From Elusimicrobiota bacterium (GTDB taxonomy: Bacteria; Elusimicrobiota; Elusimicrobia; Elusimicrobiales; UBA9959): 51,093 nucleotides of DNA. Position numbers and translations under genes: made by a program. The stretch covers positions 1 through 51,093 of the forward strand of contig JAUSCK010000042.1 in assembly GCA_030651035.1 (NCBI GenBank). The letters are read 5' to 3'. Positions 1-51,093 of the stretch are shown here, one piece after another. The first letter of the stretch is position 1. Each line of letters opens with the position of its first letter. Below the pieces are notes generated by a model. That model was not told the origin of the DNA. It made no database searches and was given only the letters and a program-made list of their open reading frames with translations.

Positions 1-594
1 GTAAGCATCACGGCACTGTCCGTGCTGTTCAACGCCATGGCCGCTTACGCCTTCGCCAAGCTCAGGTTCCCCGGCCGGGAAAAGCTGTTCGCCCTGCTGC
101 TGGTCACCATGATGGTCCCGGGCCAGGTCACGATGCTGCCGGTATTCCTTATCCTTAAATCCATGGGCCTGCTAAATTCCTACGCCGGGCTTGTGATCCC
201 CGGCTCGGCCGCGGTCTTCGCCATCTTCATGATACGCCAGTTCATGATGGAGATCCCTGAAGAGATCCTCGAGGCGGCCCGCATAGACGGCTTCTCGGAG
301 TTCGCTATTTTCTGGCGCATCATGCTGCCGCTGTGCAGGCCGATAATCGCCACGCTGACCGTGTTCAGCTTCATAGGCGCGTGGAACGATTTCCTGTGGC
401 CGCTGATCATCATGCTGCGCGAGGACAAGTACACGCTGCCCGTGGCTTTGGCCAGCGTGAACGGGCAGTATAACACCGACTGGGGCCTGCTGATGGCGGG
501 CGCCGTGGTGGTGGTGGTGCCGGCGGTCATCATCTTCCTGATGGCGCAAAAACATTATATAAAGGGCATAGCCGCGGGCGCGGTTAAAGGCTGA
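1..594 (+). CDS. Carbohydrate ABC transporter permease, MalG/UgpE type (5' end outside window)
   Basis: The reading frame is open from base 1, so the start lies upstream and about 197 C-terminal residues are visible. The protein is an inner-membrane subunit that would move a sugar or oligosaccharide through an ABC importer. The cytoplasmic EAA loop that docks on the ATPase is seen as EAARIDGFSEFAIFWRIMLP (about residues 93-112 of the visible part), and at least four hydrophobic segments surround it. The stop is followed three bases later by the start of the GH94 gene, so the genes form one transcription unit. The ATPase gene three genes downstream (5327-6391) is the obvious partner; the binding protein and second permease are presumably upstream. 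The fold and family are clear, the transported sugar is not. A beta-linked oligosaccharide is inferred from the adjacent glycosidase and phosphorylase. Confidence 0.93.
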   Translation, partial: VSITALSVLFNAMAAYAFAKLRFPGREKLFALLLVTMMVPGQVTMLPVFLILKSMGLLNSYAGLVIPGSAAVFAIFMIRQFMMEIPEEILEAARIDGFSEFAIFWRIMLPLCRPIIATLTVFSFIGAWNDFLWPLIIMLREDKYTLPVALASVNGQYNTDWGLLMAGAVVVVVPAVIIFLMAQKHYIKGIAAGAVKG

Positions 595-597
595 ACG

Positions 598-2946
598 ATG
601 CTTAAAAACAAATACGGTCATTTTTCCGACGGCGGAGCTTCCTACACCGTCACCGACTGGCGCACCCCCAGGCCCTGGATAAACGTTATCTCCAACGGCC
701 AGTGGGGCGTGACCGTTTCACAGGCCGGGGGGGGCTACTCCTGGCTCGAGCATTCCATGCTCAACCGCATCACCCGCTGGCAGCAGGACACCGTGGGCGA
801 CCATTGCGGCAAATTCCTGCTGCTGCGCGATAACGATACCGGGCGCTCCTGGTCGATAACGCCGCAGCCGCTCAAGCCGGCCTTCCAGAAATACAGCTGC
901 GTCCACGGGATGGGCTATACGGTTTTCAACACCCAGGCCTTCGGAATAGAAGCGGAATGGACCATCTTCGTGCCCCAGGACATGAAGTGCGAAGTCTGGA
1001 CGCTGAAGCTGAAAAACGTTTCCGGGAAAAAGCGCAATATCTCGCTCGTCAGCTACCTCGAGCTGCTGCTGGGAGTATTTCCCGACTGGCACCGGGAATT
1101 CCACAATCTTTTCGTAAAGACCAGCTTCGATAAAAAGAACAACGCCATACTGGCCGACTCCAACCTGTGGACAGCGCCGCTGCCGGGCGACGCGGGCTGG
1201 AACAAGGGCTGGCCGTTCACGGCCGTTTTCGCCTCCAGCGCCAAACCGTCCTCTTTCACCTGCGACAAGGAAGAGATCTTCGGCGCGTATAACTCCTGGC
1301 ACGACGCCCGCTTCCTGAAAGAGGGCGGCTCTTTGTCCGGCAGGGTGGGCATGGGCTTCGAGCCTGTGGTCTCAATGAAGTTCGACCTAGAGCTTGCCGC
1401 CGGAGCCTCGAAAGATATCAATTTCATGCTGGGCGCGCTGAAGCACGACACTTTCAAAAAAGACTATCCCGCGTACATGAAAGCCTTGAAGAAACCCCAG
1501 GCGCTGCTGGCTGGAACCAGGGAACATTGGCTTGAGCTGTGCAACAGGTTCAAGGTGAAGACGCCCGAGCCCGCCGTGGACGCCCTGATAAATTACTGGC
1601 TGAAATACCAGACCATCTCCTGCCGCCTGCTGGGCCGGACGGCCTACTACCAGTGCGGCGGCGCGTTCGGCTTCAGGGACCAGCTGCAGGACAGCCAGCT
1701 CTACCTGGTCCTGGACCCGGCCAAGACCAAAGCGCAGATAAAAGAACATTCCACCCACCAGAAGAAAGACGGGACCGTGCAGCACTGGTGGCATCCGATC
1801 TCGGAGGAAGGGCGTTTCACCGACATCTCCGACGATCTGCTGTGGCTGCCGTTCGTAGTGGCCGGCTATCTGCAGGAGACGGATGATTACGGCATCCTCA
1901 AAGAAAAAGCCGCCTACTACGACGGAGGCTCCGGCACCATTTACGAGCATTGCCTGGCTTCTATAGAGCGCGTCCTTAAGCGCCTGAGCCCGCGCGGGCT
2001 TACGCTTATGGGCGAAGGGGACTGGAACGACGGGCTGAACGGCGTCGGCGTAAATTGGAAGGGCGAGTCCGTCTGGCTGGCGCAGTTCTTCGTGCACGTG
2101 CTTAATTCCTTCACTGAAATTTGCGCCAAGGCTGATAAAGGCAACAAGCTGGCCCCGCACTTTGGCCCTTTCGGAAAAAGTGCGGGGCGGGCCGCGCGCT
2201 ACAGGCTCGAGTCGGAGAAGCTGAAGAAAGCCCTGATGAAACACGCTTTTAAGGGCGACCGGTTCATGCTCGCCACAAAAGACAGCGGAGAGGTGCTGGG
2301 CGCAGAATCCTGCAGACAGGGTAAGATCCACCTCAATCCCCAGACCTGGGCGGTGATAAGCGGCGTGGTGGAAGGCGCGCAGGCCAAAAAACTGCTTGCG
2401 GTCACCGAAAAGCGGCTTTACCGCGATTACGGCGTGCTGCTGTTCACTCCGGCCTATTCGGTGGTGGACAAGAATATCGGCTACCTCACCCGCTACGCCC
2501 CCGGCATACGTGAGAACGGCGGCGTCTACACCCACGCGGCCACCTGGGCCATCTGGGCGCAGGCGCTGGCCGGCAATACCGCTAAAGTTTACGATACCGT
2601 GGCCCGGCTGTGCCCGCCGCTGCTGTCAATGAAAGACGCCGACAGATACAAAGGCGAGCCTTATGTGACCCCCGGCAATATAGAAGGCCCCGAATCCATC
2701 CACGAAGGCAAGGGCGCCTGGACCTGGTACAGCGGCTCTTCCGCCTGGCTGTTCAAGTGCATAACGGAGCGGTTGCTGGGCGTGCGCGTCGAGAACGGCA
2801 AGATCGTAGTGGACCCCAAACTGCCCGCGCACTGGGACGGCTTCACTATGGAGCGGCTGGTGCGCGGCAAGCGGACACGCATTACCGTAGGCAAACCCGC
2901 AGGCATAGTGACCGACAACTATAAGATCAAAACGGAGCTCCTGTGA
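598..2946 (+). CDS. GH94 family glycoside phosphorylase (cellobiose/chitobiose phosphorylase-like)
   Basis: At 782 residues this matches GH94 phosphorylases (about 780-820), inverting cytosolic enzymes that split a beta-glycosidic disaccharide with phosphate to give an alpha-sugar-1-phosphate and a free sugar. The signature GEGDWNDGLN is present; the Asp of WNDG, at about residue 478, is the expected general acid. An N-terminal beta-sandwich region (about 1-280) precedes the (alpha/alpha)6 barrel (about 330-730), and a short C-terminal sandwich contains WYSGSSAWLFKC. The ATG follows the permease stop by three bases and its own stop overlaps the next gene. A 37-bp palindrome (2152-2188) lies within the frame and encodes APHFGPFGKSAG at about residues 519-530. 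This looks like an inserted loop in the barrel. Substrate preference (cellobiose, chitobiose, cellodextrin or another) cannot be read from sequence alone. Confidence 0.92.
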   Translation: MLKNKYGHFSDGGASYTVTDWRTPRPWINVISNGQWGVTVSQAGGGYSWLEHSMLNRITRWQQDTVGDHCGKFLLLRDNDTGRSWSITPQPLKPAFQKYSCVHGMGYTVFNTQAFGIEAEWTIFVPQDMKCEVWTLKLKNVSGKKRNISLVSYLELLLGVFPDWHREFHNLFVKTSFDKKNNAILADSNLWTAPLPGDAGWNKGWPFTAVFASSAKPSSFTCDKEEIFGAYNSWHDARFLKEGGSLSGRVGMGFEPVVSMKFDLELAAGASKDINFMLGALKHDTFKKDYPAYMKALKKPQALLAGTREHWLELCNRFKVKTPEPAVDALINYWLKYQTISCRLLGRTAYYQCGGAFGFRDQLQDSQLYLVLDPAKTKAQIKEHSTHQKKDGTVQHWWHPISEEGRFTDISDDLLWLPFVVAGYLQETDDYGILKEKAAYYDGGSGTIYEHCLASIERVLKRLSPRGLTLMGEGDWNDGLNGVGVNWKGESVWLAQFFVHVLNSFTEICAKADKGNKLAPHFGPFGKSAGRAARYRLESEKLKKALMKHAFKGDRFMLATKDSGEVLGAESCRQGKIHLNPQTWAVISGVVEGAQAKKLLAVTEKRLYRDYGVLLFTPAYSVVDKNIGYLTRYAPGIRENGGVYTHAATWAIWAQALAGNTAKVYDTVARLCPPLLSMKDADRYKGEPYVTPGNIEGPESIHEGKGAWTWYSGSSAWLFKCITERLLGVRVENGKIVVDPKLPAHWDGFTMERLVRGKRTRITVGKPAGIVTDNYKIKTELL
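2152..2188. repeat. Coding palindrome, copy 1 (in GH94 gene)
   Basis: Perfect 12-bp inverted repeat, arm GCCCCGCACTTT, arms at 2152-2163 and 2177-2188, with a 13-nt loop beginning GGCC and ending CGGAA. It is translated in frame as APHFGPFGKSAG. It is one of five related copies in the window; see the findings. Confidence 0.9.
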
Positions 2947-5315
2947 AACCTTTAACCATCCCCGAAATGCGCGGCGGGAATTTCATCCTGAACGGCAAGC
3001 CGGTTTTTATTTACTCCGGAGAATTCCATTACTTCAGGTGCGACCCCAAAGACTGGCCCGAGAGGCTGGCAAGGGCCAAAGAAGCCGGCCTCAACGCCGT
3101 GGCCTCCTACATACCCTGGCGCTGGCACGAGGTGAAAGAAGGGGCTTTCGATTTCACCGGAAAAACGCACCCGCGCAGGAACCTCGTTGAATTTCTGCGC
3201 CTGGTCTCCGAAAGCGGCCTCTATTTTATTCCGCGCATCGGCCCGGTCTCGAACGGGGAAATGATGAACGAAGGGCTGCCCGACTGGCTGTCGGAGAAAT
3301 ACCCCGGGGTATTCCTGGCCGCCAACGAGGGAAAAACCATACACCACCAGTCGCCGCCCGCCTATAACAGCCCGCAATTCCTTGCCAAGGTGCAGGCCTG
3401 GTACGAAAAGCTGGTCCCGCTGCTTACCGCGTCGCAATACCCGGCCGGGAACATACCTTTTTTCCAGCTCTGCAACGAAATCGGCATGATAAACTGGCTG
3501 GGCAAGATCGGCGATTACGCGCCCTATTCCGACAGGATGTACCGGGACTTCCTTAAGAAAAGATACGGCAGCATTGGCAAGCTCAATTCGGCATATAGCA
3601 CTGCCCATAAGGGCTTCCCCGAGATCAGGCAGCCCGCCAACAAGCTTGAGGAAGGGAACCTGCGCTGCCTGCTGGACTGGGGGGACTACTACAAGGAATA
3701 TTACGCCGTTTATTTCGCGAAACTCCATTCCATGGCGAGGAAGCTCGGCGTCCGGACACCCGTGCTGGCCAATATCCCGCAGTTCTACGACTATGACCTG
3801 CGCGGCCGCGGCATCTACTCCCCGACCACAACGATAAAGTTCGGCAAGTTCGCCGAGAAAGTCCCAGGCGTCATTTTCGGGGGCGCGTACCAGATGCGCC
3901 GCCTGGATTACGAGAACTTCCACGACATAGCCATCACCACCGCCGTGGTGAAGAGCATAACCCCGGAAGGTTCGCCCGTCGTCTGCGCCGAGCTTCAGAC
4001 CGGCGTCTTAAGCGACAAGCCCAGGCTTTACCCTGCCGACGTCGAGCTTAACCTGAAAACCACCTTCATGAGCGGCGTTAACGGTCTGAACTGCTACATG
4101 TTCGCCGGCGGAACAAATGAAGGAGGCGTGGGCCAGTTCGGCCTTTACCACGAGTGGCAGGCCCCGGTGGCCTCCGACGGCCGGCTGCGCAGCCATTTCA
4201 GGAGCCTGGCTAAGTTCGGAGAATTTATTAACGGGATAGGCGCCTCCGCCGCGGCCATGCCGCCGGCCGCCGACCTGGACCTCGGGTTCTACGGCGAGTA
4301 CTACAATACCGAATACCTCGACGGCCCGATGGCCGACAAGATGTTCGCGGTCAGGAACGAATTCTTCTTCGACGGGCTCGCCCGCCAGGCATACCTGGCA
4401 GGATACCAGACCGGCCTGGTAGACATAAAGAATAGCCCGTCAATAAAAGCCCCGGCGCTGGCGGTTTTTTCTACCATGTTCATGGACGCGGCATCCCAGC
4501 ACAAGCTCTTTGACTATGTGAACAAGGGGGGGAAACTGCTTTTTTGCGGTGAGAGCCTCCTTATGAACGAAGGCGGGAAGCCCTGCTCTCCTTTCCTTGA
4601 CTCACTCGGGCTTAAGGCTGAAAAGATCGGGAAGGTCCGCACCGTGGAATTCCTCGGAAGGGAAACCTACCTGCACAACCAGGATATCAACACTTTCAGC
4701 GGCCTGCTGCACGACGACAAGGTTATAGCCGTTTATAAAGGCAAGCCGTGCGGGATAGTGCGCCTGGTGGGCAAAGGCGCCTTGTGCCTTTTAGGCTTCC
4801 ACTTCTCCGACAAGTTCGATTATTTCAAGCCGGCCTTCGACGATGTCTGCCGCGAGCTGGGAGTGAAAAAGAGCGTCAGCACCGGCGGCTACGATCTTAT
4901 AACCATGCTGCGCCGGGACAAGGATTCCGGGTTCCTGCTCATAGCGAATTACCACGACGACGTGACCCCGGGACGGATCGCCGTCGAGCTTGACGGTGAC
5001 AAGCTAGAATTCCCGCTGCTGATGAGGAACAGGTCCGCCGTTATCGTCCCGCTGCATTACAAGCTGAAAACCGGAAGCGTGATCCGCTACGCCACCTGCG
5101 AGATCACCTCGGTTAACTACCTGAGCCAGGGGATGGAGCTCAGCTACAATACGGCATCGGTGGAAAGGGATGTGATAGAGCTCACGGCAATGAGCGTCTC
5201 CTCCGTCACCGCTGAAGGAGCCAAGGTCGGCGTACACGGTCATGACGCCGGCGTAACGCTCAAAATACGGCACAAGCCCGGCAGCACCGGCGGGAAACTG
5301 ACGATCTACTATTGA
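2943..5315 (+). CDS. GH35-type beta-galactosidase
   Basis: A 790-residue enzyme with the GH35 catalytic barrel at its N terminus (about 8-420): FIYSGEFHYFRCDPKDW near residue 22, then a conserved long (beta/alpha)8 pattern. FFQLCNEIG carries the candidate acid/base Glu179, and VVCAELQTG carries the candidate nucleophile Glu350. The C-terminal half (about 430-790) looks like accessory beta domains of GH35/GH42 proteins. No signal peptide is seen, so it should act in the cytosol on imported oligosaccharide, releasing terminal beta-galactose. Translation starts at GTG 2943, which overlaps the GH94 stop by four bases (GTGA); coupling is likely. With the phosphorylase it would trim and then phosphorolyse one imported beta-glycan. 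GH42 is the main alternative assignment; the catalytic residues are placed by pattern, not by alignment. Confidence 0.85.
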   Translation: MKPLTIPEMRGGNFILNGKPVFIYSGEFHYFRCDPKDWPERLARAKEAGLNAVASYIPWRWHEVKEGAFDFTGKTHPRRNLVEFLRLVSESGLYFIPRIGPVSNGEMMNEGLPDWLSEKYPGVFLAANEGKTIHHQSPPAYNSPQFLAKVQAWYEKLVPLLTASQYPAGNIPFFQLCNEIGMINWLGKIGDYAPYSDRMYRDFLKKRYGSIGKLNSAYSTAHKGFPEIRQPANKLEEGNLRCLLDWGDYYKEYYAVYFAKLHSMARKLGVRTPVLANIPQFYDYDLRGRGIYSPTTTIKFGKFAEKVPGVIFGGAYQMRRLDYENFHDIAITTAVVKSITPEGSPVVCAELQTGVLSDKPRLYPADVELNLKTTFMSGVNGLNCYMFAGGTNEGGVGQFGLYHEWQAPVASDGRLRSHFRSLAKFGEFINGIGASAAAMPPAADLDLGFYGEYYNTEYLDGPMADKMFAVRNEFFFDGLARQAYLAGYQTGLVDIKNSPSIKAPALAVFSTMFMDAASQHKLFDYVNKGGKLLFCGESLLMNEGGKPCSPFLDSLGLKAEKIGKVRTVEFLGRETYLHNQDINTFSGLLHDDKVIAVYKGKPCGIVRLVGKGALCLLGFHFSDKFDYFKPAFDDVCRELGVKKSVSTGGYDLITMLRRDKDSGFLLIANYHDDVTPGRIAVELDGDKLEFPLLMRNRSAVIVPLHYKLKTGSVIRYATCEITSVNYLSQGMELSYNTASVERDVIELTAMSVSSVTAEGAKVGVHGHDAGVTLKIRHKPGSTGGKLTIYY

Positions 5316-5326
5316 GAGGATACTTT

Positions 5327-6391
5327 ATGGCTGAAGTTGAATTGACTAACATTTCCAAGACTTTCGACGGGGCTCCGCGCCCGGTCCTGCATGACATTTC
5401 GTTTACGGTCAAAGACACCGAGTTCGTTTCGCTGCTGGGCCCTTCCGGCTGCGGGAAAACCACCCTGCTGAGGATAATAGCCGGGCTGGAGGAGCAGACC
5501 GCCGGCAATGTTTCCATAGGCGCCCTCGACATGACCCGGGTAGCCCCGCGCGACAGGGACATGGCTTTCGTGTTCCAGAACTACGCGCTCTACCCGCATT
5601 TTTCGGTGGAAGATAATATCTCGCTCGGGCTCAGGCTGAGGAAAATACCCGGGCCCGAGATCGAGACCAGGGTGAAAGCCACTACCGAAATGCTCGGCCT
5701 CGAGGCGCTGCTGGAGCGCAAGCCGCGCGCGCTGAGCGGCGGACAGCGGCAGAGGGTCGCGCTGGCCCGCGCGCTGGTGCGCAACCCTAAAGTCTTCCTG
5801 CTCGACGAGCCGCTCAGCAACCTGGACGCCAAGCTGCGGGACAAGACCCGGGGGGAGCTCAGGCTGCTTTTCAAGAAAGTGAAGGGCACGGTCATCTATG
5901 TCACCCACGACCAGATAGAGGCTATGACCATGTCCGACAAAATAGTGATACTGCAGGAGGGGAAGATACAGCAGGTGGGCACCCCGAACGAGATCTACGA
6001 GAAGCCGGCCAATATCTTCGTCGCCACCTTTATCGGGACGCCGCAGATGAATATCCTGACAAAAAAGGAAATGCAGGCGATGGGCTGCGCCCTGACCGGC
6101 GCGGAGGCCGGCCTGGAAGACCTTACCTGCGGGATACGCCCCGAAGACCTGGAAGCGTCCGCAGAGCCGCGCCAGGGCTGGGTAGAGGCTGCGGTGGACC
6201 TGTGCGAGCCTACCGGTGCGCTTACTACGCTTACCCTTTCTGCCGCCGGAACCACGCTACGCTGCTCTACCACGCTGAAATGGCCGCTGACCCAGACCCG
6301 CGCCTGGTTCACTTTTAAACGCGAGCATATGCATTTCTTCAGCTCCGCCGAAGGCACCCGGATAAATTATTCACATGGATATACAGGATAG
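5327..6391 (+). CDS. Sugar ABC transporter ATPase, MalK/UgpC/MsmK type
   Basis: This is the cytosolic motor subunit that powers the sugar importer. Walker A is GPSGCGKTT (residues 38-46), the ABC signature is LSGGQRQRVALARAL, Walker B is FLLDEPLSNLD, and the switch His is in VTHDQIEAM. A C-terminal TOBE-like regulatory region follows (about 240-354). ATG 5327 is preferred over the upstream TTG 5312 because GAGAGGA (5314-5320) sits six bases before it. The length of 354 is slightly short for the family (about 360-370). The last codons run into an inverted repeat (6373-6437) that also supplies the TAG stop, so the natural C terminus may have been replaced. It is the last gene of the GH94/GH35 operon and probably works with the permease at 1-594. 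In some bacteria such ATPases serve several sugar importers. Confidence 0.95.
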   Translation: MAEVELTNISKTFDGAPRPVLHDISFTVKDTEFVSLLGPSGCGKTTLLRIIAGLEEQTAGNVSIGALDMTRVAPRDRDMAFVFQNYALYPHFSVEDNISLGLRLRKIPGPEIETRVKATTEMLGLEALLERKPRALSGGQRQRVALARALVRNPKVFLLDEPLSNLDAKLRDKTRGELRLLFKKVKGTVIYVTHDQIEAMTMSDKIVILQEGKIQQVGTPNEIYEKPANIFVATFIGTPQMNILTKKEMQAMGCALTGAEAGLEDLTCGIRPEDLEASAEPRQGWVEAAVDLCEPTGALTTLTLSAAGTTLRCSTTLKWPLTQTRAWFTFKREHMHFFSSAEGTRINYSHGYTG

Positions 6392-6437
6392 ACAGGATAA
6401 AGAAAAGTAAAATCCTGTATATCCTGTCCATCCATGT
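6373..6437. repeat. Inverted repeat built of 9-bp modules; possible terminator
   Basis: The left arm is ACATGGAT (6373-6380), ATACAGGAT (6381-6389) and AGACAGGAT (6390-6398). The loop is 13 A-rich bases (6399-6411). The right arm, read as its complement, is ACATGGAT, GGACAGGAT, ATACAGGAT. The two 9-mers are therefore in swapped order between the arms, and the stem pairs either way. The left arm provides the last codons and stop of the ATPase gene. The nearest gene downstream is at 6526. Confidence 0.85.
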
Positions 6438-6525
6438 TAAAACTCTTAGCTCCTGGTTTATAAATTAATTATAAAATTTAAGCGCGGGATGCATAGATGG
6501 CTATTTTTCAGACTATGGACAACAA

Positions 6526-7560
6526 ATGACACAACCGGATATCAGGGATTTCACAAGGCAGGAACTGGCGGGGACGCTGATCTCGCTCGGCGAAAAAGGG
6601 TCACGGGTCGACAAGGTCTTCAACTTCCTGTACAGGAAGGGCGCTGAAAGTTTCGACGTCATGGCCGGCGTACAGGAAGGGCTTAAAACCAGGCTGGCCG
6701 CCCTATATTCCCTCGCGCCGGCTCCCGCGATAGAAAAACGGGTCTCGGCAATAGATAAAACGACCAAGCTGCTTTTCACGTTCCCCGACGGCGCAAAGGC
6801 CGAGAGCGTGGTCCTGTTCAATAAAAAAACTATCTCGGCCTGCATCTCCTCCCAGTCCGGCTGCGCCTGCGGCTGCACCTTTTGCGCCACAGGCGGACTC
6901 GGGTTCAAACGCGACCTCAGGCCGCACGAGATACTGGCGCAGTTCGCGGCGTGCCGGCGGGAGGCCGGCAGGACGCTGGACAGCGTGCTGTTCATGGGGA
7001 TGGGGGAACCTTTTTTAAACTGGGCGAACGTCAAAAAGAGCGTCCTGATCCTTTCCGACAACAAGGGCTATAATTTTCCGCAGACAAGGATAACGGTCTC
7101 AACGGTGGGCGTAGTTCCCGTAATAAGGGAGCTGGCCGAGTCGCGCCTTGAAATAAGGCTGGCGATATCGCTCATAACCGCCGACGAGAAGCAGCGCGCG
7201 GAGCTGACGCCCATGGCTAAAAGATATTCTTTGCGCGAGATCATAGGGGCCGCGCGGTATTACACCGACAGGACGAAGAAAATGGTCTTTTTAGAGTACA
7301 TCGTCTTCGACGGGCTGAACGATTCGCCGCAGGACGCCCGGAAGCTCCTCGCCCTGGTAAAAGACGTGCCCTGCAAAGTGAATCTCATAATGTACAACCC
7401 GGCGGGGGGAGCGGCTTTCACTCCGGGCCGTTTTGAAAAGGGAAAAGAGTTCCAGAACATCATGGTGGAGGCCGGGATACGGACGCACATGCGCCGTGAA
7501 AAAGGCACCGACATCGCCGCCGCCTGCGGCCAGCTCGCGGCCGGCCCGGAAGCGTCCTGA
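6526..7560 (+). CDS. rlmN: RlmN, dual-specificity 23S rRNA/tRNA adenine-C2 methyltransferase
   Basis: A 344-residue radical SAM enzyme that adds a methyl group to C2 of A2503 in 23S rRNA and A37 in tRNA. The [4Fe-4S] triad is C113-x3-C117-x2-C120 in SGCACGCTFCATG, the GMGEP SAM motif follows (FMGMGEPF), and the C-terminal methyl-carrier Cys334 is in DIAAACGQL. The N-terminal helical accessory domain (about 1-90) is present. The extended motif and length fit RlmN rather than the resistance enzyme Cfr, although Cfr shares the fold. The ATG has no clear Shine-Dalgarno sequence. It lies about 90 bases beyond the inverted repeat that closes the sugar operon, so it probably has its own promoter in the AT-rich stretch at 6440-6500. 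Confidence 0.95.
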   Translation: MTQPDIRDFTRQELAGTLISLGEKGSRVDKVFNFLYRKGAESFDVMAGVQEGLKTRLAALYSLAPAPAIEKRVSAIDKTTKLLFTFPDGAKAESVVLFNKKTISACISSQSGCACGCTFCATGGLGFKRDLRPHEILAQFAACRREAGRTLDSVLFMGMGEPFLNWANVKKSVLILSDNKGYNFPQTRITVSTVGVVPVIRELAESRLEIRLAISLITADEKQRAELTPMAKRYSLREIIGAARYYTDRTKKMVFLEYIVFDGLNDSPQDARKLLALVKDVPCKVNLIMYNPAGGAAFTPGRFEKGKEFQNIMVEAGIRTHMRREKGTDIAAACGQLAAGPEAS

Positions 7561-7592
7561 ACCCGGTCTCACGCCGGCCCTGAACACAAATT

Positions 7593-7616
7593 ATTGCCGC
7601 AAATATATATTTGTGC
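7593..7616. terminator. Hairpin between rlmN and helicase gene
   Basis: GCCGC and GCGGC flank the 14-bp perfect palindrome CAAATATATATTTG, with a two-base bulge. It could fold on either strand. It lacks a clear U-run, so a terminator role is only possible; a protein-binding palindrome is an alternative. Confidence 0.4.
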
Positions 7617-7654
7617 GGCTCAACAGCCTTAACCGTCCGGCTTTCACCGTATAA

Positions 7655-8815
7655 ATGGAACTATCCGAAGACCAGCAAAAGGCGCTTGTAAAGCTCCTGT
7701 CATGGTACAAAGGCCCCGGCAGGAACCGGTTCATTACCCTCGGCGGGTACGCGGGCACCGGCAAGACCACCCTCATCTCCATTTTCAAGAACGAACTGGC
7801 CAAGGCGGAGAAGGGAATTAAAATAGCTTTCTGCAGCTACACCGGCCGCGCCGCGCAGAACCTCAGGAACAAGCTGAAGGAGGCCGGCGCCCTGTGCGCC
7901 AGGGATTCCGTCAGCACCATCCACGGCCTTATCTATACGCCCAGGGAGGACTCCGGCGGGCAGATCGCGGGCTGGGAACGGAAGGACGAGCTGGAGCGCG
8001 ACCTGATCATTGTCGACGAGGCGTCCATGGTGGACGGGCTTATCTGGGGGGACCTGCTTTCTTACGACATACCGATAATAGCGGTCGGGGACCACGGCCA
8101 GCTCCCGCCGATCTCCGGGAAGTTCAATTTAATGGAAGCCCCGGAGATCTTATTGACGCAGATCCACCGGCAGGCCAAAGACAACCCGATAATCAAGGTT
8201 TCCGAATACGCCAGGACCACCGGGCTGGTGCCGGCGAAGAAATACGGGGCCGGCGTGGTGAAATATCTGAAGGAAGACTCCGACGCGCAGGAGAAGACGG
8301 CGGAACTGCTGGAGGCTTATTCAGCCGACACTTTGATCCTGTGCGGCTATAACTCGACGCGGACAAAAATAAATCAGTTCATCCGGGCCTCCCTGGGCTT
8401 TGAAACCCCGGCCCCGGCGCACGGCGACAGGGTTATCTGCCTGCGCAATAACCACGCGAAGGCCGTCTGCAACGGCATGCTGGGGACTATCCTGCACCTC
8501 GCGGCGGCCCGGAAAGACTGGTACAGCGCCGAGATTAAAATGGACGACCGCGAGAAGCCTTACGAGGGGCTTATCTACGCGCCGCAGTTCGGCGCCCGGA
8601 GCGGGATCAATTTCACGAAGGACAGGCAGCTGGCCGCCATGGGCGACCTTTTCGACTTCGGCTACGCCCTGACAGTCCATAAAGCCCAGGGCAGCCAGGC
8701 GAAAAGGGTGGTCATGTTCGAGGAGAGGTTCGCGCAGATGGACGACGAGATGTGGAGGCGCTGGCTGTATACCGGGGTCACCCGCGCCGAAGAGGAACTT
8801 TACCTTTTTGGCTAG
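7655..8815 (+). CDS. SF1B DNA helicase, RecD2/Dda-like
   Basis: A 386-residue ATP-driven DNA translocase. Walker A is GGYAGTGKTT (residues 30-39, Lys37), Walker B is IIVDEASMVDG, motif III is VGDHGQLPP, and the C-terminal motifs are ALTVHKAQGSQ and LYTGVTRAEEELYLF. It is far smaller than RecD2 (about 720) and lacks its N-terminal extension, so it resembles phage T4 Dda or the short exodeoxyribonuclease-V-alpha-like ATPases often found in phages and in bacterial genomes. A role in replication-fork or recombination repair is inferred. It ends 12 bases before the convergent CheC-like gene. The start is taken as the ATG at 7655, which opens the conserved N-terminal pattern; no Shine-Dalgarno sequence is visible upstream. 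Confidence 0.88.
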   Translation: MELSEDQQKALVKLLSWYKGPGRNRFITLGGYAGTGKTTLISIFKNELAKAEKGIKIAFCSYTGRAAQNLRNKLKEAGALCARDSVSTIHGLIYTPREDSGGQIAGWERKDELERDLIIVDEASMVDGLIWGDLLSYDIPIIAVGDHGQLPPISGKFNLMEAPEILLTQIHRQAKDNPIIKVSEYARTTGLVPAKKYGAGVVKYLKEDSDAQEKTAELLEAYSADTLILCGYNSTRTKINQFIRASLGFETPAPAHGDRVICLRNNHAKAVCNGMLGTILHLAAARKDWYSAEIKMDDREKPYEGLIYAPQFGARSGINFTKDRQLAAMGDLFDFGYALTVHKAQGSQAKRVVMFEERFAQMDDEMWRRWLYTGVTRAEEELYLFG

Positions 8816-8827
8816 GACCGCGGACCG

Positions 8828-9454
8828 CTACTGCATTTTATTTTTACAAGTCTCAGCTGTCTCGTTATCCCGCGAATGGCTGCGCTCAAGTTCCGAGGCC
8901 AGCTCTTCAGGGATCGTCGCAAAAACTTCGCAGTCGGCCGCGGAGCTGCCGCACCGGATAACCAGCTTAGCCTTTATCACGCAGAACACCCGCTTCAGGT
9001 CCGCCACGGCCCCCAGCCCGCCGACCACCCGGGCGGCGTCGCCCTCGATGAACTGCGGAACGCCGGGCATCGCGCCCTTTTTCAAGGCGTTCAGCAGCGA
9101 ATTGAGCAGCGCGTTCAGCACGATATTCCCGAGCTCGAGCAGCATCAGCTCTTCAGCCGGGGTCGTGCTCCCGCCCCTGGGGATCGAGCGCCCGGTAAAG
9201 CCTTTGGAGATGCACTCCATGTCTGACGGGTCGGACAGCATCAGCGCGGTGAGCCCGGCTCCCGGAAGGGTAAAATAAACGGCGGCGGCCGGGTTTTTAA
9301 AATCGTGCCGTTTAACCGCGTCCTCGAGCGTCTCCGCGGAAACCTTTATCTCCGCCGCCTGCCAGGTGGCGGCAGCCCTTGAGAGCCTGCGCAGGCATTT
9401 CTCAAGGCTTGCGGCCGCCAGCCGCTCCAATACACCTTTGGGGTTGGAATTCAT
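8828..9454 (-). CDS. CheC/CheX-like CheY-P phosphatase
   Basis: A 208-residue cytosolic protein. In residues 101-133 it shows the CheC-family pattern Glu-x2-Asn followed by 22 residues and Pro: Glu107, Asn110, Pro133 within LLELGNIVLNALLNSLLNAL. In CheC, CheX and FliY this Glu/Asn pair positions water to hydrolyse the phosphate on CheY. Only one copy is visible, as in CheX; CheC has two. It starts 13 bases after the receiver-domain gene on the same strand, so it is very likely that protein's dedicated phosphatase or docking partner. No chemoreceptor, CheA or flagellar gene is nearby, so the output may be pilus function or another process. The N-terminal 90 residues are unassigned. Confidence 0.72.
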   Translation of the reverse strand: MNSNPKGVLERLAAASLEKCLRRLSRAAATWQAAEIKVSAETLEDAVKRHDFKNPAAAVYFTLPGAGLTALMLSDPSDMECISKGFTGRSIPRGGSTTPAEELMLLELGNIVLNALLNSLLNALKKGAMPGVPQFIEGDAARVVGGLGAVADLKRVFCVIKAKLVIRCGSSAADCEVFATIPEELASELERSHSRDNETAETCKNKMQ

Positions 9455-9467
9455 AAATTTTCCCGGG

Positions 9468-9821
9468 TCAGGCGAACTTCTTCATGACTTGTTCAAATTC
9501 CGAATAGGAGAACGGCTTATTCAGCACCGCTATGGCGCCCTTGCCAAGCAGGTCCTGGGTTATCTTGTCCTGCTGGACGGCCGTTACCATGATCACTTTG
9601 GCCGCGGGATCGATGCCCCGTATCTCTTTCAGCACCTCAAGCCCCGTCTTTCCCGGCATGATGAGGTCAAGCAGCACCAGGTCCGGCCGCAGGTCCTTGA
9701 AAAGCACGGCCGCGTCGTTGCCGTTATCAGCCTCGCCCAGCACCTGGTGGCCCATTTGCACCAAAAGGGCGTTCATCAGTTCCCTGGTCATATCGTTATC
9801 GTCCACTATTATCACTTTCAT
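9468..9821 (-). CDS. Single-domain response regulator (CheY-like)
   Basis: A 117-residue receiver domain with no output domain. The acidic pocket is Asp7-Asp8, the phosphoacceptor Asp52 lies in LVLLDLIMPGKTG, the switch Thr is Thr80 in MVTAV, and the conserved Lys102 is in LNKPFS. All five catalytic or switch positions are intact, so it should accept phosphate from a histidine kinase, which is not encoded in this window. GAGGAA lies just before the ATG. It is cotranscribed with the CheC-like phosphatase (8828-9454). The divergent neighbour is a pilus/secretion platform gene, which hints at control of a surface apparatus, but nothing proves the link. Confidence 0.93.
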   Translation of the reverse strand: MKVIIVDDNDMTRELMNALLVQMGHQVLGEADNGNDAAVLFKDLRPDLVLLDLIMPGKTGLEVLKEIRGIDPAAKVIMVTAVQQDKITQDLLGKGAIAVLNKPFSYSEFEQVMKKFA

Positions 9822-9946
9822 TAAAATTCCTCTATCGCCGGATAGGAGCTATGCCCGAAGCGGCCGGTGCGCCTCATACAGCTTTCCGGACGCCGAGTTA
9901 TAGAATTATATTATAAAATGACCGCACGGAGTAGCGCGGAACGCAA

Positions 9947-9967
9947 ATTATTGTTGTAAAATATAGC
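9947..9967 (+). promoter_or_regulatory. 21-bp motif shared with tRNA-Arg promoter region; likely -10 region
   Basis: The 21 bases beginning ATTATTGTTG and ending AATATAGC recur exactly on the minus strand at 20109-20129, just upstream of tRNA-Arg. TAAAAT (9957-9962) is a plausible -10 hexamer, which would place transcription start about eight bases before the ATG of the GspF-like gene. Confidence 0.5.
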
Positions 9968-9976
9968 AACTATCAT

Positions 9977-11311
9977 ATGATGTCCGACGAACGTCTGCTG
10001 GATTTTTGCCGCGCGCTTTCCGCCGCCGTGCGCAGCGGCCTGCCCCTCAGCGACGCCTTCCAGACCCTGTCGAAGTCGCGGGCGCACGGCAAACTTATCG
10101 CCGGCGCTGCGAAGCTGACGTCCGGCGGCACCGAGCTTTACAAGGCTCTTAACGCCCAGGGGATCTTCCCGCCGGTCTTCATCGCCCTTATCCGGGCCGG
10201 CGAGGAAGGCGGCAAAGTCGACGAGTTCCTGGACCTGTACGCCGGCTGCCTCGAGGTGCGCGTCGAATTCCGGCGGCGGATCGGCCGCGCGCTTATTTAT
10301 CCCGTTTTCGTCCTCGTCCTGACCGGGGCGCTCTTCCTGGCAGCCTCGCTCAAGGTCGTCCCGATGATCCTGGAGCCCCTTCTCAGCGCCGGAATTAAAG
10401 TTCCGCCCCCGGCCCCCTGGCTCAGCCTCCTCGTCGGAACTTTGGAGCGGCACTGGCCGCTGATCCTCGCCTTTGTTTTCATCTCGGGGCTGGCGCTGAG
10501 GGCGTTCCTGCGCTCGGGACCGGGACGCAAGCTGCGGGCCATCGCCGAATATTGTATCCCGGGGCTCAGGTACGCGACCGAGCATGCCAGGTTCTACCAC
10601 ACCTATACGATCCTGTCCCTCCTGCTCAAGGCCGGGCTTCCGCTCAGCGCGATGATGGACGTCCTGCTGCAGTTCTCGCAGGACGATCCCATAGCCCACC
10701 GCCGTTTCACGCGCGCGTCGACCATGTCGGCCTGCGGGATCGGGTTTTCCGCGAGTTTCGACGGCTGTATTCCCGAAGAGGACAAGTGCGCCCTGGAGAT
10801 CGCAGAAAAGGCGGGAAGGATAGAGGAAACGCTGCTGCGGCTCGGCAAGACCCACTATGACAGGCATCTGCACCGCCTGAAAGTGCTGTCGACCGCCTGC
10901 ACGATATTGGCGACGGTCGCCTTGGCGCCGCTGTGTTTCGGGCTGATCCTGACTTTGATCCGCCCCGTATTCTCTTCCCTGGGCGGCATGAAAGATCTTT
11001 TTCCCGGCGGCGGTTCCTCCGGCCCGGCCTCGCCGGGCGGAACGCCGGCTCCCGGCCGCGCGCAGCGGACCTCGCCGGGGTTCAAAGCGGTCGACGACGC
11101 CGAGGCGGCGCTGTTCAACAAAACGCACGGCAAGGAAATACTGGAGTACATGAAAACCCATGCTCCGAAGACCCGGAAAAAAAAGGAGCCGGGCCAGCAG
11201 ACCGAAAGGCCCGAAATGCCGAGATTAGGCCCGAGGCCAGCCATGAACAAGGTCCAGTTTCAGAGCATAACACCAACATCCATTCAGCCCACAGATACCT
11301 CCAGGCACTAG
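9977..11311 (+). CDS. GspF/PilC-family inner-membrane platform protein with long C-terminal tail
   Basis: A 444-residue polytopic protein with two T2SSF repeats (about 5-125 and 200-325). Each begins with an amphipathic LxxLLxAGLPL-like pattern (for example ILSLLLKAGLPLSAMMDVL) and contains RAGEEGGKVDEFL or EIAEKAGRIEETL. Hydrophobic segments lie at about 108-130, 160-178 and 312-335. GspF/PilC proteins sit in the inner membrane and couple the assembly ATPase to pilin or pseudopilin polymerisation. A hydrophilic Pro/Lys-rich tail (about 345-444) is unusual and has no recognised domain. No other secretion or pilus genes are adjacent, so the system is scattered. Either ATG at 9977 or 9980 could start translation; no Shine-Dalgarno sequence is visible. 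Confidence 0.87.
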   Translation: MMSDERLLDFCRALSAAVRSGLPLSDAFQTLSKSRAHGKLIAGAAKLTSGGTELYKALNAQGIFPPVFIALIRAGEEGGKVDEFLDLYAGCLEVRVEFRRRIGRALIYPVFVLVLTGALFLAASLKVVPMILEPLLSAGIKVPPPAPWLSLLVGTLERHWPLILAFVFISGLALRAFLRSGPGRKLRAIAEYCIPGLRYATEHARFYHTYTILSLLLKAGLPLSAMMDVLLQFSQDDPIAHRRFTRASTMSACGIGFSASFDGCIPEEDKCALEIAEKAGRIEETLLRLGKTHYDRHLHRLKVLSTACTILATVALAPLCFGLILTLIRPVFSSLGGMKDLFPGGGSSGPASPGGTPAPGRAQRTSPGFKAVDDAEAALFNKTHGKEILEYMKTHAPKTRKKKEPGQQTERPEMPRLGPRPAMNKVQFQSITPTSIQPTDTSRH

Positions 11312-11363
11312 GATCCGCGAAGAATAGCCGCCTCAGGAGTTACTACAGTCCGGAGTCATAAGA

Positions 11364-12926
11364 TTGAAAGTTTATAACGGCACGATCATCTCGTGCGACC
11401 GCGAGAACAATATCCACAAATACCTTGTAGAGGACAAGGGACGGATCCTTTACGCCGGGGCGGAGCTTCCGGCGGCGTACCAGGGCGCGCCGAAGAAGGC
11501 GCTCGGCGCCAAGGCGCTGCTCCCCTGCTTCGGCGACACCCACCTGCACTTCGCCTCCTATGCCCTCTTTAACGCCGGGCTGGACGTACGGTCCGCGCGC
11601 AGCCTGCCGGAGATGTGCGCGCAGATAGCGGAATTCGCGCGCGGCGGCCCGGGCGGGATCCTGATGGGTTTCGGCGCGTCGCCGCACTCCGTAGAGGAGC
11701 GCCGGCTGGTCACAAGGGACGAGCTGGACCTCGCCTGTCCGGAGAGGCCGCTGTTCCTGATAAAGTACGACGGGCACGCCTGCATCCTCAACAGCAGGAT
11801 GATCGCCCTGCTGCCGGAGAAAGTGAAAACCCTCAGGGGCTTTCACCCGGACACCGGGGAGATGAACCAGGAAGCCTTTTTCGCCGTCACTGATCTTGTC
11901 ACCAGGAAGATCTCCCTTCTGCGGACCCTCCGGAACATGCTCTGCGCCGTGGAAGGGATGGCGCTGAAAGGGATAGGGATGATGCATACCGCGTCCGGAG
12001 TGGGTTTTCCCTTCGACCTGGACGTAACCCTCGAGACGCTCCTGGGCAGGGGGCTCGACTGCGGCTTCCAGACCAGGCTCTTCTTTCAGACCATGGACCT
12101 GGAGAAGGTCAGGAGGCGAAAGCTTCCCCGGGTGGGCGGCTGTTTTGCGACGGCCCTGGACGGCTGCTTCGGCAGCCGGGACGCGGCGCTGCTGCAGCCC
12201 TATGCCGATGATCCCGGCAACAAAGGAGTTCTGTACTACAGCGACGAAGAGGTGGTGAAATTCACGAAAGAGGCGAACCGCGGGGGGCTTCAGATCGAGA
12301 TGCACGCCATCGGCGACGCGGCCTTCGACCAGGCTGTCATGGCCCTGGAGGCGGCCCTGAAGGACTGCCCCAGGGCGGACCACCGCCACGGCATCATCCA
12401 CGCCTGCCTGCCATCCGAGGAGGGGCTTAAAAAATGCGCCGAGCTCGGCATCCATATCCCGCTTCAGCCCTCCTTCCTGGCGTGGGACCTTGAGCCCCTT
12501 CATTTCCTCCGCGGCATCCTGGGCGGGCGGGCCGACAAGCTTTCCCCGTTGAGAAAGATGACGGACCTGGGGATCATGCTGAGCGGCAGCTCCGACGCCC
12601 CCTGCACCCCGCCGGACCCGATAGCGGGCATCCATGCCGCCTGCAACCATTATGTTCCCGGGCAGTCGCTCACCGTAGCCGAGGCCCTGAAGCTGTTCAC
12701 CTATAACGCGGCCTGGACCACCTTCGACGAAAAGGAGCGCGGCAGCCTCGAGGCGGGGAAGACGGCCGACATGGTGATCCTGAACCGTGATCCGCTGGCC
12801 ATGAAGCCGTGCGAGCTTCTGGAGCTGAAGGTTGAGAAGCTTTTCCTGAAAGGGGAGCCGTATAAAAAAGGCCAGGGGATCCCGGGCCTCCTCGCAAAAG
12901 CCCTTCTGTCCGGCGGAAAGATATAA
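11364..12926 (+). CDS. YtcJ-like metal-dependent amidohydrolase
   Basis: A 520-residue member of the amidohydrolase_3/YtcJ group, hydrolases with one or two divalent metals in a TIM barrel. Metal ligands fit His60-x-His62 in FGDTHLHF, the later His in EMHAIGDAAFD and in HGIIHACLP, and the Asp in SGSSDAPCTPPDPI. The start is TTG 11364, preceded by CGGAG (11351-11355). The substrate is unknown; family members act on amide, N-formyl or cyclic ureide bonds. The gene sits just upstream of a molybdenum hydroxylase operon, separated only by an inverted-repeat element. In purine and heterocycle catabolism, hydroxylation and ring opening are often encoded together, so a joint pathway is a reasonable inference but is not shown. 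Confidence 0.82.
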   Translation: MKVYNGTIISCDRENNIHKYLVEDKGRILYAGAELPAAYQGAPKKALGAKALLPCFGDTHLHFASYALFNAGLDVRSARSLPEMCAQIAEFARGGPGGILMGFGASPHSVEERRLVTRDELDLACPERPLFLIKYDGHACILNSRMIALLPEKVKTLRGFHPDTGEMNQEAFFAVTDLVTRKISLLRTLRNMLCAVEGMALKGIGMMHTASGVGFPFDLDVTLETLLGRGLDCGFQTRLFFQTMDLEKVRRRKLPRVGGCFATALDGCFGSRDAALLQPYADDPGNKGVLYYSDEEVVKFTKEANRGGLQIEMHAIGDAAFDQAVMALEAALKDCPRADHRHGIIHACLPSEEGLKKCAELGIHIPLQPSFLAWDLEPLHFLRGILGGRADKLSPLRKMTDLGIMLSGSSDAPCTPPDPIAGIHAACNHYVPGQSLTVAEALKLFTYNAAWTTFDEKERGSLEAGKTADMVILNRDPLAMKPCELLELKVEKLFLKGEPYKKGQGIPGLLAKALLSGGKI

Positions 12927-12935
12927 AAACTGATC

Positions 12936-13040
12936 TCACCGCGGAGGCGCAGAGGTCGCGGAGGACGGAGGGAGAAGAATATATAGAAGCTCTGCTCTCT
13001 GCGTACGCTGTTCTCTGCGACCTCTGCGCCTCAGCGGTGA
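12936..13040. repeat. Long inverted-repeat element
   Basis: The left arm (12936-12965) starts TCACCGCGGAGGCGCAGAGG. The right arm (13011-13040) is its near-perfect complement, ending CCTCTGCGCCTCAGCGGTGA. About 27 of 30 positions pair, with a 45-base centre. Elements with this 'CTCTGCG' theme recur in many unrelated bacterial genomes (recollection, not searched). It fills the gap between the amidohydrolase gene and the hydroxylase operon; the right arm ends one base before a possible ATG at 13041. It might terminate or attenuate transcription. Confidence 0.85.
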
Positions 13041-13076
13041 ATGCAGAAAAATATAGTTATAGAACGGGGAAAGATC

Positions 13077-13661
13077 ATGGCAATTAAATCCGAAAAACAG
13101 GCGCGCGCAGAAAAGAAGCCGCCGGTAAAAATCAAAGTTAACGGCCGATGGCATGAGTTCGAGCCGGGCCGCGACATAGAGCCGGAGATGACCCTTTCCT
13201 ACCTGCTGCGTGAAAAGCTCGGCTATACCGGCCTTAAAGTCGCCTGCGACGAGGGCGCCTGCGGCGCCTGCACGGTGCTTATGGACGGCAAGGCTGTCCT
13301 GTCCTGCATGAAGCTGGCCGTAGAGGCGCACGGGCACGAGGTCCTCACCATCGAAGGCCTCCCCGAAGACGACCCGGTTATCCAGGCTTTCGCGAAGCAG
13401 TGCGAGCCCGGCTACGGCACGGCCCTGCAGTGCGGGTTCTGCACGCCCGGTTTTGTGATGGCGGCAAAAGGCCTGCTCAATGAAAACCCCAGGCCGACGA
13501 CGGGAGAGATCAAAGAGGGCCTTTCGGGGAACATCTGCCGCTGCGGCTGCTATTCCGGCATCGCCCGGGCGGTGCTGCACGCCTCGCACTTTTCCCCGTG
13601 CCCGGGTCAAAGTGCGAGGCAAGCCTCGCGGGAATCAGCGCAGAAGGGAGGCAAACAATGA
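13077..13661 (+). CDS. Molybdenum hydroxylase [2Fe-2S] subunit
   Basis: The small iron-sulfur subunit of a xanthine-oxidase-family enzyme, which passes electrons from molybdopterin to FAD. The plant-type [2Fe-2S] motif is CDEGACGACTVLMDG plus a later Cys, and the second cluster is in CGFCTPG and NICRCGCYSGIARAVL. The start is placed at ATG 13077, with GGGGA six bases upstream; ATG 13041 in the same frame would add 12 residues but starts inside the inverted repeat's edge. The 194-residue length exceeds the usual 155-170 because the C terminus runs through a coding palindrome (13581-13620, read as ASHFSPCPGQSAR) and then a polar tail. The stop overlaps the next start by four bases (ATGA). Confidence 0.93.
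   Translation: MAIKSEKQARAEKKPPVKIKVNGRWHEFEPGRDIEPEMTLSYLLREKLGYTGLKVACDEGACGACTVLMDGKAVLSCMKLAVEAHGHEVLTIEGLPEDDPVIQAFAKQCEPGYGTALQCGFCTPGFVMAAKGLLNENPRPTTGEIKEGLSGNICRCGCYSGIARAVLHASHFSPCPGQSARQASRESAQKGGKQ
13581..13620. repeat. Coding palindrome, copy 2 (in [2Fe-2S] subunit gene)
   Basis: A 12-bp perfect inverted repeat, arm GCCTCGCACTTT (13581-13592 and 13609-13620), around a 16-nt loop. Relative to copies 1 and 3 the fourth pair is T-A instead of C-G, a compensatory change on both arms. The complement of its loop matches the copy 3 loop at 14 of 16 positions, so this copy is inserted in the opposite orientation. Confidence 0.9.
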
Positions 13662-16024
13662 CCCCGCCCCGCCCTTACACGCCCCGCGTGGCCCGCAAAT
13701 TCATCGGGACTTACCGCCCCCGCATCGACGCCCTGGAGAAGGCCGCCGGCAAGGTGCAGTTCGTGGACGACATAACGCTTAAGAGCCGCTTCCCGGGCAT
13801 GCTTTACGCCAGGGTGATGCGCAGCCCGTACGCCCACGCGCGCATAAAAAGCATAGACGCGAGCCTTGCCGAACGGCTCCCGGGAGTAAAAGCGGTGCTC
13901 ACCTGCAAAGACCCCGAAGTGTCCTCGCTGAAGCCCACCAGCGCCGGCTGGACCGACGGCGTGGATACGGTTTCCTACGAGCGCATGATGTGGCGGCACT
14001 ACCGCGACAGGCGGGTGCTGGGCGACCACGCCTGCTGGGCCACCGACGAGGTCGGCGCGGTGGTGGCGGCCGAAAGCGAACAGCTAGCCGAGGATGCGCT
14101 CAGCCTTATAAAGGTTGAATGGGAAGTCCTCCCTTTCGTGCTTGACCCCATCGCGGCGATGGGTCCGGGCGCGCCGGTCATCCATCCCGGGATCGCCCCG
14201 CGCAATATCCTGCCCAAAGACACCGTCGGAGGAAAGGACGTGTTCGTGGACAAGGGGGACGCGGACAAAGGCTTTGCGGAGGCCGAGGTAGTGATCGAAG
14301 CGACGTCGGTGCACCACAACGCCACGCAGGCTTCTCTGGACAACTGGTGCTGCCTGGTGGACTGGAAGCGCGACAAGCTCACGGTGCTGTCCAATTCCTA
14401 CGAAGCGGACCAGACCAGGATGCATATCAGCCAGATGCTCAACCTCCCTATCAACAAAGTCCGCGTCATCAGCTCCTATGTCGGCGGGCAGTTCGGGCGC
14501 GGGGATACCGGCGACCAGCCGTTCTTCCTTTTCACCGCGCTGCTTTCAAAAAAGACCGGCCGGCCCGTCAAATTCAGGCACAGCCGCCGGGAAAGCTTCC
14601 ACGACTCCCGCCAGCCGGCCATCTACACCGGCAAAGTGGGCGCAAAAAAGGACGGAACCATCACGTCCATGTATTTCAAATCAATCGGGAATTCCGGGGC
14701 TTACGCCGACCACACCATGTTCGCCCTTAAGTTCGCCCCCACCGAGATCACCGAGGTGGCCCTCGCCCACATCCCGAACGTCAGGATGGAGTCCTACGGC
14801 GTTTATACCAACAAGCTCCCCGCCTGCATGATGCGCGGCGTGGGGAACTCGCAGTTCAACCTCATCTTCGGCCACGTCGTGGACATGCTGGCCGAGAAGC
14901 TCGGCCTGGATCCCATAGACCTGGCGCTGAAGAACTTCGGGCACGAGTGGGGCGGCCTGCCGGACCGTAGCCTGACCGCGGTGCTGCGCGAGGGGGAGAA
15001 AAGGATCGGCTGGCGGGCGAAGCGCCACAAGCCGGGCGCCGGCCCGGTCTTTGACCGGGTCATGAAGCGCGGCGTGGGCTTCTCTTTCCATCCCGCCTGG
15101 CACGCCGAGTGGCAGGAAGCGCGCCGCGGCGAGATCCGCGTCAGGATAACGGTGAACCCGGACTGCAGCGTGGTGCTGGACGCGCCCACGGTGGAGACCG
15201 GCACGGGCTCCAACACCTGCAATGTGCTGGGCTGCGCCGAGGCGCTGGGCTTCCTCGGCATCGGCCCCGGCGATATCGTCTGGCCGCACACGGTCGACAC
15301 TGAAACCAGCCTGAAGGATTGCGTGCAGACCGACAGCGCCGTTTCCTACCTGCAGTCCGAGGTGGTCGCCCGCGCCGCCCTGGTAGTGAAGCAGCGGCTT
15401 CTGGAAAAAGCGGCCGGCTTTCTGAAGGCCAGGCCCGAGGACCTGGACATCGCCGACGGGCGCGTTTACCGCAAGGCGGCCCGCGCCAAAGGCATTACGG
15501 TCAGGGATGTTTTCCGGCTGGGGGACATGCTCCCGGTGGTGGTGGAGATGGGCAGGCCGCCCAACGCCGAGAAGACCGGGGTTCCCTATATCGCCAATTT
15601 CGCCGAGGTGGAAGTGGATACCAGTACGGGCCGGGTGCAGGTGCTGAAGCTGGTGGTCCTCAACGACTGCGGGACCGTGATGTACGCCTCCGGCGCGGAA
15701 GCCCAGCAGATAGGCGGGCAGGTGATGGGCCTGGGCGAGGCCCTGACCGAAGAGATCATTTACGACGAGGCCACGGGCGTGCCGCTCAACTTCAACTGGA
15801 TAGATTACAAGATAGCGACCATGGCGGACATGCCCGAGATCGACCCCGCGCTGCTGGAAGTCTGGAGAGGCGCCGGGGAATACGGCGCGTGCGGCATAGG
15901 CGAGGGGACGCTTACCTGCACCCCGCGCGCGGTGCTGAACGCCGTTTACAACGCTATCGGCGTGCGGATCGACGACATCCCGGTCAAGCCGGAAAAAGTT
16001 TTGAAAGCGCTGGGGAAGGCGTAA
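13658..16024 (+). CDS. Molybdenum hydroxylase molybdopterin-binding subunit (XdhA/CoxL-like)
   Basis: The 788-residue catalytic subunit that binds the Mo-molybdopterin cofactor and hydroxylates an aldehyde or N-heterocycle with water-derived oxygen. The N-terminal aldehyde-oxidase hammerhead region is about 30-160, and the Mo-binding regions follow. Recognisable motifs are YVGGQFGRGDTGDQPFF, CMMRGVGNSQFN (the RGxG motif) and the C-terminal GAGEYGACGIGEG, holding the active-site Glu. The start at 13658 is chosen for GGGAGG upstream and a four-base overlap with the previous stop. It lacks the CoxL active-site Cys loop as far as I can see, so carbon monoxide oxidation is unlikely. The closest general grouping is xanthine dehydrogenase or hydroxybenzoyl-CoA-reductase-like; the substrate is unassigned. 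Confidence 0.93.
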   Translation: MTPPRPYTPRVARKFIGTYRPRIDALEKAAGKVQFVDDITLKSRFPGMLYARVMRSPYAHARIKSIDASLAERLPGVKAVLTCKDPEVSSLKPTSAGWTDGVDTVSYERMMWRHYRDRRVLGDHACWATDEVGAVVAAESEQLAEDALSLIKVEWEVLPFVLDPIAAMGPGAPVIHPGIAPRNILPKDTVGGKDVFVDKGDADKGFAEAEVVIEATSVHHNATQASLDNWCCLVDWKRDKLTVLSNSYEADQTRMHISQMLNLPINKVRVISSYVGGQFGRGDTGDQPFFLFTALLSKKTGRPVKFRHSRRESFHDSRQPAIYTGKVGAKKDGTITSMYFKSIGNSGAYADHTMFALKFAPTEITEVALAHIPNVRMESYGVYTNKLPACMMRGVGNSQFNLIFGHVVDMLAEKLGLDPIDLALKNFGHEWGGLPDRSLTAVLREGEKRIGWRAKRHKPGAGPVFDRVMKRGVGFSFHPAWHAEWQEARRGEIRVRITVNPDCSVVLDAPTVETGTGSNTCNVLGCAEALGFLGIGPGDIVWPHTVDTETSLKDCVQTDSAVSYLQSEVVARAALVVKQRLLEKAAGFLKARPEDLDIADGRVYRKAARAKGITVRDVFRLGDMLPVVVEMGRPPNAEKTGVPYIANFAEVEVDTSTGRVQVLKLVVLNDCGTVMYASGAEAQQIGGQVMGLGEALTEEIIYDEATGVPLNFNWIDYKIATMADMPEIDPALLEVWRGAGEYGACGIGEGTLTCTPRAVLNAVYNAIGVRIDDIPVKPEKVLKALGKA

Positions 16025-16027
16025 ACT

Positions 16028-18391
16028 ATGGCGATGAAAAAATTCAATCATCTTCAGGCTAAGTCGCTTAAAGAAGCGGCCGCACTTATCTCCGGGGCAG
16101 GCCCCGCACTTTGGCCCGGGCACGGGAAAAAGTGCGGGGCGAGCCGGACCCTCGCGATCGCCGGCGGCACCGACGCGCTGGGCGCCCTCAAGGACAAGAT
16201 CCACAGGGAAAGCCCGGCGCTGGTAGTGGACCTTAAGACGATCCCCGGCCTGAACTATATCTCCGAGGACAAAGCCGGGCTGCGCATCGGCGCGCTGACC
16301 CCGCTGAACGAAATAGCCGCGCACAAGACGGTCAGCGGGAAATACAAGCTCCTCGCCGAGGCGGCGCGCAGCGTCGCTTCCCCGCAGCTCAGGAACATGG
16401 CCACCATAGCCGGGAATCTCTGCCAGGAACCCAGGTGCTGGTACTACCGCACCCCCGACGACCAGTTCCATTGCCTGAGAAAAGGCGGCACGCATTGCGG
16501 CGCGCTCCTGGGCGAGAACCGCTACCACTCTATATTCGGAGGCGCGCGGGTGGCCGCGCCTGCCTGCACGGACGCCTGCCCCGGCAACGTAGAGATAGCG
16601 GATTATCTTTCCCTGGTAAGGGAAGGGAATTTAAGCGCCGCCGCGGAGATTATCCTCAGGAACAACCCGCTCCCGGCCCTGACCGGCCGCGTCTGCCCGC
16701 ATCTCTGTGAAGGGAAATGCAACCGCGCCGCGTTCGACGAAGCGGTCTCTATCCGCGCCATGGAGCGGTCCCTCGGGAATAATATCCTTGAACACGCCGC
16801 TGAATTTATGAAGCCGCCCGCTAAACGGACGAAGAAAAAGATCGCTGTGGTCGGCTCCGGCCCGGCCGGGCTGGCGGCGGCTTATTACCTGAGACTGGCC
16901 GGGCACCAGGTGACGGTGTTCGACAGGCTGCCCCGCGCGGGCGGGATGCTGGCCTACGCCATCCCGGCGTACCGGCTCCCCAGGAACCTGGTCCGCGCCC
17001 AGGTAGCGGCGCTGGAGGCGATGGGAATAACCTTTAAACTCAATACAGAAATAGGCCCCAAGGGCATCTCCCTGCGCGCCCTGCGCAGGGATTTTGACGG
17101 CGTGTTCCTGGCGACCGGGGCCTGGGCGCAGAAAAACCTGCGGCTCGGGAGATCGGAACTGCTCACCTCCGGCATGGCCTTCCTGACGGGCAGCAAGCCC
17201 GTCGTGGGCAGGAATGTTTTAGTGATCGGCGGCGGCAATGTGGCGGTGGACGTGGCGGTGAGCGCCCGGCGCGCGGGCGCCCGGAGCGTGACGATGGCCT
17301 GCCTGGAGGCCCGGGACGGGATGCCGGCCTTCCCGGCGGAGATCGCTGAGGCCGTGAAAGAAGGCGTGCGCATTCTTCCCGGGTGGGGGCCGCAGCGGAT
17401 CCTTGAAGCGGGGGGGAAAGTGAAGGGGATGGAGTTTGTCCGGTGTTCTTCGGTTTTTGACGGACAGGGTAATTTTAATCCCAACTTCGACGCTGGTCAG
17501 AATAAGGTGGTCAAAGCCGACCAGGTCATCCTGGCAATCGGCCAGGCCGCCGAGCTCGGCTACGCCGCGGGCGTCAAGACGCTGCGGGGTCTGCTCATCG
17601 CGGATGAAGCGACGCAGGCCACCAGCCTGGCCGGCGTGTTCGCGGGCGGGGACGCGGTAAGCGGCCCGGCATCGGTTATTCACGCCATCGCCGCCGGGCG
17701 CAGGGCCGCGCGGGCGATGGAGATTTATCTGAAAGGCGGGAAAAAGCGGCCTGAAAAGAGCGCGCATGCCGCTGTAAGCCCCCTGCTGGCGCTGAACGCC
17801 GATTGCGGCGCGCACAGCTCGCGGACCGGGCACTCCGAAAGCAAGGGGTTAACCCCTGACGGGCTGAGCGCGGAAGCCAGGCGCTGCATCGACTGCAGCT
17901 GTGTCGCGGTAAACGCTTCGGACCTGGCGCCGGCGCTGGCGGCCCTCGGCGCGAGGATAAAAACGACCAGACGGACCATTGCGGCCGAAGATTTCTTTAC
18001 CGCCGGCGTGCTGAAGTCCACCGTGCTGGACCATGACGAGCTGGTGGAGGAGATACTGGTGCCGGCGCCGCGGCCGGGCAGCGTCCAAGGCTACCACAAG
18101 TTCAGGATACGGAACTCCATAGACTTCCCTATTGCCGGCCTGGCCGGCGTTTTCAGCACCGCGGGGGGGAAGATCAGGGACGCCAGGCTGGTGCTGAGCG
18201 CCGTGGCCCCCGTCCCGCTCAGGCTGAAAGCCGTTGAGGAGTTCCTGGAAGGGAAACCGGCCGGGGAGAAAACGGCTGCCGCTGCCGGGGAACTTGCCGC
18301 AAAAGAAGTCCGGCCGCTGGCTAAGAACCGCTTTAAGGTCCAGATCGTAAAAGCCCTGCTCCAAAAAGCGATCATGTCCTCGGCCGGATAA
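16028..18391 (+). CDS. Molybdenum hydroxylase FAD subunit with nested GltD-like oxidoreductase
   Basis: A 787-residue mosaic. Residues 1-175 are the FAD-binding half of a PaoB/HcrB-type subunit (IAGGTDA; TIAGNLCQEPRCWYYR; Cys at about 138, 149 and 157 suited to a [4Fe-4S] cluster). Residues about 178-260 are the Fer4_20-type domain of glutamate synthase small subunits (CTDACPGNVEIADYL; GRVCPHLCEGKCNR). Residues about 270-575 are a two-dinucleotide-fold reductase (VVGSGPAGLAAAYYLR for FAD, VIGGGNVAVDVAVSARRAG for NAD(P), GVFAGGDAVSGPASV). From about 629 the flavoprotein resumes at CVAVNASDLAPAL and ends with its C-terminal domain. The reductase is thus inserted in the middle of the subunit. 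It probably ties the hydroxylase to NAD(P)(H). A palindrome (16101-16140) inserts PALWPGHGKKCG near residue 26. Confidence 0.9.
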   Translation: MAMKKFNHLQAKSLKEAAALISGAGPALWPGHGKKCGASRTLAIAGGTDALGALKDKIHRESPALVVDLKTIPGLNYISEDKAGLRIGALTPLNEIAAHKTVSGKYKLLAEAARSVASPQLRNMATIAGNLCQEPRCWYYRTPDDQFHCLRKGGTHCGALLGENRYHSIFGGARVAAPACTDACPGNVEIADYLSLVREGNLSAAAEIILRNNPLPALTGRVCPHLCEGKCNRAAFDEAVSIRAMERSLGNNILEHAAEFMKPPAKRTKKKIAVVGSGPAGLAAAYYLRLAGHQVTVFDRLPRAGGMLAYAIPAYRLPRNLVRAQVAALEAMGITFKLNTEIGPKGISLRALRRDFDGVFLATGAWAQKNLRLGRSELLTSGMAFLTGSKPVVGRNVLVIGGGNVAVDVAVSARRAGARSVTMACLEARDGMPAFPAEIAEAVKEGVRILPGWGPQRILEAGGKVKGMEFVRCSSVFDGQGNFNPNFDAGQNKVVKADQVILAIGQAAELGYAAGVKTLRGLLIADEATQATSLAGVFAGGDAVSGPASVIHAIAAGRRAARAMEIYLKGGKKRPEKSAHAAVSPLLALNADCGAHSSRTGHSESKGLTPDGLSAEARRCIDCSCVAVNASDLAPALAALGARIKTTRRTIAAEDFFTAGVLKSTVLDHDELVEEILVPAPRPGSVQGYHKFRIRNSIDFPIAGLAGVFSTAGGKIRDARLVLSAVAPVPLRLKAVEEFLEGKPAGEKTAAAAGELAAKEVRPLAKNRFKVQIVKALLQKAIMSSAG
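16101..16140. repeat. Coding palindrome, copy 3 (in FAD/GltD gene)
   Basis: A 12-bp perfect inverted repeat, arm GCCCCGCACTTT (16101-16112 and 16129-16140), with loop GGCCCGGGCACGGGAA. It is read in a different frame from copies 1 and 2, giving PALWPGHGKKCG between the first helix and the IAGGTD motif of the FAD domain. Confidence 0.9.
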
Positions 18392-18401
18392 AGTAAAACA
18401 G

Positions 18402-18420
18402 GCGGGAAACTACTTCCCGC
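18402..18420. terminator. Short hairpin after the hydroxylase operon
   Basis: GCGGGAA and TTCCCGC form a 7-bp stem with a 5-nt loop, eleven bases after the FAD-subunit stop. No U-run follows, so factor-independent termination is uncertain. Confidence 0.35.
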
Positions 18421-18485
18421 AGCCCCCGTAAAACCGGACAATAACCTATAACTCATTTATATGTCATGGCCTTGTCTTATGCTTT

Positions 18486-18525
18486 TTGTATGTAGCTATA
18501 CAATGTTTTGTATATATTGATACAA
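18486..18525. promoter_or_regulatory. Tandem operator: two TTGTA-N8-TACAA palindromes
   Basis: The two 18-bp palindromes lie at 18486-18503 and 18508-18525, with centres 22 bp apart (two helical turns). The inner half-sites also form TATACAA-TGTT-TTGTATA (18497-18514). The array ends 25 bases before the ATG of the 218-residue gene and overlaps the likely promoter. It is the arrangement expected for a dimeric repressor binding cooperatively. Confidence 0.65.
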
Positions 18526-18550
18526 TTTGATAAACTTACAAAAGAATCAT

Positions 18551-19207
18551 ATGACATATAACGAACTTGCCGCTAAAACTGCGGAGCTCGGCTTCCAACC
18601 TGCTGAGCCCGGCCCCCGGAACGATGCCAGCAAAACCCTGGCGGAGGTCGTTCAAAGCCATGATCAGCGCTTTTGGGAGGCTTTCCCCGCTATGCTGGCA
18701 AACGCGGCGGAGGCGGGGGAATTCGACCTTGACGCCGCAAACGCCTGTTTAGAGGAAAATGAGAGAAAGTTCCTCAAACTGCTGATCATTGTCTCCCTGG
18801 GGCTGTATGAAAGCCTGGGGATGAGGTTTGCCTGGGCAGAAAAGCTTTCCGGGGACCTTCCGGCCAGGTTGATAGAGAATTTCAGGGAGAAATTCAGATC
18901 GGACGCGGAGCTGGAGCTGGGGCAAGTGCGCATGCTGCCGGGAAAAGTCAGCGGGAATTTCCTCAAGTGCTTCAGGAAAAGAAGCGGCTCGGCCAGGAGC
19001 GCGGCCGAAGCCAGCGGGAAGCTGGACCTGGAGCTCGCCGTCTCCCGGATATTCACACCCAGGCAAAAAGAGCTTTTCCTCAAAAAGCTGCGCCGCAAGA
19101 AAATGACCAAGACGGAGAAAGAGTACTTCTCCCGCGTGATAAAGAAAAAAGCGCAGGCCCTCGCGAACGAAGACCTGCACCGCCTGGCCCGGAAAGTCCT
19201 GGAGTAA
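18551..19207 (+). CDS. Uncharacterised basic helical protein, possible regulator
   Basis: A 218-residue soluble protein I cannot assign. It has acidic and hydrophobic N-terminal helices (about 1-120) and a strongly basic C terminus with the segment LTPRQ/KMTKTEKEYFSRVIKKK followed by ALANEDLHRLARKVL. Similar 'TKTEKEYYSRVVKKKL...ALANxxLHxLA' tails occur, as I recall, at the end of HTH-type or nucleotidyltransferase-associated proteins, which would suit DNA binding. ATG 18551 is preferred; TTG 18527 in the same frame lies beside the operator array and has no Shine-Dalgarno sequence. The tandem operator directly upstream suggests this gene is tightly repressed, perhaps by its own product. A strong terminator follows at 19286-19314. 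Confidence 0.7.
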   Translation: MTYNELAAKTAELGFQPAEPGPRNDASKTLAEVVQSHDQRFWEAFPAMLANAAEAGEFDLDAANACLEENERKFLKLLIIVSLGLYESLGMRFAWAEKLSGDLPARLIENFREKFRSDAELELGQVRMLPGKVSGNFLKCFRKRSGSARSAAEASGKLDLELAVSRIFTPRQKELFLKKLRRKKMTKTEKEYFSRVIKKKAQALANEDLHRLARKVLE

Positions 19208-19285
19208 ATATTTCCCTATATATATAAGGAAGTCCCTGGCCCTGCGGAAACCGCGCAGAGGATTCCGGCACATCCGGCCATATAA

Positions 19286-19314
19286 AAGCCCCGGGGAGGT
19301 CATCCCCGGGGCTT
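19286..19314. terminator. Bidirectional terminator hairpin
   Basis: A perfect 12-bp stem, AAGCCCCGGGGA paired with TCCCCGGGGCTT, with the 5-nt loop GGTCA. It sits between the convergent genes ending at 19207 (+) and 19329 (-). Confidence 0.8.
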
Positions 19315-19328
19315 ATAACGCCTAAGGC

Positions 19329-19847
19329 TTAGTTTAGATACTTATTTACATCTTCGGGCTTGTAGTTCGCCACAGTTTTCCCGTCCCGGGTGAAGAGAGT
19401 AATGCTCTTGTCCGCGTTGGTCCTGGAGTTAAGCCGGGTGCCGTTGGAGTCGGTGGCATAGAGGTCGCCGGCCTTATCCTTGGCCATTACTACCCAGCCT
19501 TTGGGCCTGTTATTTTCGAAGATGTCGATCCGCAGGCGGTTCTCGGCCGGCATCCAGTTCAGCACGGCGGACTGGTTTCCATCGTTCAGGCTCTTCGTGG
19601 TCTTTGCGGTAACCGGATTCTTCTCGCCCCAGAACTCCATCGCGTTCAGGACTATGGCGTCGGCAATCCCGACGACTTCATATACCGGGACTATGCACAT
19701 CGCCAGGAACAGGGCTTCCTGCCCCCACTTATCTTTCGTCGTGTCGCCGTTCCACTTCCAGACTTTTCGGCTCAGCGAAAAGCTCCCGTAGCAGCCGGCA
19801 GTCAGCAGCACGGCAGCCAGCAATACCAAACCAGTGGTTTTTTTCAT
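19329..19847 (-). CDS. DUF3332-family lipoprotein
   Basis: A 172-residue predicted lipoprotein. The signal segment MKKTTGLVLLAAVLLTAGC ends in a lipobox with Cys at residue 19, followed by the family hallmark GSFSLSRKVWKWN. A mid-protein hydrophobic stretch, LAMCIVPVYEVVGIADAIVLNAMEFWGEKNP, matches the DUF3332 pattern of PVY..V.. DAIVLN..EFW. The function of this family is unknown; members are envelope proteins. AGGGGG precedes the ATG. It is monocistronic, closed downstream by the shared terminator at 19286-19314. Identification rests on the N-terminal and central motifs. Confidence 0.82.
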   Translation of the reverse strand: MKKTTGLVLLAAVLLTAGCYGSFSLSRKVWKWNGDTTKDKWGQEALFLAMCIVPVYEVVGIADAIVLNAMEFWGEKNPVTAKTTKSLNDGNQSAVLNWMPAENRLRIDIFENNRPKGWVVMAKDKAGDLYATDSNGTRLNSRTNADKSITLFTRDGKTVANYKPEDVNKYLN

Positions 19848-20032
19848 TTTGGGCCCCCTTATGGTATCCCGCGATCACTCCCCAATTCTGCAAATTATAG
19901 TTCATTAATGTCAACCTACAGGATACTTCGCGCCGCCTGGTGAACAAGGGCGGAGACGTCCGCCTGTGGATGCCGGGCCGTGGTCGTTGGAAACCGCGAT
20001 GCGGATTATATGTGAAAACCTGAAAAGGAAAG

Positions 20033-20104
20033 TGTCCCCACCAGGAATCGAACCTGGATTGCCTGCTTAGAAGGCAGGAGCTCTATCCTTTGAGCTATGG
20101 GGAC
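20033..20104 (-). tRNA. tRNA-Arg (anticodon UCU)
   Basis: On the minus strand the cloverleaf reads: acceptor GTCCCCA/TGGGGAC, D arm GCTC...GAGC, anticodon stem CCTGC/GCAGG around loop CTTCTAA (anticodon TCT), and T arm CCAGG-TTCGATT-CCTGG. The variable loop is four bases. The discriminator is A at 20033; CCA is not encoded. It decodes AGA and probably AGG. Confidence 0.96.
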
Positions 20105-20108
20105 AACC

Positions 20109-20129
20109 GCTATATTTTACAACAATAAT
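20109..20129 (-). promoter_or_regulatory. Probable tRNA-Arg promoter -10 region (21-bp shared motif)
   Basis: On the minus strand this is the same 21-mer as 9947-9967 on the plus strand. It contains TAAAAT at 20114-20119, ten bases before the tRNA 5' end. Its position directly before a stable-RNA gene is good evidence that the motif is a core promoter element. Confidence 0.55.
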
Positions 20130-20337
20130 CTGAGTTTTGGTGCGGTGCCAAAGTTGGACGATGCTGACCTCCCGCCTTAAACGCAGCATCGATCGCCTAT
20201 AAATCCCACCCTGTGCCGCTCAGGAACAGGAGCACATTTTTATGACCTCAGGCTGTAGGAGCGGCATGACGCCGCCGGAGGGGGAACAAAATACACTTAT
20301 TATTCAAGGCTTATTTGCGAGGGGGGGAATCCGGGCC
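20130..20337. other. Intergenic region without recognised gene
   Basis: About 208 bases lie between the tRNA-Arg promoter and the next promoter. I see no tRNA, clear hairpin or conserved reading frame. A 55-codon frame from ATG 20242 runs across the downstream promoter and is probably spurious. Confidence 0.5.
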
Positions 20338-20366
20338 TTGACAACTATACTTTGCTATGCTATACT
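20338..20366 (+). promoter_or_regulatory. Consensus sigma-70 promoter
   Basis: TTGACA (20338-20343), a 17-base spacer and TATACT (20361-20366) form one of the best promoters in the window. Transcription would begin about 20373, giving a leader of about 33 bases with GGAGGAG before ATG 20406. Confidence 0.85.
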
Positions 20367-20405
20367 ATATACAGAAGCGAACAGGTCATCTAAACGGAGG
20401 AGATT

Positions 20406-20552
20406 ATGAATACCCAAAAGTATATGCTCCAGAAAGACTTCAAGGTGTGGATGTGCGCTACACTGGGCCTGATCAAAGACGGCAAAATGGGCGCCAGCAT
20501 TGCCCGTGCCGACCGCATAAAGCTTGCTCTAACCTACAGGAAAGGAAGGTAA
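20406..20552 (+). CDS. Small protein (48 aa), unknown
   Basis: A 48-residue basic protein starting MNTQKYMLQKDFKVWMC. The Shine-Dalgarno sequence GGAGGAG ends at 20402, and a near-perfect sigma-70 promoter lies upstream. No known domain is recognised; the centre, LGLIKDGKMGASIARADRIK, is helical and basic. The gene is followed two bases later by a second small gene with its own AGGAAGG ribosome site, so the two are cotranscribed. The strong expression signals are the main evidence that it is real. A toxin-antitoxin-like pair, or a regulator with its partner, is conceivable but unsupported by homology. Confidence 0.65.
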   Translation: MNTQKYMLQKDFKVWMCATLGLIKDGKMGASIARADRIKLALTYRKGR

Positions 20553-20554
20553 AC

Positions 20555-20752
20555 ATGAAACCACGCTACCAGATAGTCATCTCTCTTTCGGAAGAGGACA
20601 GCGTGAAACTGCAGCAGTTAAGAGAAGACGGCTACCAGATAGTGGACATCTTCCGCCTCGGCCTTACCGAGGCGGAAGTGGCGGTTAAGAAGTCCGGAAA
20701 GCGGAAGGAAAAGCCCAGCCAGGGCAAAACCAGCCAGGATAAACTCTTCTAA
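20555..20752 (+). CDS. Small ribbon-helix-helix-like protein (65 aa)
   Basis: A 65-residue protein. The segment RYQIVISLSEEDSVKLQQL is a beta strand with alternating polar residues followed by a helix, and GYQIVDIFRLGLTEAE is a second helix. This is the order of a MetJ/Arc-type ribbon-helix-helix DNA-binding fold. The last 20 residues are Lys/Gln/Ser-rich and probably disordered. AGGAAGG lies just upstream, inside the end of the preceding gene. As the second gene of a strongly promoted micro-operon it may autoregulate. The fold assignment is from pattern only. Confidence 0.65.
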   Translation: MKPRYQIVISLSEEDSVKLQQLREDGYQIVDIFRLGLTEAEVAVKKSGKRKEKPSQGKTSQDKLF

Positions 20753-20829
20753 CCCTTCTGTCGTCATCCCTCATCCCTAATCCCTAGCCATAGGCCTTTA
20801 GGCCTATTCCCGTTTGGGAAGAACAGCCC

Positions 20830-20858
20830 TTACAAAAACTGTACGGAATCCGTATAAT
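20830..20858 (+). promoter_or_regulatory. Promoter six bases upstream of an ATG (leaderless candidate)
   Basis: TTACAA (20830-20835), a 17-base spacer and TATAAT (20853-20858). Only ATAAAC separates the -10 from ATG 20865, so the transcript should begin at or next to the start codon. No Shine-Dalgarno sequence is present. Confidence 0.7.
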
Positions 20859-20864
20859 ATAAAC

Positions 20865-21290
20865 ATGAAAAACACTAAAGCGGTATTCCTTGTAGTTCTC
20901 GGTTCTTTAATTCTTGTCACCGGCTTCGCCTTCGCCGGAAATCATTCTCTTGACCAGGCCGGCAATCCCTCTCTTTGGAAAGGCGACGGGCGCTCGAAGA
21001 TTGTGCTCCCTAAGCTGAATATCACCGCTAATAAAGAGGTTGCCGCGACCACACCCGTAGTAGCACCCCCCACTCCGCCTACGCCCCCGGTTCCCGTGGT
21101 CGTACCCCCGGCGCCCAAACCCCCGACTTTCGGTGAAAAAGTGACGAAGCTGATAAGCGACAACAAGAGCCAGATAGTAACCTCGGCGTTCGTTGGATTC
21201 CTTGGTTTCCTGATATTAGGGACCGGCGGAGCCGCGCTGGTGGTAGGTCTGATAGCCTTGGTCTTCTTCACGCTGAACAAAAAGTTCTAG
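20865..21290 (+). CDS. Secreted/membrane protein with proline-rich linker
   Basis: A 141-residue protein with a signal peptide or N-terminal anchor (MKNTKAVFLVVLGSLILVTG, probable cleavage after AFA near residue 25). A short polar domain follows (about 26-60), then a Pro/Val-rich linker (about 62-90, repeated PPTPPVPVV-like), a basic segment (GEKVTKLISDNKSQ) and a C-terminal hydrophobic helix (about 108-137). The layout suggests an envelope-spanning tether. The function is unknown. It looks like a leaderless transcript because the -10 hexamer ends six bases before the ATG. A strong terminator shared with the convergent CoA operon follows. Confidence 0.75.
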   Translation: MKNTKAVFLVVLGSLILVTGFAFAGNHSLDQAGNPSLWKGDGRSKIVLPKLNITANKEVAATTPVVAPPTPPTPPVPVVVPPAPKPPTFGEKVTKLISDNKSQIVTSAFVGFLGFLILGTGGAALVVGLIALVFFTLNKKF

Positions 21291-21301
21291 TACTCTTCCA
21301 T

Positions 21302-21357
21302 CCGGCTGAAAAAAATCCACCGCGCAGTCTGCGCGGTGGATTTTTAATTTCAGCCGG
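21302..21357. terminator. Bidirectional terminator
   Basis: A perfect 16-bp stem: 5-A run plus TCCACCGCGCA (21311-21326) with its complement ending in five T (21330-21345), loop GTC. CCGGCTGA and TCAGCCGG form an outer stem. It ends the gene at 20865-21290 and, in reverse, the pan/coa operon. Confidence 0.9.
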
Positions 21358-21364
21358 GTCGCGG

Positions 21365-22144
21365 TTATTTTTTATCTTTTTCCTTATTCAAGCGCACGGC
21401 CGCGGCTATGCCCAGCAGCACCAGGTCGGGGATAACGCGGTCGAAAAGCCCCGCGTCCTCGAACAGCTTGGAGAAGCCGCCGGTGCCTATCACCAGCGCG
21501 TCCTCGGAAAAATAATCGCTCTTTATCCTGGCGGAGATCCCTCTTATGGCCAGCAGGCTGGAGTAATACAGGCCGGACTGGATGGAATCCACGGTAGTCT
21601 TGCCCACCAGCTCGGCGGGCCTGGCTATCTCCACCCGCGGCAGTTTGGCCGTCCTTGAGGCAAGCGCCTCCATGGAGATGCGCAGCCCCGGCATTATCAC
21701 GCCGCCCAGGTATTCCTTCTTCTTCGAAACGGCGCAGAAGGTGGTGGCCGTGCCCAGGTCCACTATCACCAGGTCTTTCTCCGGGAACATCGCTGAGGCG
21801 GCTATGGCGTTGGCTATCCTGTCGGCGCCTACCTCGGCGGGGTTCTTGTACTTTATGTTCAGGCCGGTTTTTATGCCGCCCTGCAGCAGGAAAGGCTCCA
21901 GGTTGAAATATTTCAGCGAGGTCTGGTGCAGCGCGTAGATAAGGTCCGGCACTACCGAGCAGATGGCCAGCTCCTTTATCTCCTTCGGGTCTATGCCGTT
22001 CTCGCGGAGCACGTTCCTGAAAAAGGTCCCGAACTCGTCGGGAGTTGCGCTGCAGGAAGTGCCCCGGAACTTGGCCACCAGCTTGTCGTCCCTGAAAACG
22101 CCGCCGTATATCTGCGTATTGCCTACGTCGAGAGCTAAGAGCAT
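21365..22144 (-). CDS. coaX: Type III pantothenate kinase CoaX
   Basis: A 259-residue ASKHA-fold kinase that phosphorylates pantothenate, the first step from vitamin B5 to CoA. The phosphate-1 motif is LALDVGNTQ (Asp6), the monovalent-cation/pantothenate region is NPAEVGADRIANA, and the phosphate-2 motif is VIVDLGTATTF. The adenosine motif near the C terminus is IGTGGFSKLF. The start at 22144 (MLLALDV) is chosen because GGAG precedes it and the upstream in-frame codons overlap the coaB end. It is the last gene of the panG-panB-panC-coaC-coaB-coaX operon, 19 bases after the coaB stop. CoaX enzymes are not inhibited by CoA, unlike CoaA. Confidence 0.95.
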   Translation of the reverse strand: MLLALDVGNTQIYGGVFRDDKLVAKFRGTSCSATPDEFGTFFRNVLRENGIDPKEIKELAICSVVPDLIYALHQTSLKYFNLEPFLLQGGIKTGLNIKYKNPAEVGADRIANAIAASAMFPEKDLVIVDLGTATTFCAVSKKKEYLGGVIMPGLRISMEALASRTAKLPRVEIARPAELVGKTTVDSIQSGLYYSSLLAIRGISARIKSDYFSEDALVIGTGGFSKLFEDAGLFDRVIPDLVLLGIAAAVRLNKEKDKK

Positions 22145-22163
22145 ATTGTCTCCGATTTGGTCT

Positions 22164-22856
22164 CTATTGCTGAATACACCCCGCACTTTTTCCGGAAGCC
22201 GGCCAAATTGCGGGGTAAAGCCGGTCAGCCAGTTCCTCCGGCCCGCCGCAGTCGGCCAGTTTGCACCCGTTCCTGTAGATGTGAAAAAAATGTTTCTTCT
22301 TCATCTCGGCGAGGTCGTTGTGCACCACAAGATCCGCCGAGGACAGGGCGCGGACTTTTTCAAGAACGCGCTCAGCCGCTGCGCCAGAGGTCAGCTTGAA
22401 GCCTATCAGCAGCGGCGGGGCCTTTTTCCCGGCCGCCGCGTATTTTTTTATCCGGTCTATGATCTTAAAGTTCCTTTTCAGGACCAGCTTGATAACCGGC
22501 GCTTCGGAATCCAGCTTGCCGGCGCGGCCCGGCTTAATTCTTTTGCCGCCGGCCTCTATTAGGGCGGGGGAATAATCGCTGACCGCCGCCAAGTGGACTA
22601 CCGCGTCGAAGGCCTGCGTCTTTAAAAGCCGTTGAAGTTCCAGGTCCAGGTCCTTAAAACCCGTGAATTCTCTCACGCTGATGTTTTTGCCGGCGGGCCG
22701 CTCGGCGCCCTGCGCGCAAAGGCACATGGTCTTACAGCCGCGCGCGGCGAAGCGCTCGGCTATTATGCGGCCGGTCCTGCCGGTGCTCATATTGGTTATG
22801 AAACGGGCGGCGTCGATGTATTCCCGCGTCCCGCCGAAAGTCAGAAGCACTTTCAT
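22164..22856 (-). CDS. coaB: Phosphopantothenate-cysteine ligase (stand-alone CoaB)
   Basis: A 230-residue enzyme that joins cysteine to 4'-phosphopantothenate, normally with CTP. The N-terminal Rossmann start is LLTFGGTREYIDAARFITNMSTG, the nucleotide loop. VVHLAAVSDYSP and the KIKS-like lysine segment (GKLDSEAPVIKLVLKRNFKIID) and the ADLVVHND motif follow. In most bacteria CoaB is fused behind CoaC; here they are separate genes with a 4-bp overlap. The C terminus is built from the palindrome at 22178-22216, giving PAIWPASGKSAG, then CIQQ and the stop, so the element may have replaced the original end. The minus-strand order places it in the CoA operon. Confidence 0.93.
   Translation of the reverse strand: MKVLLTFGGTREYIDAARFITNMSTGRTGRIIAERFAARGCKTMCLCAQGAERPAGKNISVREFTGFKDLDLELQRLLKTQAFDAVVHLAAVSDYSPALIEAGGKRIKPGRAGKLDSEAPVIKLVLKRNFKIIDRIKKYAAAGKKAPPLLIGFKLTSGAAAERVLEKVRALSSADLVVHNDLAEMKKKHFFHIYRNGCKLADCGGPEELADRLYPAIWPASGKSAGCIQQ
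22178..22216. repeat. Coding palindrome, copy 4 (3' end of coaB)
   Basis: Arms ACCCCGCACTTT (22178-22189) and AAATTGCGGGGT (22205-22216), 11 of 12 paired, with a 15-nt loop. The outer pair is A-T where copies 1-3 have G-C. The complement of the loop (GGCCGGCTTCCGGAA) resembles the copy 5 loop. It encodes the last dozen residues of CoaB in the PALW frame. Confidence 0.88.
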
Positions 22857-23395
22857 AAATGCTTTATTATTTCCTTATATATAGCGTCGGGCTCCAGCAG
22901 CCTGCCGGCGCCTTTGTCGCCGCAGGCCTGGTAGCCGGTGCCGGTGCCCAGCATCTTTACGCCCCAGCCGGCAAGTATGCCCGCCGAGCGCCTCGTGGCC
23001 GGGTGGGCCCACATGTTCTGGTTCATGGCCGGGGCTACCAGGTAGGGCTTCGAGAAGTCGAAGGCCAGGAAGACGGTGGAGATATAATCGTCGCCTATCC
23101 CGGCCGCCAGCTTGTTGATAATATTGGCGGTGGCCGGGCAGATGATCGCCAGGTCCAGCCATTTGGTCAGGGCTATATGCTCCAGCGCCGACCTGTCCTC
23201 GAAAGTGTCGACGTAGACCGCGTTATGGGTGAGCCCTTCAAGGGTGGACTTGCCGATGAATTTCAGCGCGTTCGCCGAGCAGACGGTCTTGACGTCGAAT
23301 CCCTCCTGCACCAATTTTGAGACGACATTGCAGGCCTTGTAGCAGGCTATGGAGCCTGTCAGCTGGAAGAGTATCTTGCCTTTAGATTTGGACAT
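22853..23395 (-). CDS. coaC: Phosphopantothenoylcysteine decarboxylase (stand-alone CoaC)
   Basis: A 180-residue FMN-dependent HFCD-family decarboxylase making 4'-phosphopantetheine. The N terminus LFQLTGSIACYKA binds FMN phosphate, the PxMNxxMW substrate motif is APAMNQNMWAHPATRR, and the flap with catalytic Cys is GYQACGDKGAGRL. The active-site His is probably in LEHIALTKW. The usual fused CoaB half is missing and encoded by the next gene. The start at 23395 overlaps the panC end by 14 bases, and the stop overlaps coaB by four bases, so translation is coupled throughout. Confidence 0.95.
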   Translation of the reverse strand: MSKSKGKILFQLTGSIACYKACNVVSKLVQEGFDVKTVCSANALKFIGKSTLEGLTHNAVYVDTFEDRSALEHIALTKWLDLAIICPATANIINKLAAGIGDDYISTVFLAFDFSKPYLVAPAMNQNMWAHPATRRSAGILAGWGVKMLGTGTGYQACGDKGAGRLLEPDAIYKEIIKHL

Positions 23396-24143
23396 TATCG
23401 ATAAGCCTCACTTTACCCAGTTTAGCCGCTGCGAACCTGCGGCCCCACCGCTCTTCAACATATTCCGGCTCGAAGCCCAGCGCGGCCAGCCGCTTTTTAA
23501 TGCCGGCGGGGCGGGCGGGCGACCTGAGCGCCTTATACAGTGCGGGGGCAAGCTTCCTCTCCCCCGGCTCCAGCAGCAGATTGCGCGAGCTCATGGCCAG
23601 CCCGTCCGGCTCCCTCATTATCGGGCAGGGGACTATGCTTGTGCCTGTGAAGAAAGCCTCCGCCATCCCTTTAATTAAATGGTACTGCTGGTAATCTTTT
23701 TCACCGAAGTAGGCCCTGTCGGCGCGGACCAGGTTGAGCAGCTTCAGCACCACGGTCAGCACGCCCTCGAAGTGGCCGGGCCTGTGCGCGCCGCAGAGGA
23801 CTTTGCTGTCGTTGGTCTCGCTAAGCCTGTACCTGTAGCCGTCGGGGTACATATCTCCGGCAGAAGGCAGCAGCAGGAAATCGGTTCTTTCCGCCTCCAG
23901 CTTTTTGATATCTTCAGCCAGCGTGCGGGGATAGCGCTCAAGGTCCCGCGGGTCGTTGAACTGGGCCGGGTTCACAAAAATGCTGGCCACAGCCAGGTCG
24001 TTCTCCCGCTTGGCGCGGCGCAGCAGGGACAGATGGCCCGCATGCAGGGCTCCCATGGTGGGAACGAAGCCGACGGTCTTGCCGGCAAAGAGCAGACTGG
24101 TACGCAGCTTCAGCCACTTCGCTGTTCCTTTAACTGTCACCAT
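23382..24143 (-). CDS. panC: Pantoate-beta-alanine ligase PanC
   Basis: A 253-residue class I tRNA-synthetase-fold ligase making pantothenate from pantoate, beta-alanine and ATP. The HIGH-like motif is in TMGALHAGHLSLLRRAK, the pantoate site is FVNPAQFNDPRDLERYPR, the FFGEKDYQQ motif appears as YFGEKDYQQYHLIK, and the KMSKS-like segment is REPDGLAMSSRN. The start is placed at ATG 24143, with AAGGA upstream (inside panB); a GTG at 24158 would lie at the edge of the palindrome. It is slightly shorter than the usual 280. The start overlaps the panB end by 14 bases, and the stop overlaps coaC by 14 bases. No panD, needed for beta-alanine, is in the window. Confidence 0.95.
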   Translation of the reverse strand: MVTVKGTAKWLKLRTSLLFAGKTVGFVPTMGALHAGHLSLLRRAKRENDLAVASIFVNPAQFNDPRDLERYPRTLAEDIKKLEAERTDFLLLPSAGDMYPDGYRYRLSETNDSKVLCGAHRPGHFEGVLTVVLKLLNLVRADRAYFGEKDYQQYHLIKGMAEAFFTGTSIVPCPIMREPDGLAMSSRNLLLEPGERKLAPALYKALRSPARPAGIKKRLAALGFEPEYVEERWGRRFAAAKLGKVRLIDNVQI

Positions 24144-24966
24144 GTTGATTTCCTTCACCCCGCACTTTGGCCGGTTGTTCGGAAAAAGTGCGGGGTTTCA
24201 TCTCCGGGAATACGGAATTTTTAATTTCGCTGTCAAACTCGTTAAGCGCGCGCACTACCAGTTGGCGGCCGTCCAGGTATTTTTTAACGAAGGAGGGGGG
24301 CTCGCCGTAAAGCCCGAGCATGTCCTGCATAACCAGCACCTGCCCGTCGGTAAATTGTCCCGCGCCTATCCCTATCACCGGTATTCTGAGGGAAGCGGTG
24401 ATGCGCTCCGCAAGCGCCGCAGGCACGCATTCCAGCACCAGGGCGAAGCAGCCAAGCTTCTCCAGCTCCAGCGCCTGGGCGGCCAGCCTTTCAGCCGAGG
24501 CCGGGTCCTTGCCCTGTGCCTTGTAGCCGCCGAATTTATTAATCGACTGCGGGGTCAGACCTAGATGCCCCATCACCGGCATATCGGATTTTATTATATG
24601 CGCGATTATTTTCCCATGTCCTTCAACGCCCTCTACTTTCACGGCTTGCGCCCCTGCCCTGGCCAGCTTCTCCACGGCCCGCATGGCCGGGGCCAGCCCC
24701 TTGCGCATGGACAGGAAAGGCATATCGGCGATCACCAGTTTTTCTTTAACGGCCCTGGAGACGGCCGCGGTGTGCAGCGCCATCATAGCTACGGTGGCCG
24801 CTATGGTGGAGCCGTGGCCGTGCATTACCATGGCCAGGCTGTCGCCGACCAGAACGCAGTCTATGGCCGACTCCGCGGCGAGGACGGCCATGGTGTAGTC
24901 GTAGGCCGTTATCACTGAGATCTTGCGCCCCGGTTTTTTGTATTTATAAAAGTCAGTTATTTTCAT
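24130..24966 (-). CDS. panB: Ketopantoate hydroxymethyltransferase PanB
   Basis: A 278-residue TIM-barrel enzyme transferring a hydroxymethyl group from methylene-tetrahydrofolate to 2-ketoisovalerate. Motifs are ITAYDYTMAVLAAESAIDCVLVGDSLAMVMHGH (the metal-binding Asp is in VGDSL), VKVEGV, MGHLGLTPQS and VIGIGAGQFTDGQVLVMQDMLGL. The start is at ATG 24966, which overlaps the panG stop by 14 bases; a longer frame to 25011 has no ribosome site advantage. The C-terminal tail beyond the barrel is encoded by the palindrome 24157-24196 (PRTFSEQPAKVRG) and reaches into the panC ribosome site. Confidence 0.95.
   Translation of the reverse strand: MKITDFYKYKKPGRKISVITAYDYTMAVLAAESAIDCVLVGDSLAMVMHGHGSTIAATVAMMALHTAAVSRAVKEKLVIADMPFLSMRKGLAPAMRAVEKLARAGAQAVKVEGVEGHGKIIAHIIKSDMPVMGHLGLTPQSINKFGGYKAQGKDPASAERLAAQALELEKLGCFALVLECVPAALAERITASLRIPVIGIGAGQFTDGQVLVMQDMLGLYGEPPSFVKKYLDGRQLVVRALNEFDSEIKNSVFPEMKPRTFSEQPAKVRGEGNQHGDS
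24157..24196. repeat. Coding palindrome, copy 5 (3' end of panB)
   Basis: A perfect 12-bp inverted repeat, arm ACCCCGCACTTT (24157-24168 and 24185-24196), with loop GGCCGGTTGTTCGGAA. It is translated on the minus strand in a third frame (PRTFSEQPAKVRG) as the PanB tail. It ends about 14 bases upstream of the panC ATG, so it could also fold next to that ribosome site. Confidence 0.9.
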
Positions 24967-25642
24967 AAATTTTAGCGAAGGCGGAATATACTCCGGCGAA
25001 AGGGTCGTCACCGAGCGCCCCGATGTCCGACGCGATGGTGGGCGCGTCGCGGCGGGAGAGAGGCCCGCTCAGGGCGCGGCCCGGATCTTTCCTGAAATTG
25101 TCGAGGGAAGCCTGGAAGTAGCGCTGGATCTGTCCGCGCGGTATGCCGAATTTTTTATTCAGGTCCTGCATGGTTTTTTGCCACAGGATAACGGGCAGGT
25201 TCGCGCCGAGCGCGCACAGGGCGTGGTAAAGCGGTCTCCCGCCTTTTTTGATCCTGAAAACCGGGTTGACGAATTCCGGCACCAGCTTCCTCATGGAGAC
25301 GCCGCGGTCCAGCGCGAACGGCAGGCGGCGGTACTCTTTGAGCGAGAGCGGCCTGGCGCAGAGCGGCATGAAGGGATGCATGGCGAAAGCGCCCTTTATC
25401 CCAAGGCTGCCGGAAAAATGTATGAGGGTTTTACCTTTCAGGAAAGGGTTAGCGGAAATGAACGGAGCGATAGCGCCGTCATTTATAAGGATGAAAACCG
25501 TAGAGCAGCCGCCGAGCACCGCTTTGGGCGCGAGCCCGGAACTTCTGCGCCAAAGTTTAAATGGGACTTTAAGAAGCCTGAAATAGGCCTGGAGGTGCCT
25601 GGATGCCCGGCCGCTGCCGGCTATACCGTAATATCTTTTCAT
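24953..25642 (-). CDS. panG: Rossmann/DUF2520 protein, probable PanG-type ketopantoate reductase
   Basis: A 229-residue protein with an N-terminal dinucleotide-binding start, YYGIAGSGRASRHL (GxGxxx with the pattern of NADP enzymes), then VFILINDGAIAPF, and a C-terminal helical DUF2520-like domain with SLDNFRKDPGRALSGPLSRRDAPTI. DUF2520 proteins sit beside panBC in several bacteria, and the Francisella PanG reductase, which replaces PanE, is to my recollection of this type. Ketopantoate reduction is the only step between PanB and PanC, and no panE or ilvC is seen here. The assignment is strong by context and moderate by sequence. The start is ATG 25642; a probable promoter lies 40 bases upstream. 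The stop overlaps panB by 14 bases. Confidence 0.75.
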   Translation of the reverse strand: MKRYYGIAGSGRASRHLQAYFRLLKVPFKLWRRSSGLAPKAVLGGCSTVFILINDGAIAPFISANPFLKGKTLIHFSGSLGIKGAFAMHPFMPLCARPLSLKEYRRLPFALDRGVSMRKLVPEFVNPVFRIKKGGRPLYHALCALGANLPVILWQKTMQDLNKKFGIPRGQIQRYFQASLDNFRKDPGRALSGPLSRRDAPTIASDIGALGDDPFAGVYSAFAKIYENN

Positions 25643-25683
25643 AACGTGGGTACCTGTCCGCAAGGGATCAAGTCCGCAAAAAT

Positions 25684-25708
25684 ATTATACCAAAAGCCGG
25701 CTATTGTT
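25684..25708 (-). promoter_or_regulatory. Probable promoter of the pan/coa operon
   Basis: On the minus strand TATAAT occupies 25689-25684. A weak -35 (TTGAAG or an overlapping GAAGAA, spacing 17-19) lies in the end of the upstream gene. The expected start near 25677 leaves about 35 bases of leader before panG. The -35 is not convincing. Confidence 0.45.
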
Positions 25709-27119
25709 CTTCAAACGCATCAACCGTATAAGTGTAAAGCTCGACTGTTTTGTCTTTCCAGGCGTCGGCGGAGAGCCCCGCTTTCTCAAGGCAAAGCGAG
25801 GAAAGAAAATCTTCTTTCTTTTTAAAGTGCTCCCAGACCTGCGGCAGGTAAGTGCCCGACCGGCGGCCGCTTTTAACGTAAACCCCGTGCACACCCGCCT
25901 TCACCGCTTCAGCGCCTTTGACAAGCTCCAGCGGAGAAAGGACCGAGATCTCTATTTTGATCTTCTTCAGCTCGGCCTCGGAGACCCGCTCGAACCTGGG
26001 GTCCTCGAAAGCCGCGGCCCCGGCGTAGGAGGCTGCCATGTCGGCAAGCGCGGTGCGCGGCTCAAGGCTGCCTATGCAGCCGCGCAGGCTGCCGCCCAGC
26101 GTAAGCGTGACGAAGATGGCGGCTGGCTGGTTAAATTCCGGCCTGGGGCTTAAAGGCTGTACCGGGATCTTGCCGGTTTTCAGGCAGGCGCCGATGCTGC
26201 TGCGCGCCAGGGCGAGCAGCTCGCTCTTCATGGCTGGCGATAATTCAAGCGCGCCGGCGGGCTTCGGCGAGACTTCGGTGAAATATCCCGCGCCGTAGCC
26301 GACCACGGCGCTGTCGTCGCCCGAGACCTTCCCCGAATGTGTATAAAGGCCCAGTTCAAAATCGTTGCAGCCAAGCTCGAGGGCGGCGGCGGCGCCGGCC
26401 GTCATGGCGGCCTGGCCGCAGGCGGTAGTATCAAGGTACTGCGAAGCTTTTGAAAGCAGCAGTGCGTTGGCCAGGTCGAAGTAGCCGGGGCTTGAATTGC
26501 GCATGGCCTGGCGCAGGGCCAGCAGCACGGAGCGGTCCGAAATCTCGGCTATTTTTCCCGGCGGGTAGTGTGACAGGTCGGAAGAAACACAGAACAGCGC
26601 CTTGCGCCCTCTCATGGCGCGGCCAATGGCGCGGCCGGCTTCTTCAAGCAGGGCGGCGTCAGTTGAATTAAACAGGAGGGGGACTATTTTAACGGCGCTC
26701 CCCTTAATGACCTGCAGGAAAGGCAGCTGGACTTCCACGGCATGCTCGGCCTCGTGCGCGCGGGGCAGGTTCTCGAATAGTTTTTTCTCCTTGAGGAGTT
26801 CGGCGCAGAAGGCGGAATCTATCTCGACCGCTCCGAGCGGGGTTTCGAAGGAGCCCTCGGCAAGCAGTGCCCCTTTCGCAAGGGACATAGTGTGGCCGGC
26901 GGCCATTATCACAAGCGTGTCAAAATGGAGATTTTTAAGCGGGGCGAAGGCGGCGCCGGCCGCGGCCCCGGAGAAAGCGTAGCCGGCGTGGGGGGACAGG
27001 AAGCCCGCCACGCGCCCGGCGGGAAGCACCCCGGGTTTAACAAAACCTGAAACCTCCGCGCGCAGTTCTTCAGGCCGCGCCTCATAAAAGCGCCCTGCAA
27101 CAGCTGGTTTTCTTATCAT
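25701..27119 (-). CDS. Fused AmmeMemoRadiSam system protein B-A (MEMO1-AMMECR1)
   Basis: A 472-residue fusion. Residues about 1-275 are the MEMO/ygiD-like domain (RKPAVAGRFYEARPEEL; FLSPHAGYAFSGAAAG; SSDLSHYPP; DTTACGQAAM), related to class III extradiol dioxygenases. Residues about 285-472 are the AMMECR1 domain, with LGGSLRGCIGSLEPRTAL as its hallmark, then AAFEDPRFERVSEAEL and LPQVWEH. These families co-occur with a radical SAM protein in the predicted AmmeMemoRadiSam system, whose reaction is unknown. No such radical SAM partner gene is adjacent. GGGGAGGG precedes ATG 27119. It lies upstream of the pan/coa operon on the same strand; the 58-base gap with its own -10 suggests separate or additional transcription. 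Confidence 0.93.
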   Translation of the reverse strand: MIRKPAVAGRFYEARPEELRAEVSGFVKPGVLPAGRVAGFLSPHAGYAFSGAAAGAAFAPLKNLHFDTLVIMAAGHTMSLAKGALLAEGSFETPLGAVEIDSAFCAELLKEKKLFENLPRAHEAEHAVEVQLPFLQVIKGSAVKIVPLLFNSTDAALLEEAGRAIGRAMRGRKALFCVSSDLSHYPPGKIAEISDRSVLLALRQAMRNSSPGYFDLANALLLSKASQYLDTTACGQAAMTAGAAAALELGCNDFELGLYTHSGKVSGDDSAVVGYGAGYFTEVSPKPAGALELSPAMKSELLALARSSIGACLKTGKIPVQPLSPRPEFNQPAAIFVTLTLGGSLRGCIGSLEPRTALADMAASYAGAAAFEDPRFERVSEAELKKIKIEISVLSPLELVKGAEAVKAGVHGVYVKSGRRSGTYLPQVWEHFKKKEDFLSSLCLEKAGLSADAWKDKTVELYTYTVDAFEEQ

Positions 27120-27145
27120 ATTAGCCCTCCCCGGCAATTATACAT

Positions 27146-27174
27146 TTGTTTTATCGCCCCGAAAAAACTAAAAT
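27146..27174 (+). promoter_or_regulatory. tRNA-His promoter
   Basis: TTGTTT (27146-27151), a 17-base spacer and TAAAAT (27169-27174), eleven bases before the tRNA. It is divergent from the B-A fusion gene. Confidence 0.6.
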
Positions 27175-27185
27175 AGAGCTACACG

Positions 27186-27261
27186 GTGGTTGTAGCTCAG
27201 TGGTTAGAGCGCTCGGCTGTGGCCCGAGAGGTCGGGGGTTCAAGTCCCCTCAGCCACCCCA
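27186..27261 (+). tRNA. tRNA-His (anticodon GUG)
   Basis: The extra G-1 (27186) faces discriminator C (27258), the identity element of tRNA-His. The acceptor is GTGGTTG/CAGCCAC, the anticodon loop CTGTGGC gives GTG, and the T arm is GGGGG-TTCAAGT-CCCCT. CCA (27259-27261) is encoded, unlike in tRNA-Arg at 20033. The tRNA forms the left border of the low-GC island. Confidence 0.97.
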
Positions 27262-27292
27262 AAATTTAAAAAACGCCTTTTCTCCCGTTAGT

Positions 27293-27312
27293 GGCCCGAT
27301 AAAGAAGGCTTC
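27293..27312 (+). repeat. 20-bp direct repeat, left copy (island border)
   Basis: GGCCCGATAAAGAAGGCTTC is identical to 37143-37162. It begins 31 bases after the tRNA-His CCA. Both copies are followed within 9 bases by a CGCC/GGCG-type terminator hairpin. Confidence 0.85.
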
Positions 27313-27320
27313 AGCGACAG

Positions 27321-27344
27321 AACGCGCCGTCCGGCGCGTTTTTT
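27321..27344 (+). terminator. Rho-independent terminator after tRNA-His
   Basis: AACGCGCC and GGCGCGTT form an 8-bp stem with loop GTCC, followed by a run of T. Confidence 0.85.
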
Positions 27345-27465
27345 GTTTACTTGCATTTGCCAGAATGTAGCACTATTTGTATTATTAGTTTGGCGTAATG
27401 CACAGCAAAATAATGTACTTCATTATGCTTTGTGGCGTCAGGTTAGGGGAGCCGCGATTTCTTAT

Positions 27466-28395
27466 ATGCAAACAGCCTTCTGGGGGATTGCCTTCTCTTT
27501 ATTATTGCCCTTTAGTGTGCACGCCGCCTCGACACGGAACTTATATCTCGTCTTGATAACGCGTATGGGAACAGTTGAGAACCAGTTCTGTGCGGAACTC
27601 ATATCAGATAATGGGAGGTATCTGCTTAAAAGTGAGGCGCATAAGGACATAATATTAATCCCGGAAACACCCGGGGCAATCCTTTCATCTGGAAAATATT
27701 CAGTTACATTGGAACATCAGAACCTTAAAACCAGCACGCTACAGGTGACCGCGACCATACACGGCGACAGCATAAAACTACTCAGTAAGACCCCCGTGGA
27801 CATTCTATTGGTGCAGCAGAACTGCCTAGGGGAAACGCCAATGTCCAACGCATGGAATTCGCCTTTTAGCGGCAATAACGATTCTAACGCTAAAGCTTTT
27901 CTGCGACGCATCGTAGGCAAATTTGCGGATTTCCGGACTGGCGGGGGGGATGACGGGCATAGACACGCCGGAATAGACCTCAGGGGCGGATTCGGCAAAG
28001 AAGTATACCCCATTAATGACGGCAGGGTGCTAGCCGCCTCATTCAAAGATCTATCCGGTGGGGTAGTAATAGAACATCTCCTCCCTGACGGGAGCAGATT
28101 ATATTCAAAATATGTCCATATACAGGACATTTCCGTGAAGGCAGGGGAACAGGTTACGCCCCATACCAGGCTAGGCAGGCTTTTTGACAAAGCCTCGTTC
28201 AAAAAAAGCCGATACACGCACAACCACTTACATTTGGAAATCCGGAAAGATTACGAGGATAAAGGCACCGACAGCTCATATAGAGAAACTCGCAAAGATT
28301 TGGAAAGGCATTGCTTAGACCCTGAAAAATTCCTTGGGGCACTACTCACTAAGAAACTTGCGCATACGGAACAAGGCCCCGGCGTAAGTAACTGA
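27466..28395 (+). CDS. Secreted M23-family (LytM) peptidase
   Basis: A 309-residue exported zinc endopeptidase that would cut peptidoglycan crosslinks. The signal peptide is MQTAFWGIAFSLLLPFSVHA, with cleavage near Ala20. The C-terminal LytM domain (about 145-270) keeps both metal motifs, HAGIDL (HxxxD) and NHLHLEI (HxH), plus YSKYVHI. The N-terminal beta-rich region (about 22-140) is unassigned. ATG 27466 is chosen because the signal peptide starts there; AGGGGAG lies about 14 bases upstream. It is the first gene of the island, and codon use is visibly more AT-rich than in the pan/coa genes. The next gene begins two bases after its stop. Confidence 0.85.
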   Translation: MQTAFWGIAFSLLLPFSVHAASTRNLYLVLITRMGTVENQFCAELISDNGRYLLKSEAHKDIILIPETPGAILSSGKYSVTLEHQNLKTSTLQVTATIHGDSIKLLSKTPVDILLVQQNCLGETPMSNAWNSPFSGNNDSNAKAFLRRIVGKFADFRTGGGDDGHRHAGIDLRGGFGKEVYPINDGRVLAASFKDLSGGVVIEHLLPDGSRLYSKYVHIQDISVKAGEQVTPHTRLGRLFDKASFKKSRYTHNHLHLEIRKDYEDKGTDSSYRETRKDLERHCLDPEKFLGALLTKKLAHTEQGPGVSN

Positions 28396-28397
28396 GA

Positions 28398-30086
28398 ATG
28401 AATTTTATCCTTCCATTCATGCTATCTGGTATCATTCTCGCTTTCAGCGGGGTCTTCTACCAGGCGTATTATATCCCCAAACTCCTGGTTCTTTTTATCG
28501 GCAGCCTTGCTTCAGCCGGCATTCTACTTCAGCAAGAGGAACTCCGCCTACCTGCACGCAGCACGGTTCTTTTCCTGGCTGGTTATTTATTAATGTTGGC
28601 CAGCATGGCCGGGTTCTCCGGAGAACCGCGACACGCTTACATACAATTACTATATGCCATCTGCGGTTGCGCGATGTATCTGGTCACAATTAACGCTAGT
28701 GATTGCCAGAAAACAACCGCACTTAAGTTCGCCTGTGGAATTGCACTAATACAGTGTTGTTTAACAACACTCCAGTCTGTCAATGCAGTGTCATTCCTGC
28801 CAAGCGTCCTGATCCCGGTAGAAGGCCGCCTAACCGGAACCGTCGGCAACCCGGAATTTCTTGCCACACTGCTAGGGGTGTCGATACTCATCGTTTTTCA
28901 TTTACGGGATAAATCCAAAAGCGAAAAAGTCCAGATATGGCTTGCCGCGGGGGCTGCGGCGCTTTTCTTCGGAATACTTGCCATTGGGAGCAAGGGAACA
29001 TTCCTTTACCTGGCTCTTTATGGCGTATGGCGTTTTAAACGCAGCTTTAAACTGATTGCCGCCGGAGCAATGACTTTTGTCCTTCTGATGTTACTGTTCT
29101 CTCCGGCATCGGTGTTGGGCCGTGTATTTCTTTGGTTGACCAGCCTACGCATGTTCATTATGAATCCTGTCACAGGAGTAGGCCTTGGGCAGTTCGAGAA
29201 CAATTACTTGCAAACCGTACACGGGTTCTTCTCATCTATGCCGGCTGTAGCGGGATATTTTGGAAGTTATACAAGTCTTACGCAGGATGCGCACAATATC
29301 TTCCTTCAGCAGGCAGCGGAACTGGGCCTGCCGGGGCTAGGCTTCTCGCTGCTATTCTCCATCTTTGTATTTAGACGCGCCCAAGCCTTAGGGGGACATC
29401 TTGGCGCTGCCTTGTTCCTATTGCTGTATAAGAGCATGTATACAGTAATGCTCAACTCTCCGACCAGCCTGCTGTTGCTGACGCTGCTCTTGGGCTTCTC
29501 CGAAAACCTAGGGCGTCTTAGATCCATAAAAGTCAAACCGATATGGACTACAGTTTTAATACCTGCTTTCTCAGCCCTAATTCTTGCCGGAACACACCTT
29601 TGCATAGCCGACTATCACTATCAGCGCGGACTCAAAGCCGTAATGATGGGTAATAGCGCCACCGCGAAAAAAGATTTTGTAGCTGCCATCGAAATAGACC
29701 CGGAAAGAGCCGATTTGTACTTGGCGTTAGCATATCTCGACTTTCTTGCCGGAAATACCGACGAGATGAGCTTGCGTATACAACAGGCACTTAAGCGTGG
29801 AAAGAGCATGGACACATACAAGATATCCGCGCACATGTTCTTTTATAGCCGCATTTACGGCAATGCAGAGAGAATATACCGTTACATACTCTTTCTTTTT
29901 CCTGAGCATCTTACATCTATGGCAAAACTCTCGGTTATCGCCATTGGAAAGGGCGATTACACACAGGCCGTATCGCTAGCAGAAAAGATTCTCGCATTAA
30001 AGCCCAGAAGGCCCAATGCTTCGGATATCAGGAACGCGCAGATCGCAAGCGAGATAGTACACAAATACGCCGGAGGTATAAAATGA
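28398..30086 (+). CDS. O-antigen ligase-like membrane protein with C-terminal TPR
   Basis: A 562-residue polytopic protein with about 10-12 hydrophobic segments in residues 1-400 and the Wzy_C/O-antigen-ligase signature region: MNPVTGVGLGQFENNYL and DAHNIFLQQAAELGLPGLG, the latter with the conserved His. Residues about 410-560 form TPR-like helical repeats (ATAKKDFVAAIEIDPERADLYLALAYLDF). Proteins with this layout ligate or polymerise surface glycans or attach glycans to proteins (PglL-type ligases also belong here). The substrate is unknown. It is cotranscribed with the M23 peptidase upstream, and its stop overlaps the next start by four bases. Confidence 0.85.
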   Translation: MNFILPFMLSGIILAFSGVFYQAYYIPKLLVLFIGSLASAGILLQQEELRLPARSTVLFLAGYLLMLASMAGFSGEPRHAYIQLLYAICGCAMYLVTINASDCQKTTALKFACGIALIQCCLTTLQSVNAVSFLPSVLIPVEGRLTGTVGNPEFLATLLGVSILIVFHLRDKSKSEKVQIWLAAGAAALFFGILAIGSKGTFLYLALYGVWRFKRSFKLIAAGAMTFVLLMLLFSPASVLGRVFLWLTSLRMFIMNPVTGVGLGQFENNYLQTVHGFFSSMPAVAGYFGSYTSLTQDAHNIFLQQAAELGLPGLGFSLLFSIFVFRRAQALGGHLGAALFLLLYKSMYTVMLNSPTSLLLLTLLLGFSENLGRLRSIKVKPIWTTVLIPAFSALILAGTHLCIADYHYQRGLKAVMMGNSATAKKDFVAAIEIDPERADLYLALAYLDFLAGNTDEMSLRIQQALKRGKSMDTYKISAHMFFYSRIYGNAERIYRYILFLFPEHLTSMAKLSVIAIGKGDYTQAVSLAEKILALKPRRPNASDIRNAQIASEIVHKYAGGIK

Positions 30087-31225
30087 CACAAAAGACCGCC
30101 AACATAATCGCTGTCCTTGCAATAGTCGGCCTAGCCGCAGGTTATTACCTGGCTCAGTATCGCAAATCCGGCGCTGCACCGTTCCAGCCGGCTGTCGCGT
30201 CAACTACAGCCACCACCATAAGTCAGCCGTCAGCAGAAAAGACCGCGGGGACGGCCGGACCGCTTCCCTCCGGAGACAGTCTAAGCCTGATTAGCGGGGA
30301 AACCGCGAGTCAGACCGCAATGTCTGCCGAAGGGGAATTAGATAGACCCGAGGGAATGGAGTGGTTCTATAAACGTTTCGGAAACAGCACCTGGTTCGCG
30401 GAAGGAACCTTTAATGCAAAATCTTTTACCCCGCAAGAGTATGAAACCCTTATAGCCGCTGCCTTGCAAGGCAATGAGTCTGCGACTGTAGCTTTAAAGC
30501 TTTCAATCCTAAAGTATCTAATTGAAAATCCTAAAGACGCCGAATATAAAGCGGTAAAAGAGAAACTCTACTCAGAAGAATTCCTGAAGACAGTTCCGAG
30601 GTTTGAATATCTGGCCGAAATGCTGCCAGATGAACTGCTCGACAATAAAGATTTCGCCGCTGATATCCTTGCCAAGAACCCCTATAATCTGAAATTTTTT
30701 TCCGAACGGTTGCGCTCCGATAAAGAAATTGTGTCCAAGGTTATATCAAACAACATCTATCTGCTTGAGCTTGCCTCGGACGCCCTGCGCAACGATAAAG
30801 CCTTCATAAAGGAGCTGTTGTTGAAGGATCCGACTGCCCTTAGCTATATTTCAGACGAACTCAAGGGAGATAAGGACCTGGTATTACCGGTTCTTAAAGG
30901 TCACCCGGAACTTTATTCGGCTGCGTCCTCGAAAGTCCAGAACGATCCTGAAGTACTGCCGCTTATCCGTACATTTATCCTGACTGGGGGGCGTGGCAAT
31001 GTAAGTGCGCTTCCTGAAAAACTCCGGGGCGACAGGGAAGTGGTCATGAAAGCTGTGGAAAGCAATTGCAGCTTACTGGAATCCGCATCCGTGGAACTTC
31101 GCGACGACGAGGAAGTGGTAAGTAAGGCCATCGCGCATTCGCGATATTGCCTTCAGTACGCAAGCAGCAGGCTGCGGGAAAAGCTTAAACAGCCGGGGCA
31201 GACTGGGCAAGAGGAGGTGGAGTAA
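30083..31225 (+). CDS. Membrane-anchored DUF4116-repeat protein
   Basis: A 380-residue protein with an N-terminal helix (about 8-26) as anchor, a Ser/Thr/Ala-rich spacer (about 30-90), then about seven tandem helical repeats of about 25 residues in residues 195-370. The units follow the DUF4116 theme L-R-x-D-K-E-x-V-x-K, for example SERLRSDKEIVSKVISNN, SVELRDDEEVVSKAIAHS and SDALRNDKAFIKELLLKD. DUF4116 repeats probably form a protein-binding solenoid, and their function is unknown. The protein most likely lies in the periplasm. GGAGGT precedes the ATG, which overlaps the previous stop (ATGA). The repeats are well conserved among themselves, which suggests a working scaffold. Confidence 0.82.
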   Translation: MTQKTANIIAVLAIVGLAAGYYLAQYRKSGAAPFQPAVASTTATTISQPSAEKTAGTAGPLPSGDSLSLISGETASQTAMSAEGELDRPEGMEWFYKRFGNSTWFAEGTFNAKSFTPQEYETLIAAALQGNESATVALKLSILKYLIENPKDAEYKAVKEKLYSEEFLKTVPRFEYLAEMLPDELLDNKDFAADILAKNPYNLKFFSERLRSDKEIVSKVISNNIYLLELASDALRNDKAFIKELLLKDPTALSYISDELKGDKDLVLPVLKGHPELYSAASSKVQNDPEVLPLIRTFILTGGRGNVSALPEKLRGDREVVMKAVESNCSLLESASVELRDDEEVVSKAIAHSRYCLQYASSRLREKLKQPGQTGQEEVE

Positions 31226-31274
31226 GAAGCCGCCGCTCAGATGAGCCGTTCCCGCATCAACTCTGGCACTTTAT

Positions 31275-32444
31275 ATGAAAAGGCATTGGAAGTATACTGA
31301 CATCCCCGACAGGCTGTGGCGTGATTGGAGATGGCAGCTAAAAAACCGTTTCCATAACGGCAGCGATATCTCTAAATTCTTCCCGAACATCAGCGAGGAA
31401 TCGCGGAGGGATTTCGCAGCTCATGTGGCCAAGTTCAATATCTCGATAACGCCTTATACGCTTTCCTTGATTCGCCTGGATAAAAAACTAAATCCGACAG
31501 CAGTCGATCCGATCTGGAGACAGTTTAAATTCTTGTCGCCAGACGAACTTCGCGGCGACGGCGCTTATGACGGGGTTCACACCAACTGGGAACTTTCAAA
31601 GGAGATGCCTACCCCGATACTGCACCACAAGTATCCCGGAAGAGCGCTGCTGCGTGTAGTCAACAGCTGCCATGGGTACTGCAGCTACTGCTACCTGACG
31701 AAGCGCACCCTGGACGTTTCGAAGAAATTGCGTTTTGCCGCCTCTCCAGCAGTGTGGGAAAGGTCTCTTCGCTACCTGCGCGCCAATCCGGACATATCCG
31801 ACGTCCTGATAAGCGGCGGCGACCCCCTTCTGCTGCCGAATGACGCGCTGGAGAAGATCCTCAGCGACGTTGCCGCCGTAAGCTCCGTCAAGACTATCAG
31901 GATCAACACCAGGGCATTGACCTTTAACCCCTTCCGTGTGGACCCAGGGCTTGCCGCCATACTAAAAAAACACCGGGTGACAGTTCTTGAGATACACTTG
32001 GCCCACCCCAACGAGATTACACGGGAATTCGACTCCGCGCTGGAAGTCTTAGACAAAGGTGGATACAGGCCTCTCATACTCTGGCGATCCCCTCTGCTCA
32101 GGGGGATAAACGATTCCGTAGCGACGCTGAGGGAACTGCTGCTCATGCTTTATGCCCGCCGGATCGTGCCCTACTATCTCTTTCATAACGCCCCGTACAG
32201 CCTTGGACGGGAGTATTACGGCACCTCCGTAAAGCGCGGGATAACACTGATGAAGGAACTGCGCCGGGTGATCCCCGGGCCAAGTTTTCCGCGCTACACG
32301 CTTTTTCATCCTACCGGAAAGCAGGACATCCCGCTGGAGGCAGGTGGCACTCCGGAATTCCGCTTCTGCCGCGACGCCTCAGGAAAGCCCGCGGTAAAGT
32401 TCCGCAATTGGAGAGGCCGGTCAGTATTCTACCCGGACCGCTGA
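31275..32444 (+). CDS. Lysine 2,3-aminomutase-family radical SAM enzyme, altered substrate pocket
   Basis: A 389-residue PLP-dependent radical SAM enzyme. The cluster motif is C-x3-C-x2-C in NSCHGYCSYCYLTKR (about residue 136), followed by VLISGGDPLLL and the KAM-type barrel. The PLP lysine fits PTGKQDIPLE. In Clostridium lysine 2,3-aminomutase two Asp residues (293 and 330) hold the substrate side chain; by manual alignment the equivalent spots here read HNAP and LFHP, with no Asp. Lysine is therefore unlikely to be the substrate, and the reaction could be on another alpha-amino acid or a non-aminomutase reaction. It lies between the envelope genes and the radical SAM-VanW gene, separated from the latter by three bases. 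A PdxB-type gene for PLP synthesis ends the island. Confidence 0.85.
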   Translation: MKRHWKYTDIPDRLWRDWRWQLKNRFHNGSDISKFFPNISEESRRDFAAHVAKFNISITPYTLSLIRLDKKLNPTAVDPIWRQFKFLSPDELRGDGAYDGVHTNWELSKEMPTPILHHKYPGRALLRVVNSCHGYCSYCYLTKRTLDVSKKLRFAASPAVWERSLRYLRANPDISDVLISGGDPLLLPNDALEKILSDVAAVSSVKTIRINTRALTFNPFRVDPGLAAILKKHRVTVLEIHLAHPNEITREFDSALEVLDKGGYRPLILWRSPLLRGINDSVATLRELLLMLYARRIVPYYLFHNAPYSLGREYYGTSVKRGITLMKELRRVIPGPSFPRYTLFHPTGKQDIPLEAGGTPEFRFCRDASGKPAVKFRNWRGRSVFYPDR

Positions 32445-32447
32445 AGC

Positions 32448-34379
32448 ATGCCATATATCTGCAAGAATCCTTGGACAACGCTGTATATTTGGGGCAACGG
32501 GAATGTAACCCATTGCTGCTATTCCAACGTCGGCAGCCTTGGGAACATAAACGAAACGCCTTTATTGGATATTTGGCGTGGCCCTAAACTGAATTTTGTC
32601 CGTGAGAACATGGCACAGGGGAACTACCTGCAGGCCGGCTGCGAATATTTCTGCCGCTCATACCGCTGGAATAAGTTTTATGGTTCCAAAAACACGGCTG
32701 CGATCCCGGAAGGACTTGGCAGGGTTGAAGAACTGCCTCCCGCCTGGGCCGAGGACGGGCCCGGTATCCTGGGCTTCGGGATCGACTGGGATTGCAACTT
32801 GAGATGCCGCCATTGTTTATCGTCGAGAAAAGGCAAGGGAGTAAAACAAGAAGATTTCCACACTCTCCGGACTTTTACAGAGAAAAGCCGTTTTTTGCGT
32901 TTCATGGGCGGGGAATTCACGATTAACAAAGACTGCCTTTCTATGCTTAAAGAATTGGGGACGTGGGAAGCCCAGCCCATAGTTTTTTTCAGCACCAACG
33001 GACAGACACCGATAGCGTCCGTTATGCCGTATTGCGGCGGATTAAAAGGGTTGCACCTAAAGTTTTCACTGGAAGGATTGAACAGTGATTATGAACACAT
33101 ACGCACCGGAGCGTCATGGGATGTTTTCGAGCGCAACCTGGATGAGGCAGCGGCCATTTTTGTGGCCAAGCGCGCGGAGGGGAAGGACTGGCGTCTATAT
33201 CTTAACTTCTGTGTGATGAAGAGCAATTTCCGGAATCTGCCGTCCATTATTCAATACGCCGTCAAAAAAGACCTCCCGCTGGTTCTCAATACCATAAACG
33301 GGATGCGCCATATAGATGAGAATATGTTCATGTACTCCGCCGCCTGTCTTCCAAAAGAAGAAATACAACAAATTGCCGAACGTTGCAGGGCAATCCTGGG
33401 AGAAGCCCGCCAATATTGCTTTAAGAACGAACTCGTCACGCATCTGGATTATATTCTTCGTTCCGCCAATGACAAAAAACTCAGGTTGCCACACCGAGCC
33501 TTACAGTTGTGGACACTTTTTGTTAAAGGCCGCGCGGCGGACCTCTCAATGTACGCTTTCTATAGGCTCTCAATGAACCCAACCGCATTTTTATCCTATG
33601 TCTATAGGAAGATACGGGGTAAAATATCCACCCCGGCAATCAGATTCAAGACCGCGCGGAGGATCATTGCAAACACCGAGGATATTTTAAGGGGTTGGGC
33701 ATGGAATTACTCAGTAACTAAAGCAGGAAACCAGGAGGCGAACGAATTCCGGCACCGGATAGGCGAATTTCAATTGCCCATAAAGGAGCGGGGAGAACTG
33801 GGCGTTGAGAACAAGAACCGTATCTCAAATATGCGGCTGGCCTGCGAGGCTATTGATATGTTGGTATTACAGCCGGGACAGATCTTTTCGATGCGGAAGG
33901 TGATCGGTGAACCAGTAGCCCAGAAAGGATATAAACCGGGCCCCGTTATCATCAGAGGCAAACTATCCAGCTCGGTTGGCGGCGGTCTGTGCCAGATATC
34001 AACAGTGCTCTTCAACGCAGCCCTGCAGGCGAATATACGCATACTTGAAAAACACAATCACAGCGTGGACTTGTGGGGGAAAGACCGGATAGTTGAGCTT
34101 GGACGGGACGCGGCGTACACCTATGAACTGAAAGACCTGAAGTTCAGAAACGATATGGCGGCGCCGGTACTGATCCGTATTTCAGCTGACGGGGGGAAGA
34201 AACTGGTTTGTGCCGAATTGTATTGCAGCAGCCCCCTAGCCGGCGAGGTAACGGTAGAAACCCTGGCGGACGCTAAGCCGGGAGAGGTTAAACACATAGA
34301 AACACGAAGATTTATAAGAACTAACGGAAAGACGGAGTTGACCTATTCCCGGCGGGAAACATATCTTTCCCGCAGTTGA
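32448..34379 (+). CDS. SPASM/radical SAM protein fused to a VanW domain
   Basis: A 643-residue fusion. Residues 1-75 form a SPASM-like auxiliary-cluster segment placed before the core (CKNPWTTLYI, NGNVTHCCYSNVGSLGNI, DIWRGPK, CEYFC). The radical SAM core is about 108-310, with C116-x3-C120-x2-C123 in WDCNLRCRHCLSS, then FMGGEFTI and KFSLEGL. A basic linker (about 330-435) leads to a VanW domain (about 440-590): NRISNMRLACEAID, VGGGLCQISTVLFNAAL, HNHSVDLW, LGRDAAYTYELKDLKFRN. VanW, of unknown function, accompanies glycopeptide-resistance clusters and cell-wall proteins. There is no frameshift or extra start between the parts, and no signal peptide precedes either. The ATG lies three bases after the aminomutase-like gene. 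The substrate may be a peptide or cell-wall precursor. Confidence 0.88.
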   Translation: MPYICKNPWTTLYIWGNGNVTHCCYSNVGSLGNINETPLLDIWRGPKLNFVRENMAQGNYLQAGCEYFCRSYRWNKFYGSKNTAAIPEGLGRVEELPPAWAEDGPGILGFGIDWDCNLRCRHCLSSRKGKGVKQEDFHTLRTFTEKSRFLRFMGGEFTINKDCLSMLKELGTWEAQPIVFFSTNGQTPIASVMPYCGGLKGLHLKFSLEGLNSDYEHIRTGASWDVFERNLDEAAAIFVAKRAEGKDWRLYLNFCVMKSNFRNLPSIIQYAVKKDLPLVLNTINGMRHIDENMFMYSAACLPKEEIQQIAERCRAILGEARQYCFKNELVTHLDYILRSANDKKLRLPHRALQLWTLFVKGRAADLSMYAFYRLSMNPTAFLSYVYRKIRGKISTPAIRFKTARRIIANTEDILRGWAWNYSVTKAGNQEANEFRHRIGEFQLPIKERGELGVENKNRISNMRLACEAIDMLVLQPGQIFSMRKVIGEPVAQKGYKPGPVIIRGKLSSSVGGGLCQISTVLFNAALQANIRILEKHNHSVDLWGKDRIVELGRDAAYTYELKDLKFRNDMAAPVLIRISADGGKKLVCAELYCSSPLAGEVTVETLADAKPGEVKHIETRRFIRTNGKTELTYSRRETYLSRS

Positions 34380-34398
34380 TATCGTGCAGGAGAACTTT

Positions 34399-35448
34399 GT
34401 GCGCAAAATAACAAATATTGGCATCGTGCTGGAGACCAAGGCGGATGCGCTGAAAACAGGACTGCCGCTGGATCAGTTATACCATTGGCGGGAGCCGGGG
34501 GAAATAGCCGCGATAACCGGGGCAATAAAAGAACTCGGCTTTACCACAGTCATCCTTGGCACTCCGGAAGATCTGGCGGCACATCCCGTAAGCGGAGTAG
34601 ATTTCATCTTCAATCTTTCAGTAGGCTTCGTTAATCGCTATCGCCTGGCGGCGGGTCCTGCCCTCTATTCGTTGTTAAAACTTCCCTATTCCGGCGCCGA
34701 CCCGTACACGAAAATGATGAGCCAGCATAAGCACGCCATGAAGTCCTTCTGGGACAAGCTGGGCATTCCTACCCCTGAATGGGCATACATTCATACGCCG
34801 GGCGACGTGAGAGCCGCCTCACTTCCGCCGTTCCCGCTTATCCTCAAACCGGCATACGAAGGCTCCTCAATAGGGATAGATGAAAGTTCTGTAATCCATT
34901 CCAGGAAAAGTCTGCTGACAAAGGCGGAGGAGCTCTTTTCCCGCCTTAAAATGCCAATGATTGTTGAGCGGTTTATCGCCGGCCGCGAATGCAAGGTAGG
35001 AATCATCGGGAACGCTGAAACAGAGTTTTCCGGCATCATCGAGGATATCTGCGCCGATGGTAGTGGACTTGGAAAGGAGATGCTCGGCTTCCGCGTCAAA
35101 AAAGCGGGGACATACTCAAAACGGACCCTTATCGCCGGAGATGCTCTTTCGAAACGCATCATGAAGGACGCGAAAAGGATTTATGAACTGTTCCGGCCTG
35201 TAGACTACGGGACCATGGACGTGCGCGTGGACAACCGGGGATGCCATTACTTTTTGGAGTTCAACGCCGACGCGACTCTGCATCCGCAAAGGACGCTGGC
35301 ACAATGCTGCGCCTTGAACGGGGTAGATTACAGGACGATGATCGGAAAAATCCTTACAACATCCTTTAAACGGTGGGGGATCAAGCAACAGCTACCTAGG
35401 ATTAAATCCGAGGGAGCGCATCACACGGACAAATCGCGCCGGGCCTGA
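34399..35448 (+). CDS. D-Ala-D-Ala-ligase-related ATP-grasp enzyme
   Basis: A 349-residue ATP-grasp ligase with the Ddl-like layout: an N-terminal pre-ATP domain (about 1-105), then PLILKPAYEGSSIGID, MIVERFIAGRECKVGI, and the metal end YGTMDVRVDNRGCHYFLEFN. The usual Ddl omega-loop and NxxPGMT motif are absent; the segment after LEFN reads ADATLHPQRTL. The acceptor or donor amino acid is therefore probably not D-Ala. GTG 34399 is preferred, six bases after AGGAG; an upstream GTG (34384) is less well placed. It likely condenses an amino acid, perhaps the product of the aminomutase-like enzyme. Its 3' end overlaps the convergent PdxB-like gene by 57 bases. Confidence 0.82.
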   Translation: MRKITNIGIVLETKADALKTGLPLDQLYHWREPGEIAAITGAIKELGFTTVILGTPEDLAAHPVSGVDFIFNLSVGFVNRYRLAAGPALYSLLKLPYSGADPYTKMMSQHKHAMKSFWDKLGIPTPEWAYIHTPGDVRAASLPPFPLILKPAYEGSSIGIDESSVIHSRKSLLTKAEELFSRLKMPMIVERFIAGRECKVGIIGNAETEFSGIIEDICADGSGLGKEMLGFRVKKAGTYSKRTLIAGDALSKRIMKDAKRIYELFRPVDYGTMDVRVDNRGCHYFLEFNADATLHPQRTLAQCCALNGVDYRTMIGKILTTSFKRWGIKQQLPRIKSEGAHHTDKSRRA

Positions 35449-36543
35449 CAGGGCAAGTGCCCGGCTTGAGAACTCAAAACGGCGCAGATAGCGTTTACGA
35501 AAAGCGGTAAACGCCGCGCCCGCAGTGGGGACTTTCACTACTTCCAACTTAAATTCAGCCGAATCTTTTTCAATATCATATATCCTCCGAACAGCACCGT
35601 GAAGAACGCTGTAAAGCGTCTCTCCGGGCGAACGCACGCAGGGAAGAGGCGCGCGTCGGAGAATCGACGGATTCCAAACAGAGGGTATCCCGAAATGAGC
35701 GCATACTGCGGCGTAGATCATACAGACTGCGGCGAGCCTGGCTTCCTGAGACAGCCCGGCTACATGTGGGGTGCTGATATCGGCCAGCTCCACCAACCCA
35801 GGGTCTATGTCCGGCTCATTCTCCCAAACGTCGATGACCGCACCACCGAGCCGTCCGGACTCGAGACATTCCTTAAGTGAGCGTTCGCAGACTATCCCAC
35901 CTCTAGCGGAATTAATGATAACGGCCCCGCGTTTAAGCCCGGCCAGCCTCTCCGCACCAAACAGACCCGCGGTCTTGTCTTTACCAGTAAAGGTCAGCGG
36001 CGTATGTATTGTTATAACATCGGAATCCATCAATTTGGATAGTGGCCTGAAGGACTTATCACCGGTAGTTCTGCGCTTCGGGGGATCGTTCAGCAGGACA
36101 TTTATTCCCAAAGTTTTCGCCTTTTCCGCTACCCGGCTGCCGACATTCCCTATTCCGACAACGCCTAACGTGGCCTCAGGGATGCTTATGCGGCCCCGCT
36201 CATGAAGGGACAAGAGCGCCGCAATCACATACTCTGCTACCGATTCCGCGTTACTGCCTGGTGCGGCAGAGAAAGCGATTTCTTGGTCCTTTAAATACCG
36301 GAGGTCGATATGGTCCGTACCGGCTGAAACCGTTCCGACGAACTTTATCCTGCTTCCGGCTAAAAGTTTTTTATCGACGCGCGTCACATACCGTACTATC
36401 AGGATATCGCAATTCTTTACCGTCGCAGCAGTGATTTCGCCGCTTTCAAGCAGCCGCAACCGGCCGATTCCCTTGAAAGCGTTATAGACATGAGGGATAT
36501 TCATGTCCGCAATTACCTGTAGGATTGGTCTATGTCTTCGCAT
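35392..36543 (-). CDS. pdxB: PdxB-type 4-phosphoerythronate dehydrogenase
   Basis: A 383-residue D-2-hydroxyacid dehydrogenase (E. coli PdxB is 378). The N-terminal part matches PdxB (ADMNIPHVYNAF; IKFVGTVSAGTDHID; FSAAPGSNAESVAEYV). The NAD loop is GVVGIGNVGSRVAEKA, and catalytic Arg, Glu and His are in NSARGGIV, WENEPDID and TPHVAGLS. The C-terminal PdxB dimerisation region is present (VPTAGAAFTAFRKRYLRRFEF, SLGFNP), which separates it from VanH-type lactate dehydrogenases. It oxidises 4-phosphoerythronate in pyridoxal-phosphate synthesis. It faces the ATP-grasp gene, overlapping its 3' end by 57 bases, and is the last gene before the right island repeat. A paralogue acting on another hydroxyacid is possible. 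Confidence 0.82.
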   Translation of the reverse strand: MRRHRPILQVIADMNIPHVYNAFKGIGRLRLLESGEITAATVKNCDILIVRYVTRVDKKLLAGSRIKFVGTVSAGTDHIDLRYLKDQEIAFSAAPGSNAESVAEYVIAALLSLHERGRISIPEATLGVVGIGNVGSRVAEKAKTLGINVLLNDPPKRRTTGDKSFRPLSKLMDSDVITIHTPLTFTGKDKTAGLFGAERLAGLKRGAVIINSARGGIVCERSLKECLESGRLGGAVIDVWENEPDIDPGLVELADISTPHVAGLSQEARLAAVCMIYAAVCAHFGIPSVWNPSILRRAPLPCVRSPGETLYSVLHGAVRRIYDIEKDSAEFKLEVVKVPTAGAAFTAFRKRYLRRFEFSSRALALSGPARFVRVMRSLGFNPR

Positions 36544-36677
36544 CGTTAATCAAAAAATAGCAGTGTTATTCCAAACTTTCCCGACTACAAATCAATTTTA
36601 ACTCTTTTCATTCTTGAAGGATATAAAATTGGGTGGCTCATTACGCTGTATCATAAATGGGCGGGGACAGATAAGCC

Positions 36678-36731
36678 AGGCCAGGGCGGGTGCGGCGGCT
36701 ATCCCGAGGCAAGACGCTACCGCCCTGGCCT
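36678..36731. other. Long stem-loop
   Basis: AGGCCAGGGCGG (36678-36689) pairs perfectly with CCGCCCTGGCCT (36720-36731) around a 30-nt loop. It has no gene on the plus strand upstream. It could be part of an untranslated RNA, a recombination site or a remnant terminator. Confidence 0.6.
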
Positions 36732-36802
36732 TTCCATATTTTCTTAGCAGGTTCCGCCTCACCCGGCGGCTACAAATTAATAACAGGAAAGACCGCCGCG
36801 GA

Positions 36803-37069
36803 GGCCGCAGCAGCGGACGCCGGGGCGGTGTTTTATAATTTTATGGTGCCACCGGTGTCAGTTAAAATAGATAACAGCAACAAGCCCGCGCCGCGAGAGG
36901 CAGCAGCCACTGGCGAGCGCGGACAGAGTCTGTAATGATAACAGTTCGATTCTTTGCAGCGTGCGCGGGGAATAATTTTCTGCTTTGTTTAAGCCCGGGA
37001 CTCCTTCGCTACAATGTTTCCTCTGGATGTTGGGTGAAGCAGGTTCGCAATTCGGCCTGGAAGGCACCC
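36803..37069 (+). repeat. Two-block direct repeat, copy A
   Basis: Block 1 (36803-36854, 52 bp) differs from 38617-38668 at three positions. Block 2 (36937-37069) aligns with 38686-38816 with scattered changes. The spacer between blocks is 82 bases here and 17 in copy B. Confidence 0.85.
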
Positions 37070-37142
37070 CAAATTTCGAGTTTCCTGTTTTTCCCCGAGG
37101 CGGCCGCTGCCGCAGAATTAAATTTCCGCAAAACCTATTACG

Positions 37143-37162
37143 GGCCCGATAAAGAAGGCTTC
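37143..37162 (+). repeat. 20-bp direct repeat, right copy (island border)
   Basis: GGCCCGATAAAGAAGGCTTC is identical to 27293-27312. It is followed by a weaker CGCC/GGCG terminator-like hairpin (37171-37195) ending in T-runs, as at the left copy. Confidence 0.85.
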
Positions 37163-37223
37163 AAAAATAAGGCACGCCTAATGGCGCGTTTTTAATTTTT
37201 CCGGCAACCGCTAGATACCGTCC

Positions 37224-37252
37224 TTGACAACTAAAACGGATAAAGATAGTAT
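37224..37252 (+). promoter_or_regulatory. Sigma-70 promoter of the CsgG-like gene
   Basis: TTGACA (37224-37229), a 17-base spacer and TAGTAT (37247-37252). AGGAGAAGAG follows before ATG 37280. Confidence 0.75.
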
Positions 37253-37279
37253 CCCTTTTGTCATGGCAGGAGAAGAGAA

Positions 37280-38482
37280 ATGAGAATTGTAATACGCTTG
37301 TTTTCAGCAATAGCGGCTGCGGCATTATGCCAGGCGCTCCTCTGCGCCGAGGCCAGGGCGGGCGAGCTGGACGTACGCATGGTGAAGGTAGTAAAGACCT
37401 TTACACGCTCAGCCGCGGAAACGGGGCTCAGCACCGCCACGCTGGCAGTTATGCCGTTCAAGACGGACAAGAAGCTGGCGGAGAAACGGGTGGACTACGC
37501 CTGCGGCGAGATCCTGACCAACAAGTTCGTAGTGACCCATACGTTCAAAGTGGTGGAGAGGGCGCAACTGGATACCGTCTTGAAGGAACAGGCCCTGGGA
37601 GCCGGCGGCGTTACCGAAAGCGCCACGGCGGCGAAACTGGGCAAGCTGCTTGGCGCCAGGCTGGTGATAATCGGCAGTGTCTCGCGGCTGGGCGATTCCT
37701 ACCACCTTAGCACGGAAATGGTGGACGCTGAAAGCGGGGAAATACTGGCTTCCGACGTTACCGAAGTAGAGACCGCAACTTTCGACGAAGACGCCGGCAG
37801 ATACCTCGTTCTTGTGCCTAATACGCAGGCTATAGGTATGTACCTGGCGGGCTTTTCGGCCCCGGTAAGAATGTCCGTACCGGCGCCGTTCACCGCTCCG
37901 GGCGGAAAGGTAGTAACTCCTTTGAAGAGTTCCATGAACCTGCTGGGAATAGGCGGCGGCGTGCGCTATTCCCCGTGGACCTCCTGGACAATGGACCTGA
38001 TGATCCTGGCTCATCTTGAGATCTCGCCGGACGCGGCTGCGTTCTCGGTGAATTCAACCGAACCGAGAGCGCTAACCGCCTGGCGGGCGGACGGCCCCAG
38101 CGCCAGGTTCACGGTCAACAAGACTTTCGCGCTTTCCAGGAAGTTCTCTTTATTCACCGGGGCCGGGGCAACCATGTTTAGCCTGAACAACAAGAATACT
38201 ACCGACAGCGGGTCCAATGATTTCGACTATGACGACGGCACCTTGAAAATAAAAATGGACCAGATGAAAGGTTCCGAGATCACGCCCACGGTCCGCGTCG
38301 GCCTAGAATGGCGCCCCAAAGAACGGTTCGGGATCTCCCTGTTCGGGAACTACGACCTTTCCCCCAAGACGATCAAGGAGACCGCGACAGTCCTCTGGAC
38401 GGGCCACCAGGAGACCGTAACGATGCGCAAGATAACGTTCCCGCGCTTCTACCCGGACGCGTCCATGTCGCTGTATTTCTAG
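37280..38482 (+). CDS. CsgG-like domain fused to an outer-membrane beta-barrel-like domain
   Basis: A 400-residue exported protein. The signal peptide (MRIVIRLFSAIAAAALCQALLC, cleavage near ARA, residue 27) is followed by a CsgG/FlgO-like fold (about 50-165): TLAVMPFKTDKK, VVERAQLDTVLKEQALG, AAKLGKLLGARLVIIGSVSRLGDSYHLSTEMVDAESGEIL. The rest (about 205-400) has alternating beta strands ending in an aromatic residue (SMSLYF), as in outer-membrane barrels. The N-terminal module usually oligomerises in outer-membrane secretion or flagellar-base proteins. It is monocistronic, with a good promoter and Shine-Dalgarno sequence. The gene lies between the two copies of a two-block repeat, so it may have moved or been duplicated as a cassette. 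Confidence 0.82.
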   Translation: MRIVIRLFSAIAAAALCQALLCAEARAGELDVRMVKVVKTFTRSAAETGLSTATLAVMPFKTDKKLAEKRVDYACGEILTNKFVVTHTFKVVERAQLDTVLKEQALGAGGVTESATAAKLGKLLGARLVIIGSVSRLGDSYHLSTEMVDAESGEILASDVTEVETATFDEDAGRYLVLVPNTQAIGMYLAGFSAPVRMSVPAPFTAPGGKVVTPLKSSMNLLGIGGGVRYSPWTSWTMDLMILAHLEISPDAAAFSVNSTEPRALTAWRADGPSARFTVNKTFALSRKFSLFTGAGATMFSLNNKNTTDSGSNDFDYDDGTLKIKMDQMKGSEITPTVRVGLEWRPKERFGISLFGNYDLSPKTIKETATVLWTGHQETVTMRKITFPRFYPDASMSLYF

Positions 38483-38616
38483 CGCCGCAGACATTGACCC
38501 CGGAAGTCAGTTTTCAGCTGCAGGCGGACGGCAACAGTTTTAATTGCAAAGACATCTTCAACACACTGGGTATTAATCTTCAGATAGGCAATAAGGCGGA
38601 CCAGGGCGTGGGCAGC

Positions 38617-38816
38617 GGCCGCAGCAGCGGACGCCGGGGTGGTGTTTTATAATTATACGGTGCCACCGCAACAACACATAAGATTGATAACAGCTCGATT
38701 CTTTGCAGCGCGCGCGGGGAATAATTTCTGCTTTGTTTAGTGCGGGACACCTTTGCTAAACCGGATCTTCAGGATGTTGAGCGAAGCAGGTTCGCAATTC
38801 GGCCTGTAAGGCACCC
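38617..38816 (+). repeat. Two-block direct repeat, copy B
   Basis: Block 1 is 38617-38668 and block 2 is 38686-38816; both match copy A (36803-37069) in the same orientation. The best conserved core of block 2 is GCAGGTTCGCAATTCGGCCT. Confidence 0.85.
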
Positions 38817-38833
38817 TTCCCCTTTATAGTCTT

Positions 38834-38868
38834 TATAAAACCCTCGATTAACCTTCGTGGGTTTTATA
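38834..38868. terminator. Terminator-like hairpin
   Basis: TATAAAACCC and GGGTTTTATA form a perfect 10-bp stem with a 15-nt loop. It could act in either direction; the T content of the right arm suits plus-strand termination. Confidence 0.5.
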
Positions 38869-38969
38869 TTGGCAAACCCTCATTCCACTGGTTGTAAGTT
38901 TTGTAAAATAACTTCTTACACACCGCAATTCCAGGTGGCCTGGTTTATCGGGAGAGGGTCACCGGCGGC

Positions 38970-39716
38970 ATGAACATGGAAACCTTTAAAAACATATTAA
39001 TTATGTTCGGCGCGATCTTCATCCCGCTGGCTACCATAGGCGTCGGGCTCGGCTGGTATTACGCTGAAGGCAGCCCGGCGCTTGTGGGCCAGACACTACT
39101 CCTCCTGCTTGCGGTGGTATTTGCGCTGAAAAGAAACTTCGCCGCAATGGGCCTTTACCTGGCCGGTATTCTGTTCCTTATGGTGGTGTATCCAAAACTG
39201 GAAGATTTCGAATCTTATGCCAGGGAGGGCCGGATGGCAGGGCAGTTCAGCGAGCTTCGTTCGCGCCTTGCCGGTATAAAAACGGCCGATGGGTCATATC
39301 CAGGCACTATCACCCAGGTTCCGCCGCCGCTCAAATTGAGGAGCGGGCACAAGAACACTTCCGCCATAGATACGGTGCGGCTGCCGGACGAGGCCTATCT
39401 TTACCCTCCGCAAATACCGGCCGGAGAAAAGCTGCGGGTAACCCTCAGGCAGGAGGGCACGAACCGGGAACAAAGCTACACCTGGAGCGGAGATAACAAG
39501 CAGCCGCTCCTGCTGTACCCTGGCGGAACTTATTTTTACGAGATCCGCCGCGAAAGCCCGGCCGCGCTAGTTTCCAGCGGCACAGTGAAGGTGCCGGTGC
39601 CGCCTGACTTTAACGTCGACAGCGGCAAATACGCATACGACCGGACCCATGGGCACTTTTTCATTAACTGCACCCACACAGGGAAGCAGCAAAGGGCTCC
39701 CTGGTGGGAGCGTTAG
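38970..39716 (+). CDS. Membrane protein with pseudopilin-like C-terminal tail, unknown
   Basis: A 248-residue protein with two to three N-terminal hydrophobic segments (about 10-28, 37-52, 58-75), then a soluble domain. Residues about 88-125 (QFSELRSRLAGIKTADGSYPG) and the end (YDRTHGHFFINCTHTGK) follow the pattern of the C-terminal half of type IV pseudopilins, in which a short helix with 'DGxYP' precedes a 'xxWVNCTHTD' tail. The middle (EKLRVTLRQEGTNREQSYTWSG) looks like a beta sandwich. It lacks the class III prepilin signal. The function is unknown. GGGAGAGG lies about 13 bases before the ATG; ATG 38976 is an alternative start. Confidence 0.75.
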   Translation: MNMETFKNILIMFGAIFIPLATIGVGLGWYYAEGSPALVGQTLLLLLAVVFALKRNFAAMGLYLAGILFLMVVYPKLEDFESYAREGRMAGQFSELRSRLAGIKTADGSYPGTITQVPPPLKLRSGHKNTSAIDTVRLPDEAYLYPPQIPAGEKLRVTLRQEGTNREQSYTWSGDNKQPLLLYPGGTYFYEIRRESPAALVSSGTVKVPVPPDFNVDSGKYAYDRTHGHFFINCTHTGKQQRAPWWER

Positions 39717-39915
39717 CGCCGGACTTTTATTGATCTGCCTGGAGCAGGCAGCCATTGCGAGTCCCGCGCATGGGGACCTGCGGCCTGTGAACTGCAGCCC
39801 GCGCTATATCATATGCGGTGCGCGAAATTGATTCTTTACGGCTCATTTGCCATAATCTGCTTATGTCTCTAATGATAGTAAGCCCCGTCGCCGGCGAACG
39901 CCAGGTTTCGATATA

Positions 39916-42042
39916 ATGCGCTCCCGCCGCCATATCCTGCAGCTGGCCGCGCTCATAGCCGCGCTGGCGTGCGCTGTTTTCTGGGCCCGGCAGACGGACC
40001 TCTACGCGCTGATGGAGCTGAAGACCCTAGACTGGCGCTTCCGTTCTTTTTCGGACCCCGCACGCGCGGACCGCTCGATAGCGCTGGCCATGCTGGACCA
40101 GCAAAGCCTCGATCATTTCGAAGAGGAGGGAGTGCCCTGGCCCTGGCCGCGGAGCATGTACGCCGCCGTCCTCGAATTTCTGAGCGCCGCGGGGGCCCGC
40201 GCAGTGGTCTTTGATATCCTGTTCACCAGCGCCTCTCCGTACGGCGCGGGCGAGGACGCCGAGTTCGCGGGCGCCATCAAGCGCGCCGCGGCGGGCGGGG
40301 TGAAGGTGCTGTTCGCTTCGGAGTTCAGCCCTCGGCCGCAGCGCGGCGCCGCCAGGCCCGTTCCTGCGCGCTTCGAGGTCAAAGACCCCGGCCTGCGCGC
40401 GTTCGCCGCGGCCAAAAGCTCGGTGCGGCCTCCCATCCCGGAGCTGCTCGACTTCGCCGACGGGATCGGCGACGCGGTGGCCGAGCCCGATATCGACGGC
40501 GTCCACCGCCGCATCCCGCTGGCGGCGGAACTGAACGGCAGGGTCTACCCCAGCCTCCCGGTAGCGGTCGCCCAGGCGGTCTCGCCGGCCTCCAGCCCGG
40601 CCGCGCTGCCCCTGGCCGACGCCCGGCTGCTCATCCGCTTCCATGGCTCGGCGCTTTCCACGCGCCCGCCCGGCGGACGGCGGACCTATCCTTCCTATCC
40701 CCTGGGCAACCTGGTCCTGGCGCGCCAGGCGCAGCTGGACAAGCGCGAACCGGCGCTTGACCCGTCGGAGTTCAAGGGTAAGATAGTTTTGATCGGCTAC
40801 ACCGCGGCCGGCCTCATGGACAATCGTCCGTCGCCGATAGCGGCGGTGTTCCCGGGCACCGAGATCCTGGCTGCCGCGCTGGACAATATCCTGCACGGCG
40901 ACCCGCTCCGGCGCGCGCCGGGCGGCTGGGTCTTCGCGGCGATAGCGTTCGCCGCGCTGGCCGGAGCGCTGGCTGCGTTCCTGGCCTCGGGCTCCTCGGC
41001 GACCTCCGCGGCGTTCCTGCTCGCGGCGCTCTTGCCGGGCGCCCTCTCCATCCTGCTGTTCAAGCGCGGCATCTGGCTGGACTTCGTCGGGCCGCAGCTC
41101 TCGCTCGTGCTGAGCTTTGCTATCGCTTCGGTCTACAGCTACATGGCAGAGGGCCGCCAGCGCCGCTTCCCGCAGGGCGCGCTGTCCGTTTATCTGTCCA
41201 AGCACGTGGTCAGGGAGATAGTGGAGCACCCGGAAAAGCTCGCCCTCGGCGGGGACCGGCGCGAGCTCAGCATCTTCTTCTCCGACATCCAGGGTTTCAC
41301 CACGATCTCGGAGCAGCTCGACCCTAAGGCGCTCACGAAGCTGATGAACCGCTACCTGGGAGAGATGACCGACGTGATCCTGGAGCTGGACGGCACGCTG
41401 GACAAATACATCGGCGACGCCATCATGGCGTTCTGGAACGCTCCGCTGGACCAGGAGGACCACGCGGTCCGCGCCTGCCGGGCCGCGCTCGCCAACCAGC
41501 AGCGCCTCGTCGCGATGCGCCGCGACCTGGAGAAGGAGGGGCTGCCGCAGGTCTATGCGCGCATCGGGCTCAACTCCGGCCCCGCCTCGGTGGGCAACAT
41601 GGGCTCGCCCAAGCGCTTCAGCTACACGGCGATCAGCGACGCGGTAAACCTGGCCTCCAGGCTGGAAGCCCTGAACAAGTACTACGACACCTACCTGATG
41701 CTCTCCGGCTCCACGCGCGCGCTGGCCGGGCCGGCCATCGAGGCGCGCGAGCTGGACTTGATCAAAGTGAAGGGGAAGAATAAGGCTGTGGCGGTCTACG
41801 AACTGCTCGGCCTGCGCGGAGAAACGCCGCGGGAACTGCTGGAACTGGCCGGGGTCTTCGGCCGGGGCCTCGAGAGCTACCGCGCGCGCGACTTCGACGC
41901 CGCCGAACGCTTCCTGTCCGAGGCCCTGCGCCTGCGCCCTGAAGACGGCCCGTCCAAGGTCCTGCTCGGCCGCATAGCCGGGTTCCGCAGATCGCCGCCG
42001 CCCCAGGACTGGGACGGCTCGCACGAAATGCACGAGAAATGA
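39916..42042 (+). CDS. CHASE2-sensor adenylate/guanylate cyclase (class III)
   Basis: A 708-residue sensor that would make cAMP or cGMP. A first transmembrane helix (about 10-25) leads to an extracytoplasmic CHASE2 domain (about 30-330; WPWPRSMYAAVLEFL, AVVFDILFTSAS, GKIVLIGYTAAGLMD). Three closely spaced helices follow (about 333-410), and then the catalytic domain (about 440-635). Metal Asp residues are in FFSDIQGFTTIS and DKYIGDAIMAFW, and the Asn/Arg pair is in SDAVNLASRLEAL. A short TPR-like C terminus follows (DAAERFLSEALRLRPEDG). The ATG lies within TATAATG; there is no obvious Shine-Dalgarno sequence. The next gene follows 27 bases later with a good ribosome site, so the three genes to 43613 are probably an operon. 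Confidence 0.93.
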   Translation: MRSRRHILQLAALIAALACAVFWARQTDLYALMELKTLDWRFRSFSDPARADRSIALAMLDQQSLDHFEEEGVPWPWPRSMYAAVLEFLSAAGARAVVFDILFTSASPYGAGEDAEFAGAIKRAAAGGVKVLFASEFSPRPQRGAARPVPARFEVKDPGLRAFAAAKSSVRPPIPELLDFADGIGDAVAEPDIDGVHRRIPLAAELNGRVYPSLPVAVAQAVSPASSPAALPLADARLLIRFHGSALSTRPPGGRRTYPSYPLGNLVLARQAQLDKREPALDPSEFKGKIVLIGYTAAGLMDNRPSPIAAVFPGTEILAAALDNILHGDPLRRAPGGWVFAAIAFAALAGALAAFLASGSSATSAAFLLAALLPGALSILLFKRGIWLDFVGPQLSLVLSFAIASVYSYMAEGRQRRFPQGALSVYLSKHVVREIVEHPEKLALGGDRRELSIFFSDIQGFTTISEQLDPKALTKLMNRYLGEMTDVILELDGTLDKYIGDAIMAFWNAPLDQEDHAVRACRAALANQQRLVAMRRDLEKEGLPQVYARIGLNSGPASVGNMGSPKRFSYTAISDAVNLASRLEALNKYYDTYLMLSGSTRALAGPAIEARELDLIKVKGKNKAVAVYELLGLRGETPRELLELAGVFGRGLESYRARDFDAAERFLSEALRLRPEDGPSKVLLGRIAGFRRSPPPQDWDGSHEMHEK

Positions 42043-42069
42043 AAACCGCCGATCTTCAAAGGAGAATCA

Positions 42070-42576
42070 GTGATTAAGAAATCCACACTGGAAGCGCAAA
42101 GAATTATCGCCATAATGATCATGCTGGCCGTTCTGGCCACCGTTGCGGCCTTCGCCGGGCAGGTGCATGTCCAGATAGCCAACGCCAAGCTCAAGAAATC
42201 CCCGCAGTGGTTCGCCGCCACGGTCGCCGAGCCGGCCCTTGACGATACCCTCGAGGTCCTTAAGACGACCGGCGACTGGTACCAGGTCAAGGCAGACGAC
42301 ACGACCGGCTGGATACACAAAAGCGCCGTGACCGCCAAGAAAGCGAAAAAGAGCCGCGCTTCCTCGGTCGGCTCCTCGCAGACCTCTGCCGACGACATCA
42401 CCCTGGCCGGCAAGGGCTTCAACGAGCTGGAGGCTGGCTACCGCAAGAGCGGAGAGACCGTTAATCTTGAGGCGATAGACGCCATGGAGGCGCGCTCGGT
42501 GGACGAGGCCAGGCTGCTGTCATTCCTGCGCAAGGGCGCGCTGCTGCCCAAGAGCGCCAAAAGGGGGAAGAAATGA
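42070..42576 (+). CDS. Exported SH3-domain protein
   Basis: A 168-residue protein. A signal peptide or anchor (about 9-29) is followed by a bacterial SH3 (SH3b) domain (about 30-92; VQIANAKLKKSP, LEVLKTTGDWYQVKADDTTGWIHKSAV), then a Lys/Ser-rich linker and a helical segment (NELEAGYRKSGETVNLEAIDAM). SH3b domains often bind peptidoglycan or periplasmic partners. The start is GTG 42070 after GGAGAATCA. The stop overlaps the ATG of the M48 protease gene by four bases, so the two products probably work together in the periplasm. Confidence 0.82.
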   Translation: MIKKSTLEAQRIIAIMIMLAVLATVAAFAGQVHVQIANAKLKKSPQWFAATVAEPALDDTLEVLKTTGDWYQVKADDTTGWIHKSAVTAKKAKKSRASSVGSSQTSADDITLAGKGFNELEAGYRKSGETVNLEAIDAMEARSVDEARLLSFLRKGALLPKSAKRGKK

Positions 42577-43613
42577 TCATCCATTCCATCCTCCTTCTCT
42601 CCATGCTGGCCGGGCAGCCTTCCGCTTCGGCCAGGGGGTTCGGCGACGTACTGAACAAGATCGGGGACATCGGCAAGAGCGTCACGAAGAACAAAGAAGC
42701 CTCCGCGCCGCAGGACGAGGATCCCGAGGAAGCCGCGGCTCAAAAAAAGGACGCGACCCTCGGCAAAGCGCTTAAAGGCCTCGGGGTAGGCGGCGAGGCG
42801 GTCGACGGCATCCAGAAGTCGCTGGGGTTCAGCCGCCGCACCAAGAAGGCCGCCGAAAGCACGCGCGACCTTGATCCCTCCGACGAGCGGCAGATCGGCA
42901 GGGTCGTTGCTGCGGAGATCCTCTCCAAATACAGCCCGCAGGACGACGAGGGCCTTAACGATTACGTGCAGACGGTCGGCCAGGCTGTCGCCATGGCCTC
43001 GGACCGGCCGCAGACCTTCAGCGGCTACCATTTCCAGGTACTCGACTCCCAGGAGGTCAACGCCCTCTCGATACCCGGCGGGTTCATCTTCGTCACCAGG
43101 GGGATGCTGCGCCTGGTGGAGAGCGAGGACGAGCTGGCCTGCGTGCTCGCGCACGAGGTGGCCCACGTGGCCCTCGGCCACGGCTCCGAGGCGATCGTCA
43201 AGGCGCGGCGCCTGAAAGCCGGCCTCGGCATAGCCGCGGACGCGAGCAAGACCTACGGCAGCAAAGCCTCCGGCAGGGACCTGGCCGCGCTGCGCGGCGA
43301 CGTGAAGGCGGTCATGGAGATCCTTATGCGCACCGGCTACGGCCACGGCAAAGAGTTCGAGGCCGACGCCAAGGGGGCGCTTTACGCCCAGCGGACCGGC
43401 TACGACCCCGCGGCCATGGCCGCGGTCTTGAGAAAGCTCGAGTCCTCGTCCGCGTCGCAGGGCGGCTTCCTCAAGACCCACCCCGCGGCCGGCAAGCGCG
43501 CCGGGCAGCTGGAGGAAGCGGCGCTGGAACCGCCGGCCTGGTACAGAGCGTCAAAGACGCGGGACACGCGTTTCGCCTCCGCGCTCGCTGCGCTCGGCGG
43601 TTCAGGAGAGTAA
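42573..43613 (+). CDS. Periplasmic M48-family metalloprotease
   Basis: A 346-residue zinc protease of the LoiP/BepA-like M48B type. The N-terminal signal peptide is MIIHSILLLSMLAGQPSASA (short, no lipobox Cys), followed by a charged region (about 25-105). The catalytic domain (about 110-300) has HEVAHVALGHGSE (HExxH) and the third ligand Glu in GHGKEFEADAKGA. PGGFIFVTRGML and KTHPAAGKRAGQL are typical of the family. Such enzymes clear misfolded outer-membrane proteins. It is cotranslated with the SH3 protein upstream (ATGA overlap). Confidence 0.92.
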   Translation: MIIHSILLLSMLAGQPSASARGFGDVLNKIGDIGKSVTKNKEASAPQDEDPEEAAAQKKDATLGKALKGLGVGGEAVDGIQKSLGFSRRTKKAAESTRDLDPSDERQIGRVVAAEILSKYSPQDDEGLNDYVQTVGQAVAMASDRPQTFSGYHFQVLDSQEVNALSIPGGFIFVTRGMLRLVESEDELACVLAHEVAHVALGHGSEAIVKARRLKAGLGIAADASKTYGSKASGRDLAALRGDVKAVMEILMRTGYGHGKEFEADAKGALYAQRTGYDPAAMAAVLRKLESSSASQGGFLKTHPAAGKRAGQLEEAALEPPAWYRASKTRDTRFASALAALGGSGE

Positions 43614-43636
43614 GCCCGGATCCAAGGAGAGCTGAA

Positions 43637-44425
43637 ATGCAAACAGGACATAATGTTTTAAAACAGGTTATTGCCGTTATCTCGGCAGTTATCGGAGGTT
43701 CGATCGGGGCGCTGGGAGGTCCGGCAGGTAGTATCGTGGGTGTTATCAGCGGCCTTCTGGTCGGCTATTATTATGTCCAGTTCACTTTGAAGCTCGAAAG
43801 CCGGAGTACATTATCAAGGATCTTCCTGGGAACGCTTTATGGGACTTTAGCTGGTTTAATATCCGGCACCTCGGTATACATACCTAATATTTTCATTCAT
43901 GGGCAAGGCGGCGACAGCATATCCGTACTAGGCCTGGGCGCTATTTCCGGCATTATTATCGGGACGGTCTTTGGATTTATTGTAGCGTGCATTATCATTT
44001 TTATGCCAGGGACAAAAAAACCCGACGAGACTTGCCTACAAGGGAACAAGCCGGCCCGGGAGGCGCCGCAGGGGATCACCTTGTCGCCCGAAGAAGCGGA
44101 ACTGATCCTGGCGGTTTACCCGGCGCTGAAGGAATATAATCTCTTCGACCGGCATACGGCGCGGGCCTATCAGGCCAAATTCGGCGCCCCGGACTCACAG
44201 GCGGAATTGGACGGAAGATACACACAGGCGCTGGCCTGGCTGCAGGCAAGGCGCCCCGATCTCACCCTGGAGCAATGGGAGAAGGCGAACGCCGGCATCC
44301 ACCAACTGGTGCGCTTCTTGACCTCCGGGGGGGCGGGGGGCGAGGCCGGGCTTGAGAAACGCTGCCCCGGGCTCGGAGAAGAATTTTACGGCTGGATAGC
44401 GAAGGCCGCGCGGCTTTTCGCGTAA
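43637..44425 (+). CDS. Membrane protein, glycine-rich N-terminal half, unknown
   Basis: A 262-residue protein. Residues 1-130 contain three or four hydrophobic segments rich in Gly (VIGGSIGALGGPAGSIVGVI; LSGIIIGTVFGFIVACIIIF). Residues about 145-262 are a soluble helical domain (LSPEEAELILAVYPALKEYNL, ALAWLQARRPDLTLEQWEKA). No family is recognised. GGAGAG lies before the ATG. The first 400 bases are clearly AT-richer than the rest, with the change near 44040, which suggests that two segments of different origin were joined. Confidence 0.7.
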   Translation: MQTGHNVLKQVIAVISAVIGGSIGALGGPAGSIVGVISGLLVGYYYVQFTLKLESRSTLSRIFLGTLYGTLAGLISGTSVYIPNIFIHGQGGDSISVLGLGAISGIIIGTVFGFIVACIIIFMPGTKKPDETCLQGNKPAREAPQGITLSPEEAELILAVYPALKEYNLFDRHTARAYQAKFGAPDSQAELDGRYTQALAWLQARRPDLTLEQWEKANAGIHQLVRFLTSGGAGGEAGLEKRCPGLGEEFYGWIAKAARLFA

Positions 44426-44440
44426 AGGGCGGCCGCAGCT

Positions 44441-45145
44441 ATGAACGCTGAAAAACTGCTGGTAATTTCCGATGTGCACTCCAACCTGCAGGCCCTCGAG
44501 GCCGTGGTCGCGGATATCTCCGGCAGGGGCCTGAGGTCCGCGCCCCTGTGCTTTCTCGGGGACGCCGTGAACATGGGCCCTTTCCCCGGAGAGGTTACCC
44601 GCCTGCTTTCCTCGCTTAAGCCGGCGTTCAGAGTAAGAGGAAACCATGACCGCTATGTTTCCTCCGGCCTTGGCCGCGTCGAGCTGGAACGGTATTTTCG
44701 CTGTCCGGAGGGAGCAGACCACTCCATCTGGACCGCGGCGGCGCTGGATGGCGAAGAGAAGGCCTGGCTTGCCGGCGCGCCCGGGCAGCTCTCGTTCGAG
44801 TTAGGCGGTGAGCAGTTCCTCTGTTTTCACGCTTCGCCGGATAACGACGAAAAATCCTTTAAGCCTTCCGGAGAACCGGTCAATATTCTGTGCGGGCATA
44901 TACACTCACCGTATTCTGTCTCTCTCCCCGGCGGGGGACTGGCCGTCAACCCGGGCAGCGTCGGAAGTTCGCTGGACGGAAACCCTTCAGCTTCGTATGC
45001 CGTTGTCACCGCAGGGGGCGGCGTCCGGGCTGAGATAATAAGGGTGAAATACGACGTAGCCGCTTTTTGCTCGGCGCTGGAATCCCGCGGGACGCCATGG
45101 GCCGCCGGTATCTCCGCGGTAGTCCGCAGAGCCAGTCTCTTCTGA
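44441..45145 (+). CDS. Calcineurin-like metallophosphoesterase (YfcE/MJ0936 type)
   Basis: A 234-residue cytosolic phosphoesterase. The metal motifs run in order: VISDVHSNLQAL (D-x-H), FLGDAVNMG (GD), RGNHDRY (GNHD), and CGHIHSPYS (GHxH), followed by VNPGSVGSSLDG. All ligands are present, with Phe-Leu-Gly-Asp as the second. Members hydrolyse phosphodiesters or cyclic nucleotides in vitro, so a link to the nearby CHASE2 cyclase is conceivable but speculative. The start is ATG 44441, 15 bases after the preceding stop; the Shine-Dalgarno sequence is weak. Confidence 0.92.
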   Translation: MNAEKLLVISDVHSNLQALEAVVADISGRGLRSAPLCFLGDAVNMGPFPGEVTRLLSSLKPAFRVRGNHDRYVSSGLGRVELERYFRCPEGADHSIWTAAALDGEEKAWLAGAPGQLSFELGGEQFLCFHASPDNDEKSFKPSGEPVNILCGHIHSPYSVSLPGGGLAVNPGSVGSSLDGNPSASYAVVTAGGGVRAEIIRVKYDVAAFCSALESRGTPWAAGISAVVRRASLF

Positions 45146-45255
45146 TCAATATTTCCGGCTGGCATGAAGCCTCCCTTATGTTCAATATCCAGTTCACCTT
45201 ACTCCTGGTCTTCCTCCCGCTTTCACCGGCGCGGGCGTCGGATTTACAGCGGCTC

Positions 45256-45531
45256 TTATCCGCAGACGGCGGCCGGGGCGGCCGGGCGCGGTTTCTTATT
45301 GGCGGCCGACCAGGAGCTGAATTTGCGCAGCGCCTGCGGACCCCAGAACGCCTCGGATAAACCGGGCTTCTTTTCTTCTTGGACGCTGTCAGAATTTACG
45401 ACGGAGTACTTGGCGATGTCGTCCGGAGTTTTCACGCAGACGCTGGCCGCGGGGGACGGCTGTATGGTCGAGAAAAACACGCAGGAGACCGCTAAAAGGA
45501 TCTTTATCGCTGCTGATTTTTTTCTTGTCAT
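45256..45531 (-). CDS. Small secreted protein (91 aa), unknown
   Basis: A 91-residue product with a clear signal peptide (MTRKKSAAIKILLAVSCVFF, cleavage near PAA about residue 29), a short polar mature part with two Cys (SVCVKTPDDIAKYSVVN ... AVCG), and no known domain. GGCGGAG precedes the ATG. A plus-strand frame over the same bases has Ser/Arg-rich low-complexity translation, so the minus frame is preferred. The mature protein could form one disulphide. Confidence 0.6.
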   Translation of the reverse strand: MTRKKSAAIKILLAVSCVFFSTIQPSPAASVCVKTPDDIAKYSVVNSDSVQEEKKPGLSEAFWGPQALRKFSSWSAANKKPRPAAPAAVCG

Positions 45532-45801
45532 AACTCCGCCTCTTCCTGTTCATAGTCTACCAGCGGGAAATTAAGGAAAGGCCAGAAAATTATCAAATTT
45601 CAGTCAAATGTAGCCGGTTGCCCTCCGATACAGACCGGCTTTTGATCCGATGCTGGTCGCCCATCAGAGGTTCAACTTCTTTTGAACACGTCGAAGACGC
45701 GCCCGCCCTTTCTTTACGCGAAGCACCGGAACGATAACCCCGCTGACGAGTTCCCCGCTGTAAGGAGATAATGCCGCTTATTTTCTCGCAGCTATTATTA
45801 C

Positions 45802-45807
45802 TATAAT
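45802..45807 (+). promoter_or_regulatory. -10 hexamer seven bases before surE ATG (leaderless candidate)
   Basis: TATAAT lies at 45802-45807, with a weak -35 (TTATTT, 45778-45783, spacing 18). Transcription should start at or next to ATG 45815, and no Shine-Dalgarno sequence is present. Confidence 0.6.
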
Positions 45808-45814
45808 TATCTCA

Positions 45815-46573
45815 ATGGAAATACTGATAACGAACGACGACGGGATTTACGCGGAGGGCATCTACGCCCTGGCTGCCGCGCTCAGCAGGGCCGGCAATGT
45901 GACCGTGGTGGCGCCGGACACGCAGCGCAGCGCGGTGGGACACGCCATAACCATAACCGACCCGCTCCGCGTAGTGAAGGCCAACCGCAGCGGCAAATTT
46001 TTCGGCTACGCCGCCAGCGGCACCCCGGCGGACTGCGTGAAGCTCGGGATAAAAGCCATAATGAAGAAACGTCCCGACCTTGTGGTCTCAGGCATAAACC
46101 TGGGGGGGAACCTGGGCTACAATGTCCTCTACTCCGGCACGGTCTCGGGCGCCACCGAGGGCGCCCTGCTGGGCATCCCTTCGATCGCGATCTCCCTGGA
46201 CACTTTTATCAAGCCGGATTTCAGCGCCGCGGCGGCTTTCTCCGTGAAGCTGGCCGGATACGTGAAAAAACACAGGCTGCCGCCGGGGACGCTGCTTAAC
46301 GTGAACCTCCCCAACGTCCCGGCCGGGAAACTGAAGGGGATAAGGGTGACCAACCAGAGCCGGACTTCCTTTAACGACTGGTTCGATAAGCGCACCGACC
46401 CGCACGGCAACACTTACTACTGGATGACCGGTGATTTCAAGCCCAAGGACGCTGACCAGGCCAGCGACCTGAACGCGCTGCGCGCCGGCTATATCTCGGT
46501 TACGCCCATCCAGTTCGACCTTACTGACTACAAGTTCATAACGGAACTGGAGAATTGGGAGATAACGGCCTGA
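45815..46573 (+). CDS. surE: 5'/3'-nucleotidase SurE
   Basis: A 252-residue phosphatase releasing phosphate from nucleoside monophosphates and short polyphosphates, a stationary-phase survival protein. The metal site is ILITNDDGIYAEGI (Asp-Asp), with VVAPDTQRSAVGHAIT (Ser), VVSGINLGGNLG (Asn) and YSGTVSGATEGALLGIPSIA. The length is typical. The transcript appears leaderless, with the -10 element seven bases before the ATG. The downstream secreted-protein gene starts 29 bases after its stop and has its own Shine-Dalgarno sequence. Confidence 0.96.
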   Translation: MEILITNDDGIYAEGIYALAAALSRAGNVTVVAPDTQRSAVGHAITITDPLRVVKANRSGKFFGYAASGTPADCVKLGIKAIMKKRPDLVVSGINLGGNLGYNVLYSGTVSGATEGALLGIPSIAISLDTFIKPDFSAAAAFSVKLAGYVKKHRLPPGTLLNVNLPNVPAGKLKGIRVTNQSRTSFNDWFDKRTDPHGNTYYWMTGDFKPKDADQASDLNALRAGYISVTPIQFDLTDYKFITELENWEITA

Positions 46574-46602
46574 CCCGCAAAATGATCCGGAACGGAGGAC
46601 AC

Positions 46603-47250
46603 ATGAAGAACCTGATTTTTTCCCTTCTTATATTTTCCGCCGCTGCGGCTTATGCCCAGGAGGAGGTGAAGCCAGGCGCCGCGGTCCCGGCCGCGGCCGC
46701 CTTGAAGCCGCCGCCGCAGCAGAACAAATATTACCCGGAAATACTGCAGACGATGAAAAACCTTTCAGTGCTGCTGGAGCGGTGGGCCGAGATCCCGCAG
46801 CCTAAAATGGACGCCCTGGCCCCGGAAATAGCCGCGTTCAACGAGAAGGTCAAAGGCACGCTGGGCAAGGAAATGCTCGCCGAGATGGCCCGCAGGGAAA
46901 AAGAGCTTGATGATAAGGCGCGCTCCGCGTACGCCATGAAAACGCTGCAGGCCTTCCGCGCCGCGCTGCAGGTCTATTACGGCAGCAACGGCGGCGTCTA
47001 TCCCAAAAAACCCGCGCTCCTGGTACCGGCGGAGCTCCAGGAGGTGCCCGAGCTTTACCTGCCGGGGCACGGGCTGACCGCCAAGATCACCGTCATAGAT
47101 TCAAAGAAATATGACAAAGGTTTCGGCAGGGCCGTAACCGACTCCGGCGGCTGGCTTTACTTCTCGGACCCCGAATCGGTCAACTACGGGCTGCTGGTGC
47201 TGGACTGCTCTCACGCCGACGCGGGCGGTACGGAATTTTTCAAATATTGA
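46603..47250 (+). CDS. Secreted pseudopilin-like protein
   Basis: A 215-residue protein with a Sec signal peptide (MKNLIFSLLIFSAAAAYA, cleavage after residue 18). An Ala/Pro spacer and a long helix follow (about 45-115), then TLQAFRAALQVYYGSNGGVYP and a tail ending YGLLVLDCSHADAGGTEFF. The last two segments match the C-terminal half of GspG-like pseudopilins (helix, 'YYxxNxGxYP', then 'xxVNCTHTDxKG'), yet the prepilin cleavage motif is missing, so it cannot be a normal pilin. ATG 46603 is used because CGGAGG lies just upstream. Its role is unknown. It may bind or mimic a pilus subunit. Confidence 0.75.
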   Translation: MKNLIFSLLIFSAAAAYAQEEVKPGAAVPAAAALKPPPQQNKYYPEILQTMKNLSVLLERWAEIPQPKMDALAPEIAAFNEKVKGTLGKEMLAEMARREKELDDKARSAYAMKTLQAFRAALQVYYGSNGGVYPKKPALLVPAELQEVPELYLPGHGLTAKITVIDSKKYDKGFGRAVTDSGGWLYFSDPESVNYGLLVLDCSHADAGGTEFFKY

Positions 47251-47257
47251 GGATAGT

Positions 47258-49207
47258 ATGCTCAAAGAAGAAACGATAAACAGGACCTGCGGGAAACTGA
47301 CCGGGAAATATCCGTCCGAGGCTGCCCGGATAACCGCGTGCGTGCGCCAGGCGGCAAGCCTCTGGAATACCCGCAGGGACGGGGCGGCGGCCGGCTTCCA
47401 GCGCTTCTGCGTCGACCACTTTTTCATAGGCCCCGAACTGGACAACCTGCTGGCGGTTTTTGAGAACAAGCTGGAGCAGTTGAGCGGGCACTCGACGGCC
47501 CTGCTGCTGAAGCTGCGCCGCGAGGTGGACGAGGACACCGGGCCCCTGGGCGCCGCCGACCTGATGTTCGCAGCTTACTCCCCGTCCGCCCACTTCACGG
47601 AGGATATGTTCCAGGCGAAGCTGGCTTTCCTGGCGCTGCTGAATTTCCCGGTAAAAAGCCTTGAGGCCTGCATAGCGGAAGGCCCGGGCTGGAACCGCAA
47701 AGAATGGGCCAGCGCCCGGCTGGCGCAGCGCTTCTCCCACCGCGTACCGGCGGAGATAAAACAGGAAAGAGAGCGCGCCTACGCAGAAGCCGACAGCTAT
47801 ATCAATTTATATAATATTTTTCTCAACCGGATAACCGGCCCTTCCGGCGACGAGATCTTCCCGCTGGGGCCCAGGGTCATTACCCACTGGGGACTGCGGG
47901 ATTATCTCAAAGGGCTTTATTCCGACGGGAACGGCCTGGCCGGGCAGCGGGTCATACAGACGGTGATGGAAAGGATAATCGCCCAGGAGATACCCCGCAA
48001 ATTCATTAACTCCGACCAGTATTGCTGGGACCCGGCGGAAAACACCCTGGACGGCTCGGCCGCGGAGCGGGAGCCGGATACGCGCTACGAGATCTTCCTG
48101 GAAATTTTCCGCGCGCACCTGAAGGAAGACGCGTATTACCCCGCCGAGCCCACCCACATGGACCGCAAGTTCAAGCTGGAGCGGGAGATACCGGAGGCGG
48201 AAGCGGAGAAGATGTTCACGGACCTCCTGGAAGCCGGGGAAGGAGCCGAAGCCGCCGCCCTTATAGCCTCAAGGCTGGGCAGGCCGCTTGAACCCTTTGA
48301 TATCTGGTACGACGGTTTCAAGCCGCGCTCCGGCGTATCCCGGGAGAAGCTGGACCTGGCGGTCTCGGTCAAATATCCCGACGCCGCGGCCTTCCAGCGC
48401 GGGATACCGGAGATACTTGAGAAGCTGGGCTTCGCAAAGGATACGGCGGGCTTCGTGGCGGAAAGGGTGCAGGTGGACCCGGCGCGCGGGGCCGGCCACG
48501 CCTGGGGCCCGGCCATGCGCACCGAGAAGGCGCGCCTGCGCACCAGGATACCTGAAGGCGGCCTGGACTACCAGGGCTTCAATATAGCCATGCACGAACT
48601 GGGCCACTGCGCCGAGCAGGTACTGTCTCTTTACAGGGTGGACCATACGCTGCTCGCCGGCGTCCCGAACACCGCCTTCACCGAGGGCTTCGCCTTCGTG
48701 TTCCAGGCGCGCGACCTGGAAATCCTGGGCCTCGCCGCCTCCGACAACACCGCCGCGCACTCGAAAGCCCTGGACACTTTCTGGGCGGCGAGGGAAATTG
48801 CCGGCGTGGCGCTGGTGGACATGAACGTGTGGCGCTGGCTTTACAAGAACAAGGACGCCGAACCGGCCGACCTGCGCCAGGCCGCGGCGGAGATAGCCAA
48901 GGGCGTCTGGGACAGGCACTACGCGCCCATTTTCGGCGCCAAAGGCAGCACGCTGCTCGGCGTATATTCGCACATGATAAACTACGGGCTTTATCTGCCG
49001 GACTACCCGCTGGGCCACATTATCGCCTTCCAGATGGAGGAATATTTCAAGGAGCACAGCCTGGGAAAGGAAATGGAGCGCATGTGCGTGCAGGGGGCGA
49101 TAACGCCCGGGGAATGGATGCGGCGCGCGGTGGGAGAGGGGATCTCCCCGGGACCGCTGATAAAAGCGGCGGCGCTGGCTTTAAAAGCCGAGGCGGGAAA
49201 AGAGTGA
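47258..49207 (+). CDS. Large gluzincin (M3-like) metallopeptidase
   Basis: A 649-residue mostly helical protein with the zinc motif AMHELGHCAEQVL (HExxH at about residue 448) and a downstream Glu in NTAFTEGFAFVFQ, spaced as in gluzincins. The long helical flanks and the motif environment resemble M3 oligopeptidases and related uncharacterised peptidases, but the overall family is not certain. No signal peptide is seen, so it should be cytosolic and could degrade peptides. GAGGATAGT lies before the ATG. Its stop overlaps the GTG of the hydrolase gene (GTGA). Confidence 0.78.
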   Translation: MLKEETINRTCGKLTGKYPSEAARITACVRQAASLWNTRRDGAAAGFQRFCVDHFFIGPELDNLLAVFENKLEQLSGHSTALLLKLRREVDEDTGPLGAADLMFAAYSPSAHFTEDMFQAKLAFLALLNFPVKSLEACIAEGPGWNRKEWASARLAQRFSHRVPAEIKQERERAYAEADSYINLYNIFLNRITGPSGDEIFPLGPRVITHWGLRDYLKGLYSDGNGLAGQRVIQTVMERIIAQEIPRKFINSDQYCWDPAENTLDGSAAEREPDTRYEIFLEIFRAHLKEDAYYPAEPTHMDRKFKLEREIPEAEAEKMFTDLLEAGEGAEAAALIASRLGRPLEPFDIWYDGFKPRSGVSREKLDLAVSVKYPDAAAFQRGIPEILEKLGFAKDTAGFVAERVQVDPARGAGHAWGPAMRTEKARLRTRIPEGGLDYQGFNIAMHELGHCAEQVLSLYRVDHTLLAGVPNTAFTEGFAFVFQARDLEILGLAASDNTAAHSKALDTFWAAREIAGVALVDMNVWRWLYKNKDAEPADLRQAAAEIAKGVWDRHYAPIFGAKGSTLLGVYSHMINYGLYLPDYPLGHIIAFQMEEYFKEHSLGKEMERMCVQGAITPGEWMRRAVGEGISPGPLIKAAALALKAEAGKE

Positions 49208-50064
49208 ACTTACTGTCTTTCAAGGTCCTCTGGAGGCTGGTTTTCTACCCGGCCCTGCTCTACGCCGTAATTTCATTTATCTTCTTCTGGCTTTACGTCC
49301 ACCCCAAGCGCAATACCAGCAACAGCAGGCCGGAGGACTTCGGGCTTGAGCCGGAAGAGCTTAAGCTGAAAACCGCCGACGGCGTGCAGCTGGACGCCTG
49401 GTTTATACCGCACAAGACAGGCAAAAAGGCGGTCATAGTCTGCCACGGCTACCCGATGGACAAGGGCGACGTGCTGGGCATGACCTCTTTCCTGGCGGTG
49501 GACTTCAGCCTGCTTTATTTCGACTTCAGGGCCACCGGCAGAAGCGGGGGCTTCTTCTCCACCGGCGGGGCCAGGGAAGTGCGCGACATCGACGCGGCGG
49601 TAAAATTCCTTGAGGACCGCGGATTAAAGAACGGCGTGGGCATATTCGCTTTCTCGATGGGCGGCGCGACGGCGCTGCTTTCCAGGAATCCCTCCATAAA
49701 AGCCCGGGCGCTGGAGGCGCCCTACGCTGACCTCGCCGGAGAGCTGGATTACATCTTCCGGCCCTGGGGGATATTCCGCAAGCCGCTGGTGGCCATGATG
49801 AAGGGCTGGAGCCTTCTGCTGATGGGCGTGAACATAAACTCCGTAAGCCCGGTCAAAAACACCTCGGCCTTTGCCGCGCCCATGCTGCTGGTCCACGGCG
49901 ACGCCGACACGCAGGTCCCGCTTGAGAATTCCCTGGCGATCAAAGCGGCGAACCCGGCGGCCGAGCTGTGGGTGGTGAAAGGCGCCGGCCACGGCGAGAA
50001 CCGCTACCACGCCAGCGGCGAGTATGAAAAGCGCATCACCGCCTTTTTCAGGAAGCATCTCTAG
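49204..50064 (+). CDS. Membrane-anchored alpha/beta hydrolase
   Basis: A 286-residue protein with an N-terminal helix (about 8-30) as anchor and an alpha/beta hydrolase fold. The oxyanion strand is VIVCHGYPMDKGD, and the nucleophile Ser is in FAFSMGGATALL, where Ala replaces the first Gly of GxSxG. The acid Asp is in LVHGDADTQVP and the His in GAGHGENRY. Relatives include the BAAT/YqkD-type esterases. The substrate is unknown. The GTG start overlaps the metallopeptidase stop by four bases, so the two are coexpressed. Confidence 0.87.
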   Translation: MNLLSFKVLWRLVFYPALLYAVISFIFFWLYVHPKRNTSNSRPEDFGLEPEELKLKTADGVQLDAWFIPHKTGKKAVIVCHGYPMDKGDVLGMTSFLAVDFSLLYFDFRATGRSGGFFSTGGAREVRDIDAAVKFLEDRGLKNGVGIFAFSMGGATALLSRNPSIKARALEAPYADLAGELDYIFRPWGIFRKPLVAMMKGWSLLLMGVNINSVSPVKNTSAFAAPMLLVHGDADTQVPLENSLAIKAANPAAELWVVKGAGHGENRYHASGEYEKRITAFFRKHL

Positions 50065-50169
50065 TGTAACCGTGGGCAAGTGTAACTTAAGTCAAATGTA
50101 CGTTATTACCATAGCGGTAGACGGTCGGCATATACTAGAATATCGGAAGTGTTATTTACAGGGAGGAAT

Positions 50170-51093
50170 ATGAAGAAACTACTTATTATTCTGGCTTGCG
50201 TCGCAGTACCAGCTTCGCTGTGCGCGGAGCAGTGGCAGATACTCGGGACCCGCCCCATGGGCATGGGCGGCGCCTTCGTGGCCGTGGCCCAGGGCCCGAT
50301 AGCGCAGTACTGGAACCCGGCCGGCCTGGTGAAAAGCAGCGCCAATGTTTCCGGCGTGGAAATCCCCGTAGGGGCGAATGCCGAGTTCACCGGAGACATA
50401 ATAAAGAACGCCAGCGAAATAGGCGAAATGGCCAAGAGTTTTCAAGGCACGCAGACCTCACAGAGGGGCGGCGCCGCTATTGACGCTCAGCAGGTAGCCG
50501 CGTTCGCGAAAACCGTTTCGCTCATGAACAAGATGAACAAACCAGGCACAGGAGCTCTTATAGAGGTAGCAGGCGGGGCGAACTTTAAGTTCTCCAAAGT
50601 AGCCCTTTCTGTAAATAATTTCACCTCAATAAGGTCTGAACCCGATTATTGACACGACCAATATCGGCCTTGGTTCAGGAACCGGACTTTCTGGCGTAAC
50701 CTTTACAGAAGTGAGCAAGGGCTTCGCAGGCGGCCCGACTGAAGCAGCCTCCCGCGATAAGATAGAAACTGCAATCAACACCATAGGGTTCGCTAACCTC
50801 TCAACGCTTATGTGCGGAGCAGGAGGCTGTAACGCCGGAGATGGAGCGATAGGTAACGCTAACGAATTAGCCAACGCAATAATGAACAAGTCAGGAGCTT
50901 CAGGGCTTACCGACGCCCAAATTGCTGACGCCGCAACCATGCTCAATGAATACGCGGCATCACTGAAACCGCTGGTAAACGCTGCCGTAACCTCGCCTAC
51001 GAACGCGTACACGAACAATAAGTCAAACCTGACCGTGGCCGGGGCTTCTTTCATGGAAGTAGCGGCCGGCTACGCCTGGAACGTGGACAAATG
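50170..51093 (+). pseudogene. TraF-like/PorV-like outer-membrane protein, apparent frameshift, cut by window end
   Basis: GGGAGG precedes ATG 50170. The frame codes for a signal peptide (MKKLLIILACVAVPASLCA) and RPMGMGGAFVAVAQGPIAQYWNPAGL, the start of the plasmid-TraF/UPF0164-type outer-membrane barrel family. It stops at 50650-50652 after 160 codons. From about 50648 the +1 frame is open to the end of the window (IDTTNIGLGSGTGLSGVTF and onwards, about 148 codons without a stop) and continues the same protein. One extra base in the GATTATTGAC region would explain it. It could be a sequencing error, a recent mutation, or phase variation. TATACT at 50131-50136 is a possible -10. Confidence 0.75.

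Follow-up and report, generated by a model that had tools for sequence, protein, structure and literature searches.

We identified a genuine and selected gene fusion in the genome of an Elusimicrobiota bacterium. It unites a twitch radical SAM enzyme with a VanW protein, both in full, which probably serve the same pathway. Together with a KamA-family radical SAM enzyme and a D-Ala-D-Ala-ligase-like (Ddl-like) ATP-grasp enzyme, the N-twitch radical SAM and VanW proteins probably constitute a four-component cassette for one undescribed pathway. The VanW module is tied to the twitch radical SAM enzyme, the KamA-like enzyme and the Ddl-like ligase by fusion, operon order and co-occurrence in two unrelated phyla. 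The cassette offers partners for two orphan groups, the cytosolic VanW proteins and the N-terminal-twitch radical SAM enzymes. The earlier note knew of no described system with this architecture, and we likewise found no description in the open-access literature on VanW with radical SAM, or on clusters of aminomutase, ATP-grasp and radical SAM enzymes.

The window (the whole stretch of DNA analysed, 51,093 nucleotides) is an entire contig. The genome, 4.47 Mb in size and assembled in 320 contigs, contains the fused gene and the VanW domain as a single copy each.

Domain architecture of the fused gene

The fused gene consists of a 643-codon open frame (32448-34379, plus strand) with zero internal stops, encoding a protein of 643 aa. 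The earlier proposal, made from the letters, of an uninterrupted frame that combines a SPASM-like segment, a radical SAM core with the CxxxCxxC motif and an entire VanW domain was confirmed by the open reading frame and by the Pfam searches that the earlier note had suggested. The Pfam SPASM match covered residues 5-55 (40.7 bits, cut-off 21.5), the Radical_SAM match residues 116-236 (26.8 bits, E 7e-6, slightly under the cut-off of 29.5) and the VanW match (PF04294) residues 457-584 (135.2 bits, gathering cut-off 27), the last spanning positions 1-124 of the 130 in the profile. We placed the N-terminal SPASM/twitch segment at residues 5-69 (32460-32654, plus strand), using the Pfam SPASM and N_Twi_rSAM profiles; the radical SAM core at approximately residues 108-340 (32769-33467, plus strand), using Pfam, alignment, and an AlphaFold model with its fold matches; and the VanW module at residues 394-643 (33627-34376, plus strand), using Pfam, identity to the Brevinematales VanW proteins, conservation and a model. 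The CxxxCxxC motif corresponds to C116, C120 and C123, the GGE motif to residues 154-156, and the cysteines of the N-terminal segment are residues 5, 23, 24, 65 and 69, candidate ligands for the auxiliary Fe-S cluster of SPASM/twitch enzymes. On a tighter reading the N-terminal part is a short segment of the twitch type, smaller than a true SPASM domain, while the 250 residues of the VanW half make up a complete protein.

In the usual SPASM radical SAM enzymes the SPASM domain follows the core, whereas in the fused protein it precedes it. The earlier note had drawn attention to this reversal; the position is indeed unusual, but the order is already known from N_Twi_rSAM (NCBIfam NF033640), in which an N-terminal twitch likewise precedes a CxxxCxxC radical SAM core. 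Residues 3-340 aligned to positions 3-359 of 398 in this profile at 110.5 bits, under the curated cut-off of 170, and by this comparison the fused protein is related to N_Twi_rSAM and not a strict member of it. Unlike the fused protein, the N_Twi_rSAM profile contains no VanW, and we found no recorded function for the family.

A PDB sequence search returned no match for the fused protein. The AlphaFold model of the whole protein was weaker (pLDDT 76, pTM 0.60) than that of the VanW module (pLDDT 89, pTM 0.88), in which Cys515 lies at the start of a helix. The modelled radical SAM core aligned with solved structures of radical SAM enzymes, of the SPASM/twitch and other types, including DesII (Z 12.5), BlsE (Z 12.2) and SkfB (Z 11.6). 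Viperin was also among the fold matches of the core; a defence role was rejected, the match of the core to a viperin-type profile being weak (20.6 bits). For the VanW model alone, solved structures matched the C-terminal beta segment only (best Z approximately 5), a result that says nothing about the novelty of the fold. This segment (residues 598-643; 34239-34376, plus strand) weakly matches structures that include G5 domains (Z approximately 4-4.7).

No membrane segment was predicted in the fused protein by hydropathy (19-residue maximum 1.15), nor was an N-terminal signal-like stretch seen. Radical SAM-type Fe-S enzymes are cytosolic, and the fused protein appears to be cytosolic too.

Conservation and selection across the junction

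Among 341 genomes of the phylum, the fused gene was found in one other, Elusimicrobia GWA2_62_23, at 89% identity. The GWA2_62_23 contig begins at residue 89 of the fused gene, and continues into the same ATP-grasp and PdxB-like genes as the window. Between the two genomes, dN/dS was 0.154 for the fused gene overall and 0.35 at the junction (residues 380-460). The ATP-grasp gene gave a value of 0.134, and the PdxB-like gene one of 0.197. The recovery of the same junction under purifying selection in an independent assembly excludes an assembly error, and the possibility of two genes joined in assembly, which the earlier note had named as a refutation, is contradicted. That the fused form is known from just two genomes might be taken to favour a functionless chance read-through or an assembly error; given the conservation and selection described here, which already contradict it, and the co-occurrence of the fusion components in a second phylum, we consider the probability of this explanation negligible. 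A KamA protein of GWA2_62_23 (33% identity) was rejected as an operon partner, being encoded in an apparent lysine-fermentation locus.

Split counterparts in the Brevinematales

We performed a pattern scan of approximately 85,000 species, and a search of 734 genomes of two phyla (341 Elusimicrobiota and a sample of 393 Spirochaetota). In Spirochaetes GWF1_51_8 and Brevinematales DeMMO6_14, the genome-collection scan identified full-length stand-alone relatives of the radical SAM half, which measure 396 aa and share 45-47% identity with it. Both genomes contain one VanW gene each, unfused, and in both operons this gene lies between a KamA-like gene and a Ddl-like ATP-grasp gene, in the order found in the window. 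The operon proteins share 53-56% (KamA), 42-45% (VanW) and 52% (ligase) identity with those of the window. In one genome the stand-alone VanW aligns to the fused protein over residues 396-640, and in the other over residues 440-639 approximately. Thus, the stand-alone radical SAM and VanW proteins match the two halves, and the window protein is the sum of two whole proteins, a "Rosetta-stone" fusion.

The radical SAM gene is located outside the KamA-VanW-ligase operon in both Brevinematales genomes; that of GWF1_51_8 is at a contig end, so its distance to the operon is not fixed. In both genomes the stand-alone twitch radical SAM gene comes last in a conserved run of three genes, downstream of a GH3/NagZ-like hydrolase gene and a YbgC/FadM-type thioesterase gene (L027, 6346-9191; L026, 6324-9185).

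Operon, neighbours and distribution

The KamA-family (lysine 2,3-aminomutase-like) radical SAM gene (31275-32444, plus strand), assigned by TIGR03820, a match to 2a5h and its Brevinematales identity, precedes the fused gene with a gap of 3 bases. The Ddl-like ATP-grasp gene (34384-35448, plus strand; Pfam Dala_Dala_lig_C, 67 bits, and Brevinematales identity) begins 4 bases downstream. Gaps of this size are too short for a precursor gene inside the operon, and inspection of the Brevinematales operons themselves showed none there either. Both observations argue against the cassette performing a RiPP-like peptide maturation or protein modification in which the twitch radical SAM enzyme acts on a ribosomal peptide, an idea that we regard as quite improbable, even with RiPP maturases such as SkfB among the nearest solved folds.

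Upstream, genes for an M23 peptidase, a Wzy/TPR membrane protein and a DUF4116 protein (27343-31225, plus strand) are co-directional and closely spaced, and are not conserved with the operon. The Wzy protein was found in the window's genome only, and is absent beside the Brevinematales operon; its absence from GWA2_62_23 carries little weight, as the contig ends inside the fused gene. Downstream, a convergent gene encodes a PdxB-like D-2-hydroxyacid dehydrogenase (35392-36543, minus strand), identified from profile matches and co-occurrence in the genus, which is possibly an accessory to the cassette. Of the 32 genomes of the window's genus, the same two contain both the ligase and the PdxB-like gene, and these two are the ones that carry the cassette; the PdxB-like gene is absent from the other 30 at E<=1e-30. 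A 2-hydroxyacid enzyme adjoins the ligase in all three neighbourhoods, namely the PdxB-like enzyme in the window, a LarA-type racemase in L033 and a D-2-hydroxyacid dehydrogenase in L034, a pattern noticed post hoc and in which the LarA gene alone is co-directional. It hints at a hydroxy acid as the substrate of the ligase.

The cassette was identified in 4 of the 734 genomes of the two phyla searched, belonging to two lineages. Relatives of the radical SAM protein (E up to 1e-10) were present in 2 of the 393 Spirochaetota genomes, the two Brevinematales, and a close relative of the ligase was restricted to the same two among 18 genomes of their class. KamA, PdxB and any ligase or radical SAM enzyme of the cassette kind were absent from the fetched flanks (approximately 6 kb where the contig allowed) of 40 other VanW loci from both phyla. 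The four operon VanW proteins resolved as a single clade (support 0.98). Elusimicrobia radical SAM proteins at L010 and L028 (25% identity) occupy a different context, and were not counted as cassette members. We found no relative on viral contigs, and no relative of the radical SAM half in phages; plasmids yielded only distant Ddl-like ATP-grasp genes (24-27% identity), with no KamA or VanW in the two contexts checked, and the VanW genes of plasmids were mainly annotated as van-cluster types.

The fusion and fission, the operon order conserved in two phyla and the joint rarity of the components strongly support a functional link between the radical SAM and VanW proteins, with all four proteins working together. 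The GC content at 27-37 kb is 0.48-0.55, below that of most flanks (0.57-0.71), consistent with this region having been acquired.

The VanW half and its predicted activity

The statement in the earlier note that no activity is known for VanW has been superseded: an activity has been on record since 2024, the VanW proteins LdtCd4 and LdtCd5 of Clostridioides difficile being L,D-transpeptidases with a Cys-His-small-residue triad (PMC12729407, PMC11986978). The window protein shares with LdtCd4 and LdtCd5 a VanW domain with a Cys and a His. LdtCd4 and LdtCd5 are membrane-attached and carry peptidoglycan-binding domains; the window protein instead has a radical SAM enzyme as its fusion partner, and no membrane segment was predicted in it. 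The VanW transpeptidases known so far work outside the membrane, in contrast to the window protein, which appears to be cytosolic.

Cys515 (codon 33990-33992, plus strand), Glu534 and His538 (codon 34059-34061, plus strand; assigned to the catalytic triad from conservation) were invariant in 44 of 44 aligned VanW proteins, including all four operon members. This invariance of Cys515 and His538 makes a catalytic role for the VanW half the more likely reading over mere substrate presentation. The earlier note had supposed, from the fusion, that VanW binds or presents the substrate; the functional link between the two halves held up, and mere presentation became less likely. A VanW that only binds or presents substrate for the radical SAM half, its catalytic residues idle, would fit the physical fusion of the two halves and the existence of certain VanW proteins without transpeptidase activity (PMC12729407), but the cysteine and histidine are retained, and we judge it improbable. 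The cassette provides a defined set of four proteins for reconstitution.

The operon also resembles vanB- and vanG-type glycopeptide resistance clusters, in which the neighbours of VanW include an ATP-grasp ligase of the Ddl family and a D-2-hydroxyacid dehydrogenase, VanH. The operon differs from these clusters in that its ligase is not VanA/B-like, VanX, VanY and VanRS are absent, and two radical SAM enzymes are added. The profile for the glycopeptide-resistance VanW, vanW-gen (NF033128), scored 76.1 bits, under its cut-off of 365.

We additionally observed other VanW architectures in the loci examined. A Spirochaetota VanW carries an N-terminal HAD-type phosphatase (L106, 5942-7351, minus strand), another apparently cytosolic VanW fusion. 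In two proteins of 608-609 aa (L105, 5819-7642, plus strand; L094, 3771-5597, minus strand) VanW lies near the N-terminus, and the remaining 380-400 residues have no Pfam match.

Divergence of the KamA-like enzyme and the ligase

The KamA-like protein keeps the CxxxCxxC motif, and matched TIGR03820 at 215 bits, under all KamA-family cut-offs. In all three operon members, Pro and Phe align with Asp293 and Asp330 of lysine 2,3-aminomutase (2a5h), which we take to be the residues that bind the substrate amino group. The lysine of a GKQDIP motif is invariant, and is two residues off the PLP-binding Lys337 in the alignment. As the lysine-binding Asp residues are missing, the aminomutase activity of this enzyme is itself something that we infer.

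The ligase retains the EGSS loop and the metal-binding D, E and N residues. It has Thr in place of the canonical Ddl Arg and has lost the N-terminal Glu and the terminal Ser motif, and it scored 79.4 bits against the Ddl profile TIGR01205 (cut-off 245.65), compared with 319 for the true Ddl encoded elsewhere; its kinship to Ddl is therefore no proof of cell-wall chemistry. A canonical Ddl is also kept in 4 of 4 cassette genomes, indicating that the cassette ligase is an extra one.

Proposed pathway

We tentatively favour, with somewhat less than even confidence, a cytosolic pathway that modifies a peptide-like substrate, its most likely product being a modified cell-wall-type peptide or precursor. 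The cytosolic KamA-like enzyme would generate a shifted (beta-type) amino acid from a non-lysine substrate, and the ATP-grasp enzyme would couple this amino acid to a second unit, which may be a D-amino acid or a D-2-hydroxy acid. The radical SAM half of the fused enzyme would then modify the peptide-like substrate by radical chemistry, and the VanW half may cleave or transfer an acyl group of this substrate via Cys515 and His538. A more specific reading, which we consider unlikely, is a two-radical-SAM pathway that places a non-standard unit (e.g. a beta-amino or hydroxy acid) into a cell-wall precursor, with the radical SAM core and a cytosolic VanW domain of the transpeptidase type both acting on one substrate.

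The substrate may be a cell-wall peptide, as the earlier note had suggested. A cell-wall target is slightly favoured, since both VanW and Ddl are families of wall enzymes. Apart from the catalytic residues of VanW, neither VanW nor the ligase showed the features that define classical wall enzymes; the nearby hydrolases and 2-hydroxyacid enzymes are few, lie on differing strands and were noticed post hoc. A real possibility, which we hold to be less than probable, is that the cassette makes a soluble small molecule unrelated to the wall (a dipeptide, depsipeptide, antibiotic-like compound or osmolyte), with VanW as a cytosolic acyl-transferase or hydrolase. Aminomutase-like, ATP-grasp and radical SAM enzymes together are typical of small-molecule logic, and the patchy distribution, the low-GC island at 27-37 kb and the loss of Ddl and lysine specificity residues from the ligase and KamA would agree with such a product; however, neither an exporter gene nor a gene for self-protection is conserved alongside the operon, and in other respects VanW and Ddl are families that suggest the wall. 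Should the product of the favoured pathway be a cell-wall unit, then bacteria that are known almost exclusively through metagenomes would be using radical chemistry to modify wall precursors.

Other genes in the window

Finally, we noted two further unusual gene structures in the window. A 787-aa protein (16028-18391, plus strand) has a Fer4_20 and pyridine-nucleotide oxidoreductase module apparently inserted in a CoxM-type FAD-binding subunit of a molybdenum hydroxylase. At 22164-23395 (minus strand), CoaB-like and CoaC-like parts are seemingly two separate overlapping genes, situated beside panC/panB and coaX-like genes.
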